A stretch of 64,000 nucleotides of DNA from Tethya wilhelma (lineage: Eukaryota; Porifera; Demospongiae; Tethyida; Tethyidae): positions 48,799 to 112,798 of the forward strand of contig CAXIPT010000053.1 of assembly GCA_964030475.1 (NCBI GenBank). Reading direction: 5' to 3'. Shown here piece by piece: positions 1 to 64,000 of this stretch. Made by a program: the position numbers and the translations under genes. The first letter of the stretch is position 1. Each line of letters starts with the position of its first letter. Below the pieces are notes generated by a model, which saw only the letters and a list, made by a program, of their open reading frames with translations, did not search any database and was not told the DNA's origin.

Positions 1-1
<1 letters not shown>

Positions 2-75
<74 letters not shown>
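2..75. repeat. (GT)n microsatellite
   Basis: Uninterrupted GT dinucleotides at the left window edge. Similar GT/CA tracts recur near 340, 3440, 4420, 5577, 11519, 14990, 21080, 22205, 28516, 29645, 37460, 38466, 41320 and 52240, many inside copies of the same larger repeats. Confidence 0.98.
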
Positions 76-76
<1 letters not shown>

Positions 77-339
77 TTAATTGATTAATCCAACCTGTAG
101 TTGAATCCAACATGAGTGAGACTAAGGTCAGCGTCACAAGAATTCGAAGGACCACCGAGGCAGCTCAGGTTAAGACTTACCTAAAGAAAAAAAAACATAT
201 AATTATCGCAACTAGAAACATAAGTATGATAAAAGACTATAATTATATTTTGCAGATCACAATTAATTCATCTACACATATGTTACATAATTATGAACCA
301 AAAGTATTATAAGAGATTATAATTGCTAACCAAAGCTTT

Positions 340-372
<33 letters not shown>

Positions 373-382
373 ACGTACATAC

Positions 383-956
383 CATATCAGTAAGATCTCC
401 ACTTGGTATTAACAGTGGGACGTCCCTGAGATCAATCAACTCATCATTTCCATCGGTAAGGCTCAAAGGTCGATCAAACTGCTCAAAGTCCACCGTCACC
501 ACATAAGGGGTGTTCACTTCAATGTTAGGGTCTTGCTCTGACAATGGCTACATGAAATGAAAAATCTCTCCATGAACTTAACGTTATTAGTACAAAACAC
601 AAGCCAGGAGATGTGAGTAACAGGTCAAAGGGGAGAGCCTGGGGATCGATGCATGAGAGTGAAAGGCCAAGTGCACAAGGCGTTGATTGTGTATAATATT
701 ATTATACTGTACAAAATTTAATGTCAGCTAGGAAGCTCAAATTGATTAATCAAGCAAAATTTTTAAGCGAAAACTTATTAGTATTGAATACAGAAATTGA
801 TTCTTGCCTGGATAGTAGCAGTGATTCTCTGACATGGTCTAGCACCAGATGTACTAGTGCCGGTGCTATCGAACCTGAAGGGCCCTTTGTGCTCACTCTT
901 TCCACCAAATCTGAGACGATTAGAGGTACCATTTTCTCTCACTATCAAGGTAGTGT

Positions 957-1014
<58 letters not shown>

Positions 1015-1215
1015 ATTAGCAAAATGGCAATAAGCTATACAGCTGCAACTGATCCTGACATACCTAGTCGACGTCCATCGAGGCCACGCCCAGTGTAAGT
1101 GGCACACACAACAACGGTGAACTCAAGTTCAGAACTCCTCACTCCACTGGCAATGGAAATGTTCGGTCCTTCCAGGATATCCACCTCGACCTCAATTTCA
1201 GCTACTGATTGAGTC
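383..1215 (-). CDS. Two in-phase exons of an unidentified minus-strand gene (partial)
   Basis: Two minus-strand exons can be supported. The first runs 1215 to 1064, preceded by a CTTGCAG acceptor and followed by GTATGT. The second runs 537 to 383, preceded by TTGTCAG and followed by GTATGTAC. The first leaves one base (G) that completes a Glu codon with the AG that opens the second, so the frame continues. The joined peptide (about 102 residues) alternates hydrophobic and polar residues, including EFTVVVCATYTG, PYVVTVDFEQF and VPLLIPSGDL, which suggests beta strands of an extracellular sandwich domain. That is inference from pattern only; I do not recognise the family. The 526-bp intron contains a (GA)n tract at 957-1013. 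Upstream and downstream exons were not found, so the gene is partial here or decayed. Confidence 0.45.
957..1013. repeat. (GA)n microsatellite
   Basis: Pure GA dinucleotide run, inside the intron of the putative minus-strand gene. Confidence 0.95.
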
Positions 1216-1423
1216 CTGCAAGTGTGCATATAACATATAATGTATAGGGTATGCAAATCACCTCTGTGACTGTACAAACAGTGAAACAAATGGCTGTATT
1301 ATAGCCTCATACCCATGCAGACTCTCAACTTTGACCCTTCATTTACGGAAAGGAATACCGTTAGTGTAAGGTCAAAGGAGATCGATCGAGATTGAGCGCG
1401 AGCTGAGGGTATAGCTACATCGT

Positions 1424-2323
1424 TTGCGACTCGCGCTGCCACTTAATCAGAGGTTATGTGGGTTATCTTGGACTGGGTAAATACAGTGTAAGTGAGCCTT
1501 GATACACTTAGACATATACATTTGGACTATCTAGTAAGTGTGACGACGCACTGTGCCTTTATTTTTACATGCAAAAAATTCCTGAATATAAATACAACGG
1601 ATGATTCAATCCAGCAGACCTAGCCATGATTAGAAATCTAGGCTTAGTCAAATGCTCTAACCTCTGATGAATACATAGCAAAAGATGAGAATAGGCGGTA
1701 AACAACCGCTTCGCAATGGAAGAGAAACAGAAGAAAGTAATACAAGGCAATTTGAGGCAGCACAGCATACAAGGGTGCTTTTTTTTATTTATCACTGAAA
1801 TATAGGGGGAAAAGGTCCTTGAAATAGTATTAAGCAACTACTCAAGCTAGTTTCTAAATATTGCACATCTAAATACACTTTGGTATCTCCATAAAACTTA
1901 ATGCATACCGTAGATCAGGAAATTTTCCGCCACGTGCGCGAGTGGTGAAAATTAAAACACGCGAAAATTTAAAACGTATGGTGATCTTTACCGAATTCGG
2001 TCGAAGTGGCAAAAATTAAACAAGCGAAAATTTATAGCAGTGAAAATTTCCCCATCTACGATACATTTTTTTTCAATACCTTGTGATTAACAACAACTGT
2101 AATCCTCTGCATGTGCACATACTGATGCTTAACTAGAAGGAATTAATTAGGGTAGCAGCTAAGCTCAACACACACCCACACACATAGGTTAACAGTACAA
2201 GAGGAATGAAAGCACCAAAGGTGCATAAGCCTCAGCGCATTAACGCATGTCACAGTCACGGATCTGGCAGTACTGAGGCTAAGCAACCATCAATGCAGAT
2301 ACAATTAAGTCCGAGTGCTGGCC
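1424..2323. repeat. Interspersed repeat family R1, copy 1
   Basis: Shares long stretches with 14240-14805 and 25955-27560, and in reverse with 6470-6958 and 22980-23885. Shared landmarks include GCTGCCACTTAATCAGAGG, AATCTAGGCTTAGTC and CACTTTGGTATCTCC. No coding potential was seen. A TA-flanked MITE (1908-2061) is nested in it, and the copy ends at the N at 2324. Confidence 0.8.
1908..2061. mobile_element. CCGTA-family MITE (TA target), copy 1
   Basis: Starts CCGTAGATCAGGAAATTTTC directly after TA and ends AAAATTTCCCCATCTACGA before TA. Interior AT-rich segments are also near-palindromic. The right end carries a G-to-A change relative to other copies. Same family as the elements at 6755, 23437, 27123, 30681, 38827, 45713, 46677 and 50220. 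Confidence 0.75.
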
Positions 2324-2324
2324 N
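2324..2324. other. Ambiguous base / probable assembly join
   Basis: A single N separates repeat R1 (ends GAGTGCTGGCC) from repeat R2 (begins AAATTTTATCTTGC). The family switch exactly at the N suggests a join rather than one uncertain base. Confidence 0.7.
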
Positions 2325-3170
2325 AAATTTTATCTTGCATGCTATAGCGCTACATTGAATCATTTATAGAACTACTTGGCCTTTCTATATATAATTGGCC
2401 TACCAAAATCAATTTTGTAGACTGATTAGATCTTACTACTAAGCAAGGTAATAAAAAGAAAACAAAAACAGAGTGACAGCATGCTCTTTTACTTTCAAAC
2501 TTGAGCTTACAAGACTAAGAAAGTGGTGCACGTTGATGTGTGCTACACCTTGTCTCGTTAGCCAAAGGGAGCCAGTCTGTATTATTTGTTTCTTGTTACC
2601 ATAGTCTGGTAACAACTTAGCCTTGTACCCAGGCCCCTGGCTACGAGGCTAGTAACAACTGCAATGCGTGGGTGTCAAGTACCTGACGTTATCCAGTTGG
2701 TCATGAATCTGGTTAACCCTCGGGTTATTGTAGTCTTTTTTTTTCGTGTGTATGTGTGTGTGTTCACTCTTAGTCTGAAGAGCAGCAGGTCTAAGCTGAA
2801 AATTATGCGCATTAGCATAAAGTACTAGTGTTTTTCTAAGTTTGATTTGTGTGAAGAAGCTAAAAGCTTGTAGTTTTTCTGAGCTATGCCAGGATTTTCA
2901 GTTCAAGCGATCGCTCGAGTGGCCATTTTGGCTACATGGCCCCACCCACTATACGTATAGCGATTATCAATTAGAACAGCACTGAAAGACTTAGATAGCA
3001 ATACTGGCTCTAGTATGAACACATGGACGCAACAGAGTATCCTTATTAGTCCAAGTGCTTGTGTTTTTTTCAAAATGTACGTGACCTTAGTAGTGAGTCA
3101 ATGGAATCGTACTTGTATGTATGCCTTGTTTTGTCCGATGCATACTTGGACCAAAAACAGGGTATATAAC
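2325..3170. repeat. Interspersed repeat family R2, copy 1
   Basis: Nearly collinear with 10386-11339, sharing AGCGCTACATTGAATCA, GTTAGCCAAAGGGAGCCAG and CATGGCCCCACCCACTATAC. Small indels separate the copies. No supported gene; short open frames differ between copies and carry indels. Confidence 0.8.
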
Positions 3171-3236
3171 TTATATACGGTAATCGTTTGTGCACTCCCA
3201 TTTATTCTGCTTCCATCTTTCTGTCTTTACCTGCAG

Positions 3237-3353
3237 GAAAAAGTGCTATTGGGCCCAAGAAATAGGTGAAAGTGGCTTCCCACCAACACCATGTCAGTGC
3301 TACCCTTCCAATCTTCCAATTCCTACATTTGCCTCCAGGGACCTCGTTGTCAG
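3237..3353 (+). other. Putative repeat-borne coding exon X1 (copy A)
   Basis: A 117-bp block bounded by a CTGCAG acceptor and a CAG/GTAGAG donor, open in one frame as 1+38 codons+2. The peptide begins KKCYWAQEIGESGFPP and continues TPCQCYPSNLPIPTFAS, so it is Cys/Pro rich. The equivalent block in copy B (20273-20389) has the same length, splice sites and frame, with only conservative changes (R to K, L to I) near the end. This pattern suggests past or present coding constraint. I do not recognise the protein. Confidence 0.4.
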
Positions 3354-3431
3354 GTAGAGTGTGTGACTGGTGTAAGCAATTTCCTAGTTATACTGAGTCA
3401 GCTGCAAAACTGGATATCATGTGACGAGTGT

Positions 3432-3480
<49 letters not shown>

Positions 3481-4412
3481 TGTATCTACTGAGCCAGCTA
3501 AGAGGGCAGAACTCTAATCTGGTGTGTGTGTGTGTAGGGAGCCAATCATGGTATTAGAGCCTATTTAGAGTATCAATGTCTAATACTAGATCTTAAATTT
3601 TGCACTCTAATTAAGCCTCTGCACGTGCAAAGCACGTGCAGAGGATTACGTACGGTAGTCGTTTTGTCTGTCCGTCTGTCTGTTCAATCGAAATCTCAAG
3701 AAAGACAGCTCTAGCAACAAAATTGATGGTACCTACGTTCATAAATCTAAATGATCTTGTAGTATTATATTTTTTGCTGTCCAAAACGCTGTAGTTGCTG
3801 AGATTTAAGGCTTTTGTGCTCCTTTTTAGCGCTAAGCTTCGAGGCCACGCCTACTAATCTAGTGTGCGTTATTTAGAATTTGTGTTAATTTCAATGAGGC
3901 TCTGGATGCTCGTGGTGCTCCAGCCTAGTTCCCGGATCCCAGGCCTAGTCAGCCTAGTTGGTTACCTTCACTGTTGCTTGCAAGACAGACTGGAGTTGGC
4001 CTACTTTCTTTGTAAGAGCTCATAGATGTATTGGGATGTACAAATTTGTCAAGGTGGACAGGTCATCTGGCTGCAGTTCATCATGACATGGCCACTGCCT
4101 AAGGTACTAAGTATCCTGGCTAGATTTTGTATGCCTGTATCTATCTATCAGGCTACTGAGACTTCAACTTGAAGACCTGGGCTTCTCAGCTCAGTCGGTA
4201 GATCTCAGCAGGTTGTGTTTCAGGGTTTTCCTTTAGACAGTGGTGGGGGTGGGCATTTGCCTCAATCAGTATCCTGTGTAGCATCCTACCAAACTCCAGC
4301 TCACGTAAAAGAGTGATACACATTGATGTGTGCTAAACACATATTGCTCAATTGGTTTTTGCTTTCTGAATCCTTCAAGATTGCAGTTACAATAACCCCT
4401 GTACTGTTCACC

Positions 4413-4450
<38 letters not shown>

Positions 4451-5572
4451 GAGCTTTGCTGCTAGTTGTGCATGCTAGTTGAGTGCACTGAGGCTTATGC
4501 CCCGTAGGTGTTTTCATTACTCCTGTCCTAGGGCTTAGTTAGTGTAATGATATTTGCTTTGTCTGGCCTGTAATCCTGGATGGATAATTGAGGCAAAACT
4601 ATGCACACTATATTCATGGTTTTGAAACCCACAAGTATATTTTTAAGCAATGATGTCTATATAAAAGGGCAGTTCTAACTCCCAAAGCAGGAGGAGCAAC
4701 TGAAGGGGTTGCTCACTGATTGATGTACCAATTTTTTGGAAGCCACTTACTTGGCTGCAATGAAAATTAAGGCACCAAAGTGCTTAACCCTTGGTGTCCT
4801 AAACTATGTAATACATTGTTAAATGTTTCAATCTAGCTAGATCCCAGTACATGAACACTGGGTCCAGCAGAGCACACTACAATGATATGGTTACAGTGTA
4901 CCAGTACTGAGAAAAGAGTCTGCCTATCACCAATCATCGTTAAAAACTTCTTATAACATGCCAAAACAGAATGATTAAGATTAGAATAGTGTTATTCCTT
5001 GCTAAATTTAGTCAGCTGACCCTTAGCTCCTTCGGCATGCTCTTTCAAGTGGAAACTACTGTAATTCTAAATAGCACACACTAACCAAAACAGGTGTGCC
5101 TAGAAGCTTAGCACTCAGAGAGGCTGAAAAGCCTCAGATCTCAGAAACTACAGCCTGAATACTACTGCAATTTTTATTTTACCTTGGTGTGCCGCATTTG
5201 AAGACTGGAGCTGTTGTTTTTGAGATATAGTTGGAACAAACACAGACAGACAGACACACTACATGTAAATGACCAAGTACTGTAACTCTTGGTATGCATG
5301 CAGGAAGAGTTAATTATACACACAAAGAGAACATGTTTGCTAGAGCAGCATTCTGCCAGTGTGTTTTGATTTATAGGTCCTTTACATCTCAATCAGTTTG
5401 GTTGCAGCGTAACCTTCTGCACCCTTACTGTACATGATGATGTGGTCTCTGCCTTTTGACACTGATACTTGAAGTAGTGTAGTGCTCTGTTGTAGTACTT
5501 ACAGTATAGCTTTTTTGCTGTGGAATCCTCTCGTCATCCACATATATGTGTACCTAGAGTATTCTTTTTCCT

Positions 5573-5608
<36 letters not shown>

Positions 5609-5611
5609 CAG

Positions 5612-5729
5612 TCATCTTGAAGTGTCTCACAGAGAGGGCCTTCCACACGTCAGTATGTCCTGGTCGCCATCGCCAACTGAAGACAATGGCCCCACCCCTC
5701 TGAAGCCTTCTCTCAGATTAAAAACACAA
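5612..5729 (+). other. Putative repeat-borne coding exon X2 (copy A)
   Basis: Bounded by an AGGCAG acceptor after a (CA)n tract and a CAA/GTAAGA donor. Reading as 1+39 codons it is fully open and in phase with the two bases left over from X1. The peptide includes SHREGLPHVSMSWSP and LKPSLRLKTQ. Copy B (22238-22358) is 3 bp longer, still in phase. A third copy lies reversed in copy C. The host repeat could carry a small multi-exon gene; other exons were not found. Confidence 0.35.
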
Positions 5730-6754
5730 GTAAGATATTGTTTTGGGTTTGAAATTTTCCCCTTTGCTATGTAATAAATTGCAGCTAAGACTCATGTCAC
5801 ATGACTCTAGGTGGTATAGTGAGCGTACAGTGAGTTTGCAGTGTATTGTAGATGTGTGATGTAGGCCCCGGGTTTCAGCGTTTAATTCCTTTATGGGGTG
5901 GTGGGGGTGGGCATTTTCCATCAATCAGTATCAATTTTTAGCTGTACAGTAGTTATCTTGTGTAGCATCCTACCAAACTCTAGCCCACGTCAAAATGGAA
6001 GGTTCTTACCTTCATAAATCGAGATTATCTAAAAATTTGTTGTGTAGAATCTTGCAAAATGCTGTAGTTTCTGAGATCTGAGCCTTTTGTGCTTCTCTGA
6101 GCGGTTTTAGCATCTTAGCTTCAAGACCAAACCCATCACATGGAGAGTGCGTTATTTAGAAATACAGCTAGTAAAGCTTGTAGTGCTAGTGCGGTGTGCA
6201 TGTGCCAGTTGCTGATATTTGCGCTTGGACAGGTAAATACAACTAAGCTAATTTAGTGAGATATCAATTTGGTTGTGTGTTGTTTTGTCCCTCAGCATTT
6301 CTGGTTTAGCCATGCCCGTGTATTCAGTTTTGACTAGTATCATTAGTCTGATCCGTCATCACAGTTTTACCATTCACTGACTGAATTTTCTAAATAACTT
6401 TGCTGGCCAAAGCTCAGAGCCACTTTATAAATCCATATAATTGTACGTGTATGATGGAACTTGAGATGGACCAGGTGGCTGGCCAGCACTCGGACTTGTG
6501 TCTGCATTGATGGTTGCTTAGCTTCAGTACTGCCAGATCCGTGACTGTGACATGCGTTTGCATTTTGATTTAATGCGCTGAGGCTTATGCACCTTTGGTG
6601 CTTTCATTCCTCTTGTACTGTTAACCTATGTGTATGGGTGTGTGTGTGTTGAGCTTTGCTGCTACCCTAATTAATTCCTTCTAGTTAAGCATCAGCATGT
6701 GCTCATGCAGAGGTATACAGTTGTTGTTAACCACAAGGTATTGAAATAAAAGTA

Positions 6755-6921
6755 CCGTAGATGGGGAATTTTTACCGCTATAAATTTTCGCTTGTTTAAT
6801 TTTCGCCACTTCGGCCAATTCGGTAAAGATCACTATATGTTTTAAATTTTCGGGTGTTTAATTTTCACCACTCGCGCACGTGGCGAAAAATTTATAACGG
6901 CGAAAATTTCCCGATTTACGG
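6755..6921. mobile_element. CCGTA-family MITE, copy 2
   Basis: Begins CCGTAGATGGGGAATTTTTA after TA and ends GAAAATTTCCCGATTTACGG before TA. Inner segments (CGCTTGTTTAATTTTCGCCA and related) repeat in inverted order. Located at the right end of composite repeat copy A. Confidence 0.8.
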
Positions 6922-6998
6922 TATGCATTAAGTTTTATGGAGATACCAAAGTGTATTTGATTTTGTATTTGCGCTGCTTTGAGCAATGACGTCATTAT

Positions 6999-7051
6999 TT
7001 TCTGAGCCAGGGGGGTGCTCGAGCACCCTGAGCACCATGCTAGATACGCCA
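6999..7051. mobile_element. hAT MITE end fragment
   Basis: GGGGGGTGCTCGAGCACCC followed by GAGCACC and ATACGCCACTG matches the right end of the hAT MITE at 7699-8061. No left end is present, so this is a truncated relic. Confidence 0.55.
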
Positions 7052-7509
7052 CTGCAAAGGTATAAAGCTCGTATCTTTTTCAGTACTAAAACTGATTATA
7101 ACCTATACTAGTGCCATAATAGAATAGTCTCACAGCCATAAAAAACCTCAAGATTCAGAAGTCAGACTGACAGGGAAAAGCTCATTAGAGCACGTCATGA
7201 TGAGATCGAGTATATCAACTGCAACCAGAACAAGCAAATCGCTGTGACCGGCCTATGCTTGTGACCAATCATTCAAACATCTAGACAGTACATGTAGTAA
7301 CTACTAGAAAGCTGAGAATCCACAACAATGCACACATAAAACGAGAGTGCTGAATTAAATCAGCACAATTTTGGGCTTAGCACATGCACTCAAATCAGCA
7401 CACCTTTGGGTATAGCACACTCAAATCAGCATGAAACTGCTAAAACTGGAGACATTTGAATAGAAAAATAATTAGAGAAACTTTGCTGGAACAGTGCATA
7501 TGGGAGTCG

Positions 7510-7698
7510 CCACCCCCTGTCAGAGAAGCACAAAAGCCTCAGATCTCAGCAACTAAAGTGTTTTGCTGGACAGAAAATGTAGTTTTTGAAGATGATCCAG
7601 ATTTATGAATGTAAGTACCTACAATTTTGTCACTAGTGCTGCCGTTCTTGAGATTATCCAGTAACAGACAGAAGGACAGACATAACGACTACCGTAAC
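7510..7698. repeat. Family F2 repeat fragment
   Basis: Contains AGAGAAGCACAAAAGCCTCA, the ACTACCGTAAC end and the ATTATCCAGTAACAGACAGA segment of the F2 family (compare 37300-37500 and, reversed, 59740-59920). It is split by the hAT MITE and resumes at 8062. Confidence 0.65.
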
Positions 7699-8061
7699 CA
7701 GGGGCGTATCTAGGATTTAGAATAGAGGGGTGCTAAACAGTAACGGGCGCGAAGCGCCCGAAAAATTTTGGAGACCACGCCCACTTTTGGTCACGTGACT
7801 AGGTCTAGTACGCGTAAAGTGAGCTCGCGTTAGCGTTTCCAGCGTTAGCTGCGAGAATTTGAACGTCTACAGAGACTACTGTACAGCTAGCAATGTTAGT
7901 TTATAACTAAATACATGTAGAAAAGTTCAAAATTTTGTTGTGCAAAATAATCGCTACCGATATACTGCCAAAGGCAAAGTGACTAATTATATTCATGACA
8001 CTTTTGCGAGCTGGAGGGGGGTGCTCGAGCACCCGGAGCACCCCCCCTAAATACGCCCCTG
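7699..8061. mobile_element. hAT-type MITE with 8-bp TSD
   Basis: A 363-bp element starting CAGGGGCGTATCTAGGATTT and ending CCCTAAATACGCCCCTG. It is flanked on both sides by ACCGTAAC, a perfect 8-bp target-site duplication, as expected for hAT transposons. It has a GC-rich subterminal hairpin (GGTGCTCGAGCACCC) near the right end. No transposase, so it is non-autonomous. It interrupts an F2 repeat copy. Confidence 0.88.
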
Positions 8062-8474
8062 ACCGTAACCCTCACGTGCTATGCACGCTGAGGGTTAATG
8101 AAAGACAAAAAAAAACGTTTAATACATCAAGAGGTCATAGGTCTATACACTAAATGACATAAAACATATTGAACTACAGTAAATTGTGAAAAATCACTAA
8201 GCTCATAATATTATAGCCTGGCTGCTGGTATATGATCTATGTTCTGTGCTGTATACTATTGTTATATTTGTTGCGGTTACACTCTGAGCACAATTAAGGT
8301 GGGAGGTACGGATGAAACGCGAGGGGGTCTTTTCTTGAGACGAATGGGAAGGTCTTGGATGTGAGAATCTCTGTCTGTCGTGTCAGACCGTGTAGACCTT
8401 TCTAGCAGGAGCTATTCACTTTCGCGATCCTTCCCGGGAAATCGAAAAGCATCACGTGACAGCAGTCATCGCAG

Positions 8475-9891
8475 CACGGGCGTTTTGCGTCGGCCACTTA
8501 GTTGCTAAATTAGAACATTACGGTAAGCCTAATTAATATTCATAGCACTTGGCAACGCAAACTAATTACCACATCAAGTGGTTGCTATATATACATTGGG
8601 AATTCTAGCCCCATATACAGTCAAAAACTGTTCTAAACATAGTAGACAGAACATATACTACGTAATAAGTGCTAACACGCAACAATAGCGTGAGAACTAC
8701 ACAACTGAGCATACTGAACAAACACACGGGTGGTACTCAAGTATTCAGTAACACCTCCCTACAAACATTATTTTTGTGCTTCCTAAAGTTTTCTGTGACA
8801 GACAAGCAACATTCATAGATAACATTCATGTGGATTGGCACACACAATATATGTAAATCTAGTGCCTATTTTTTCTAACAGAATTATAAGTGTTCTAAAA
8901 ATGACGAATATTTAGCAAAAAATAAGTTAATGTTTGACACTTTTAACAATTCTGAGTGGTACTGGATGGTGAAAACAACATAAAGAGAAGAAAAGAACCT
9001 TTACTCATCATTTGACATCAGTGACAGCACATAGCTAGGTTGGTAGAGTGGTCTTCTATGATACAAGTACTGTGACAGCCGGGGTGGGCTCTGGCGGACT
9101 TGTTGCTGGTATATTGCTCCTAGCAGTGGTTTTTCAACAGTTGTGACATGTCCTTGTAGGCTTCTTTACAGTATTTCAGAGTAAACTAGGTTGGATAAGT
9201 AAATAGAAGTAAATAAATAAGTGTGTACACAAAGAAATGTGCCGGTACACAACAATTTGAATATGCATAGTGATATATAGTACACAAAATATACTTTCCC
9301 CCAAAATGGACTAAAATTATAGTTGTACAATAGCTGATAGACACAAGTTCTCTCTCTACATGTATATTTGCTTCATACTGACCAAAAACAAGTCTTTTCT
9401 CAGAATAACTGCAACATTGCATCAATTTAGGCTTCACAGTATGATAATTAACTAATAATGCATGAAATTCACACACACAAAACGCTAAGAAAAAAAATAG
9501 GCACCGAAGAAAGTGTAGCTTACTGTAAACTTCAGTCCAAGAAGAGGTGAGAAAACAGTCCAGTTTCCCTGGGAAAACTCCTACTTCAGAAATACATTCT
9601 TTCAAACAGAGAGGGTTCCAAGAAGGTTGGTCAACTTCTTTGACTGTATCTCAGCTCCAGTAGGTGCTATGAAGCTCAAACAAGGACGAAAAGCTTCAGC
9701 AAAAACAAGCGCTTTCAGCCATGTTTACTGCTTCCACGTGGTTTTAACAGTATTCATAGAGCGCACGTGTAAAGCTGGGCAAGCTGTTGCTATGGGCCAG
9801 CAGGAAGCGTTGCTATGGGGGTGTACGTGAAATTTAATATTTCGCGGGCGAACTAAGTGTGTGCAAAACCATACGGGAAAAAACGCCCGTG
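8475..9891 (-). mobile_element. 1,417-bp DNA transposon T1 (copy 1), CACGGGCG termini, 4-bp TSD
   Basis: Ends are CACGGGCGTTTTGCG on the left and AAAAAACGCCCGTG on the right, giving an inverted repeat of about 12 bp. It is flanked by GCAG on both sides (4-bp TSD). The inverted copy at 54894-56310 has the same length of exactly 1,417 bp, and the parts I compared are identical, implying recent movement. CAC-starting termini with a 4-bp TSD fit the Chapaev/CMC type (family knowledge; assignment is inference). Inside are open frames of 139 codons (9605-9186, minus) and 67 codons (9627-9830, plus). Neither resembles a transposase, so it is probably non-autonomous. Confidence 0.85.
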
Positions 9892-9895
9892 GCAG

Positions 9896-10385
9896 CTATG
9901 AGGTCGTCAGATTTAGATGTCAATATTGTAATTTGAATGATGTAATGCCATCCAACAGGCCGTCGTGCGCGCGCCCTTGCTGCACTTCACTGTGCACGTG
10001 TTGCTTGTGACGCATTTTGAGATCAGTAACTAAACACGTGCCACCGTCCAAAAACGATGATGTAATAACCCGCGCCGAGATCTAGTGGACTGCGCCCACT
10101 AGATGTAAGTGCACGTGCAGACTAAGTACGTCATCATCAATTTCCCGGATCCGGATCGCGGATCCAATCAATCTTAGCAAGACGAACTAAGCACGTGCGC
10201 GCATTGTTTGAAATCTGCCAATTCAGCAAAATCTAAACTGGGCAATACAAGACAGAGCGACCTTCAAATTAGGGGCCTTTTTCGAGCTCTCTAGGGCATT
10301 TGAAGTTGAGGAAAGCTTGAGGGAACAGTGTTTTACAAGGGTGAGTTTAGTGCTTGAGTTGAAATCACGAGATTCTATGACTATG
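9896..10385. promoter_or_regulatory. CACGTG (E-box) cluster with hairpin; no gene
   Basis: Four CACGTG palindromes lie between about 9996 and 10197, three of them next to AACTAA or ACTAAG. A short hairpin (ATCTAGTGG / CCACTAGAT) sits at 10080-10104, and GGATCC repeats lie at 10147-10165. No coding region is seen. It could be a bHLH-bound regulatory stretch or part of an unrecognised element. Confidence 0.35.
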
Positions 10386-11339
10386 TAAATTTTATCTTGC
10401 ATGCTACAGCGCTACATTGAATCATTTATAAAACTACTTGGCCTTTCGTATAATTGGCCTACCAAAATCAGTTTTGTAGACTGATTAGATCTTACTACTA
10501 AGCTAGGTAATAAAATAAAAACAAAAACAGAGTGACAGCATGTTCTTTTACTTTCAAACTTAGCTTACAAGACTAAGAAAGTGGTGCACGTTGATGTGTG
10601 CCATACCTTGTCTCGTTAGCCAAAGGGAGCCAGTCTGTATTATTTGTTTCTTGTTACCATAGTCTGGTAAACTTAGCCTCGTACCCAGGCCCCTGGCTAC
10701 GAGGCTAGTAACAACTGCAATATGCGTGGGTGTCAAGTACCTGACGTTTTCCCAGTTGGTCATGAATCTGGTTAACCCTCGGGTCATTGTAGTCTTTTTT
10801 TGTGTGTGTTCACTCTTAGTCTGAAGAGCAGCAAGTCTAAGCTGAAAATTATGGGCATTAGCATAAAGTACTAGTGTTTTTCTAACTGTTTTGTGTGAAA
10901 GAAGCAAAAAGCGTGTAGTTTTTCTGAGCTATGCCAGGATTTTCAGCTTGAGCGATCGCTACAGTGGCCATTTTGGATACATGGCCCCACCCACTATACG
11001 TATAGCGATTATCGACTAGAACAGCACTGAAAGACTTAGATAGCGATACTGGTTCTAGTCACGTCGACGCAACAGAGTATCCTTATTAGTCCAAGTGCTT
11101 GTGTTTTTTTGCAAACTTAGGAGTAAGATATAGATTGTTCTAGTTTTCTTGTGCTTTTTGCAAACTCAGATTGTGCGGGCTGCCTTAGCTAAGTAGCCAC
11201 GCCCATGCAACCGTACAGTCGACTACATGCATACCTGGATATACTGTAGTATTATACAACTGGAACACCTAGTAGTGAGTCAATGTAATCGTACATGTAT
11301 CTATGCCTTGTTTTGTCCGATGCATACTTGGACCAAAAA
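10386..11339. repeat. Interspersed repeat family R2, copy 2
   Basis: Second copy of the 2325-3170 repeat in the same orientation. It continues with extra sequence (11100-11290) into the 54-bp minisatellite that also borders composite repeat copies B and C. Confidence 0.8.
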
Positions 11340-11517
11340 CAGGGTATAACTAATACACGATAATGTTTGTGCACTCCCATTCATTCTGCTTCCATCGGTA
11401 TAACTTATACACGATAATGTTTGTGCACTCCCATTTATTCTGCTAGCTTCCATCGGTATAACTTATACACGATAATGTTTGTGCACTCCCATTTATTCTG
11501 CTAGCTTCCATCGGTAT
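11340..11517. repeat. Minisatellite, unit about 54-58 bp, cut by N
   Basis: Three units of GATAATGTTTGTGCACTCCC plus CTTCCATCGGTATAAC. The same unit occurs about twice at 20166-20265 and about five times, reversed, at 31022-31308. The array runs directly into the N at 11518, so true length is unknown. Confidence 0.9.
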
Positions 11518-11518
11518 N
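11518..11518. other. Ambiguous base / probable assembly join
   Basis: A single N between the minisatellite and a (CA)n tract that belongs to an intron of the RecQ-like gene. The missing 3' part of that gene is probably lost here. Confidence 0.7.
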
Positions 11519-11566
<48 letters not shown>

Positions 11567-11579
11567 CACACAAACTTAC

Positions 11580-13298
11580 TTGGATACTTGAGCCTTGAGG
11601 ACACCAGCTATCAACAGCTTTGACCTTGTCGTGACTGGACATGTTTTTTCCGTGATAACTCCAGCTGCTTATTCCTCTCTCTCTCAAGCCAATAGCTAGT
11701 GGTGCCACATCTTTAACAAAATCAGTATAGACAATTGCTCTTTTGTCACCAATTGTCTGTACTAAATGATGGGCGAGTTTTGAGTAGTATGGTGGAGTTC
11801 CTATAAATGCACACACATGCTTAGGCTTCTCAACATTCCTTCTCTCTCCATCCGCAGGCAATACCTAAAGCTCACAACCATGTACAATATTGTTCACAAT
11901 GCAATGTACTTCCCTTCTGGTGCCTTTGTAGCGGATCAATCCGAATATAATAGTCACTTACGTAATTATGTACATAATACTCATAGATTTAATAGACCCT
12001 TTGCCCATAGTAATTACCTATTGTCATCTTTTGTACCTAACGTAGTCACTACATGGAATAATTTACCAGACTCAGTTGTGTCTTCTGATACTATTTCTAC
12101 CTTTAAACATTTACTTCTGTGTCATCTTTCAGAAGACATATGAACAAATTAGCATTTTAATTTTTTCTTAGACACATGTTTTAGATTAGCATTGTGTTGT
12201 GCTACTCATGTTGTCTTTTGTCATTAGACATAAATTTTCATAAAGAAAAAAAAAAAAAAAAAAAAAAATGTAAATTGCATGCATAGCATTGGAGAATACG
12301 TGTTTGAACAAACCATTTTTTGGAAATTGTTGTAGCTCAACTGCATGAAATGAGATATTGGGCTTGTTAACTGTTGAGATAGCCAACTCTGGATCTCTTA
12401 GCATACTTGACAATTGGTCACGAACGGAAGGTGTCGCTGTTGCCGTCAACGCCATGAGAGGGACATTTGGAAAATGAGAAAACCTTCTTGGGGGTGCTTG
12501 TGTTCTTCTCGTAAAACGACTCAGGAGTACAGTACACTAATCTGAAGCCTCCCCCTTCAAGCTGCGTCAGAACATCAGCCTTTTGAGCCGATCCAAGAAA
12601 AGTGGCTGGTATTTTGTACTTGGTGAGCTTGCTTACTTGGTCGGTCATCAGGCTGATTGTGGGTGAAATCACAACTGTGGTTCTCATATCATGAAGGCTT
12701 GGGATGGTAAAGCATAGACTTTTCCCACAACCAGTTGGCTGAACCACAAGACTATCTCTTTGCTCTAGAGATGCTCTAATGACAGAGAGTTGCCACGGAT
12801 GCAGAGAAGAAATCCCGAACTTCTGGGCTGCAAGACCACAGATGATCATGTCCGTTTGATGAGGTACTTGTTGAGATTCTGTGGTAAAATATACATGTAC
12901 TATCACCTATTACCTTGGAGATAGCAAAGTCTTACTAGAGTACTTACAAAAACAATTAGAATATTTACCCTCTGTATCGTACGAAATACAAACTTGTGAG
13001 AGGAATTACACAATTACATTATCAGTAGATATGCAGCACCATAGTTTAACAACTAGCACATCAAATGCATACCATTTTTGGCTGGTGTTTTCTTGAGTGT
13101 TCTCACTGAGTGGTTCTTCCTCTTAGAGTGCTTGTGTCGTAAGTTGGAACACTGACTACAATAGTATGTAGCACACTCCTCACAAAATACAGCTGCTGGG
13201 TCACTACAATTTTCACACTCCTCACATTCTGGTGGTTCAGTTTCTAAATCAGTACTCTCCATCTCATAATCCATCTTAATATCATTTTTAATCTCCAT
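11580..13298 (-). pseudogene. B-box / RecQ-like helicase gene, DEAH region deleted, 3' end missing
   Basis: Three minus-strand exons join in phase: 13298-13073, 12878-12314 and 11800-11580, all with GT/AG borders. Exon 1 encodes a B-box-type zinc finger (CEECENCSDPAAVFCEEC, then CSQC and HKHSKRKNH). Exon 2 encodes the RecQ N-terminal half: WQLSVIRASLEQRDSLVVQP, Walker A TGCGKS, and motif Ia VVISPTISLMTDQV. It then breaks after TPESFYEKN and resumes one frame over at HFPNVPLMALTATATP. The roughly 40 residues that should hold motif II (DEAH) are gone, with a frameshift. Exon 3 gives the start of helicase domain 2 (AIVYTDFVKDV, YHGKNMS). RecQ helicases unwind DNA 3' to 5' using ATP; without motif II this copy should be inactive. 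A B-box joined to RecQ is unusual. The gene ends at a (CA)n intron and the N at 11518. Confidence 0.8.
11803..12268 (+). mobile_element. 5'-truncated LINE (non-LTR retrotransposon) 3' end
   Basis: A plus-strand frame from 11817 to a stop at 12143 encodes a typical C-terminal tail of LINE reverse transcriptases: IPSLSIRRQYLKLTTMYNIV, then SSFVPNVVTTWNNLPDSVV and a final leucine-rich helix. It is followed by a short 3' UTR and a 23-25 base poly(A) run at about 12246-12268. It lies antisense inside the second intron of the RecQ-like gene. The catalytic reverse-transcriptase core is absent, so it is a dead 5'-truncated copy. A target-site duplication was not clear. Confidence 0.8.
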
Positions 13299-13485
13299 AT
13301 CATCTCACTGTTGCAAATTTACTTAGATTGTTTCAAATGAGGGATGACGAGGTGTTGCTTTTATTAAGAAGGGTCAAATCTTCAATTAACACGTCAAAGC
13401 GTTGATAAGGTGTTGATTGTCATTTTCCTGTGACAGGTAATGGCTACATACTCCAGATCCGATCTATTGGGCATGTTTCTTTACC
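13299..13485. other. No gene seen
   Basis: AT-rich stretch between the B-box exon and the hairpin array. It would hold the promoter and any 5' UTR of the minus-strand RecQ-like gene. No clear motif. Confidence 0.4.
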
Positions 13486-13870
13486 TCTAGCCACCTACTA
13501 TATACTAACTACTAAATCTTGCCTACCTTAATGTTAGGGAGCATTTTGTGCTGGTTGCACTAAATCTTCCCTATATTATTGTAGGCAGCAATTAGTGTTC
13601 TGCTGCACTAAATGTTCCCTATATAGCTTTAGGGAAGATTTAGTGCCACCCACACTATTTTGTTCCTATTAATAATTAATAGTAGGGGAGATTTTGTGCT
13701 GTGGGCACTAAATCCTCCCTAAACGGTGTGTAGGAAAGATTTAGTGTCTCACTGCACTACTTGTTGCCTATATAGAGAGGACATATTTTGTGTATCCATT
13801 TAGTGCAGGTGCCACAGGTGTTTAGGAGAGATTTAGTGCCAAGAGGCACTAAATCTCTCCTATATACTAG
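13486..13870. repeat. Tandem array of about seven hairpin units
   Basis: Each unit of about 50-60 bp pairs a left arm like AGGGAAGATTTAGTGC with a right arm like GCACTAAATCTTCCCT. The clearest is 13824-13861, a perfect 17-bp stem with a 4-base loop. Others begin near 13536, 13583, 13632 and 13684, and carry a few mismatches. The motif is not seen elsewhere in the window. It lies about 1.5 kb upstream of the transposase-protease gene. It may be a foldback element or subterminal repeats of a transposon. Confidence 0.8.
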
Positions 13871-13904
13871 AGGAATTTTTTTGAAACAGTGTTATTTTAT
13901 CTTG

Positions 13905-14240
13905 ATCCCCCAAATGTAACTCATTTCATTGGCTACATCCATTGAATACTATACTCAATTATTGTTATGACTATATATCCTATTTTCCATTAGTTGTTTG
14001 CTAGTTTGTTAATGTAGTTTTTCTTTCTCTTATTCTTACACCTATATCTGGTGTGTATATTGATAATAATATAATAGTACAGCAGGGAAACTTCACAGAG
14101 TTTCAAGTTCAACACATGTCTCTCCTCACACATTTTGCAATTTAATTTTCACAATCAAGGTTGGACCTGGGATTGCACCAGGGAGAGCTCACTACGGGCA
14201 GGAAAGGCTATTTATGCAGGGTTATTCTTGGCACCTACAT
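13905..14240 (+). repeat. Direct repeat D, copy 1 (upstream of transposase gene)
   Basis: Begins AAATGTAACTCATTTCATTG and is collinear with 19498-19945 and 24163-24610, which carry an extra insertion of about 150 bp. The copies flank the transposase-protease gene in direct orientation. Divergence from copy 2 is moderate, so this is an older duplicate. Confidence 0.8.
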
Positions 14241-14805
14241 TCAAAACCATTTGACAACAGCTGACAACATACTGCTCATAGCTCTTTGTGACTTGCGCTG
14301 CCACTTAATCAGAGGCTATATGTGGGTTATCTTGGACTGGGTAAATAAGTGAGCCTTGATACACTTAGACATATACTTTTGGACTATCTGGTAAGTGTGA
14401 CGACACACGTGCAGCATTGGTACCTTTATTTTTACATGCAAAAATTCCTGAATATACAGTGTAAATACAACGGATGATTCAATTCACCAGACCTAGCCGT
14501 GATAAGAAATCTAGGCTTAGTCAAACGCTCTAACCACTGATGATAGCAAAAGATGAGAACAGCCTGGTGGTAAACAACTGCTTCACAATGGCAAAGAGAA
14601 ACAGGAGAAAGTAATACAAGGCAATTTAAGGTAGCACAGCATACAAAGGTGCTTCTTTATTTATCACTGAAATATAGGGGGAAAAGGTCCTTGAAAATAG
14701 TATTAAGCAAATACCAAAGCTAGTTTCTAAATATTGCACATCTAAATACACTTTGGTATCTGCATGCATACCGTAAATCGGGAAATTTTCGCTGTTATAA
14801 ATTTT
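14240..14805. repeat. Repeat R1, copy 2, with truncated CCGTA MITE
   Basis: Matches 25163-26100 and 26820-27160. At its right end a CCGTA-family MITE starts (CCGTAAATCGGGAAATTTTC at 14771) and is broken off at about 14806, marking an insertion or deletion border next to the transposase-protease gene. Confidence 0.7.
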
Positions 14806-14985
14806 TCATTGGGAAATGTTCAACAACGATAGTAAAATCTGTTTTTTGCATTCATAAATACAAGTTACTAATATTACTCTCACTTTTGTTTCAGACTGAT
14901 CCATATCTTTGTCTCCAGGATCAACTCCTTCGGATCCTCAATGTGGACATCTTCTGTGCATATAGAAGGGAAAAACAGTTATCAA

Positions 14986-15022
<37 letters not shown>

Positions 15023-15324
15023 TTTGCTAAGAGAAGCAATAATGCTAGTGATGTAATGGTGGGAGAGGAACAAAAATAGTAACCCACAAACACTTGACAT
15101 TTTTTTGCAATCAGAGCAGTTTGGGGTTGCAGAATAAGGTTGTAAGTCACTAAATTTAGACTACATGCAGTAATGGTGACATAATGTGAAAAACAGCATA
15201 TAAAAGTGAGCACAGAATCTAGCTACATAGACACAAGTTTTCAAGACTAAAGGAGTATTCACAAGTGTCACCTGTTTTACTTAACTACACCCAAAGGTTT
15301 TCAATCTGCTACTCTACCTGCTTC
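14806..15324. other. 5' flank of the transposase-protease gene; (GT)n
   Basis: No gene. Contains a (GT)n tract at 14989-15018. This stretch should include the promoter of the downstream gene; I saw no convincing TATA box or terminal inverted repeat. Confidence 0.4.
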
Positions 15325-15367
15325 ATGGAGGTATGTCAGTGCATCTAATATAATATTATATACACTA

Positions 15368-18300
15368 ATGATTATGATTGGTAATAACAACTCAATCATA
15401 CAGGAATCAGAAGGGCTATCAGACTCACACCTCGACAGTGATCACCAATCACAGTCCAGTGAGCTAGAGGAATCAGAAGGGCTATCAGACTCACACCTCG
15501 ACAGTGATCACCAATCACAGTCCAGTGAGCTAGAGGAATCAGAAGGGCTATCAGACTCACACCTCGACAGTGATCACCAATCACAGTCCAGTGAGCTAGA
15601 AGAAACAGAAGGGCTATCAGACCCACACCTCGACAGTGATCACCAATCACAGTCCAGTGAGCTAGAAGAAACAGAAGGGCTATCAGACCCACACCTCGAC
15701 AGTGATCATCACCTTGACAGTGATCATCAATCACAGTCCAGTGAACTGGTGAAGGAGAGCATATACACTACACCTCCTCCAGAGAAGAGACTGTGCTTGC
15801 GAGAGAAAAGAGCTGTCAGATACACCCAGGTAAACCCGAGACCTATGAACTAAGAGTAGCACCTTCATGTACACAAAAATGTGTTCTGTTATGCAGACTC
15901 CACAGTTGGACACCTCTCTTTCCACCATACAATCTGACAAAGAGTCGGAGTATTTTCTTACGCCAAAGGACGTCCCAGAGTGCCAGGAGATCAACAAACA
16001 AACACTGTGTTTTTTGGACTTCCGACAGCTTCAGCTTTTTCTTCAACAAATCAATATCAGCAGAGCATGTACGACTCCCGGCTGCAGGGGAAACCTGGTG
16101 GCAGTTTCTGTCAAACTCAAGGGATATGGAGGAGCGGCAAGGATAAGATACCTCTGTGACGGATGCGAGGAGCAAGAAGTCATCTTGGAGACTTACAAGA
16201 TGGATGGAAGATCCTGCGAGATCAGCCGTGCATTGCACATTGCCTTCATTATTGGTGGAGCCACGTATGCAACTTACGTGAGAGTCTTGAGGCACTCTCT
16301 GGGAATACAGACCAGTGGAAACAACCAGTTTCAGCACACCATAGAATTCATGTACCCCTTTGTCAAGGACATGGTGGACGAGATGTGTACAGAAGCCATG
16401 GAAGAAATGAAACAAAAGGAGAAGAGTGAGCTAGGGTCGTGGAGCAGAGCCGTCACCACCGCTGACGGGGCTTGGATGACCAGAGGACACTACAGCAAAA
16501 ACTTCACCTATAGCATCCGAAATTACTTTACTGGAGCTCTTCTCTTCCGAAAGCACCTCTGCCAGAGAGGGTCTGACACAATCATCAAAGAGCCCCTCTA
16601 CCAGGGCACATCCAAGGCAGCAGAGGGTTATGCAGCCAAGCTACTGTTTTCCGAGGCCAAGGCATTGGGGATGAATTTAGAAATAAATTGGCAAGATCAA
16701 GACTCCTCTTCCAGCAAAGTTATCAAAGAGGTCTTTCCCAAAGCTCAAATAATGCTATGTGGTGGCCACGCTGGGAGATCCCATCTAAAACAGCTGGAGA
16801 CTTGGGCAAAGAGGAAAAAATTTAGCAGTAAGCTGATAAAGACGCACAAAGAATCATTTCCAGCAGTCGAGAAAAACCCCACTTGCCACTGCATAAAGAA
16901 GCACTCACCGGGCTGTGGCTGTTTGTCGGAAAAATTCATCACAAGATCTCGAAATAACTTTTCCATGATACTCTCCAGCTCCAACACTGCACTTGAATTC
17001 GCACAGAGATTACGTAGCTTGTACCATCATGCAATCGACGAGCACGAGTGGGAGGATGGGAAGTGTGACTTCCACTCGATCACGGTGTGCAGCTGTGGAA
17101 AATGTGAAGACAAAGCCGAACATGAGTGCCCGGGAAAGGATTATCACACTCGCTCTAAGCTGACTTGCCCATTCCACAAGCTGGCCTACAGGATAGAAAT
17201 TGAACGTAGGGCTGGTATGGCAGACTCCATTGTCCATCCCGAACTCAAGAGGGGGCATTCTAATTTCCTGGAAGCATCTCATAATGTGTTGATCAGGTTC
17301 AGAAGTAAACACATACAACTGGAGCGGCTACACTACCACCTCTCTACAGATCTGGGTCTACTGCAGGCCAATATCACCTACAAGAGCAGAAAGGAAGGAC
17401 CAGAGTACAACTGGATCCCAGAGCTGTATAGAAAGATGAAGCTGCCAGTTTTTGAGGGCATAGAGGAGGCGCTACAACGCTATGGAAAGCGAAGAGACAA
17501 GCACCTGAAGCACAAAAAGGAAGAGAAACAAAAGAAGAGGAGAATACAGCTGAAGATCGACAGAACACAAGAGCAGCAAGAACGAGGAAAATGGAGCAAG
17601 AAACACGGAGACGACCAGTATGGGGAGAGCAGTAGCAAGGCTGAATCCAAACCGAATTCCAGTGGAAAGAAGTGCAAGTGTGGCTCCACCACCCACCTGA
17701 GGACAACAGCAAAGAGCTGTCCTCTGAACAAAAAGTTACAGATCTTAAGCGACACTGAAAGTGGCGATGGTGATCCCACTACAGAGAAGCCAAGCAGGTT
17801 TGTGCACACTTAATATACGACCTCTGCTCTAATATAATTATAGGAGCATTAATTACATAATGACCTAAATACTTAAACGTCTCTTACTCACATCACATCA
17901 CAATGCAGATCAGGAGACGACAGTGAAAACGAACCAGTCAACAACAAAAAGAAGTGCAAGTGTGGCTCAACAACACATAGTAGGACGTCTTCCAAGAGCT
18001 GCCCACTCAACAAGTGCAAAGACACATACGACAAGTCCAAAGACACAGGTGTGAGAATGTTTGATGACAGCAAGTCTAGCGGGTGAGTAAACTCATATCA
18101 CAGCATCCAATAAAAAAAAGAACAAGCAAAACTTCCAATTTAATTATGAATCTTTCATTGTGCAGTTCATCTGAGTGTGGTAACAATACAGATGACGACC
18201 AGATCATCGACATCAATACGCTTGATGATGAACTACTCCAGGAGGAAGAGGATGAGACCTGTAACTGCGGGTTGGCAAAGGCCCACAGGATAGACTGCCC

Positions 18301-19435
18301 CATGAACACCAGAAACATTTACGGGAGAAGGTTGTTTTCAAAGCATGCCACATTTAAACCTGGGGATCTTGCGCTACTTCACATTTCTAGGATGTCAGGA
18401 AAACACCTTGTTTGTAGAGTTGTACAGGTCAACAACAAACGATACACCGTCCACTCAAAGAGAGGCACGCTTTCAGAAAGATTCACAGCAGACCAGCTAA
18501 GCCACTGCAAAGAACCAGGACACAACCTTCCCATCGACAAGTGGCGGCAGAGTGACATTGTCTCAGTGAAAGATCTAAAAGATGAAGATGTCGTTGAGTG
18601 CAGTTGCAGAATCATTCAACCTCATCGTGTGTTGGTGAGTGATGACGACAGTGACTCAAGCCAAGACACAGCCAGCAGACAGGCTATACAAAACCCTCTG
18701 TACAGTCTGTCCACTCGTGATGTGAGTACCATTGTGCGCCCAACAGGATGGCTGAATGACTCCGTAATCACAGCGAGTCAGTTGCTTTTGCTACAGCACT
18801 TTCCACACGTTGAAGGCTTGCAACCTCCGACCCTCCAGCAAGTGCGAGGCTTCCAAGTGCACCGAAGGAAGTTTGTTCAGATCATCAACCTGGATAACAA
18901 CCACTGGTGTGTCGTATCCAATATCTCCTGCAGCCGAGGGGAGGTCAAACTATACGACACAATGTACAACGACATTCAGCCCTCATCTGTGCCCACCATA
19001 GCAAGCCTCATCTTCAACAATCTCCCCACTCTCAGGATTAGCATGATTGATGTCGGCAAGCAATCCAACACTTCAGACTGTGGTGTGCTGGCAGTGGCCA
19101 TCGCCTATGACCTGTGTTCTGGTAAGGATCCGTCCAAAGTCCATTACGACCACCAAGCCATACGGTCACACTTGATTCAGGGACTCACCAAGTGTTCCAT
19201 CGATCGATTTCCAGTACGAGGAACACGCCCAACTCGAGGAGTGACATCCTACCAAGATGTCGAAATTTTCTGTTCCTGTCGAATGCCCGAGTTACCCGAA
19301 GACACAGAGAACGATCCAATGGCTCAGTGTGACGGATGTGATGAGTGGTATCACAAGAGTTGTATGGATATACCAGACAATGTCTTTGACTCCGTGGACG
19401 TCCCTTGGAAATGTAAACTATGCAAAGAGAAGTGA
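15368..19435 (+). CDS. Mutator-like transposase / Ulp1-like protease / PHD finger fusion protein
   Basis: Four exons (15368-15829, 15897-17797, 17909-18082, 18166-19435) join in phase with GT/AG borders to give about 1,268 residues. Order: acidic 22-residue repeats (about 13-122); MULE-like DDE transposase, with DGAW (Asp344), WQDQD (421-423) and CxGH (442-445); a basic coiled segment; three zinc knuckles of type CxCGxxxH...CPxN (about 746, 802 and 877); a C48/Ulp1-like protease with WLND, NNHW (His), YDTMYND (Asp) and KQSNTSDCGV (Gln and Cys, about 1150); and a C-terminal PHD finger (about 1214-1268). MULE transposases cut and paste DNA; Ulp1 proteases remove SUMO; PHD fingers read histone tails. 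An alternative start is ATGGAG at 15325 spliced to 15404. All domains look intact. Terminal inverted repeats of the element were not found, so a host-domesticated gene is possible. Confidence 0.85.
15404..15733 (+). repeat. Coding 66-bp tandem repeat, five units
   Basis: Five 66-bp units, each encoding 22 acidic residues around EGLSDSHLDSDHQSQSSELE. Units 1-3 are almost identical and units 4-5 share changes (E to T, S to P). The last unit has an extra 18-bp HHLDSD duplication. Length is always a multiple of three, keeping the reading frame. Confidence 0.95.
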
Positions 19436-19436
19436 T

Positions 19437-20171
19437 GTATATATATGCTGGTTGTTTATAAATAGTTTGTTTTTTTTAGTTTGCTATTTGCTATGTTACC
19501 CAAATGTAACTCATTTCATTGGCTACATCCATTGAATACTATACTCAATTATTGTTATGACTATGTATATCCTATTGGTGGTTTGCTAGTTTGTTAATGT
19601 AGTTTTTCTTTCTCTTTTTCTTACACCTATACCTGGTTTGTATATTGATAATAATAGAATAGTAGCAGGGAAATTTCACAGAGTTTTAAGTTCAACACAT
19701 GTCTCTCCTCGCACATTCTGCAATTTGATTTTCACAAACAAACTTTGCGATGCCCATACTTAAACATTACAGGGAATTTTGCTGATCTGTCTGTGCACCC
19801 AGGGCCAGTGTTTTTCTCGGCACATGCAAAGACAAAATTTAAGACACCTCTAGAGACAAAACGGTAAAAAGGGTAAACATAAAAACAGTTGATAATCAAG
19901 GTTGAACCTGGGATTACACCAGGGAGAGCTCACTACAGCCTGGGCAGGGAAGGCGGGTTATTCACGGCACCTGAAAAACAAAATTTAAGTCACCTCTAGA
20001 GATGAATTGATGTTCACAACTGCCTGAATGGTCTTGCACGTAAAAATATTAACCTATACTACTTAATTTTAGAGGTTACTAAATTTTGGCCAATAGCACT
20101 ATTACAGATTTTGGTTGGAATAAGTTTCACATTTCTCGTGCTTGGAACCAGAAGTGAATGTATACATACAC
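19437..20171 (+). repeat. 735-bp block, first of an apparently exact pair; contains direct repeat D copy 2
   Basis: From the stop codon of the fusion gene this 735-bp block recurs at 24102-24836 with the same length and no difference in the parts I compared. The second copy starts exactly after an N. It includes direct repeat D and a segment GAACCTGGGATTACACCAGG shared with 14161. Because copy 2 begins at the gap, an assembly artefact or a recent duplication are both possible. Confidence 0.85.
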
Positions 20172-20272
20172 GATAATGTTTGTGCACTCCCATTTATTCT
20201 GCTTCCATCGGTATAACTTATACACGATAATGTTTGTGCACTCCCATTTATTCTGCTTCCATCTTTCTGCAG

Positions 20273-20389
20273 GAAAAAGTGCTATTGGGCCCAAGAAATA
20301 GGTGAAAGTGGCTTCCCGCCAACACCATGTCAGTGCTACCCTTCCAATCTTCCAATTCCTACATTTGCCTCCAAGGACATCGTTGTCAG
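20273..20389 (+). other. Putative repeat-borne coding exon X1 (copy B)
   Basis: Same 117-bp length, acceptor (CTGCAG) and donor (CAG/GTAGAC) as the copy at 3237-3353, and open in the same frame. Differences change R to K and L to I only. Confidence 0.35.
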
Positions 20390-21073
20390 GTAGACTTTGT
20401 GACTGGTGTAAGCAATTTACTGGTAGATTGCTCAATTGAGATCAGAGCCTCTTTCTCCTTTAAGAAGGGATGGGCCCCCAATGCACTTTACATGGTGTGC
20501 TTTATTTAGAATTTTGTTTATTTTACTGCTTTGGCAGTGGATTATGTGGTTGAAATTTGAACCTATAGAATAATAAACTATGGTATTGATCATGGCGTTT
20601 ACGACATGAGGATCCATATGCGTGGGATTAAAAGTGAAATAATTACTTTTTTCTGCACTTCCCATTTTACACTTTAGAAATTTTACTACTTATCATTTGA
20701 ATAGTGCATACAATACCAGTCGTATGTATATTTGATTACATTTGTGCAGGTAAATGTATCGAGTGAATTCAGGAGTTTGGCTTAATAATGCAACTTTTAC
20801 CATGTTCATCACTTCAAGGTAGTCTACAGTGAGTTTGCAGTGTATTGTAGATGTGTGAGGTTGTATTTCAGGGTTTCCTTTAGGGGGTGGTGGGGGTGGG
20901 CATTTGCCTCAATCAGTATCAATTTTTAGCTGTACTGTAGCCATCTTGTGTATATAGCATCCTACTCCAGCTCACATAAAAGAGTGATACACATTGATGT
21001 GTGCTACACACATAATGCTCGATTGGTTTTTGCTTTCTGAATCCTTCAAGATTGCAATTCCTCTTGTACTGTT

Positions 21074-21113
<40 letters not shown>

Positions 21114-22200
21114 GAGCTTTGCTGCTAGTTGTGCGTCCTAGTTGAGTGCACTAAGGCTTATGCCTCGTAGGTGTTTTCATTACTCCTGTTCTAGGGCTTA
21201 GTTAGTGTAATGATATTTGCTTTGTCTGGCCTGTAATCCTGGATGGGTTGGATGGATGGATTGGGGCAAAACTATGCACACTTTATTCATGGTTTTGAAA
21301 CCCACAAGTATTTCTAAGCAATAATCTCTATATAAAAGGGCAGTTCTAACTCCCAGAGCAGAGAGGCAACTGAAAATAGTTGATAGTACACATTTTTTGG
21401 AAGCCACTTACTTGGCTGCAATGAAAAGGCACCAAAGTACTTAACCCTTGGTGTCCTAAACTATGTATTTCATTGTTAAATGTTTCAATCTAGCTAGCTC
21501 CCAGTACCTAAACACTGGGTCCAGCAGAGCACACTGCAATGATATGGTTACAGAGTACCAGTACTGAGAAAAGAGTCGGTCTATCACCAATCATTGTTAA
21601 AAACTTGCTTATAACATGCCAAAACAGAATGATTAAGATTAGAATAGTGTTATTCTTTGTTAAATTTAGTCAGCTGACCCTTAGCTCCTTCGGCATGCTC
21701 TTTCAAGTGGAAACTACTAAATAGCACACACTAACCAAAACAGGTGTGCCTAGCAGATCTCTGAAACTACAGGTTTTTGCTGAATACTACTGCAATTTTT
21801 ATTTTACCTTGGTGTGCCGCATTTGAAGACTGGAGCTGTTGTTTTTAAGATATAGTTGGAACAAACACACAGACTGACAGACACACAAAATGACTAAGTA
21901 CTGTAACTCTTGGTATGCATGCTGGTGCCAAGAGTTAATTGTACACACAAAGAGAACATGTTTGCTAAAACAGCATCCTGCCGGTGTGTTTTGATTTGTA
22001 GGTCCTTCCACCTCAATCAGTTTGGTTGCAGTGTAACCTTCCGCACCCTTACTGTACATGATGATGTGGTCTCTGCCTTTGGACACTGATACTTGAAGTG
22101 GTGTAGTGCTCTGTTGTAGTACTTACAGTATAGCTTTTTTGCTGTGGAATCCTCTCGTCATCCACATATATGTGTACCTAGAGTATTCTTCTTTTTTCCT

Positions 22201-22234
<34 letters not shown>

Positions 22235-22237
22235 CAG

Positions 22238-22358
22238 TCATCGTAAAGTGTCTCACAGAGAGGGTCTTCCACTCGTCAGTATGTCCTGGTCATCAAGTGA
22301 AGACAATGGCCCCACCCCTCCGAAGCCTTCTCTCAGATTAAAAACACAACACCAACAA
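22238..22358 (+). other. Putative repeat-borne coding exon X2 (copy B)
   Basis: In-phase counterpart of 5612-5729, bounded by GGCAG and CAA/GTAAGA. Indels relative to copy A are multiples of three. The peptide includes MSWSSSEDNGPTPPKPSLR. Confidence 0.35.
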
Positions 22359-23436
22359 GTAAGATATTGTTTTGGGTTTGAAATTTTCCCCTTTGCTATG
22401 TAATAAATTGCAGCTAAGACTCATGTCACATGACTCTAGGTGGTACAGTGAGTGTACAGTGAGTTTGCAGAGTATTGTAGATGTGCGATGTAGGGTTTCA
22501 GGGTTTCTTTTAGGGGGTGGTGGGGGTGGGCATTTGCCTCGATCAGTATCTGTACTGTAGCCATCTTGTATAGCATCCTACCAAACTCTAGCCCACATAA
22601 GAATGTGATCCACATTGATGTATGCTACACGCATAGTATTGATTGGTTACGGTAGTTGTTTTGTGTGTGTGTGTCTGTCTGTTACTAGATTATCTAAAGA
22701 ATGCCATTCTTTAGATAATCTATGGAAGGTTCTTACGCTCATAAGTCGAGATTATCTAAAAATTTGTTGTGTAGAATCTTGCAAAACGCTGTAGTTTCTG
22801 AGATCTGAGCATTTTGTGGTTCTCTGAGCGTTTTTAGCATCTTAGCCTCAAGACCACACCCATCACATGGAGAGTGCGTTATTTAGAAATACAGCTAGTA
22901 AAGCTTGTAGTGCTAGTGCGGTGTGCATGTGCTAGTTGCTGATATATGTGCTTGGACAGGTAAAAAATAAGCTGATTTAGTGAGATATCAATTTGGTTGT
23001 GTGTTGTTTTGTCCCTCAGCATTTCTGGTTTAGCCATGCCCGTGTATTCAGTTTTGACTAGTATCATTAGTCTGATCCGTCATCACAGTTTTCCCATTCA
23101 CTGACTGAATTTTCTGAATAACTTTGCTGGCCAAAGCTCAGAGCCACTTTATAAATTGTACATGTATGATGGAACTTTAGATGGATTAGGTGGCTGGCCA
23201 GCACTCGGACTTGTATCTGCATTGATGGTTGCTTAGCCTCAGTACTGCCAGATCCGTGACTGTGACATGCGTTTGCATTTTGATTTAATGCGCTGAAGTT
23301 TATGCACCTTTGGTGCTTTCATTCCTTTTGTACTGTTAACCTATGTGTGTTTAATTAATTCCTTCTAGTCAGCATGTGCACATGCAGAGGTACAGTATAC
23401 AGTTGTTGCTAACCAGAAGGTATTGAAATAAAAGTA

Positions 23437-23604
23437 CCGTAGATGGGGAATTTTTACCGCTATAAATTTTCGCTTGTTTAATTTTCGCCACTTCGACCGA
23501 TCCGGTAAAGATCACCATACGTTTTAAATTTTCGGGCGTTTAATTTTTTCCACTCGTGCACGTGACGAAAAATTTATAACGGCGAAAATTTCCCGATTTT
23601 ACGG
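23437..23604. mobile_element. CCGTA-family MITE, copy 3
   Basis: A 168-bp element between TA dinucleotides, starting CCGTAGATGGGGAATTTTTA and ending TTTCCCGATTTTACGG. It is the mirror of the copy at 27123-27290 in the other arm. Confidence 0.8.
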
Positions 23605-24100
23605 TATGCATTTGTTTTGTGGAGATACCAAAGTGTATTTAGATGACTCATGTGCAATATTTAGAAACTAGCTTTGGTATTTGCTTAATACTATTTTCCA
23701 GGACCTTTCCCCCCTATATTTCAGTGATAAACCTGATACACCTTTGTATGCTGTGCTACCTTAAACTGCCTTGTATTACTTCTCTGCCATTGTGAAGCGG
23801 TTGTTTACCACCTATTCTCATGTTTTGCTATGTATTCATCAGAGGTTAGAGCGTGTGACTAAGCCTAGATTTCTAATTATGGCTATACTCTGTCTGAGCT
23901 GAGTTGCCCAACCGGATGAACGTCCACGTGTTGAATTACAAGAATGCGTAGAGCGATAAACAAAGTGCACGTTAGCTCTACGGATGCTCTACGTAAATGT
24001 CACATGATTCAAAGGCGAGAGCTAGCGTTAATTAGAAAGAACGCTAAACGGCTCGCATTGCTTTGTATGGCGAGTTTTGTTTCTCCAAGTTCCCAGAAGA

Positions 24101-24101
24101 N
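24101..24101. other. Ambiguous base / probable assembly join
   Basis: A single N. What follows is the 735-bp block also found directly after the fusion gene's stop codon. What precedes it (23886-24100) includes an open frame ending at the N that matches nothing else I can see. Confidence 0.75.
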
Positions 24102-24836
24102 GTATATATATGCTGGTTGTTTATAAATAGTTTGTTTTTTTTAGTTTGCTATTTGCTATGTTACCCAAATGTAACTCATTTCATTGGCTACATCCATTGA
24201 ATACTATACTCAATTATTGTTATGACTATGTATATCCTATTGGTGGTTTGCTAGTTTGTTAATGTAGTTTTTCTTTCTCTTTTTCTTACACCTATACCTG
24301 GTTTGTATATTGATAATAATAGAATAGTAGCAGGGAAATTTCACAGAGTTTTAAGTTCAACACATGTCTCTCCTCGCACATTCTGCAATTTGATTTTCAC
24401 AAACAAACTTTGCGATGCCCATACTTAAACATTACAGGGAATTTTGCTGATCTGTCTGTGCACCCAGGGCCAGTGTTTTTCTCGGCACATGCAAAGACAA
24501 AATTTAAGACACCTCTAGAGACAAAACGGTAAAAAGGGTAAACATAAAAACAGTTGATAATCAAGGTTGAACCTGGGATTACACCAGGGAGAGCTCACTA
24601 CAGCCTGGGCAGGGAAGGCGGGTTATTCACGGCACCTGAAAAACAAAATTTAAGTCACCTCTAGAGATGAATTGATGTTCACAACTGCCTGAATGGTCTT
24701 GCACGTAAAAATATTAACCTATACTACTTAATTTTAGAGGTTACTAAATTTTGGCCAATAGCACTATTACAGATTTTGGTTGGAATAAGTTTCACATTTC
24801 TCGTGCTTGGAACCAGAAGTGAATGTATACATACAC
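24102..24836 (+). repeat. 735-bp block, second copy
   Basis: Repeats 19437-20171 with the same length. It starts immediately after the N and ends at GTATACATACAC, after which the two loci diverge. Confidence 0.85.
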
Positions 24837-25227
24837 AATTAGGTTTTGTTGAATAACTTTCACGGAAAACCTCTGAACTGGGGAAAACCCCAATAGTTAA
24901 AGTGCCTCGAAAATTAAGCGGTATACGATATATCGTGCATTGTCCAAATTGTAGTGGTTGATAAGTTTTTGCTTCTGAGTTTTAGCTTAAAGGACATGCC
25001 TACTAATCAAGTGTACATTATCTAGAGCTTGTGTTGATGATCAGTGATGCTCACAGCATGATGCTGCTTGGTGCTACAGTCTGCTTATAGTGAATGGTGC
25101 ATGGTGCTTGGCAACCTATAGAGGGGTCGACCGACACGGACACAGGTACACAGTGTGGCACTATATTCAAAACCATTTGACAACAGCTGACAACATACTG
25201 CTCATAGCTGTTTGCGACTTGCACTGC
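24837..25227. other. Spacer of the large inverted repeat; R1 fragment
   Basis: 24837-25162 shows no gene or recognised repeat. 25163-25227 is the start of an R1 copy (CAAAACCATTTGACAACAGC) that is interrupted by the helicase-carrying element and resumes at 25954. Confidence 0.55.
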
Positions 25228-25236
25228 CACAGAGGT

Positions 25237-25944
25237 TAGTCTAGCCCTAGACCCCGCCTCTTTCACCAGTGAAAAATGGGGGTCTAGAAAAACTGGTGCA
25301 CTTCCGCCGTTCTCCGCCAGAAATCGGGCGGCACCAATCAGATCGCTCGCGTCACATGACCAAACCGCAACTATTTAATATTGAAACATTAATAATTAAT
25401 TGATTTCCTAAAGTTGGTGCGCGTTAAATGATGATAAGTAACCGTACAAAAGTTGTCGTGTTCAGTCAGCAAATGTCTACATACAAAGACACTCAAATAG
25501 TGTCTGCTGCTACTGAAGCATCAAGCAGGCTAGGCTACACTCTCAGAGAAAAACAGAAGGACGTTGTTGTTGCATTATGTCGTGGCCGAGATGTCTTTGT
25601 TAGCTTACCAACTGGGTGTGGAAAAAGTCTCTGCTACAGTTGTCTACCATGGACTTATGACATTCTCAGAAGACAGCTCTGGACTCGCCGTACATTTTTC
25701 TTATCGGACAGAGGCGAACGGCAAACAAAACACACTGCCATGTCGATCTCTGCAGCTCGTTGTCTTGTCACGCGCACGCGCAGTACTGCCAGCTCGGAAG
25801 TTAATTAACTTATTAACTTTAATAATTGAATCTGGTCACATGCACGCAAAAGTAATTGCATTCCAGAATTTCGCCGGAAGTGCACCAGTTTTTCTGGACC
25901 CCCATTTTTCACTGGTGAAAGAGGCGGGGTCTAGGGCTAGACTA
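25237..25944. mobile_element. Pack-MULE-like element: 70-bp TIRs, 9-bp TSD, captured helicase fragment
   Basis: Left TIR 25237-25306 begins TAGTCTAGCCCTAGACCCCG. The right TIR 25875-25944 is its reverse complement over 70 bp with one mismatch. Both ends are flanked by CACAGAGGT (25228-25236 and 25945-25953), a 9-bp TSD. Uninterrupted R1 copies at 1440 and 14300 show the empty-site context (CTGCCAC..AGAGGTTATGTGGG). Long TIRs plus a 9-bp TSD are the hallmark of Mutator-like elements. The interior carries no transposase but does carry a RecQ-like helicase segment, the definition of a Pack-MULE. Total length is 708 bp. Confidence 0.85.
25428..25808 (+). pseudogene. Captured RecQ-like helicase fragment
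   Basis: A 126-codon frame inside the Pack-MULE-like element. Residues about 30-75 match the N-terminal part of a RecQ/DEAD helicase: LREKQKDVVVALCRGRDVFV, then SLPTGCGKSLCY (Walker A) and LPWTYDIL. After that the sequence no longer resembles motif Ia, so only the motif 0/I region was captured, or the rest was lost by a deletion. It cannot be a working helicase. It differs clearly from the RecQ-like gene at 11580-13298, so the donor was another gene. Confidence 0.75.
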
Positions 25945-26154
25945 CACAGAGGTTATGTGGGTTATCTTGAACTGGGTAAAAAAGTGAGCCTTGATACACT
26001 TAGACATACACTGTATACATTTGGACTATCTAGTAAGTGTGACGACACACGTGCAGCATCGGTGCCTTTATTTTTACATCTGAATATAATTTAATAATGA
26101 CTAATACCCAACCAGAAACTCATTTACGAAATCTGAATATAATATATATATATA

Positions 26155-26762
26155 TGTGACCCTCTCTGAGAAACCCAAGCATAATGCTCAAAAATTGATT
26201 GTCTTTTTTATGCGACCATTACCTAGTATAACCTTTGAACTATTGATTCTGCAAATATGAGCTCCCTAGCGCTTGTAGTTGCAGAGATATGAGCGCAGAG
26301 CGCCCATACTAAACATTGTTTACACGTAACTATGGAATGAATTACGTAGTACCATATACTTCCGGAAACGGCTATGAATAATTCAGCGCTCGAGCGCTAG
26401 CGTTCATTTACAAAGCTTAGAGAAGACAGTCAAGGAGCCAAACAAAGGATAACGAGATAGTTAGAGCAAGAAAGAGAGCGCTCGTTTTGAAGAACAGCTT
26501 GACTAAATTATTCACCACAAGCCTTGACAACAGTTCCGTGTAATGGATGCTAAGCGCTCTGACACGGGTAGCTTCTTGGAGCCATAACTTGGTAACTAAA
26601 GCGTTTTAGAAGCTAGAAATTATATATTTGTGTAGCTAAATGATTATTCTATCTGTATAGACTGCCATGCAAAAATTGTGTATTTGACCAGACCTACTAA
26701 AATTGCCTAGTACTCAAATTACTACGTAGCGCATTATGCTTGGTTTCCTCAGAGGTCACATA
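26155..26762. mobile_element. Foldback MITE with GTGACC termini
   Basis: The left end TGTGACCCTCTCTGAGAAAC and the right end read in reverse (TGTGACCTCTGAGGAAACC) form an imperfect inverted repeat of about 30 bp continuing through CAAGCATAATGC. Flanks are TATATA-rich, so the exact TSD is unclear. About 608 bp, no coding potential, inserted in an R1 copy. Confidence 0.7.
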
Positions 26763-27122
26763 CATGTATATATACCTCTGTATACCTCTGCATGTGCACA
26801 TGCTGACTATTATAAATGCAACGGATGATTCAATCCAGCAGACCTAGCCATAATTAGAAATCTAGGCTTAGTCAAATGCTCTAACCTCTGATGAATACAT
26901 ATGTAGCAAAACATGAGAATAGGTGGTAAACAACCGCTTCACAATGGCAGAGAAGTAATAGAAGGCAATTTAAGGTAGCACAGCATACAAAGGTTTATCA
27001 GGCTTATCACTGAAATATAGGGGGGAAAGGTCCTGGAAAATAGTATTAAGCAAATACCAAAGCTAGTTTCTAAATAATGCACATCTAAATACACTTTGGT
27101 ATCTCCATAAAACAAATGCATA

Positions 27123-27290
27123 CCGTAAAATCGGGAAATTTTCGCCGTTATAAATTTTTCGTCACGTGTACGAGTGGTAAAAATTAAACGCCTGAAAATT
27201 TAAAACGTATGGTGATCTTTACCGGATCGGTCGAAGTGGCGAAAATTAAACAAGCGAAAATTTATAGCGGTAAAAATTCCCCATCTACGG
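27123..27290. mobile_element. CCGTA-family MITE, copy 4
   Basis: A 168-bp element flanked by TA, starting CCGTAAAATCGGGAAATTTT and ending AAAAATTCCCCATCTACGG. Mirror of the copy at 23437-23604. Confidence 0.8.
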
Positions 27291-28514
27291 TACTTTTATT
27301 TCAATACCTTGTGGTTAGCAACAACTGTATACCTCTGCATGTGCACATGCTGACTAAAAGGAATTAATTAGGGTAGCAACAAAGCTCAACACACACCCAC
27401 ACACATAGGTTAACAGTACAAGAGGAATGAAAGCACCAAAGGTGCATAAGCTTCAGCGCATTAAATCAAAATGCAAACGCATGTCACAGTCACGGATCTG
27501 GCAGTACTGAGGCTAAGCAACCATCAATGCAGATACAAGTCCGAGTGCTGGCCAGCCACCTAATCCATCTAAAGTTCCATCATACATGTACAATTATATG
27601 GATTTATAAAGTGGCTCTGAGCTTTGGCCAGCAAAGTTATTCAGAAAATTCAGTCAGTGAATGGGAAAACTGTGATGACGGATCAGACTAATGATACTAG
27701 TCAAAACTGAATACACGGGCATGGCTAAACCGGAAATGCTGAGGGACAAAACAACACACAACCAAATTGATATCTCACTAAATCAGCTTAGTTTTTTACC
27801 TGTCCAAGCACAAATATCAGCAACTAGCACATGCACACCGCACTAGCACTACAAGCTTTACTAGCTGTATTTCTAAATAACGCACTCTCCATGTGATGGG
27901 TGTGGTCTTGAGGCTAAGATGCTAAAAAAGGCTCAGAGAACCACAAAATGCTCAGATCTCAGAAACTACAGCGTTTTGCAATATTCTACACAACAAATTT
28001 TTAGATAATCTCGACTTATGAGCGTAAGAACCTTCCATAGATTATCTAAAGAATGGCATTCTTTAGATAATCTAGTAACAGACAGACACACACACACAAA
28101 ACAACTACCGTAACCAATCAATACTATGCGTGTAGCATACATCAATGTGGATCACATTCTTACGTGGGCTAGAGTTTGGTAGGATGCTACACAAGATGGC
28201 TACAGTACAGATACTGATCGAGGCAAATGTCCACCCCACCACCCCCTAAAAGAAACCCTGAAACCCTACATCACACATCTACAATACTCTGCAAACTCAC
28301 TGTACACTCACTGTACCACCTAGAGTCATGTGACATGAGTATTTATTACATAGCAAAGGGGAAAAATTCAAACCCAAAACAATATCTCACTTGTTGGTGT
28401 TGTGTTTTTAATCTGAGAGAAGGCTTCAGAGGGGTGGGGCCATTGTCTTCACTTGATGACCAGGACATACTGACGAGTGGAAGACCCTCTCTGTGAGACA
28501 CTTCACGATGACTG

Positions 28515-28549
<35 letters not shown>

Positions 28550-29641
28550 AAAAAAGAAGAATACTCTAGGTACACATATATGTGGACGACGAGAGGATTC
28601 CACAGCAAAAAAGCTATACTGTAAGTACTACAACAGAGCACTACACCACTTCAAGTATCAGTGTCCAAAGGCAGAGACCACATCATCATGTACAGTAAGG
28701 GTGCGGAAGGTTACACTGCAACCAAACTGATTGAGGTGGAAGGACCTACAAATCAAAACACACCGGCAGGATGCTGTTTTAGCAAACATGTTCTCTTTGT
28801 GTGTACAATTAACTCTTGGCACCAGCATGCATACCAAGAGTTACAGTACTTAGTCATTTTGTGTGTCTGTCAGTCTGTGTGTTTGTTCCAACTATATCTT
28901 AAAAACAACAGCTCCAGTCTTCAAATGCGGCACACCAAGGTAAAATAAAAATTGCAGTAGTATTCAGCAAAAACCTGTAGTTTCAGAGATCTGCTAGGCA
29001 CACCTGTTTTGGTTAGCGTGTGCTATTTAGAATTACAGTAGTTTCCACTTGAAAGAGCATGCCGAAGGAGCTAAGGGTCAGCTGACTAAATTTAACAAAG
29101 AATAACACTATTCTAATCTTAATCATTCTGTTTTGGCATGTTATAAGCAAGTTTTTAACAATGATTGGTGATAGACCGACTCTTTTCTCAGTACTGGTAC
29201 TCTGTAACCATATCATTGCAGTGTGCTCTGCTGGACCCAGTGTTTAGGTACTGGGAGCTAGCTAGATTGAAACATTTAACAATGTAATACATAGTTTAGG
29301 ACACCAAGGGTTAAGTACTTTGGTGCCTTTTCATTGCAGCCAAGTAAGTGGCTTCCAAAAAATGTGTACTATCAACTATTTTCAGTTGCCTCTCTGCTCT
29401 GGGAGTTAGAACTGCCCTTTTATATAGAGATTATTGCTTAGAAATACTTGTGGGTTTCAAAACCATGAATAAAGTGTGCATAGTTTTGCCCCAATCCATC
29501 CATCCAACCCATCCAGGATTACAGGCCAGACAAAGCAAATATCATTACACTAACTAAGCCCTAGAACAGGAGTAATGAAAACACCTACGAGGCATAAGCC
29601 TTAGTGCACTCAACTAGGACGCACAACTAGCAGCAAAGCTC

Positions 29642-29681
<40 letters not shown>

Positions 29682-30680
29682 AACAGTACAAGAGGAATTG
29701 CAATTTTGAAGGATTCAGAAAGCAAAAACCAATCGAGCATTATGTGTGTAGCACACACATAATGTGTATCACTCTTTTACGTGAGCTGGAGTTTGATAGG
29801 ATGCTATAGTACAGCTAAAAATTGATACTGATCGAGGCAAATGCCCACCCCCACCACTGTCTAAAAGAAACCCTGAAATACAGCCTCACACATCTACAAT
29901 ACACTGCAAACTTACTGTAGACTGCCTAGAAGTGATGAACGTGGTAAAAGTTGAATTATTAAGCCAAACTCCTGAATTCACTCGATACATTTACCTGCAC
30001 AAATGTAATCAAATATACATACGACTGGTATTGTATGCACTATTCAAATAATAAGTAGTAAAATTTCTAAAGTGTAAAATGGGAAGTGCAGAAAAAAGTA
30101 ATTACTTCACTTTTAATCCCACACATATGAATCCTCATGTCGTAAACGCCATGATCTATACCATAGTTTATTATTCTATAGGTTCAAATTTCAACCACAT
30201 AATCCGCTGCCAAAGCAGTGAAATAAACAAATTCTAAATAAAGCACACCATGTAAAGATAAACCAGTGCATTGGGAGCCCATCCCTTCTTGAAGAAGAAA
30301 GCTCTGATCTCAATTGGGTAATCTTCCGGTCGTACTGAGTCAGCAGTCTCAAAATTGAGACTACCAATCAGATTGCAGCATTTAAGTTTTCACGTGAAGT
30401 CATGCTTTCATGTGCATGTCTCACGAGACTCAAGAGTTCACAATTATGTCTTAGTGATCAGGGAACTTAAATGTCATACAACAAAACGTCTCAAAGATTG
30501 TAAAGAAGTGTACCTGAATCGCTAGCTTACAAACAAGTTTTACTAGTGAAAAAGTAGACCGTACAAATTAAAGATCTAGTATCGAACATTGATACTCTAA
30601 ATAGACTCTAATACCATGATTGGCTTCCTACACACACACACCAGATTAGAGTTCTGCCCTCTTAGCTGGCTCAGTACATA

Positions 30681-30867
30681 CCGTAGATCGGTAAATTTTC
30701 GTTGGTAAAATATTTCACCTGTTAAATTTTCGTCTAGTTCAATTTTGGTTGTTGCGGTAGGATTCGGTAAAGATCGCCATACAAAATAAATTTTCGCCGT
30801 GTTTAATTTTCGTCGGTAAAGGTCGCCGACGAAAATTTTTTAGCGACGAAAATTTCCCGATCTACGG
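30681..30867. mobile_element. CCGTA-family MITE, copy 5
   Basis: A 187-bp element flanked by TA, starting CCGTAGATCGGTAAATTTTC and ending GAAAATTTCCCGATCTACGG. It is present only in arm C of the inverted repeat, so it inserted after, or was lost from, arm B. Confidence 0.8.
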
Positions 30868-31021
30868 TAGCTGATTCAGCATAACCAGTAAATTGCTTAC
30901 ACCAGTCACACAGTCTACCTGACAACGATGTCCTTGGAGGCAAATGTAGGAATTGGAAGATTGGAAGGGTAGCACTGACATGGTGTTGGCGGGAAGCCAC
31001 TTTCACCTATTTCTTGGGCCC

Positions 31022-31308
31022 AATAGCACTTTTTCCTGCAGAAAGATGGAAGCAGAATAAATGGGAGTGCACAAACATTATCGTGTATAAGTTATACCGA
31101 TGGAAGCAGAATAAATGGGAGTGCACAAACATTATCGTGTATAAGTTATACCGATGGAAGCAGAATAAATGGGAGTGCACAAACATTATCGTGTATAAGT
31201 TATACCGATGGAAGCTAGCAGAATAAATGGGAGTGCACAAACATTATCGTGTATAAGTTATACCGATGGAAGCAGAATGAATGGGAGTGCACAAACATTA
31301 TCGTGTAT
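31022..31308. repeat. Minisatellite, about five 54-58-bp units
   Basis: Reverse-orientation units of the array at 11340-11517. Each contains TGGAAGCAGAATAAATGGGA and TTATCGTGTATAAG. One unit carries an extra AGCT. The array ends at the N at 31309, so it is probably collapsed. Confidence 0.9.
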
Positions 31309-31309
31309 N
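31309..31309. other. Ambiguous base / probable assembly join
   Basis: A single N between the minisatellite and a short (CA)n tract. Confidence 0.7.
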
Positions 31310-32237
31310 ACACACACACACACACATCAAAACATTCTGTGAATCATCAGACTAATGGAGAAAGAATTTAATTTTAGCTGCCCTTTTCAATGGTGGACAA
31401 AAGCCCTCCCAAAACCTTTTCCAAACAAATCCCCAAACACACACATGTGAACGGATCAAGTAAAAGTAGGTCCTTAGTCACACCCCCCAGTTTTGGATTT
31501 TATTACATAAAAACATTTTACTTGATCTTGAAAATTTTCCTCCAAAAAATTGGAATCATATCTCATACCACTGAAGTATTATGGGGTCTTAGAAAAAAAT
31601 TTCAATTAATTACAATACGTATGAATAATTAATGAGCTACCTTTAAATTAATTCTATTCTTGTAGGTGTACGTAGTAACAACCAAAACTAAATGAATAAT
31701 TGGCCTACCAGTTGCAATACTGTTATCCAGTTATGTGGGTTTTGTTTTTCTAATCAAATTAATGTTGCCAATAAACTAATTAAGGATTTAATGATGGTTT
31801 ATTGAAGTTCGTCATACCATATATGGTGAGCTGATACTTCACTCAGCTGGTAACCATGGTAGCATTTTTTCATGCCTTAGCTTAGCTGATATTTAAGTTT
31901 TGATCTTATAGAAGCATAGTATTTGGTGGTACCATTCCCTAAACTTTGACCTCAATTAATGGAATTCATGCAAGTGTGAATAAAATCCGATTTCTACTTG
32001 ATGCGTTCACACATGTTGTTCATGGTGGACTGCACTGAATAGACATGTATGATTACTACACTTACAGTGTAATGCATGACTGCAACAAACTGATACTAAA
32101 ACTCTGACTCTGAGGGATGAGAAACCTTGCACACAGGCCAACAGCACGAATAAGCAGCTCTGTTCTGACTCGGTTGACTTGTTCAACAAGTAGATAACGA
32201 AAAATATTGAATGGGTATATACGGTTACTTCCACCAT
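31310..32237. other. No gene seen
   Basis: AT-rich single-copy-looking DNA. Open frames here (80 and 76 codons) show no recognisable motif or splice support. A small GTTCAGA repeat precedes the next minisatellite at 32243-32266. Confidence 0.5.
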
Positions 32238-32289
32238 GCAGAGTTCTGAGTTCAGAGTTCAGAGTTCCGGTCAGAGTCTAGTTGCCGTG

Positions 32290-32521
32290 GATCAGTTGGA
32301 GTTTGACCAATGAGATTGCTCATATTGGGTGGCATCCGAACAGGTCGGATCAGTTGGAGTTTGACCAATGAGATTGCTCAGATTGGGTGGCTTCCGAACA
32401 GGTCGGATCAGTTGGAGTTTGACCAATGAGATTGCTCAGATTGGGTGGCTTCCGAACAGGTCGGATCAGTTAGAGTTTGACCAATGAGATTGCTCAGATT
32501 GGGTGGCTTCCGAACAGGTCG
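32290..32521. repeat. 58-bp minisatellite, four exact-length units
   Basis: Four head-to-tail 58-bp units starting GATCAGTTGGAGTTTGACCA. Units 2-4 differ by one base or so; unit 1 by two. Each unit contains CCAAT on one strand and ATTGG on the other, so the array holds eight CCAAT-type motifs. Confidence 0.95.
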
Positions 32522-32590
32522 GGTAACTCCAAGCCAATACAAAAACTGATGCACCTATAGTCAAAGAGTTAGTCTGATCGCACACTATTA

Positions 32591-34578
32591 CACAGCCAAA
32601 AATTCACAGCACTGTATAACCCCGTGTCAACCGTTACGGTGCTGTGGGCTACGGCCCCGTAACGGTGATTTTGGGCAACGTACTGTACAACCCCGTATTC
32701 CCTACAGCTGCTGTACGGTGCTGTATGCAATACGCATTTATTTACAATTTTTAATACGCGCTAGCGCTCTAAAAATTATTTTGTACATGCATAAAGTTTC
32801 TCAAGTTTGTTTCAAACCATTTCAAACTATATGTATATGAGTGTATGATACAGGTGGAAGTTACAATGGTGCTCCTGTGTCATGTCTGCCCATCCAAGGC
32901 ACTAGTCTGGCTGGCCAGAGTCACACAAACATCATCAAACTGTTTGTAGATCCTGTTGCTGTGCTTGTAACTTTTTGCATGTTTATGATCTTTACATGTA
33001 GCCTGCACGCCTCTGTATCTGTCAGATCAAGTTGTGCTTCAGTCAACTTCAGATTACATATAAAATACCTGAGCAAAAAAATAAGTATGGTCTTAGGGAA
33101 ACAAGCAACTAGCTATCATTATTGCATACCTGCCTGCCAGTATACTGCAAAAAACAAAGTCAGCATGGATATAAACAGCTAAGTGTGTAGTAGCAATTGT
33201 CTCAAGTTGTGAGGAGTTCAGTCATCGATCTTGCTGTTGACAGGCAAAATTTGATTGTAGATTCACACCTACATAGTACACATTGGAAATTAAATATAAA
33301 ATAATTATTAAACTTTACTACGGTACAATTCTGCATACATTGAGAAAGATTGAGGAGCATGTGGTTAGCTTGGTTTGTGTCACATGGACATACAGGTGAT
33401 GTTGGAACACCTAAGGTACAAATTATAGGCACCATGAACAAAAATATTTAGAACAAACAATGACTATACCTTGGATAATTATGCCGTGGGCAACACAATC
33501 ATTTCTGCATTTCCTACAAAGATCAAGTGTACGTATAATATTATGATGAAGTGTACGTATAATATTATGATGAAGTGTAGGTAGATTAATGCATACATGT
33601 ACTCTTACTCATTCAAGTTGCTGTTCTTATCCATGAATTATCCCAACACCAAAAAAGCATTAGGCATGCAGAAGAGCTATACCACCTATGAAAACATGTA
33701 CACAACAATTTACGCTGAAAGTTTATCTAGCATTAAAAAATAAAAACGAGTACCTTACCAAACAGTATAGATGATATAAATAAATTACAGCATTTTGTTG
33801 AAACACTCAAGGTTTGCACCCACTCAGAATGGGATGTCGACAACAACTAGATAATATCATAACAATGCATGAGTATAAACACAAATAAACAGCCTCCTTG
33901 TGTCACAACTACTTACAGTTGGGGAATCTTAGGATGTCAGAGGTGAGCTTGCAAACTGTTATGGCAAAGAGATTCAGCAGTTGAGGACTGCCTCAGTGTT
34001 GCCTGTGGGGGGGGGGGGGCAGACAATCTGTTGACATATTTATAGCTAGCATTGATGAGACTGCACAAATCACAAACAGTAACCATACTTACTTGCCATG
34101 CTTGCTGTTAATTCAGGCTCAGCAAGCACTGGCCAGGCTCCACACCTGTATCACCATCATAATTTATGATTGCTGATAGCTAAAATTATTGATTCAAATA
34201 CCTTCTATGCAGACTGCGCAGTGGAAGTTAGAACACATCTTCAGGTTTATTAATCCTTTCTCTCTGTAAACAAGGTAAAATGCTTCACGTTCTTCTCTCT
34301 CTTTCGCAAGAAAACTCTTCTGTCAGTGAATCACCTGAGGCAGCCATTTTCGTTGTCAATGGTTGTCACGTTGTGGTTTTTGTTATGAATTATTCATCGC
34401 GCATTCTACGGGTCGTGACGGTCCGAAACTATCTACGGGGTGTACAACAACGTGAATACAGCCCCGTACAGCACTGAAATTGCTTACGGTCTCGTTACAA
34501 CCCCGTGTACAGTAGTGTTAACGTTACAGGACTTTTTGCAATACACCCCCGTTACGGTCCCGTGAATTCTTGGCTGTG
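32591..34578. mobile_element. 2-kb TA-flanked TIR element ending at the exonuclease start codon
   Basis: Left end CACAGCCAAAAATTCAC and right end GTGAATTCTTGGCTGTG form a 17-bp inverted repeat with one mismatch, flanked by TA on each side. Subterminal regions on both sides hold repeated ACGGTGC/CCCCGTAACGG motifs (32610-32720 and 34405-34560). No transposase was recognised in the interior. A 13-base G run sits at about 34007. The TA on the right supplies the A of the downstream ATG, so the insertion replaced the original 5' flank of that gene. Confidence 0.75.
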
Positions 34579-34579
34579 T

Positions 34580-36015
34580 ATGGCAACTCCATCATCTGCA
34601 TCTAAGAAGCGTGGACGTCGCTCCGTGGAAGCGCGTACACGAAAACACAATTCCTACCTGACCGCTAAGGCGATGCCAACAAGACCTGATCCCATGTGAG
34701 TACTTAGTAGACATGGTACAACTCGCATAGTTTTACTACATTTTTTTTCTCACCTGCAGCAAAGTCCGTCGTAACTGGAAGGACGATGATGTGTGGGTCC
34801 CTACCCCTGAGAGTCTGTGGGCAGTGTTCCCAGATTCAGGGATTTGTCCCTAGATTTAGGGACTTTGATAGTGTTCTAGGGATCAGGGAAAGACTTTTTT
34901 AGAAACCATGAATCTAGGGATTTACATGTGCTTTGTATATGATACAAAAAGGCTACAATTCCATGTAAAAGCTACTAAAAATTAATATTAAACAGTCAAA
35001 ATAAGACCTTTCAAGTCCATTTTCAATTGGATAGTGACAAACTTTGAGTCCAACAGTTCTAGCGACAACACATTTTGGTTAGCTAATTAAATATTTGTGG
35101 TCACATCTATTAAAATTTAAGTTAGTTTAGTGGGTGTTTCAAGGTGTTTTCTATTTATAGGGAAAAATTTACCAAAAAAGGGATTTTTTTGCTCTGCTTG
35201 AGGGAATTCATTGCAATATTATCTGGTAACACTGTCTGTGGGCACCAACATCTCCCGGCAATATTGTTGCATTTGACTGTGAGATGATCACAGTCAAGGG
35301 TGACACAAAAGCCAGTGGGAGAGTGATGGGGCACAATCTGCTCGCATCTGTGGCCATTGTAAGTATAGCACCCCCCCTTGATGCATTGTAGAAAATGTAG
35401 GGGAAGTTGAGTTTTGTCAGGTTCTTGTAACGTGTTCACCAGACTCCCATCTTTTGAGGGCAGACTGAAATACTACGTAACCCTGTCAGGGTGGATTGTA
35501 TTAACGAGTGTTCTCTACTTCAATTGCAGGTTGATTGTGCACTACGTGTAGTGTATGAGGCCATTTGTATGGTTCCTCCAGAGGCCCAGGTGTTGAAAAA
35601 CTCCAGGAAGTGGTGCCCTGTTTCCGAGGTACAATTTGACAGGGCAAAAGCTGAACGAATTTCTGTGGAAAGAGTTCAGCAGCAGGTGAGGGAACTTCTG
35701 GATGGGAGGATTGTGGTAGGCTGGGACCTCAGAAATGACTTGAAAGCTCTGGATGTCTCATTGCCTCCAGAGATGGTTCGGGATGTCCAACAGCATTATG
35801 ATGCTCGCCGATGTTCCTTACCAGATCTGGCGGATCGTGGGCTCCCTCAGCTTGATGATAAGAAACCAGTACACAACCTGGCAGATATGGCGTATGCCAT
35901 ACATGGGGAGACCATCCAGTGGGGTCGTCACCACTATGCTCTGGTGGATGCCAGAGCTACCATGAAGTTGTACCTTTGGGACAGGGCAAACATCGAGAAG
36001 CAGATGCAGAAGTAG
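34580..36015 (+). CDS. REXO4/ISG20-type DEDDh 3'-5' exonuclease, second exon interrupted by a hAT element
   Basis: Exons 34580-34695, 34760-35358 (with the hAT element 34822-35234 inside) and 35530-36015 have good GT/AG borders. Without the insertion and one copy of its TSD the frame stays open for about 259 residues. Conserved residues are all present: VAFDCEM (Asp71, Glu73), VGWDLRNDL (Asp168), and HHYALVDARATM (His233, Asp238), the five-residue DEDDh set of metal-dependent 3'-5' exonucleases. REXO4-type enzymes act on RNA in the nucleolus and ISG20 on single-stranded RNA; the substrate here is unknown. The N-terminus is Lys/Arg rich (KKRGRRSVEARTRKH), fitting nuclear targeting. In this assembly the insertion should destroy the product unless it is spliced out; the allele may be polymorphic. 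Confidence 0.85.
34822..35234. mobile_element. hAT-type element in a coding exon, perfect 8-bp TSD
   Basis: A 413-bp element starting CAGTGTTCCCAGAT and ending ATCTGGTAACACTG, flanked by TCTGTGGG on both sides (34814-34821 and 35235-35242). CAGTG termini and an 8-bp TSD are typical of hAT transposons. It has no transposase. The perfect TSD and intact flanking frame indicate a recent insertion. Confidence 0.92.
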
Positions 36016-36029
36016 TGCTGTGATCACTT

Positions 36030-36052
36030 CTTTTTTTTTTTTTTTTTTTTTG
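36030..36052. repeat. Poly(T) tract
   Basis: A run of more than 20 T, just after the exonuclease stop codon and before the histone-type stem-loop. Confidence 0.95.
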
Positions 36053-36059
36053 TTCAACC

Positions 36060-36075
36060 GGCTCTTCTAAGAGCC
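36060..36075 (+). terminator. Histone-type mRNA 3' stem-loop, no histone gene nearby
   Basis: GGCTCTTCTAAGAGCC folds as a 6-bp stem with a 4-base loop (TCTA, fitting UYUM), followed by ACCAC and a purine-rich CAAAAGA about 12 bases on. This is the layout of replication-dependent histone 3' processing signals (stem-loop bound by SLBP, downstream element bound by U7). No histone frame is visible in the window. It lies 45 bp after the exonuclease stop codon on the same strand. Confidence 0.65.
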
Positions 36076-36089
36076 ACCACAGATCAAAA

Positions 36090-36680
36090 GATTTCACCTT
36101 GCAGAGTACTGCAAGATTATGTTCACACTATACTCAGTTTATTACTTCATGCAGGTATACCCCAGTGCTGCTGATGAGGCCTGGTATTGGCCGAAACCTA
36201 ATCTGGACTTAGATTAGGTCCAGCACATGGGTACCAGTGGCCAAGCAAAATTTATCACTGATTGCTAAACAACTATTAATTTCTCTCTCTTTCTCTCAAG
36301 GGATTTATACGTATTCTTATCAGTATATTAAAAAGTGAGTGTAACTTTCTGTCATGTCATGTCATCACTTTTGTGTACAATTATGAATTTCTGCACTATT
36401 TCCATAATACACAATTATAATTTCAACATCTGCACATTGCATCTATTTCCATCCTGGGCCATCATCAATACTGCACCCATCAGCTGTGACCTACGATTTC
36501 CGAGGAAGCCAAGACGATCAACACGGAAAGTGAAAATGGCCAGCAGCATGCAAGTGTTGATGGTGTAGACTTGGTAAAAGTTACACTTTTGGGCGGACTC
36601 TTGACTTCATTAGTCACATTTTCCTGCAAAAATGTAAAAATGTACATATGATTGATACGGTATGCACCATTCAAAATTTA
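36090..36680. other. No supported gene; possible small exon
   Basis: A plus-strand frame near 36495-36660 (EEAKTINTESENGQQHASVD, then a hydrophobic stretch) follows a CAG and could be an exon, but there is no second support. The rest is AT-rich. Confidence 0.25.
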
Positions 36681-36681
36681 A

Positions 36682-37533
36682 TGAAGGCACCAAGGTGCAT
36701 AAGCCTCAGCGCATTACTAACCAATTGCAAAACTTAAAGGCATGCCACGGTGATCTGGCAGTACTGATCGACATCAAGTCAGGCTAATGTACACCAGCTG
36801 TGGCCGAATAGTAAGCTTAGAAAATATTATATTCAGTATCAGTAATGCAGTGATTTTGAACAGTTCTGACACTGATACAAAACAACACACAACCAAATTG
36901 ATATCTCACTAAATTAGCTTAGTTACTTCAACCTGTTCAAGCAAGATACATGGGATAAAACACACTGAGTAGACTGGCGGCAAGCTGCATGCACAGAGGC
37001 AGTCACTGTATTTCTAAATAATGCACGCTCCACGTGATGGGTGTGGTCTCGAAGCTAAGAAGCTAAAAAGCGCTCAGACAAGGTCAACGGTCAAAATGAA
37101 ATTTCAGAACGGTCAAAGTTGGTAAAGGTCGTCCCGATGACGTCATAGCAATGAGTAAAGCGCGAAATTCCACCGTTTGGTCAACGGTCAAGATCAAATT
37201 TTAGCTACGGTCAACGGTCAAAATGGAATTTTTAGACGGTCAAGATCTTGACCACGGTCGCGGGTGCAAGTACTAAGTGACTGGCAGTTGCCACCCCTTG
37301 TCAGAGAAGCACAAAAGCCTCGGATCTCAGAAACTACAGCGTTTTGCAACATTCTACACGACAAATTTTTAGATAATCTCGATTTATGAACGTAAGTTCC
37401 TTTCATTTTGACCATAAAGCTGCCGTTCTTCAGATAAACTAGTAACAGACAGACAGACACACACACACACACACACACACACAGAACGACTACCGTAATC
37501 CTCTGCACGTGCTACGCACGCGCTGAGGCTTAA
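36682..37533 (-). repeat. Family F2 repeat, reversed copy 1
   Basis: Bounded by GCACCAAGGTGCATAAGCCT on the left and CACGCGCTGAGGCTTA on the right, so the ends are inverted copies of AAGCCTCAGCGC. Interior landmarks are ATTGATATCTCACTAAATTA, CCACGTGATGGGTGTGGTCT and CAGATAAACTAGTAACAGAC. An unrelated GGTCA-rich block is inserted at 37080-37290. Confidence 0.75.
37082..37260. repeat. GGTCAACGGTCA repeat cluster
   Basis: At least three copies of GGTCAACGGTCA and further single ACGGTCAA motifs within about 180 bp, plus an inverted GGTCAAGATCTTGACC palindrome. GGTCA half-sites spaced by one base resemble DR1 nuclear-receptor sites. The block sits inside an F2 repeat, so it may also simply be an inserted mobile element. 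Confidence 0.5.
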
Positions 37534-37545
37534 AAACAGAAAGTA

Positions 37546-38191
37546 TGAAAGCACCAAGGTGCATAAGCCTCAGCGCAACCAGAATGCAAAACTATGCGGC
37601 ATGCCACGGTAATCTGGCAGTACTGAGGCCACCTGGTCCATCTCAAATCATACAATAATTTTATACATTGACTCTGAGCTTTGGCCAGCCAAGTTATTCA
37701 GAAAATTCAGTCAGTGAATAGTAAAACTGAGATGATCATGGTCAGATCAATGATACTAGCCTGCTGTGCAGTTAGAAATATTGAGGTGCTAAGTCAGGAA
37801 TGCAGTAATGACTAATGTTCTAACACTGATACAAACAACACACAACCAAATTGATATCTCACTCAGTTACTTACCTGTCCAAGCAAATACGAGATATGAG
37901 ATAAGCACTGCCATCACAGCCAAGCTTTTACGGTATTTCTAAATAACGCACGCTCCACGTGATGGGTGTGGTCTCAAAGCTAAGAAGCTAAAGAGCGCTC
38001 AGAGAAGTACAAAAGCCTCAGATCTCAGAAACTACAGCGTTTTGCAAGAAGATAATCTCGATTTATGAACGTAAGTACCTTCCATTTTGACCATAGAGCT
38101 GCCGTTCTTCAGATAATCTAGTAACAGACAGACACACACACAAAACGACTACCGTAACCCTCTGCACGTGCTTCGCACGCGCTGAGGCTTA
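37546..38191 (-). repeat. Family F2 repeat, reversed copy 2
   Basis: Starts AAAGCACCAAGGTGCATAAG and ends CACGCGCTGAGGCTTA, about 646 bp. Head-to-tail with the previous copy with only about 12 bp between. Shares all interior landmarks with it and, reversed, with 59702-60370. Confidence 0.8.
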
Positions 38192-38466
38192 AAAATATGA
38201 GAATGGGCAGGAACAAGGCATGTCTCATAAGACCACAAATTTCATGGTTGCTACACAATCAAGCACACACAAACAAAACCTTGTAAACTATATAATATAC
38301 TACAGTAGAGAAGTCATGACAACGATGCTAAACAACCAAGAAAATTTTTGTCTTGGTAAGTCACAGGACATTCAGCAAGCTGTTTGCTATTATTGAACAT
38401 ATTCATCTTTCTAAATAATGCACACTAACAACAATAGGGCCAATTGGAAGGGCAAGGAAAACACAT

Positions 38467-38501
<35 letters not shown>

Positions 38502-38826
38502 GGGAGACCCATCTTGTGGTTTACAGAACAGGTACTTCCACTCATGAATGCTAGCCAGAGCCGATCAGCTAGAAAAAACACACAAAAAAAGCCTTGCTGC
38601 TAAGAAGAAGGCATGTGTGAAATACAAAACCATTCTGTATGTGCATGAGTGGACTAGTCAATCAACTGTTGCATTACCATGTAACCATGGGGCCTAGGTA
38701 CTTTTAATAAAAAGTGTTACATAGTAACGCCATGAATTGCTAAACACACAAACAAAACCTTGAAACTATAGCTAATAGAGAAAACACGACAACAATAATA
38801 ATGAAAGCAACAGAGCATAGTGAATA
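38192..38826. other. No gene seen; (CA)n at about 38466-38498
   Basis: Mixed AT-rich sequence with a CA tract. A segment AACACACAAACAAAACCTTG is found twice (about 38264 and 38743), suggesting a small local duplication. Confidence 0.45.
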
Positions 38827-39034
38827 CCGTATAGCGGGAAATTTTCGGTGGTGTATAAATCGTTCAAAAAACACGCCAGAATAATTTTTCTTAATTTTAT
38901 ATTTCGTATACGCGGCGTGCGCTCGTATACGCACAATGCGGAAGTTAAATTTTCGTTTTAACTTTTCGTATATTCGAACGGCATACGAAAAATACGAAAA
39001 TTTGCACCATACGAAAAAATTTCCCGCTATACGG
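38827..39034. mobile_element. CCGTA-family MITE, copy 6 (subfamily with CCGTATAGCGGG ends)
   Basis: A 208-bp element flanked by TA, starting CCGTATAGCGGGAAATTTTC and ending AAATTTCCCGCTATACGG. It is as long as the copy at 46677-46884, but the interior differs and is rich in CGTATACG. Confidence 0.8.
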
Positions 39035-39191
39035 TAGTCTTTTTTTTGTCTTTATCATGTTCATTTTAATAACACATTTACTCAACTCATTCTTCACACC
39101 CAATAGGGTGCGTGGGTTTTCCCTGCATAATTCTCTTGTTATGTTAGATTTGCCAGCTGAGTAGGAAGTTAAAAAGTGTTAAAAATGGTAT

Positions 39192-39603
39192 GCACTCCCT
39201 ACACACAGCACACACTCTTTAGAAACTCTACACATGTACAGCACACACTCTCTAGGAACACACTCACACAGCACACAGCACAAACTCTCTTGGGACACAG
39301 CACACACTCTTTGGAACACACTAAACACATCACACACTCTCTTGGGACACACTACACACATCACACACTCTCTTGGAACACACTACACACAGCACACACT
39401 CTCTTGGAACACACTACACACAGCACACACTCTCTTGGAACACACTACACACAGCACACACTCTCTCGGAACACACTACACACAGCACACACTCTCTCGG
39501 GACACACTACACACATCACACACTCTCTTGGAACACACTACACACATCACACACTCTCTTGGGACACACTACACACAGCACACACTCTCTTGGAACACAC
39601 TAT
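39192..39603. repeat. Minisatellite of about 29-30-bp units, cut by N
   Basis: About thirteen units of CACACTCTCTTGGAACACAC plus TACACACAG. Units alternate GGAACAC / GGGACAC and CAGCAC / CATCAC, giving higher-order variation. The array ends at N 39604. Long open frames across it on both strands are by-products of the repeat. Confidence 0.95.
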
Positions 39604-39604
39604 N
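39604..39604. other. Ambiguous base / probable assembly join
   Basis: A single N at the right edge of the minisatellite. Confidence 0.7.
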
Positions 39605-40268
39605 AGCTCAGCAGTCAAACTGTCCCACCTCCTCTGAACAAGACACAGATATATCAATCAAAGAAGATAATTCTCAATCAATAGTGGCTGTTCACAAGTG
39701 TTCTATTCTTCCATTGTTGAATTGTCTTCTTTGATTGAGCAAAATTTTCTGGATTTACCGTATATAATTTTGTATGTAGGATCAGAAAGATCAATTTCGC
39801 TGTGGTTATATTTCACAGGATAGAAAAGGGTCATCAGTTAACACCCACAGGCAAGGGTATCAGGTAACACCCACAAGCAAGGGTAGAAAAGGGTCATCAG
39901 TTAACACCCACAGGCAAGACTGTTGCATTTTGACACTTGAGATCAAAGAGAATTATCTGCAGGCTTGAGTGAACACTGTGGTCTTGCAGCTGCTGCTTTT
40001 CTACTGACACAGTTGTGATGTAAAACCCTCAGGGCCATATATATAATATTATAGCTTTGTACCATGGCAGCCATACAAAACAATAGGAAAATGAGGTCAA
40101 TAAATCTGTTATACACCTCATGCATAAAGTTATGAGGTGTATAACTAGTTTGTTATACACCTCACCACAAAGCAGACAATTTGCAATAGTAAAGCACGCA
40201 GCTTGCATTGCTTCAGTGATTTCTTTGACGTCATGTAGAGTAATTTAGTTTGTTGCCATGGTACAAAT
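39605..40268. other. No gene; short tandem and inverted repeats
   Basis: 39826-39920 holds repeats of TTAACACCCACAGGCAAG with GGGTCATCAG. The same CACCCACAAGCAAG motif recurs near 40452 and 41366. 40105-40165 has inverted copies of TTATACACCTCA. Confidence 0.5.
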
Positions 40269-40370
40269 TGGTTATACCACTCCCCCTTGGTAGTTTAGTT
40301 TTTATAGTCCTTGGGCTTCGCCCTCAGTCTATAAATCACTAAACTACCTCTGGTCATGGTATAACCTATA
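40269..40370. mobile_element. Short foldback MITE
   Basis: GGTTATACCACTCCCCCTTG with GTAGTTTAGT pairs with ACTAAACTACC and GGTATAACC at the other end. The middle has a second hairpin (GGGCTTCGCCC). About 100 bp, no coding capacity. Confidence 0.7.
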
Positions 40371-40515
40371 TATAGGTGGACTGGTCACAACTGCTTATGT
40401 CTGGCATGTGGTGCTAGTGCTTGTGCAATAACTGAAAAGAGTCATACATTAACACCCACAAGCAAGTGTAGCACTGTAGCTGCACCCACCAGAGGAGGAC
40501 AGCCTGTCTCATGCT

Positions 40516-41261
40516 GATATTTGATAATTAGGGCACGGGATAGAAAACCGCGTATCCGGCTAGTACTTTAGCAGCTGCCCACTCCTTGTCCAATTTTTGG
40601 AAAAAATTTTGCCCGCATGGCGGCCGTAGTCCAATGCTAACGGCTCAATTTCCAAGTTTGTCAATGACTTCTACTTGGAGCTGTTGAGATAATTTGTCAA
40701 ACAGACATCAGTTATCAAGCTGACTGTGCTAATTGCTTGCACAAGCTTAAGAGATGTCGTAGCGAGCCGCTAAAAGCTGTGAATATTGTAAGTTGAGCGT
40801 TTATGAAGCTTTTTGAAGCGAGAAAACTCTAATTCAGCAGTAAAAACTCATCTTTTGTATACTATATATTGTCCTACATAGAACCAGCTAGGTTACGTGG
40901 ACATTAGAACATCACAGAAGAGTAAAACAGTGCAAAAGTTTTATCGCTTGCTTCCATTTTGTTCCTACTTTTTGAAGCTGTACGCTCCAAGAAAGAGCTT
41001 GCCACTCACCTTTCAAAATGTCTATATGAAGTTCAACCTCTTGTACATAGAATAGTCCCTACTAGGTGTTCTTTCGACTACTAGAACAGTGCATGCCTAA
41101 TTTTTCTAAGAAGAGACTCTCCACAAGAACAAATACACAGCTTCTATGGCAGCTGTCAAAGTTGCTGAAGCGCTTACGTAATTTACATGCGGTTTTTTTG
41201 GACGGGGAGTGAGCGGGTTAATTTTTTTGTTTCCTATCCCGTGCCCTAATTATCAAATATC
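40516..41261. mobile_element. DNA transposon relic with 28-bp perfect TIRs
   Basis: The 28 bp at 40516-40543, starting GATATTTGATAATTAGGGCA, are the exact reverse complement of 41234-41261. About 746 bp, with no transposase. The element border and TSD are ambiguous because the outer part of the repeat is itself AT-rich and palindromic; the core may start at TAGGGCACGGG. Confidence 0.8.
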
Positions 41262-43961
41262 TATGACATGAGCTCCCAGTGAGCTCCCAGTGTCAGGTGC
41301 AACTTGTATGAGCAAAAGTACACACACACACACACACACACACGGCTGTTGTACCTCCTCTGTTCACCCACAAGCAAGAGCATCGTAGCACTACACACAT
41401 TACCAGAGGAGGTATGTACATGTACACAGGAGTGCACCTTTGCTGAGGTGCAGTGCTGGACTCTCATGGTGAAGTATTTATGGTCACATGATTATAATAG
41501 TTAACAGACTTGCCAGCTCAGCATAGGCACACTTGTGTGGACCTCCTCTGACACATTTACTAAGCATGCAACACATTACTAATAGCCATGTGTCATGCCT
41601 AGCTGGCATGACTGTAGGAACTGGCGTTCATTTTTTTGTGTTTTGTTCATGTTGTTATAATTAGGTCAAAGGAGAGAGCCTGGGTACAAGGCTAGGTTAT
41701 CACTTCATGCCATAAGCAAGAGCAGCACTACACACACTTACAGCACTACCACCTTATACTAGCTAAAAATTCCCAGGAGTGACACATGATGGTCATTGTA
41801 AGACTCAGCAAAACTTTTGTTGTCATATTTACTCAAAAATGTTTGCTTGCATAGCAGAACACAAGGCATATGTACATGCTTGCTCTAGGGTGTAAAGATT
41901 CTAAGCAAGCCCAAGGTGATATGTATAATTAACACTAAAATTTGTGACCAAAAGACACCTAAAAAAAGTTGCATAAACATCCCACAAATGAATCCTGAGT
42001 CATACAATCACTGAACATTTTATACCCCATGACTAGCCTCATTCTCCCGAGCTCTCGTCCTCCAATATTTTTTATTTCACATGGAAAAGGGGCATACCAT
42101 GACCACCTGCTGGGAATATGGCTTAGTGCTACTCTTGCTTATGGGTAATCCTTTCTCCTGTAGATATGCACAGAACATTTAAGGATTCTTTGCAAGCCCA
42201 AAGTTCAGCCATTCAACAGCTCAATACTTTGGCTTGCTGGTTTTTTTTTAAGAATTGTAACTCAGCACAACCAAGAATTTGAACTTATTATACCCAACTC
42301 TCTCTCTCCTTGGAGGGTGCAGTCTGGGAACAAGAATATAGGAGATTGTATACCCTCATTCTCAGGCTCCCCTTTGAAGGGATAACTAGGCTAAGCTGGG
42401 TTCCAGGACTGCCTTAGTATTTTGTTGTAAGATAGCTTGTGAATATGAAACATCTTAACTATAATTTTGCCATTCCAATATTTTCCTGTTGATGCCCTGC
42501 AGCCTAATAAAATGCAAACAATAATGCCATGCTTGCTACAGGTATGAAAGCATCATACATGTTCCAGAGTGAGCTTGACTGTACAGTGGAGCTCATGGTC
42601 AAATAGATACAGACTTGTGTTGCTGAAGCCAAATGGCTAAATAGACTTTAGCGAGAAAGCTGTTCAAAACACTTTGCAAAATGCAAATGCTATAGTGCTC
42701 AATTATTTCGAGCGAAGCCAGGCTATACCCGAGTTGCGTTGAGAAAAGTGGTGGTGGTGGTGGTGGTGGTGGTGGTAATGTTTGGTAAATCTTGAAAAGT
42801 TGCTCTAAGTTGATCTAGCTTCAATTTCACATGGAATAACTTCATGTACACACTTACCTCGAAGGTAGGACTGTTTACGTTCTCTGTATGAATCAAATTA
42901 CTGCTTCTAGCTGGTTTGCTGGACGCCAGCATGAATCGCATGATTTTAGTTTTCAAAATTGACGACCCAAGACTGAATTCTAACTTCACTTTACTTCAAA
43001 TCTACGCTGAATAATTTTGTGCATGCACTAAATATGAATATAAAACTGTTCAGGCTAACTTTAAAAATCATATTTTGGCTTCTAGCTGGTTTTCTGTACG
43101 CTAGCCCAAAAATGAACTAAATTGCATTTTCGAAACTAACGACCCTTGACTTTGTTCTAAATACATGAAAACAAAAAAAGGCGTGGACGCGGAGCAAAGA
43201 TTTGCACCATGTGTACCCTAGTATCATTCAATGTTTTCATATTATGCCTCCTCTGACTTGTATGTATGTATTTGTTATTGCACAAGCACCAGTGCCATAT
43301 GCAATATAGTGGCACAGTTTTCTTTTTGCTCTCAAGTGTCAAAATGCAACAAAGTGGTGTATAAGAGTGGAAACATTTTGTGTATTAATTACCCCACAAT
43401 GGTGTGTATTTGGTTTGTAAATGTGCTATATAGCATGCACAGGACACACTGGAAGCATGGTCTAGTCCAGTGCCCCCCACAGGCCCTCCACAGCACCATT
43501 GCAGCATGCACCACATACATGACCCTCAAGTTGGGGGATATGGTCCACAGGACCAGTGCTCAAGGGGTGGCAACTTCCATATGCACTGTAGCAGTTACTC
43601 TTTGGTTGCTATAGGCAATGCCACCCACCCACACACACACTATATTTTCACGGCTAAATGACTACGTACAACTATGGCAGAAGGATATTACTAGTATTAG
43701 TAATTCTCAAAAGACACCCCACCAAGAGGTGCAACAGGGAAAAGGGGGTAGGAAATAAAAACAAAAATTAATAGTTACAAGAGGAGAGGTTCACATTTGA
43801 CAACTTTGACTTCTTCCTTGTACCGGCAATGGGCAATTGGTAACCAGAAAGAGTCCTCATCTGTTTCAACCTGGTACCCCTTGTTGAGACTCATATATAC
43901 TCAATGCAACAGCAATGATCAATGTCCAGGTGTACACATATAATATGACAACAGTAAGGCA
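41262..43961. other. No supported gene; CA and GGT microsatellites, diverged tandem duplicate
   Basis: (CA)n at about 41320-41342 and (GGT)n at about 42749-42776. Two related segments (near 42905-43000 and 43080-43160, both with TTCTAGCTGGTTT and a CGACCC core) look like an old tandem duplication. Frames in 43231-43661 show no family pattern. Confidence 0.4.
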
Positions 43962-44291
43962 GTGCCAAGACCTGGTTTAGTTTCAATCCTCTGGAGTTGT
44001 CAGTGGCTGCTGCTTGCTGTATGTTCCTTTGTTGTCAAGATGTTGCAGGAGTCGAAGTCTAAACTCTGTAGTCATTGCTTGACATTTGGAACACTCCTTA
44101 ATTTAAATAGCATTCCTGAAGTACTGCAACAGGACTACAGCTATAGTTTAGCCAATGACGATGATTCCAAGAAAGTGTGCAGGTCCATGTGCTATTTATG
44201 CTATTTTGTAGAAGCAATGACTAAAGAAGACAAGAAATCCTCCAGTCTGGCATCCTCCAATTTTGTGAAAACAGCGGCACTGGATAACTAA
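43962..44291 (+). CDS. Hypothetical 109-residue open frame
   Basis: Open frame with a hydrophobic N-terminal third (ILWSCQWLLLAVCSFVV, a possible signal or membrane segment) and Cys pairs (CSHC, CRSMCYLC) downstream. It could be the last exon of a longer gene, or chance. No family recognised; no splice or homology support. Confidence 0.2.
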   Translation: MPRPGLVSILWSCQWLLLAVCSFVVKMLQESKSKLCSHCLTFGTLLNLNSIPEVLQQDYSYSLANDDDSKKVCRSMCYLCYFVEAMTKEDKKSSSLASSNFVKTAALDN

Positions 44292-44526
44292 GTCATGCTA
44301 AATCCTAGTGCAAGCTCAGCAGTCAACCTGTTTCATGCAGCTAGCTCAGTTTTTGAAGTTGTTGGCTATAATGGTGGTACAGCAGCATCTAAGAACGCGC
44401 ATTTTCACTGACATTACGTCATAGTAATTTTAGTACCAGCGCGCACTGCACTAGCACTGTATGTGTGTGCATGCATGCGCGCGCATATGCCATTGTGGTG
44501 TATGTGATGTCATATGGCTTCATACG

Positions 44527-44582
44527 TACGTAGCTAGCTAGCTGGCGGCGTGGCGTACGTGGCGCGGCTAGCTAGCTAGCTT
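44527..44582. repeat. AGCT-repeat palindrome
   Basis: AGCTAGCTAGCT on both sides of a GC-rich loop, with nested GTACGT copies. It can form a cruciform. Just upstream is an alternating GCATGCATGCGCGCGC stretch (44469 on). Confidence 0.7.
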
Positions 44583-44826
44583 GAATTGACACACTATTAT
44601 ATGCATGTGTGTCTGTCATTTATGCTCCTCTGGTTGGAGTGCTAAATTCACAATTACAATTACAATTGTATAATTGTTTGGTCATCTGCGCGTGCGCATT
44701 CATTTTGCCATACAGCTCCATGCCCTTTTTTGGGAAACGTGGAATCTGGTATATAAACGCTGTGGACACATCAAAATCAAGCAGTCAGCCATATTACGCA
44801 TGAATCCTTGAGTTGGAGACAAGCAC

Positions 44827-45221
44827 TAAGGAAAATTTTCCGTGAGTTAACTATAGCAGTACCCCTATACCCCTAGCCAAAGGCTCGTGCAAATTTCATG
44901 GTGCCGAGTCAGTAGAACCGTTACCATACTGTTATCGAAGCGTTCTTATTGAGGCTGTTTTCAATATCTATAGGTGCTCCCTGGCTGTTGTGGCGCCGGC
45001 TGTTGTTTTTGTTTTTTTTTTGTTTCACCTTGCTTTAAAGGCGGGTATTCACGCACGTGTCTTGACGACTTGGTAAGTTGACCATTATGTTTAGTTCATG
45101 GTATGTTTTCTTTCACTTATGTATTGTATTTATGTAAGGAAAAAATTTCCGTGAGTTTATAATAACTATAGCAGTACCCCTAGCCAAAGGCTCGTGCAAA
45201 TTTCATGGTGCCGAGTCAGTA
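44827..45221 (+). repeat. Pair of 88-bp direct repeats, about 307 bp apart
   Basis: Copies at 44827-44914 and 45134-45221 share TAAGGAAAA, TCCGTGAGTT, ATAGCAGTACCCC and the near-unchanged run AGCCAAAGGCTCGTGCAAAT up to GCCGAGTCAGTA. Internal indels cancel so both span 88 bp. GCCAAAGGC is a small palindrome. A TATATAAA box lies about 75 bp upstream of copy 1. Could be a duplicated small RNA gene or the ends of an element. Confidence 0.55.
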
Positions 45222-45712
45222 AATGGCTGAGACTGAATCCAAAGTTTTTGTCATCAAAAATAGGCATAGCCAAGCCTGTTTTTCATAGTCTTTGTACATC
45301 TGTAACTTACATTTGATACTAACTAGGGACTAGCAAAGTTTTTTTGTGAAAACTGCTTCGAAAATGAACGGAACCATCGAACAGTCAGACATGTCCTCAG
45401 CATGAGTTGCAAGTAAATAAAGCTCACCCATCTTGTCTCTTTTTTCTTGAGAAGTATTTCTAAGCTCTCACCATACTCGTTTTACTCTGCTTTGCTACTC
45501 TAGAAACTTACAGCTGTAGAAAAGTTGTAGTCAAAAAAATTGTTCGTTTTTTAAACTCTCCGTTTCCGTTGGCCAGACTTGTGCAAACAACCAAACCTAG
45601 CCTAGAACACAATAAACTAATGTCCTATCTGAACGGTAAAAGTCAGCAATTTGTAGTGATTTTTCAAAAAGTCTTGTCTTACTAAATCACTATCTCTGCA
45701 AATTACTAAATA

Positions 45713-46133
45713 CCGTATAGGGGGAAAATTTGGCGAGGGTTAATTTGACGAATTGGCGAACAAAGGAAAAAACACCAAATTAAAACCCGCCAAATTTAAA
45801 ATTGCCTCCGCGCGTAAACATGACGTAATATGGTAATGGTCACCACAATCTAATCGCTAATCGCTTCCAGCTGCAGCGCTGGCATTTCGAATTTCACTAC
45901 CAACAATGGCGCTCTAGCTGCTCTTCCACTCTTGGGCTCCAAACACTCCCGTAAACATGATGGCCTCGCACACAGCTTTCCAACTCTTACTTCCATCCGG
46001 CCAGAGTGCTGCAGTATCACGTGACACGTATTGCACTAAAAAACGTCAAATTTAAAATTCGCCAAATTTAAATTTTCGTCTTTTTTGGGCAATTCGCCGA
46101 ATTAAACCCCCACCAAATTTTCCCGCTGTACGG
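45713..46133. mobile_element. CCGTA-family MITE, long form
   Basis: A 421-bp element flanked by TA, starting CCGTATAGGGGGAAAATTTG and ending CAAATTTTCCCGCTGTACGG. Inner arms carry repeated GGCGAA/TTCGCC motifs. The middle (45830-46020) is unrelated to the short members. Confidence 0.8.
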
Positions 46134-46676
46134 TATTTCACAAATTCAGTGTACGTTATTTAGAATTTGTGTTGGTTTCAATTAATCATGCTTGTGCTTG
46201 GAAGACAGACAGGAGTTGGCCTGCTTTCTTTGTAAGCGTAGATGTATTGGCATGTATAGATTTCTACGTGTAGCCAGGTATTGGCTGCAACTGCCAGTGG
46301 AATGCTCAGCAGCCTGAGCCTGATAGATGATAGATAGATACAGGTAGGGATTGCGGCAATTGATATGCCAGAACTAACAATGCTATGTCTTTGAAGCTGT
46401 TAACCAATTACATGCGTGTTTGTCTTTGAAGTTAATTACGTCATAGTGCGAACATAGCAAATTTCAAGTAGCTGTGTCTTTTTTATATTTCAGTTTAGAC
46501 TCTTGTTTTTTTAATAGTGCAGCTAAGCAACATTATAATTGCCGAGTGCGTTAGCACGAGGCAGTGTAATCTTGCAGGGCAAAAATTGTGGAAGCAAAAA
46601 CCGGTAATTGTGTGCGCGTCATAACAGCGGATGAACGGCCAATTAATTTGGCCATGATTATTCCGGTAGCTTCATA

Positions 46677-46884
46677 CCGTATAGCGGGAAATTTTCGTGG
46701 GGGGAAATTTTTTTGCGAATTTCGCGGTTTGGCAGCATTCCGCGAAAATTTTCCCCCACAAAAATTTGTTAGGTACGTGGTCGTCGCAACTACAATCCAA
46801 CGTTCCGCGAAAATTTTCCCCGCGAATTTCTATTCAAGACGAAAACGCAAAAATTTTCCCCCACGAAAATTTCCCGCTATACGG
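46677..46884. mobile_element. CCGTA-family MITE, copy 7
   Basis: A 208-bp element flanked by TA, starting CCGTATAGCGGGAAATTTTC and ending AAATTTCCCGCTATACGG. Very similar in its interior to 50220-50415, including GCGAATTTCGCGGTTTGGCA. Open frames across it are incidental. Confidence 0.85.
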
Positions 46885-47848
46885 TAACAGAGGATGGAAA
46901 AAACAAAAATTGGCCGGATATACTTTTGAACTTGGTGATCTTTACCATGTCACTTAACACGTGGTGCCGTTTCCTGAACCCAGCTCAGAGTCAGACTTGA
47001 TTTTCCGGTGCAAGAAGTTTGTGTATTGCACTGCACCGTTATTTGCACCATAGATATCTATCATGCCGTCACTAAACTCAGTTTCGCGTGAGGCAATTAC
47101 CTGCACTCAGTGTATAACTAGTAATTATGATGCAAGCCTCACTGCTCTAGTGTTGCTAAAAAAAGAGCCTAAATACTAAAAGGTCCAATTGTTTAAAATG
47201 CTAAGAAAATTTTACGGTCTTGGGAGCCTCAGCATGTGTGTAGCACGTGCAGAGGGTTACGGTAGACTGTTACTAGTTTATCTGAAGAATGGCAGCTTTA
47301 TGGTCAAAATGGAAGGTACTTGTGTCTATAAAACAAGATTATCTAGAAGTTGTTGTGTAGAATCTTGCATAACGTCGTAGTTTCTGAGATCTGAGGCCTT
47401 TGTGCTTGTGGACTGGCCTGTGGTGTGGTGTGCTTGGCTTAGTGGGCTTTTTTCGCTTATATTTTTGATTGACAGGTACAGAACCAAGCTAATTTAGTGA
47501 GATACAAGTTTGGTTTTGTGTTATTTTGTATCAGTGGCAGAACATAACTACATACCTGGCTCAGCATTTCTAAGTTCAGCATAGTATATTTAGACTAGTA
47601 TCATTGGTCTGACTGTCATTACAGTTTTACCATTCACCGACTGAATTTTCTGTGTAGCTTGGCTGGCTATAGCTCAGTAATTCATAATTGAGATGGGCCA
47701 GGTGGCTGGCTGGCACTGACTTATCTGCCTCGATGGTCAATCCTGGCTTGTGTTTACACTGCAGTGCTTCAAACTGGATTGTATTAATCTGGTTTAAGCA
47801 ATCCTATTGGGTGTGTGTAAACGGGGCTTGTGAAACTGCACCTTTTAA
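46885..47848. repeat. Family F2 repeat, diverged forward copy (about 47225-47715); no gene
   Basis: Contains GTAGCACGTGCAGAGGGTTA, TATCTGAAGAATGGCAGCTT and the CACCGACTGAATTTTC segment typical of F2. 46885-47220 shows nothing recognisable. Confidence 0.6.
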
Positions 47849-48502
47849 GGGTGCTCGCACCTTGCAATGCATTAATTATGAAAAAAAAATATTCGCGTGT
47901 ACTAAAACTCTGCAAATTTCAAGTTTTTAAGAGAGCACAGCTCTTACCTTTCTCTGGTGTTAGCACAAGGCTCCTTTAACACTGTTTCTTCTATAGCAGC
48001 TTTCAAGAAAAATTTTTGGGCTTTTAGCACTTTGTCAGTGTTTTTTTGTAATAACTCGTGCACAGTTTGCCAGAATTGAACCAAATTTGAACTCTGCACT
48101 CCCTGACCTTTTTTTTAGAGGGCCAGCATAGTTTTTTTCTAATACAAGGCAAGAACTATGTAATCGATGATGTCATGTTTGAAAAATCAAACTTGGAAGC
48201 ATGGCGCTTTTGAAAACGATTCTCAGCTGTGTTTGCCTGCTAGAGTTGTGCTTGCAAAAAACAAAATTTGAGCTTGCAAAAACCAAACGCATGGCGAGTT
48301 ATAACAATTTTTAGCTTGTATTTTATGTCGCTTGTAAAACTTGCACACTTGATAGTTGACACTGTTTTTTTGTCTGTACACTAGTGTGCATGTGCTATTC
48401 AAAGTAGAGTTTATTGCAGCGCTGTATCTCTTATAGTTTCTGAGATACACCCCTAGCAACCAGACCAAAAAAAAAAATGCGTGGGCGTATGTGCAAGCAC
48501 CC
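47849..48502. mobile_element. TTAA-flanked DNA transposon relic
   Basis: A 654-bp element starting GGGTGCTCGCAC and ending GTGCAAGCACCC, flanked by TTAA on both sides (47845-47848 and 48503-48506). TTAA targets are used by piggyBac and Kolobok transposons. No transposase frame is present, so it is non-autonomous. Confidence 0.8.
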
Positions 48503-48755
48503 TTAAGGGCAAAGAAAAAAGGTTTGCAAAAAGTGTTGTATTGCTAAATCACTATCTCTGCAAAGTACTAAATTTTTCGGGAAATTTGCGTGATACTATA
48601 TATAATGTTTGTTCGTTTGTTTTTAAAGCCTTGGCACGTGCAGAAAATTATGGTTGTCGTTTTTGTCTGTCTGTCTGTTCAATCAAAATCTCATGAAAGG
48701 CAGCTCTAAAGTCTATTTACGTTCACTTGAGCCCCAGAAGTAGTGTGGTTTTTTA

Positions 48756-49846
48756 GGCCCCGTTTACACGTATACGTTTTAGTATTGTAAATGCAAACTA
48801 AAGTATACGGATACAGCGTGCATCTACACGTTACCTCTGTAAACGCTCACATAAACGAATACTTTTGTAAACACTCATGAAAGTGAAGACTTTGGTAAAT
48901 GAAGACAGCAGCAGGCTCGTGTGCACGAGCAAAACGCAGACTTCAAAACCGTTAACCGATTATATGCTGAATTCTTTTGAAGTGAATGATGTCATCTGCT
49001 AAATTAATTTTGAAATTTTTAGAAGCTACGCCTTTTTATTTTTCTTATACTAAAGGAAAGTAAACAAAACTTTTTATATGATGCAGCTAAGTAACAATCA
49101 AGCTAACTATATTCCAAGTCTTGTTGCTTAGTGAAGCTTTTGCTGGTAAAAAAAGCCTAATGTACGGGAGGGTCTAATACGCTAGGACATAACCGTGCGT
49201 CTAAAGCTTTTTTTCCAACTAGCCAACCAGCTTTACAAAAGCGATGCTATGGCTATATAGCCTAACTATCCCTGCACCTACGTAGCAAGTTTCAAGCTTA
49301 TCCTCTGAAGGGTTGTAGAAAAAACGTCGCTCTAAACCGTCCCATCGCGATCGCGAAGATCGTGACAGTTAGTCGCTCAGCGACGAGTAGCGCCAAGTCT
49401 TACGAGCAGTTCTAACTCTGATTTGATATTTTAGTAGAGTAGTCCCTTACCTATTCGTATATGAAGTTTAAAGTTCAAGGCTAATTGCTTTGCTTGCAAA
49501 AAGTCACTAAAGTAGCCATTACGCGTTAATGCGTCAACCGCAGTTTGCAGCACCCACGTGTTGACGCGTTCACGCATCATCCACGTATAATCGGTTAACT
49601 AGACTCGTGGACCGTTTTGTTGCATTTTATCAGTAGCGTACAATCACAATCTGTCTACCGAAACTCTTTCTCATCTTCTTTGGAGGTATTTTTCGCTTGA
49701 AATGAGCAAGCTAACTGCGCTCGTGACAGCTGGCAGCTTGCACGCGCATTGTAACCGCATACGTGTAATCGCCCATTTCCGTTTGCTGTGTTCTAGTGTA
49801 AACGCCCTCGTCGTTTAGTACTAAACGCATACGTGTAAACGGGGCC
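48756..49846. mobile_element. PIF/Harbinger-type non-autonomous element
   Basis: A 1,091-bp element with ends GGCCCCGTTTACACGTATAC and its reverse complement (one or two mismatches over about 24 bp), flanked by TTA on both sides (48753-48755 and 49847-49849). A 3-bp TTA/TAA target and G/C-rich starts fit PIF/Harbinger. Further GTTTACACG/CGTGTAAAC copies lie inside. No transposase or Myb-like partner frame was seen. Confidence 0.82.
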
Positions 49847-50029
49847 TTAAGTACTGCTTTCCAGCATTTGTGGTTAATGGAATGCCTGTACTTTATATTA
49901 TGGGGCATACGGGAAACTTTTGAATGGTAATGGGGTAGCACATTTTACAAAGTACCACACAACTCAGTGTGAAATTTGCAATCTTTTTTTCCCAATTAGT
50001 GCCCATCAGCACGTTCAAACTAGTCTTTT

Positions 50030-51687
50030 ATGAGAATTATGGCCTCTAAAGAACCTAGCCGAAAACGTAAAGGACCCAATAGTGCGGAACTTGTCAGCAA
50101 TAAGCGGCCAAGGACCAACGAGGTTAGAAGTTTAACAGTGCATTACAGTTGCAGGATGTTTTATTCCTTCCTTGTAACATTATGGAGAGATTGCATTAAT
50201 CTGAGAGCCCACCGACATACCGTATGGCGGGAAATTTTTGCGAATTTCGCGGTTTGGCAGCATTCCACGAAAATTTTCCCCCGCAAAAAAATTTGCTAGG
50301 TACATGGTCGTCGCGACTACAATCAAACATTCTGCGAAATTTTTCCCCGCGAATATTTCTATTCTAAACGAAAAAACGAAAAAAATTTTCTCCACGAAAA
50401 TTTCCCGCTTTGCGGTAATCTATGGAACCTCAGAAACCACAATGGAAAAAAATGTTTTTGTTATGAATCATATTGTGTAATTAATTTGTATGGTTACGTA
50501 GAACACTGAGGGCGAGCCAAGTAGAGGAATCGCCCAGACCAGGAGTAAGCTGAACCTGACATCCATAGAAGGACTAGATAATGTGGTTTTCAATCCGTAC
50601 AAGATAGCCGAAGAATACACTGCCTTCAAACATTGTTTTTCCGATGGAACGATTGGATACAGACAAATGACAGTTTCTGGTGGTAGCGGCACCACCAAGT
50701 TGGCATGTAAATTTTTAGATATCTTGAAGAAAGAAGTTCCAGTCGACCTCATTGAATGCAATTTGTTTGCATCATCAGCCGCCGTTTCGGAAAGCGAAAT
50801 GTTTTTCGATGTAGTAACTAACTATATACAAAAACTTGGAAAAGTAACTTTAAACCCCGATTATAAACGCTTTCTTGTCGAGGACTATGTACCAACTCAG
50901 AGTCCTGGCAGTAGCTCCAGTGAACTTGTCAGTGATTGTACTGGATCCACTGATGATAGTACCAACCAGGTTACCTGTGGTCCAATTGGCATTGGTGACC
51001 GCTTGTTATGGTGGGGGGAGCCTGATGCCCTCGTGAGGCCTCTGGACAAGCCTTTGGGTTCTACACTTTTCGTTGCAACGTCACCTAATCTTGACGATTC
51101 AGACAATTTAGAGGGTGATTCTTCACTATTTGAGGCAAAACAAAACATTAAGAGTGCTCATCTACCTCAAGCTATACTTACAGCGATTATACACTCCTTT
51201 ACCCAGAATAAAAGACATCCCCATTTAAATGCAATGGTCCCAGTTGTTTTGATTAATGGAAACAAGTTCAACATAGTTCTCTACGACTGCTGTAAAGATA
51301 TTTTACTAGTGTCTACTGAAGTGATCTACAAGCATAACAATCAGGTGACCCAACTGGGGACATTGGTGTTGTGGCTAGTCATCAACCACAGGTATTTGTA
51401 TTTATATTGTGTTTTGGGTGTCCTTTGTTAATTGTGTTTGTATTGTGTGTGTTACATTTGACTTTGTATTGTCTTTGTTATCTTTATACAGAAAGTATTT
51501 TATGGAGCTTAAAGATAATCGTCCGTTCATCTTTGGCTTGAAGGAATATGCTGAAAAGTACAATTTGCTGAATCACTTACAACAGTTAGACAAGACTAGC
51601 ATTAATTGGATGCAGATAAAAAGGCCAGATTCTCCAACTGAAGAACCAGTTTCAATCTGCACCCTGGAGTGTCGTTCTGCACCTTAG
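50030..51687 (+). CDS. Uncharacterised three-exon protein with a PD-(D/E)XK-like signature
   Basis: Exons 50030-50122, 50502-51391 and 51492-51687 join in phase with GT/AG borders to 392 residues. The N-terminus is basic (SRKRKGPNSAELVSNKRPR), a likely nuclear signal. A GGSGTTKLACKF loop at about residue 78 is glycine-rich but lacks a full P-loop. In the middle, WWGEPDALV (Glu204-Pro-Asp206) followed by LFEAKQ (Glu242-x-Lys244) fits the PD..ExK core of PD-(D/E)XK nucleases, and VPVVLINGNKFNIVLYD looks like the next strand. The C-terminal exon is acidic/basic mixed and helix-rich. Function is inferred from motif only. Intron 1 carries a MITE. The frame is intact, and the next gene fragment starts about 270 bp downstream. 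Confidence 0.7.
50220..50415. mobile_element. CCGTA-family MITE, copy 8, in an intron
   Basis: A 196-bp element flanked by TA, starting CCGTATGGCGGGAAATTTTT and ending AAAATTTCCCGCTTTGCGG. It lies in intron 1 of the PD-(D/E)XK-like gene and shares its interior with 46677-46884. Confidence 0.85.
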
Positions 51688-51704
51688 AATATTGAATGTA
51701 ATTG

Positions 51705-51820
51705 TGACCTATGTAAACTATTGTAATGAATCATTGATATAATGTGTAATGTGTTTGTGTTTTTACCTATGTAAACTATTGTAACTATTATAATGAATCA
51801 TTGATGTAATGTGTGCAGTG
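51705..51820. repeat. Short tandem duplication in a 3' flank
   Basis: CCTATGTAAACTATTGTAA and AATGAATCATTGAT occur twice, about 60 bp apart, just downstream of the PD-(D/E)XK-like gene's stop codon. Confidence 0.75.
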
Positions 51821-52237
51821 CGCATGCCATTGTGTAATTGGATATTAAGTGCATTCTTCTCTTCTTTGGCTTTCCCTCCCTTCTATTTTGTGTTAAATTT
51901 CCCAATATAAATCTTTGAATGTTCGTGTTTTTTAAATTTTATGATTTCTTTCCACAGTCTCTTTTTAGACATGTACCTTATGAGTTGCTCAATAAAAAGT
52001 TTTGTACTGTACAAAAGACATTTGATCGTGAAATATCCAAAGTGTGTAGTGCGTATCTTGGTTTGTGTTTCATGACGGGAGCATTGATGAAGATTGTCTG
52101 GAGCAAGTCAAGAGTTGATCGTTTTCTGGTGGACCAGGCTGGACATTACAATGCTGCACTCAAACTCTCACAGAGCTCTAGAATTGAGGTATGGTGTGTA
52201 CGTTGTACGTGTGTGTATGTTGTGTAAATGTGAGGTA

Positions 52238-52276
<39 letters not shown>

Positions 52277-52911
52277 TATGTCTACGTGTGTATGTATGTG
52301 AGGTATGTGTGTGTACATTATGGCATATTTGGCATTATGTTAGGAACTTGATTTGGTTTCATGTGGATATACAGGACCTTGTTGATGTGGACATCTTTCT
52401 TACATGTCGGAGAGTGGAAGTGGCTCTCCGTAACCACAACACTGGGCCTTGTCTGGCCTACTGCCACGAGAACTGCTCCAAGCTGAGACGACTGAAGAGC
52501 AACCTAGAGTTCCACGTCAGACTTCAGGACTTCATTGAACTGGTGCAAGAGGAGAAGAGAATGGAAGCAATAAAGTACGTTACTTCTAGTGAGGTGTATA
52601 GATTTCTGTGATTTGTAGAGTACGATTCATTCACTCAATACATGTGTGTGTGTGTGCTATAGGTATGCTAGGAAACACTTTGGCAGTGGTAACGATCACC
52701 TTCTGAAAGAGATCCAGACGGCCATGGGTTATTGGCCTTCTCTCCATCCATCAAGTGCAAGTGATACCAGGTATTTAACGTGTACATTGTTTGCAATGTT
52801 TAATAAATGAAACAAAAGAACAAACACATGTACCCATGGATTAGGTAATATATGTTATTGTTATCTGTATGAGCAAAAAAAAAAACTGCCTTCCCCAATG
52901 ACCAATACCTA

Positions 52912-53090
52912 CTGTAAACCGCTTAATTTTCATGGTACTTAAGTTTCACTGTTTTCACGGATCAAACGTGATCCGTGAAAATTGCTCAAACGAAAAATTG
53001 ATATCAATCCACGAAACTTTTCAACAAAAATTCGCAATAGTGCAATCCGCGAAAATTAACATGATTGTCCTTTTACTGTTCACAGTGATT
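52912..53090. mobile_element. Intronic MITE-like palindromic segment
   Basis: Starts CTGTAAACCGCTTAATTTTC and includes a near-perfect hairpin TTTTCACGGATCA / TGATCCGTGAAAA at about 52953-52982, with more TCCGCGAAAATT and AATTTTC motifs. Similar in style to the CCGTA family but without clear terminal repeats. Confidence 0.5.
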
Positions 53091-53662
53091 GTTTTCAAGC
53101 AGTCATTGGGATGACCTCATCTCGCAGTTCCGTCAGGAAAACTTCAAGTTGTTTCAATTGAGTTCTCACTCAGTGCTGACAGTCACACTCCAGGCAGGCT
53201 TGTCTGCTCTCAAAACACCGTAAGTTCTGCAATGATTGTTACAGGCTACTCTCTTAAAAGAAGGTCTATGTACTCAGGCCATAGCTTTGTGTGTGTGCCA
53301 TGTTCTTCCCTTACAGTCAGTGCTATAAAACCGAAGAGTTCAATGTGCAGTGTCCCCTGTGCTCCAGTCCATTCAACGCTCTAGCCAAGCCCCTTCTGTT
53401 CTCTGTTCCCAGTCCTACACCCTCTCTGGAGAGCCCATAAATGAACACAACCCACCTCTGGCACTGCCCAATGGATATGTCTATGGAGAAAAGGTATGTG
53501 AACACAATACATCAACTAGTTGTCCTCATTCTCTTGAACACAATACTTCTCTACAATGTAGAGAAAGCTTTTTTGGGGCCTTTACCTGAGCCCCCTGCTT
53601 TGGTGTAATCGCTGTATGGGACAAATGCATAGATTTTGACTAGTAAAGGGTGTGTGTCCAAG

Positions 53663-53976
53663 AGGGGAAGGAATGTCTGGTAACTGTAGGCCACTTTCTG
53701 TGTATATACAATCAGAATTTCATTAGCCTGAGGTAAGGGTATCCTGCCTTTTGGTATTACAATTTCTTGGCCCAAAGACTTGAGTGTAGCTGCTGCTTTC
53801 TTACAAATTCAGCCCCACATGAGAACAACAATCTGATAGGTTGGTTTCAGATAATATTATGACAGGAAAACTTACCTCATTAAGTTTGGAAATACTAAAA
53901 TCTGATTGCCCAAATTGTAAATTCGGTGATTGTGCACAAAAAGTGGCCTACAGTTACCAGACATTCCTTTTCCCCC
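53663..53976. mobile_element. Foldback element in the last MAEA-like intron
   Basis: The segment starting AGGGGAAGGAATGTCTGGTA (53663-53697) is the reverse complement of 53940-53976, nearly perfectly over about 35 bp. About 240 bp lies between the arms. Confidence 0.75.
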
Positions 53977-54153
53977 TCTGACTTTATATAACCACTTCGA
54001 CTTTGAGCTTTAAACTGCTGACTGGTGTTGTTTTCTTTGCTTTGTTTTGCAGGCATTAAGGCCATGTCGTTGGGAAGTGATGGTATTGTTACTTGCCCTC
54101 GAACTAAAGAGACATTTTAATTCTCAGATGTTAAGAAAGTTTATGTCATGTAA

Positions 54154-54889
54154 AATCATTATCATCACACATGTATACGATGTCATACCATTGTACTGGA
54201 CAATAACATCCAAGCATTGTTCTGTTTTTATTGAAAGTTTGTAGATTAAATATGTGTACTTCTATATTTTCCCTTGATGTTTCGAAGTTGTCTACTATAC
54301 AAGCACAATAGCTATCGTTTGGTTTGTTTGTTTTTGCGCATGCTCAGTCAGATCCAGCCCAGCCCACATTAGTTCATAGATATTAGTGACTACATGCTGT
54401 GGTTATTGCCGAGCGCATTAGCGCGAGGCATCATAAACCGGTTTGTATTTGGGTTGGCATTATTATGATTACTTTTTGCATCCGATTACTCTTATTAAAA
54501 TTACTTTTTGCTTCCGATTACAAGTTATGAAAGTTATTATGATTGGTTTAATGCTAATTATCACCGTTTTCTCCAAGAAAGAGAAAGCTTACGATCTCAG
54601 GATTGAAGCGATGACACAAAGAATCAATGAAAAGATTGTATACTCTTCATAAAGCACGAATTGGGCCTTCAATCAACCTCTATGAACCATCTTGCACTGG
54701 CAGTCTGATGTAGGTGGAGTCTCTACGATATACGATATGGTGGAGTTTTGGGTCACAAGCGGGGTGGTGCCACTGCGAGTTTGAAGTTCTTTTGCCACTG
54801 TTCTTTGAGTAGCTGGCGCTTGCTAAACAGCTTAGTTTATGTACCTTAGTAACGTAGCCTGCTCTGACTGCATGAGCTCGTGTCTCCAC
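54154..54889. other. No supported gene
   Basis: AT-rich. The frame at 54443-54652 has no recognisable motif. GCGCATTAGCGCGAGGC at about 54415 resembles GTGCGTTAGCACGAGGC at 46546, suggesting another small shared repeat. Confidence 0.4.
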
Positions 54890-54893
54890 TTGC

Positions 54894-56310
54894 CACGGGC
54901 GTTTTTTCCCGTATGGTTTTGCACACACTTAGTTCGCCCGCGAAATATTAAATTTCACGTACACCCCCATAGCAACGCTTCCTGCTGGCCCATAGCAACA
55001 GCTTGCCCAGCTTTACACGTGCGCTCTATGAATACTGTTAAAACCACGTGGAAGCAGTAAACATGGCTGAAAGCGCTTGTTTTTGCTGAAGCTTTTCGTC
55101 CTTGTTTGAGCTTCATAGCACCTACTGGAGCTGAGATACAGTCAAAGAAGTTGACCAACCTTCTTGGAACCCTCTCTGTTTGAAAGAATGTATTTCTGAA
55201 GTAGGAGTTTTCCCAGGGAAACTGGACTGTTTTCTCACCTCTTCTTGGACTGAAGTTTACAGTAAGCTACACTTTCTTCGGTGCCTATTTTTTTTCTTAG
55301 CGTTTTGTGTGTGTGAATTTCATGCATTATTAGTTAATTATCATACTGTGAAGCCTAAATTGATGCAATGTTGCAGTTATTCTGAGAAAAGACTTGTTTT
55401 TGGTCAGTATGAAGCAAATATACATGTAGAGAGAGAACTTGTGTCTATCAGCTATTGTACAACTATAATTTTAGTCCATTTTGGGGGAAAGTATATTTTG
55501 TGTACTATATATCACTATGCATATTCAAATTGTTGTGTACCGGCACATTTCTTTGTGTACACACTTATTTATTTACTTCTATTTACTTATCCAACCTAGT
55601 TTACTCTGAAATACTGTAAAGAAGCCTACAAGGACATGTCACAACTGTTGAAAAACCACTGCTAGGAGCAATATACCAGCAACAAGTCCGCCAGAGCCCA
55701 CCCCGGCTGTCACAGTACTTGTATCATAGAAGACCACTCTACCAACCTAGCTATGTGCTGTCACTGATGTCAAATGATGAGTAAAGGTTCTTTTCTTCTC
55801 TTTATGTTGTTTTCACCATCCAGTACCACTCAGAATTGTTAAAAGTGTCAAACATTAACTTATTTTTTGCTAAATATTCGTCATTTTTAGAACACTTATA
55901 ATTCTGTTAGAAAAAATAGGCACTAGATTTACATATATTGTGTGTGCCAATCCACATGAATGTTATCTATGAATGTTGCTTGTCTGTCACAGAAAACTTT
56001 AGGAAGCACAAAAATAATGTTTGTAGGGAGGTGTTACTGAATACTTGAGTACCACCCGTGTGTTTGTTCAGTATGCTCAGTTGTGTAGTTCTCACGCTAT
56101 TGTTGCGTGTTAGCACTTATTACGTAGTATATGTTCTGTCTACTATGTTTAGAACAGTTTTTGACTGTATATGGGGCTAGAATTCCCAATGTATATATAG
56201 CAACCACTTGATGTGGTAATTAGTTTGCGTTGCCAAGTGCTATGAATATTAATTAGGCTTACCGTAATGTTCTAATTTAGCAACTAAGTGGCCGACGCAA
56301 AACGCCCGTG
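54894..56310 (+). mobile_element. 1,417-bp DNA transposon T1 (copy 2), inverted relative to copy 1
   Basis: Starts CACGGGCGTTTTTTCCCG and ends GCAAAACGCCCGTG, flanked by TTGC on both sides (54890-54893 and 56311-56314). Same length as 8475-9891, and its 139- and 67-codon frames are unchanged. The two copies lie 45 kb apart in opposite orientation with different TSDs, so they arose by separate insertions. Confidence 0.88.
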
Positions 56311-56360
56311 TTGCTAGATTATAGTCACATGACACGCACGAGACTGACTGAGCTCGTACG

Positions 56361-56408
56361 ATCGTGCGCGTGCGCGCGCGCGTACGCGTGCATGTGCATG
56401 CGCGATAT
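56361..56408. repeat. Alternating purine-pyrimidine tract (potential Z-DNA)
   Basis: GTGCGCGTGCGCGCGCGCGT followed by ACGCGTGCATGTGCATGCGC, almost strictly alternating over about 48 bp. Confidence 0.75.
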
Positions 56409-56414
56409 ATGCCC

Positions 56415-56809
56415 TGGTGCATGGCTTGAAGAGGAGTTTCAGTGTGACTATAGAGCTATCCACAAAACTGAGCTGAAGTTGAAGACAGGTAGACATTTAC
56501 AGGCTCATGAGTCAATGGAACAGCAATCATGCACTTGACTAATTATTTGGATGAAGTAACAAGTATTTAGAATGTAGATACACAAAGAGTAGGGCACAAA
56601 AAATAAAGTAGTCATGTGCCGAAATTCAGAGACTTGTCTTGTTTCATTGCTTTTTACCGCACTGCCCATTCCTACACTTCTCATTTTTATAAAATTGTTA
56701 CTACTTGCAATTGTTCATTCACTTTTTTAAGCACCAAGGTGCTCAATTGCATGGAGACAATGAGACAGCAGAGACTATAGTCAGTCTCTACAAAAGCAGA
56801 AGTATACAT
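56415..56809. repeat. Half copy of the 59.2-kb foldback family; no gene
   Basis: 56605-56720 contains TAGTCATGTGCCGAAATT and ACTGCCCATTCCTACACTT, matching one arm of the element at 59216-59703. Confidence 0.55.
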
Positions 56810-57656
56810 TAGATGCGCATGCGCATTAGGACCACGTGGCTACATCAAAATGGCTAAATAAAAACAATTTGATAGTTTCAAAGCTGCCTAGATTTTGTTT
56901 GCTGCATTTTTGCCAGTAAACGAGTTGAAAGGGACGTACTACAGATGAAATGAAGTCCCACTATATGGTCAAAGTTGGCTCAATGCCTTTTGTTTGTCTG
57001 GAAATCACGTTCAAGTAAGTCAGTTAGGAAGGAAGGAGAACAAAATTGCACTCTTGTGGCTTCTTGCGAGCACTCTCTCTCTCTCAAGAGTGCTCTAGAA
57101 ACTTTCTACCAGTTTTCTTGGTTAATACAGTAAGCTAACTGTCTGTGGGAGGCTATTTAATGCATTTGAAGGCTTAGCTTTCTTTCCCTAAAAGTTTATA
57201 AGCATGAACATTTTGTATTGTGTCAATTGGACAGTCGGCCCACTCCTACTATACGTACTACCGTATGTCAGATTACAAATATTACAGCTATAGCTAGTAC
57301 CTTAAACAGTGTAAAAAACTAGGATATTAATATTTTATCAAATGATATCCATTTTGTCATGTTTTGCTAAAATTAATGTAGGTGACACCATTTATTTTCT
57401 GGTTCTTATGTGTAGGGGTTATAAATTCAGTAAATGGCTGTATCCTCCAAAAGTTGACAATCTATATTATCATACGTACGGTAGTACGTATAGTAGGAAT
57501 GGGCCGACTGTCCCATAGACACAATACAAAATATTTATTGGCATAAAAATCTAACAACACAAAGTAGAGGCTTCAAACTTGCTCAGAGGCTCTCCTTGGC
57601 AGAAAACCAACTGCATGGAAGGCTTAAACTTTGCCAAAACATTTCTGATCACTCGT

Positions 57657-57687
<31 letters not shown>

Positions 57688-57985
57688 TTTCGGGAAGCCA
57701 CACTAGTGCAATTTTGTTCTAACTTACTTCCTTCTAACTGACTTACTTGAAAACGATTTCCAGAGAACCAGAAAGTGTTGAGCCAACTTTGACGCCACAA
57801 AGTAAGTTCTTTTCTTGGGTAGTATGTTCCTTTACACTCATTTTCATCGTAAATAGGCCTGAACAAAAACTAGAAAGCTTTGAAACTGTTAATGGTATAA
57901 TCCACGTACTTCAATGTAGCCATTAGGTAGAGTTCAAACGTCGCTATCTATCCACGTGGCGTGAATAAAACGCATGCGCATTGTA
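56810..57985. mobile_element. Large foldback element with long imperfect arms
   Basis: Arms of roughly 450-500 bp, outer border about GCGCATGCGCATT...CCACGTGG on the left and its inverse on the right. They share, in inverted order, TCAAGTAAGTCAGTTAG, AACAAAATTGCACT, TTTTGTATTGTGTC and finally ACAGTCGGCCCA with CCTACTATACGTACTACCGTA. Only about 200 bp lies between the inner arm ends (57267 and 57471). The arms include (CT)n/(GA)n tracts at 57070 and 57656-57685. No coding capacity. Confidence 0.75.
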
Positions 57986-59210
57986 CTACACCACGTGGTC
58001 ATTGGTAAAGGTCGTCCAAGATTATGCTCGTTGTTGACATGACCAGTTTGAGTGCTGGACCAGTTTTAACCAGTTCAGTGACCAGTTTTGAGCAGTTTTG
58101 GTGACTTTTCTTGAGAGTTGAAAGTGTCATTTTGCGAGTTCTTCTTCAGACCTATTGGTTACACTCAAGAAAGCACAAAAACTCACTTTGCAGAACATTA
58201 ACAGTGACAGTCGAAATGTTTTTCTTGAGCCTGTTTAACCCTGAGTACAAGTATTGTATTGCCGATCAAGTCATGATAATCACAGTGGCTAGAGAACTGG
58301 TAGTCCGTATACTTTCCTATTGATTTTGTATTGCCAGATTACAGTATCCGGATTTACTGGCACTCCAGCGGCGCGGGACTAGAGTGCCGGTTCCATTGAC
58401 TACCATATTATAGTTAGCTTAGCGGCTCTCTAGCCACTGCCTATGATATTTATCAAATTATGCCAAATGAGAAGACTGAGAAAGATCACAAGTTGGCATG
58501 GCCGTACCATAACCCCTATCTGAAGTTCAGCTGATTGACTCAATTCCATGCCAACATAATTATGTTTGTTGCTTAAGAAAATGTTTTCTGGAACAATCTG
58601 ATCGATGCATGTTAGCTTGGCCGAGAGAAAGCTTTGCAGGATTATGAAACCAAATCTTTCTTCTCCTTGTAGTCCTGTCACAAGATATCAATGAGCACAA
58701 GACAACAGAATATAATGATAATTGACACTTGATTTCTGCTCCTTATCTATTGTGTATTATGGATTCGGTTAATGTTATTGATAGTTCTACAAGCGGTGTT
58801 TTGTTGCTAAAAATAAACATAATGACATTTTGTGATGTATTTTGTTGATACTCAGGTACCACGTTTGGGAACGTTTGCATACTACCCCGTGTATTGTGCA
58901 TTTTGAATTTACTTGGCAATGCGTAATAGTACTACGTGGTCAGCTGTTACTACAAGCCTAAGTAGCTCGCGCATTATGCGCACTTAAAACTGTAAGGTTT
59001 CTGTTTACAACCAGTTGTGCAACTGCTCTATTATAGGTTGTGCATTAGATACATGTGACTGTATGATGTGATGTAGTAAAATTATACTGTCCATGGATGT
59101 ATAACTTTTCCTTCAAATGCTTTTTGTTGCCATTATACTCATCCATTTTGTCGAAAGTAAAATAGTATCTCATTCCTAAACTGTAAGTGTTCAAAAAAGT
59201 GAATGAACAA
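57986..59210. other. No supported gene
   Basis: 58030-58105 has five near-repeats of ACCAGTTTT. The open frames at 58111-58323 and 58681-58430 have no recognised motif. Confidence 0.4.
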
Positions 59211-59215
59211 GTATA

Positions 59216-59703
59216 ATAAAATTTATAAAAATTAATGAGTGTAGGAATGGGCAGTGCCATAAAAAGTAATGAAACAAGCTTAAGGAATGTCACAATTTCG
59301 GCACTATCGGCACATGACTACTTCATTTTTTTATGCCCAATTTTAGTCTTCCAATGAAGTTGGCTATACCAAGTTGTAAGGAATGTCAAAATATTATGCA
59401 TTACAATAATGCATTATGATTTGAAGTATGAATCAGATCCACGGACAACTTCAGTTTCAGTGTTCATTGTATACTCAATAATAATATTATCAGTTGCAGC
59501 TCAATGACTGACTCTAAGCCACTGTATACGTAATCATAAATAAGAATGGTCCAAATCCAAGGTAATTGCAACACTTGGCAACAAGAAAAAATTTTTTTAA
59601 AAAAATGAAGTAGTCATGTGCCGATAGTGCCGAAATTGTGACATTCCTTGTTTTTATGGCACTGCCCATTCCTACACTCATTAATTTTTATAAATTTTTA
59701 TTA
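59216..59703. mobile_element. Foldback MITE with about 100-bp arms
   Basis: The left arm 59216-59331 and right arm about 59596-59703 are reverse complements over about 100 bp, sharing TTAATGAGTGTAGGAATGGG and GGCACTATCGGCACATGACT. The left arm has an extra 13-16 bases. The spacer is about 265 bp. Confidence 0.8.
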
Positions 59704-60370
59704 AGCCTCAGCGTGTGCGTAGCACGTGCAGAGGGTTACGGTAGTCGTTTTGTGTGTGTGTGTGTCTGTTACTGGATAATCTGAAGAACGGCAGCTCAAG
59801 AGTCAAAATAGAAGGTACTTATTACGTTAATAAATCGAAGTTATCTTGAAATTCATCATGCAAAACACTGTAGTTTCTGAGATCTGACGCTTTTGTGCTT
59901 CTCTGAGCGCTTTTTAGCTTCTTAGCTTCGAGACCACACCTATCATGTATAGTGTGCGTTATCTAGGAATGCAGTAAAGCATTGTGCTTGCCTCAATTGG
60001 CTTTTAGGCTGTCTCACTTGTCTTCTGCTTGGACAGGTAAGTAACTGAGCTATACACTTAGTTGTGTGTGTTTTGTCTGTGCCAGAACACCACTGTACTC
60101 CTTACTTAGCACCGGATTCCTGGGTCACTGTGTAAGACATCATTTGGTCATCACAGTTTTACCAGCATTAACTGGCTAAACTGACTTGGCTAGCCAAAGC
60201 TCACTATATAAATCCATATTTTATGTTGGAGTTCGAGATTGACCAGGTGGCTGCATGGGCCTTGTTGTATTAGTGGTCTCAGTACTCAGTGCCCGATCAC
60301 ATTCATGACTTTGTATAGTTTTGTTGATCTAGTTTGCGCTGAGGCTTATGCACCGTAGGTGCTTTCATTA
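59702..60370 (+). repeat. Family F2 repeat, forward full-length copy
   Basis: Starts TAAGCCTCAGCGTGTGCG and ends TGCGCTGAGGCTTA, followed by a small terminal hairpin GCACCGTAGGTGC. Joined directly to the foldback MITE. Interior landmarks match 36682-38191 in reverse order. Confidence 0.8.
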
Positions 60371-61847
60371 TACTTGTATCATTAGAAAGCTTGATCATTT
60401 AATGTAGTAAAAGTATCACCATCGTAAGTACTTTACGTAAATTATTGGGTATGGGGAAGTTTGAGAAGGTCATGTAGCACGACTCTGGCACGGGTCAATT
60501 AAAAAATCAACCAAAAATGTACCAAATGAAACCACTTCTTACACAAAGTACAAATTAATGTCTGCCCAAATTTGATAATATATTACTAGTATTCAACCTT
60601 CCTTTTTCATGTTTTCAAAATTTGGTAACAGGATTATGAATAGTTATTGGACTATGACCTTAATTTAATGAGTTGGTACGGTAGAGTTCGGCTATGGCAA
60701 CCGAATTCTTACAAAAATGTTCTAATTATGGTAAACTTGGTCGTACTAAAATTATAAAAAGATCACTGTACGGCTTGTGAGTTACAGCCAAGGAGGTATC
60801 AGTAGGTGTGCATTATATGGAAAACCTTGAATAACTTTGAAGCGAATAAGCAAGTCTGGCCATAATTTTGAGAGAATGTTTATAATTGAAGTTAAAATTG
60901 TTTGACAAATTTTGGTTGCCATAGCAAAAGTTTTAACGAGCCGCCTACTTAATTATTTGTTTTCACTAATTGTGCAAATATGTCACATGACCTAATTTTA
61001 ATTTCAATTAATATACAGTGCAAGGTTTAAAGTCAATTGGTCACTTTGTTGCAAATTTGTTACAGTTCTGAATATTAAGGCACATTTCTGACCCAGGCCT
61101 TAACTAGGCAAATACAGTGCATTAACTGGTTTGTAGTATAAAAAGGTCAAGCAATTCTTCATTGACTAGCTATAGCAAGAACTGTGCAATTTGAGTACAG
61201 TTCTGTGTTTTTGAAGCAAAGTTTTGGAGCTAGATAGCACAGCGGCCCTCCAAACAAGAGGCTCAAGTTATTACATTGCCAAGAGTAGCCTGATCGACAT
61301 TTAGGTTTGCTAGCTGCTCCAGTTTCAGAGAAAGAGGCCAACAAAGTGGCAGTAAGAGTGGTGCCATTGAACTAAAAGTAGCGATGCCGTAAATTAATTA
61401 AATTTCGAAATTTTTTCCTCCGTATAATTAGAATATGGAACGTGGCACAAAAAAAGTTTATTTTGTTTGCTATTGCTCAAGCAGTTCTGCCCAGCTTAGG
61501 TAAGTTTCTAAGGTAATTAGAGGTGGTTTTCTCGAATATTTTGATGATTTCTGATGATTTTGTTGTTTATGTTTTGAATTGGGGCATTTTGTATTCTGAA
61601 AATCTAGTTTTTGCATATGGTGTACCTGGGAAACACCCTTGACACGAAACTATAATCTGTAATGTTTCAGAAAAAAAAATTAAAATTTTTTTGCAAGCTA
61701 TCCCTGAGTAGCAGCAAGTACTATTTAAGATATAATTGTGTGTTTCTGAGTTTTGAAGCTATAATTCTATTCAGTAGAAGTAAATGTGTCGTATCTATAG
61801 CTGACAGGGTTGTGGTACCATTATAAATATTGTTTTCATTACAGAGG
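60371..61847. other. No supported gene; upstream region of the last gene
   Basis: AT-rich. A short MITE candidate sits at 60691-60925. A CATTACAG acceptor just before the ATG at 61848 indicates a non-coding first exon somewhere in this stretch. Confidence 0.4.
60691..60925. mobile_element. Candidate short MITE
   Basis: GCTATGGCAACCGAA on the left and TTTTGGTTGCCATAGC on the right are inverted over about 15 bp with one mismatch. 235 bp, no TSD identified. Confidence 0.45.
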
Positions 61848-64000
61848 ATGGCGACGTATGAGGATAGACTAAGATCAGTTGGGATTGAACCGTCACAACT
61901 TCGAGAAATGGATCTAACAGAGCTTACAAAACTGTCACTAAGTGTAACTAATGGTCTTGTTTTGGATCTGTACCATCTCATGGAAGGATGTCACCGCTGT
62001 ACGTATTATTCACTTAAAGAATGGCTGGTAATTTTGTTTGGAGCTAAGTGGCCTTCGGAAAATCCTCCCAATGTGAAAGCAATACGCCAGAGTATTGTTC
62101 GACTTACTAACAGGTTGGAATTTAGTCCAATAACGTTATGTATTATTGGTTGACTGTGTGTTATTATTTTGATATTCCAAAATAGGCTGTCTAGGCTTAA
62201 AAAGGAGCGTAGTACCAATGAAAAAGCAGATCTGATATCAAGCTTCCTGGATGATGAATATTCGTTGCCGAAAGTATTTGTACAACATGGCAAAATAGTC
62301 CGTAGCAGTAGCCAATCGTCATCAAGCTCAGCAGATTGTGATCGAAATTCATTGTTGCTTGCCAACATGAAACTTAGTGATGAGTTATCACAGCAATCAA
62401 GTGAACTAGAGAGAAAACAAGAGGAGTTGGCACAAGTAAGACGAAAAATGTATTCAAAACATCGAAATGACCAAAAAAAACTTAAGAGGCGAGATCAGGA
62501 AATAATTGCTAAGAAGAAAGAAGTTGAAGATGGGAAGAAGGTTATCAAGCATTTACAGAAGAATTTATCTGATCAGGAGTCAAGTATGGAAAGCATTAAG
62601 AAACAGTTGGATCGCCTGAGGCACCGAGCATCATATTGGAAGTCAAAAGCTAGTGAGGCAAAGCAGGCCTGTGATGATGAAGTGATTGGTGCAGTTATTA
62701 AAGAGAAAGAAACTCAAGACAAGTTACGTGAAGAGCTTGATGCTTTAGAATCTGAAAATTCCGAGTTACGAGCAACTATAGAAGAACTAATGGAAACCGC
62801 TTCTAAATCAGATATATGTACATTTGAAAAAGGCAAATTCAAAGATAATATTCGCTCGTGCTGCTATGAGCTTTTGTCATTAAATGTTGGTGTTCGTAAT
62901 GTTGGAAAGGTGATTAGATCTGTTATTCAAAATATAGCCGAAAAATCCATCGATCGGCTTCCATCCAAAACTACATTATGTGAAATGATGATTGAATCAC
63001 TGTCTGTAGCTCAAGCACAGCTAGGAGAAAAGTTAACAGATGAAAATAAGGACTTTTTTACTCTGCATACAGATGGAACGACAAAATATGGCGAACATTT
63101 GGCAGCGTACGAAGTGACAACTGATGATACAACATACAGTCTTGGTCTTCGCCATGTTTTCTCTGGCTCTGCCAAAACAACCCTTGATACTCTTCTTGAG
63201 ATACTTGATGATTTAGATGTTGTTTGTGAGAAAGTAACTGGTTCTCCTGTATCAAAGAAAGTCTTACTTAAAATCAAGAATACCATGTCCGATAGACATG
63301 CAGCAGAGAAACTTTTTTGTACGCTGCTCTCTGATTACCGAGAAGAAATACTTCCTGATGTTGTATCTAATTGGACTTCACTCTCTGATGATCAACAAAG
63401 TCAACTTGTTCGTATGAACAATTTTTTTTGTGGCCTGCATTATCTCGTTGGACTAGCTGAATGTGCAGAAGCAAGTGTTAAGCTTTGGGAGTCGACAGTA
63501 GACGAGGAAACTCAACATGCTGGTACATCAGGCACGCAGAGATTGATAAGGACTTCTTGTAAAGCATTTCATTCCAGGGGCTGTGAAAAATCAGGATGTT
63601 CAATTCATTTCCGAACTTACCTTAGAAGTGTAGGGATTAGTAATATTCCTCTTACAGCATTCAAAGGAAACCGTTTTAACATTCTTTTTTATGATGGTGC
63701 AGGAGTTTTTTTCTTGCGAGAACATTTTGAGAAATACCTAACAGATCACCATAATGGACCACTGAATAAGCTACTCAGTGCTGTTTTGGCTGACCTTCGT
63801 GTTGAGCATTACATAGCTGGCTGCAGAGCTCTAGGAATTGTTGACAAGATAGTGACTGGACCATTTTGGAGGAAGCTAGAGTCATCTACAGTGTCTATTC
63901 TTAATCTTGGTGATGTGTACACAAAAATGAAGCACAAGTTTGAAGAGTGGAGTGAAGACGCCAGCTGTTTGATCAGTAAAGAGGATACTTTATTTCCCGA
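61848..64000 (+). CDS. Coiled-coil, DDE-transposase-like protein (runs off the window)
   Basis: Exon 61848-62113 joins in phase to 62186 onward (GT/AG, 72-bp intron), giving at least 693 residues with no stop before the window end. The start is taken at ATG 61848, just after a CATTACAG acceptor. Residues about 1-90 form a small helical domain; a Ser-rich linker follows; about 143-297 is a long charged coiled coil. The C-terminal part resembles RNase-H-like transposases: HTDGTTKYGEHLAAYEV (about 383), TMSDRHAAEKLF (about 456), a CGLH motif (about 504), and hydrophobic strands PLTAFKGNRFNILFYDG. I recognise this as a type of uncharacterised protein common in cnidarian and sponge genomes, but cannot name its family. 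It may be a transposon gene or a domesticated one. The catalytic triad is only partly identifiable. Confidence 0.65.

What the first reader, a model, noticed from the sequence alone, without database searches (positions are those of the whole stretch)
15325..19435. Single gene fusing a Mutator-like transposase, three zinc knuckles, a Ulp1 protease and a PHD finger
Four exons splice in phase into about 1,268 residues containing all these domains with key residues kept (DGAW, WQDQD, CxGH; NNHW, YDTMYND, SDCGV; C4HC3 PHD). Plant Kaonashi-type MULEs carry a Ulp1-like gene, but a one-polypeptide transposase-protease-PHD architecture in an animal would be noteworthy. It suggests a transposon that edits SUMO marks and reads chromatin, or a domesticated regulator.
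Basis: partly seen in the sequence, partly recalled or inferred. Interest (0 to 1): 0.9.

Follow-up and report, generated by a model that had tools for sequence, protein, structure and literature searches.

The report
Sponge jumping gene with built-in protease
The gene is real: a transposon of a sponge-like animal encodes one protein that joins a DNA-moving enzyme to a SUMO-protease-like domain and a histone-reading finger; such fusions were noted before in other animals, but here the same protease-and-finger unit also sits near unrelated transposase types in the same genome.

The parts
15325..15330 (+). Possible exon 1 (ATGGAG); the alternative start without this exon is ATG 15368
   Evidence: GT..AG intron 15331-15403, sites also present in the C9 copy
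15404..15829 (+). Exon 2: 22-aa tandem repeats (66-bp units, 15402-15708, 4.7 copies) and a basic stretch
   Evidence: tandem repeat finder, translation
15897..17797 (+). Exon 3: transposase and first knuckle-like motif
   Evidence: open frame, model and PDB comparison
16449..17294 (+). RNase-H-like DDE region with D334 (16464-16466), D411 (16695-16697), E603 (17271-17273)
17673..17720 (+). Knuckle-like motif 1, C-x-C-x5-H-x8-C
   Evidence: pattern in the joined protein
17909..18082 (+). Exon 4; knuckle-like motif 2 at 17955-18002
18166..19435 (+). Exon 5: short third C/H motif (18260-18298, by eye), barrel, Ulp1, PHD, stop
   Evidence: open frame, model
18347..18508 (+). Small predicted five-strand beta-barrel before Ulp1
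   Evidence: strands at exon-5 residues 68-113 in the model
18668..19204 (+). Ulp1/C48 protease domain, H1082 D1100 Q1135 C1141
19274..19423 (+). PHD finger
   Evidence: PF00628 E 1.8e-7, 31.5 bits against 24
14810..20166 (+). Stretch shared with the C9 copy around the gene (91% for the first 0.8 kb, 97% for the rest); the left edge is sharp, the right edge is disturbed by an inverted duplication
24099..24846 (+). Second copy of the gene's 3' flank (= 19434-20181, 99.5%), without the coding part
   Evidence: self-comparison

Best explanation
The gene is the transposase gene of an animal (sponge-type) DNA transposon family of the Mutator/IS256 kind. The DDE RNase-H part would cut and rejoin transposon DNA. 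Fused behind it are knuckle-like motifs, a small beta-barrel, a Ulp1-type cysteine protease with its H-D-Q-C residues in place, and a PHD finger. Shown: the fusion, its conservation, the predicted folds, several copies. Inferred: mobility (ends not delimited); that the protease removes SUMO or a related tag from host proteins that silence or repair the insertion site; that the PHD ties the complex to a histone mark. About 0.9 for the identity, about 0.4 for the SUMO/chromatin mechanism.
Against: Terminal inverted repeats were not established: best scores 11, 14, 16, 12, 12 for five copies against maxima of 15, 13, 14, 14, 12 in 20 shuffles each, so two copies (C3, C14) lie slightly above their shuffles but with short, unconfirmed pairs. 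No target-site duplication could be read. The window copy does not reach Pfam's Mutator or C48 cut-offs, nor does the 1,575-aa ORF. The C3 copy gave no ATG-initiated ORF of 700 aa or more, and the C14 copy has a stop in its transposase part. In the Ulp1 part of the C53/C9 pair the ratio is 0.60 from 3 synonymous and 6 replacement changes, too few to show selection on the protease. No expression data.
Confidence: 0.78

Rival explanations
1. Domesticated host gene: a former transposase kept as a chromatin or SUMO regulator.
For: Intact frame, introns, Ka/Ks 0.21 against the C9 copy.
Against: Several copies at different places plus fragments with stops, different repeat length between the C53 and C9 copies (exon 2 of 426 and 276 bp), many diverged relatives, some with high member counts. 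Purifying selection is expected of a mobile transposase too.
Confidence: 0.1
2. Two neighbouring genes (transposase and Ulp1-PHD) that the reader joined by mistake.
For: In pogo-type loci of this genome the Ulp1-PHD frame is a separate open frame, three times on the opposite strand of the transposase.
Against: Single uninterrupted 1,575-aa ORF; the first 15 proteins,244 aa, each cover 97-100% of the query.
Confidence: 0.04
3. A transposon protein in which Ulp1 and PHD are passive leftovers of gene capture without a role.
For: Some relatives lack a recognisable C-terminal part; the PHD of the 1,575-aa ORF is not seen by Pfam; few changes in the Ulp1 part of the C53/C9 pair, 6 of 9 replacing.
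Against: H, Q and C invariant and D at 90% or more over 26 rows; H, D, Q, C invariant over eight loci of this genome, six of them near other transposase types.
Confidence: 0.12

Closest known systems
Mutator transposons of hydra and lancelet with Ulp1 (Repbase Reports, cited in PMC2836005)
   Same: Animal Mutator transposon with Ulp1; the Figure 1e legend also names PHD for Ginger1 and Mutator transposases (legend and passages read)
   Different: Figure and Repbase entries not seen, so whether those proteins share the knuckles, the barrel or the PHD of this family is not known to me
Ginger1 transposons (PMC2836005)
   Same: C-terminal Ulp1 or OTU, never both, and Ulp1 with PHD in one family (section 5 read); a similar either-or is seen here
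   Different: Ginger1 uses a Gypsy-type integrase; here the transposase is IS256/Mutator-like
Kaonashi MULEs of plants
   Same: Mutator-type element with a Ulp1-like domain (recalled; search listing only)
   Different: No PF10551 match at this locus; that Kaonashi has no PHD is recalled
IS256-type ISCth4 transposase (6xgx, 6xg8, 6xgw); its IS256 assignment is recalled
   Different: No protease or PHD (recalled)
P0194, a jgi record named zinc finger SWIM domain-containing protein 3
   Same: One 738-aa protein with PF10551, PF21056, PF02902 and PF00628
   Different: A different transposase family; its Ulp1-PHD is 31% identical to the pogo-type query used there

Membership tests
Mutator/IS256 transposases | RNase-H DDE fold of the IS256/Mutator type | tested here: met
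Mutator/IS256 transposases | D, D, E and C/H residues conserved | tested here: met
   Exon-3 residues D190, D267, E459, C288, H291 invariant over 38 rows
Mutator (Pfam PF20700) | Profile over the curated cut-off | tested here: inconclusive
   C9 copy 43.6 and C3 copy 50.6 bits against 26.5; 3 of 38 aligned members match; window copy not
Mutator transposon (element level) | Terminal inverted repeats and about 9-bp target-site duplication | tested here: inconclusive
   Ends not delimited; inverted pairs at or slightly above shuffle level
Ulp1/SENP (C48) proteases | C48 fold with H-D-Q-C | tested here: met
Ulp1/SENP (C48) proteases | Cleavage of SUMO | not testable with these tools
   Needs an enzyme assay; NEDD8 and ubiquitin proteases match the fold too
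PHD finger | Pfam PF00628 over cut-off | tested here: met
   31.5 bits against 24
Ginger1 | Gypsy-type integrase (rve) | tested here: not met
   No rve match in this protein at E up to 1 and 10
Kaonashi/plant-type MULE | PF10551 MULE domain | tested here: not met
   No PF10551 match for this locus

The most novel reading that the evidence does not exclude
Ulp1-PHD is an exchangeable accessory cassette of animal DNA transposons. In this one genome it is fused to a Mutator (PF20700-type) transposase and also lies, on the same strand, behind MULE (PF10551), pogo-like (DDE_1) and integrase-like frames; in the Mutator family it replaces, or was replaced by, an OTU domain. That points to repeated selection on transposons to carry a SUMO/ubiquitin protease.
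Probability: 0.55. Interest if true: 0.72.

Novelty: new member of a known kind. Interest (0 to 1): 0.5.

Why it matters
If the cassette is selected for, transposons of unrelated kinds have converged on removing SUMO or ubiquitin tags, which would make a link between these tags and transposon silencing or repair, proposed in PMC2836005, testable in an animal element with intact copies. It also gives a defined swap, Ulp1-PHD against OTU on related transposases, as a natural experiment.

Tried and rejected
Single-sequence Pfam scans did not show the transposase; the PF20700 profile on other copies and the structure did. Exon 3 against PDB sequences gave 0 matches at E up to 10. Inverted repeats at the ends of five copies were sought without a convincing result; a pairing of the left end (GAAATGTTCAACAACG) with a stretch near 24850-24865 was noticed by eye and dropped, because homology between C9 and the window goes on beyond it. 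That the barrel came from a Ginger1-type integrase rests on four weak hits to one locus, L041 (E 0.0003-0.0014), and is not claimed. The tree of Ulp1-PHD (21 rows) tends to group rows by transposase type, but 5 of 18 inner branches are starred, four rows have long branches and one join is warned of; it does not show the direction of transfer. A fused pogo-Ulp1 protein was not found: of 988 relatives of the pogo-type transposase the 120 listed show neither PF02902 nor PF00628, but candidates were limited to about 719 aa, and the pogo-type Ulp1-PHD gave five proteins, the closest three 349-416 aa without a transposase domain. Ten paper searches gave PMC2836005 as the one relevant to the fusion; PMC12062965, PMC12730594 and PMC9587614 were searched for terms only and held none of them; other listed papers were not opened. 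Repbase and subscription papers are not held. Fetched but not analysed further: L035, L036, L037.

Full report
What is there. The window lies on contig C53 of a 124.6-Mb genome in 204 contigs. The named protein relatives are from the sponges Halichondria panicea and Amphimedon queenslandica, so a sponge is likely; the species was not identified. ATG 15325 needs one more intron (15331-15403); then five exons give 1,258 aa. Both are open and differ only at the N-terminus.

Is the fusion real? A copy on contig C2 (L033:4028-8755) is one uninterrupted ATG-initiated ORF of 1,575 aa. It aligns with the window's exon 3 at 47% over 594 aa and with exon 5 at 34% over 395 aa, to the end of the PHD. Pfam finds three zinc-knuckle stretches there and C48 under its cut-off, and neither PHD nor PF20700. 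Of the 70 proteins the first 15 cover 97-100% of the query at 44-51% identity; many others are shorter. Among 38 aligned members (the window exon and 37 of the 70), 22 match PHD, 18 C48, 10 OTU and 3 PF20700 at E up to 0.01. The C3 copy, by contrast, has no ATG-initiated ORF of 700 aa.

Transposon or host gene? The own genome gives 45 rows with this protein: near-complete copies on C9 (98 and 96% in the two main rows), C3, C14 (one stop) and C2, fragments with stops, and 19 rows at 31-39% identity that match only the Ulp1-PHD end. The C53 and C9 copies differ by 36 synonymous and 29 replacement changes over 1,208 codons, Ka/Ks 0.21; by part: transposase 0.15, Ulp1 0.60 on 9 changes. The two loci differ to the left of a sharp edge at about 14810. 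On the right they share several more kilobases, and the window's version is rearranged by an inverted duplication. No terminal repeats were established: two of five copies have a short inverted pair slightly above 20 shuffles. I read this as a transposon family with a recently duplicated, intact pair whose ends I could not delimit; a segmental duplication of the C53/C9 stretch is not excluded.

OTU against Ulp1. A tree of the transposase part (38 rows, quick method, weak root) puts the window with P0001 and P0003, then P0002, in starred sets and needs one change between OTU and Ulp1-PHD among 29 labelled rows. Nine rows without a match to my Ulp1-PHD pattern were left out of that count, three of which (P0010, P0014, P0019) fall inside the Ulp1-PHD group; P0058 and P0060 were counted as OTU though one search lists no OTU for them. 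The group of 24 rows (19 Ulp1-PHD, 5 unlabelled) has SH-aLRT 100.

The cassette elsewhere. Eight Ulp1-PHD segments of this genome were aligned: the window and L034 (same family), L038 behind a MULE, L040, L041 and L045 behind integrase-like frames, L042 and L046 behind pogo-like frames. They are 32-34% identical to the window (L034 56%) and keep H, D, Q, C. Pfam supports MULE for L038, DDE_1 with HTH_psq for L042 and L046, and rve just under cut-off for L041; L040 and L045 have no rve match and are called integrase-like by eye. For a count, 81 rows (63 of 130, 18 of 133) merged into 72 places. Of these, 14 have a DDE_1, MULE or PF20700 hit within 8 kb upstream on the same strand (10, 2, 2; the last two are copies of the window's family), 3 have a convergent DDE_1 at 0.8-1.4 kb, 2 of the 14 also have a MULE downstream on the same strand, none has one upstream on the opposite strand, and 55 have none. 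The 55 include the window gene itself and the integrase-like loci, because the window copy is not in the PF20700 list and integrases were left out. The transposase lists were capped by the tool and typed in part (94 of 105 MULE rows, 26 of 41 PF20700 rows, about 140 of 150 DDE_1 rows). No significance is claimed. Whether Ulp1-PHD is fused to the transposase in these other loci is not shown; the convergent cases are separate frames. P0194, from another source, carries PF10551, PF02902 and PF00628 in one 738-aa protein.

Known or new. PMC2836005 (abstract, section 5 and passages read) reports Ginger1 transposases with OTU or Ulp1 but not both and one with Ulp1 and PHD, states Ulp1 for Mutator elements of hydra and lancelet, names an alignment of Ulp1 and PHD of Ginger1 and Mutator transposases in the Figure 1e legend, and proposes a role of these proteases in transposition. 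So the architecture is a new member of a known kind. That pogo-type and MULE-type frames share the same Ulp1-PHD in one animal genome was not found in my ten paper searches, which cover open-licence papers only.

Mechanism. Most likely the DDE part moves the element, as in IS256/Mutator, and the C-terminal unit acts on host proteins at the site: the protease removing SUMO or a relative from silencing or repair factors, the PHD holding the complex on a histone mark. The PDB chains closest to the PHD include SHORT LIFE, EBS, SPP1 and PHF2, which by recall bind methylated H3K4; the finger's own specificity is untested.

Noticed in passing
window 25237-25944: A 708-bp insertion with 73-bp terminal inverted repeats (97%) and a 9-bp target-site duplication; the C9 locus shows the empty site. 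It holds a frame with a weak DEAD-helicase match (E 3.9e-5, under cut-off). Paired copies of the repeat occur elsewhere in the genome. A 9-bp duplication fits a Mutator-type non-autonomous element.
   Followed up: partly
window 20419-23885 and 26845-30330: A 3.5-kb inverted repeat, 95% identical, also present on C9 and in more diverged pieces between 1587 and 6958.
   Followed up: partly
window 8471-9894 and 54891-56314: A 1.4-kb inverted repeat, 99.93% identical, 45 kb apart.
   Followed up: no
window 14767-14807: About 41 bp that match many places in the genome, several of them as inverted pairs about 150 bp apart: probably the end of a small MITE abutting the left edge of the shared stretch.
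   Followed up: no
window 12418-12903 (-): Helicase fragment, Pfam DEAD E 4.9e-15; RecQ-like by eye.
   Followed up: no
own genome C1:11505565, C1:12258725, C27:73862: Ulp1-PHD frames convergent with a DDE_1 transposase 0.8-1.4 kb away, a second arrangement beside the same-strand one.
   Followed up: no
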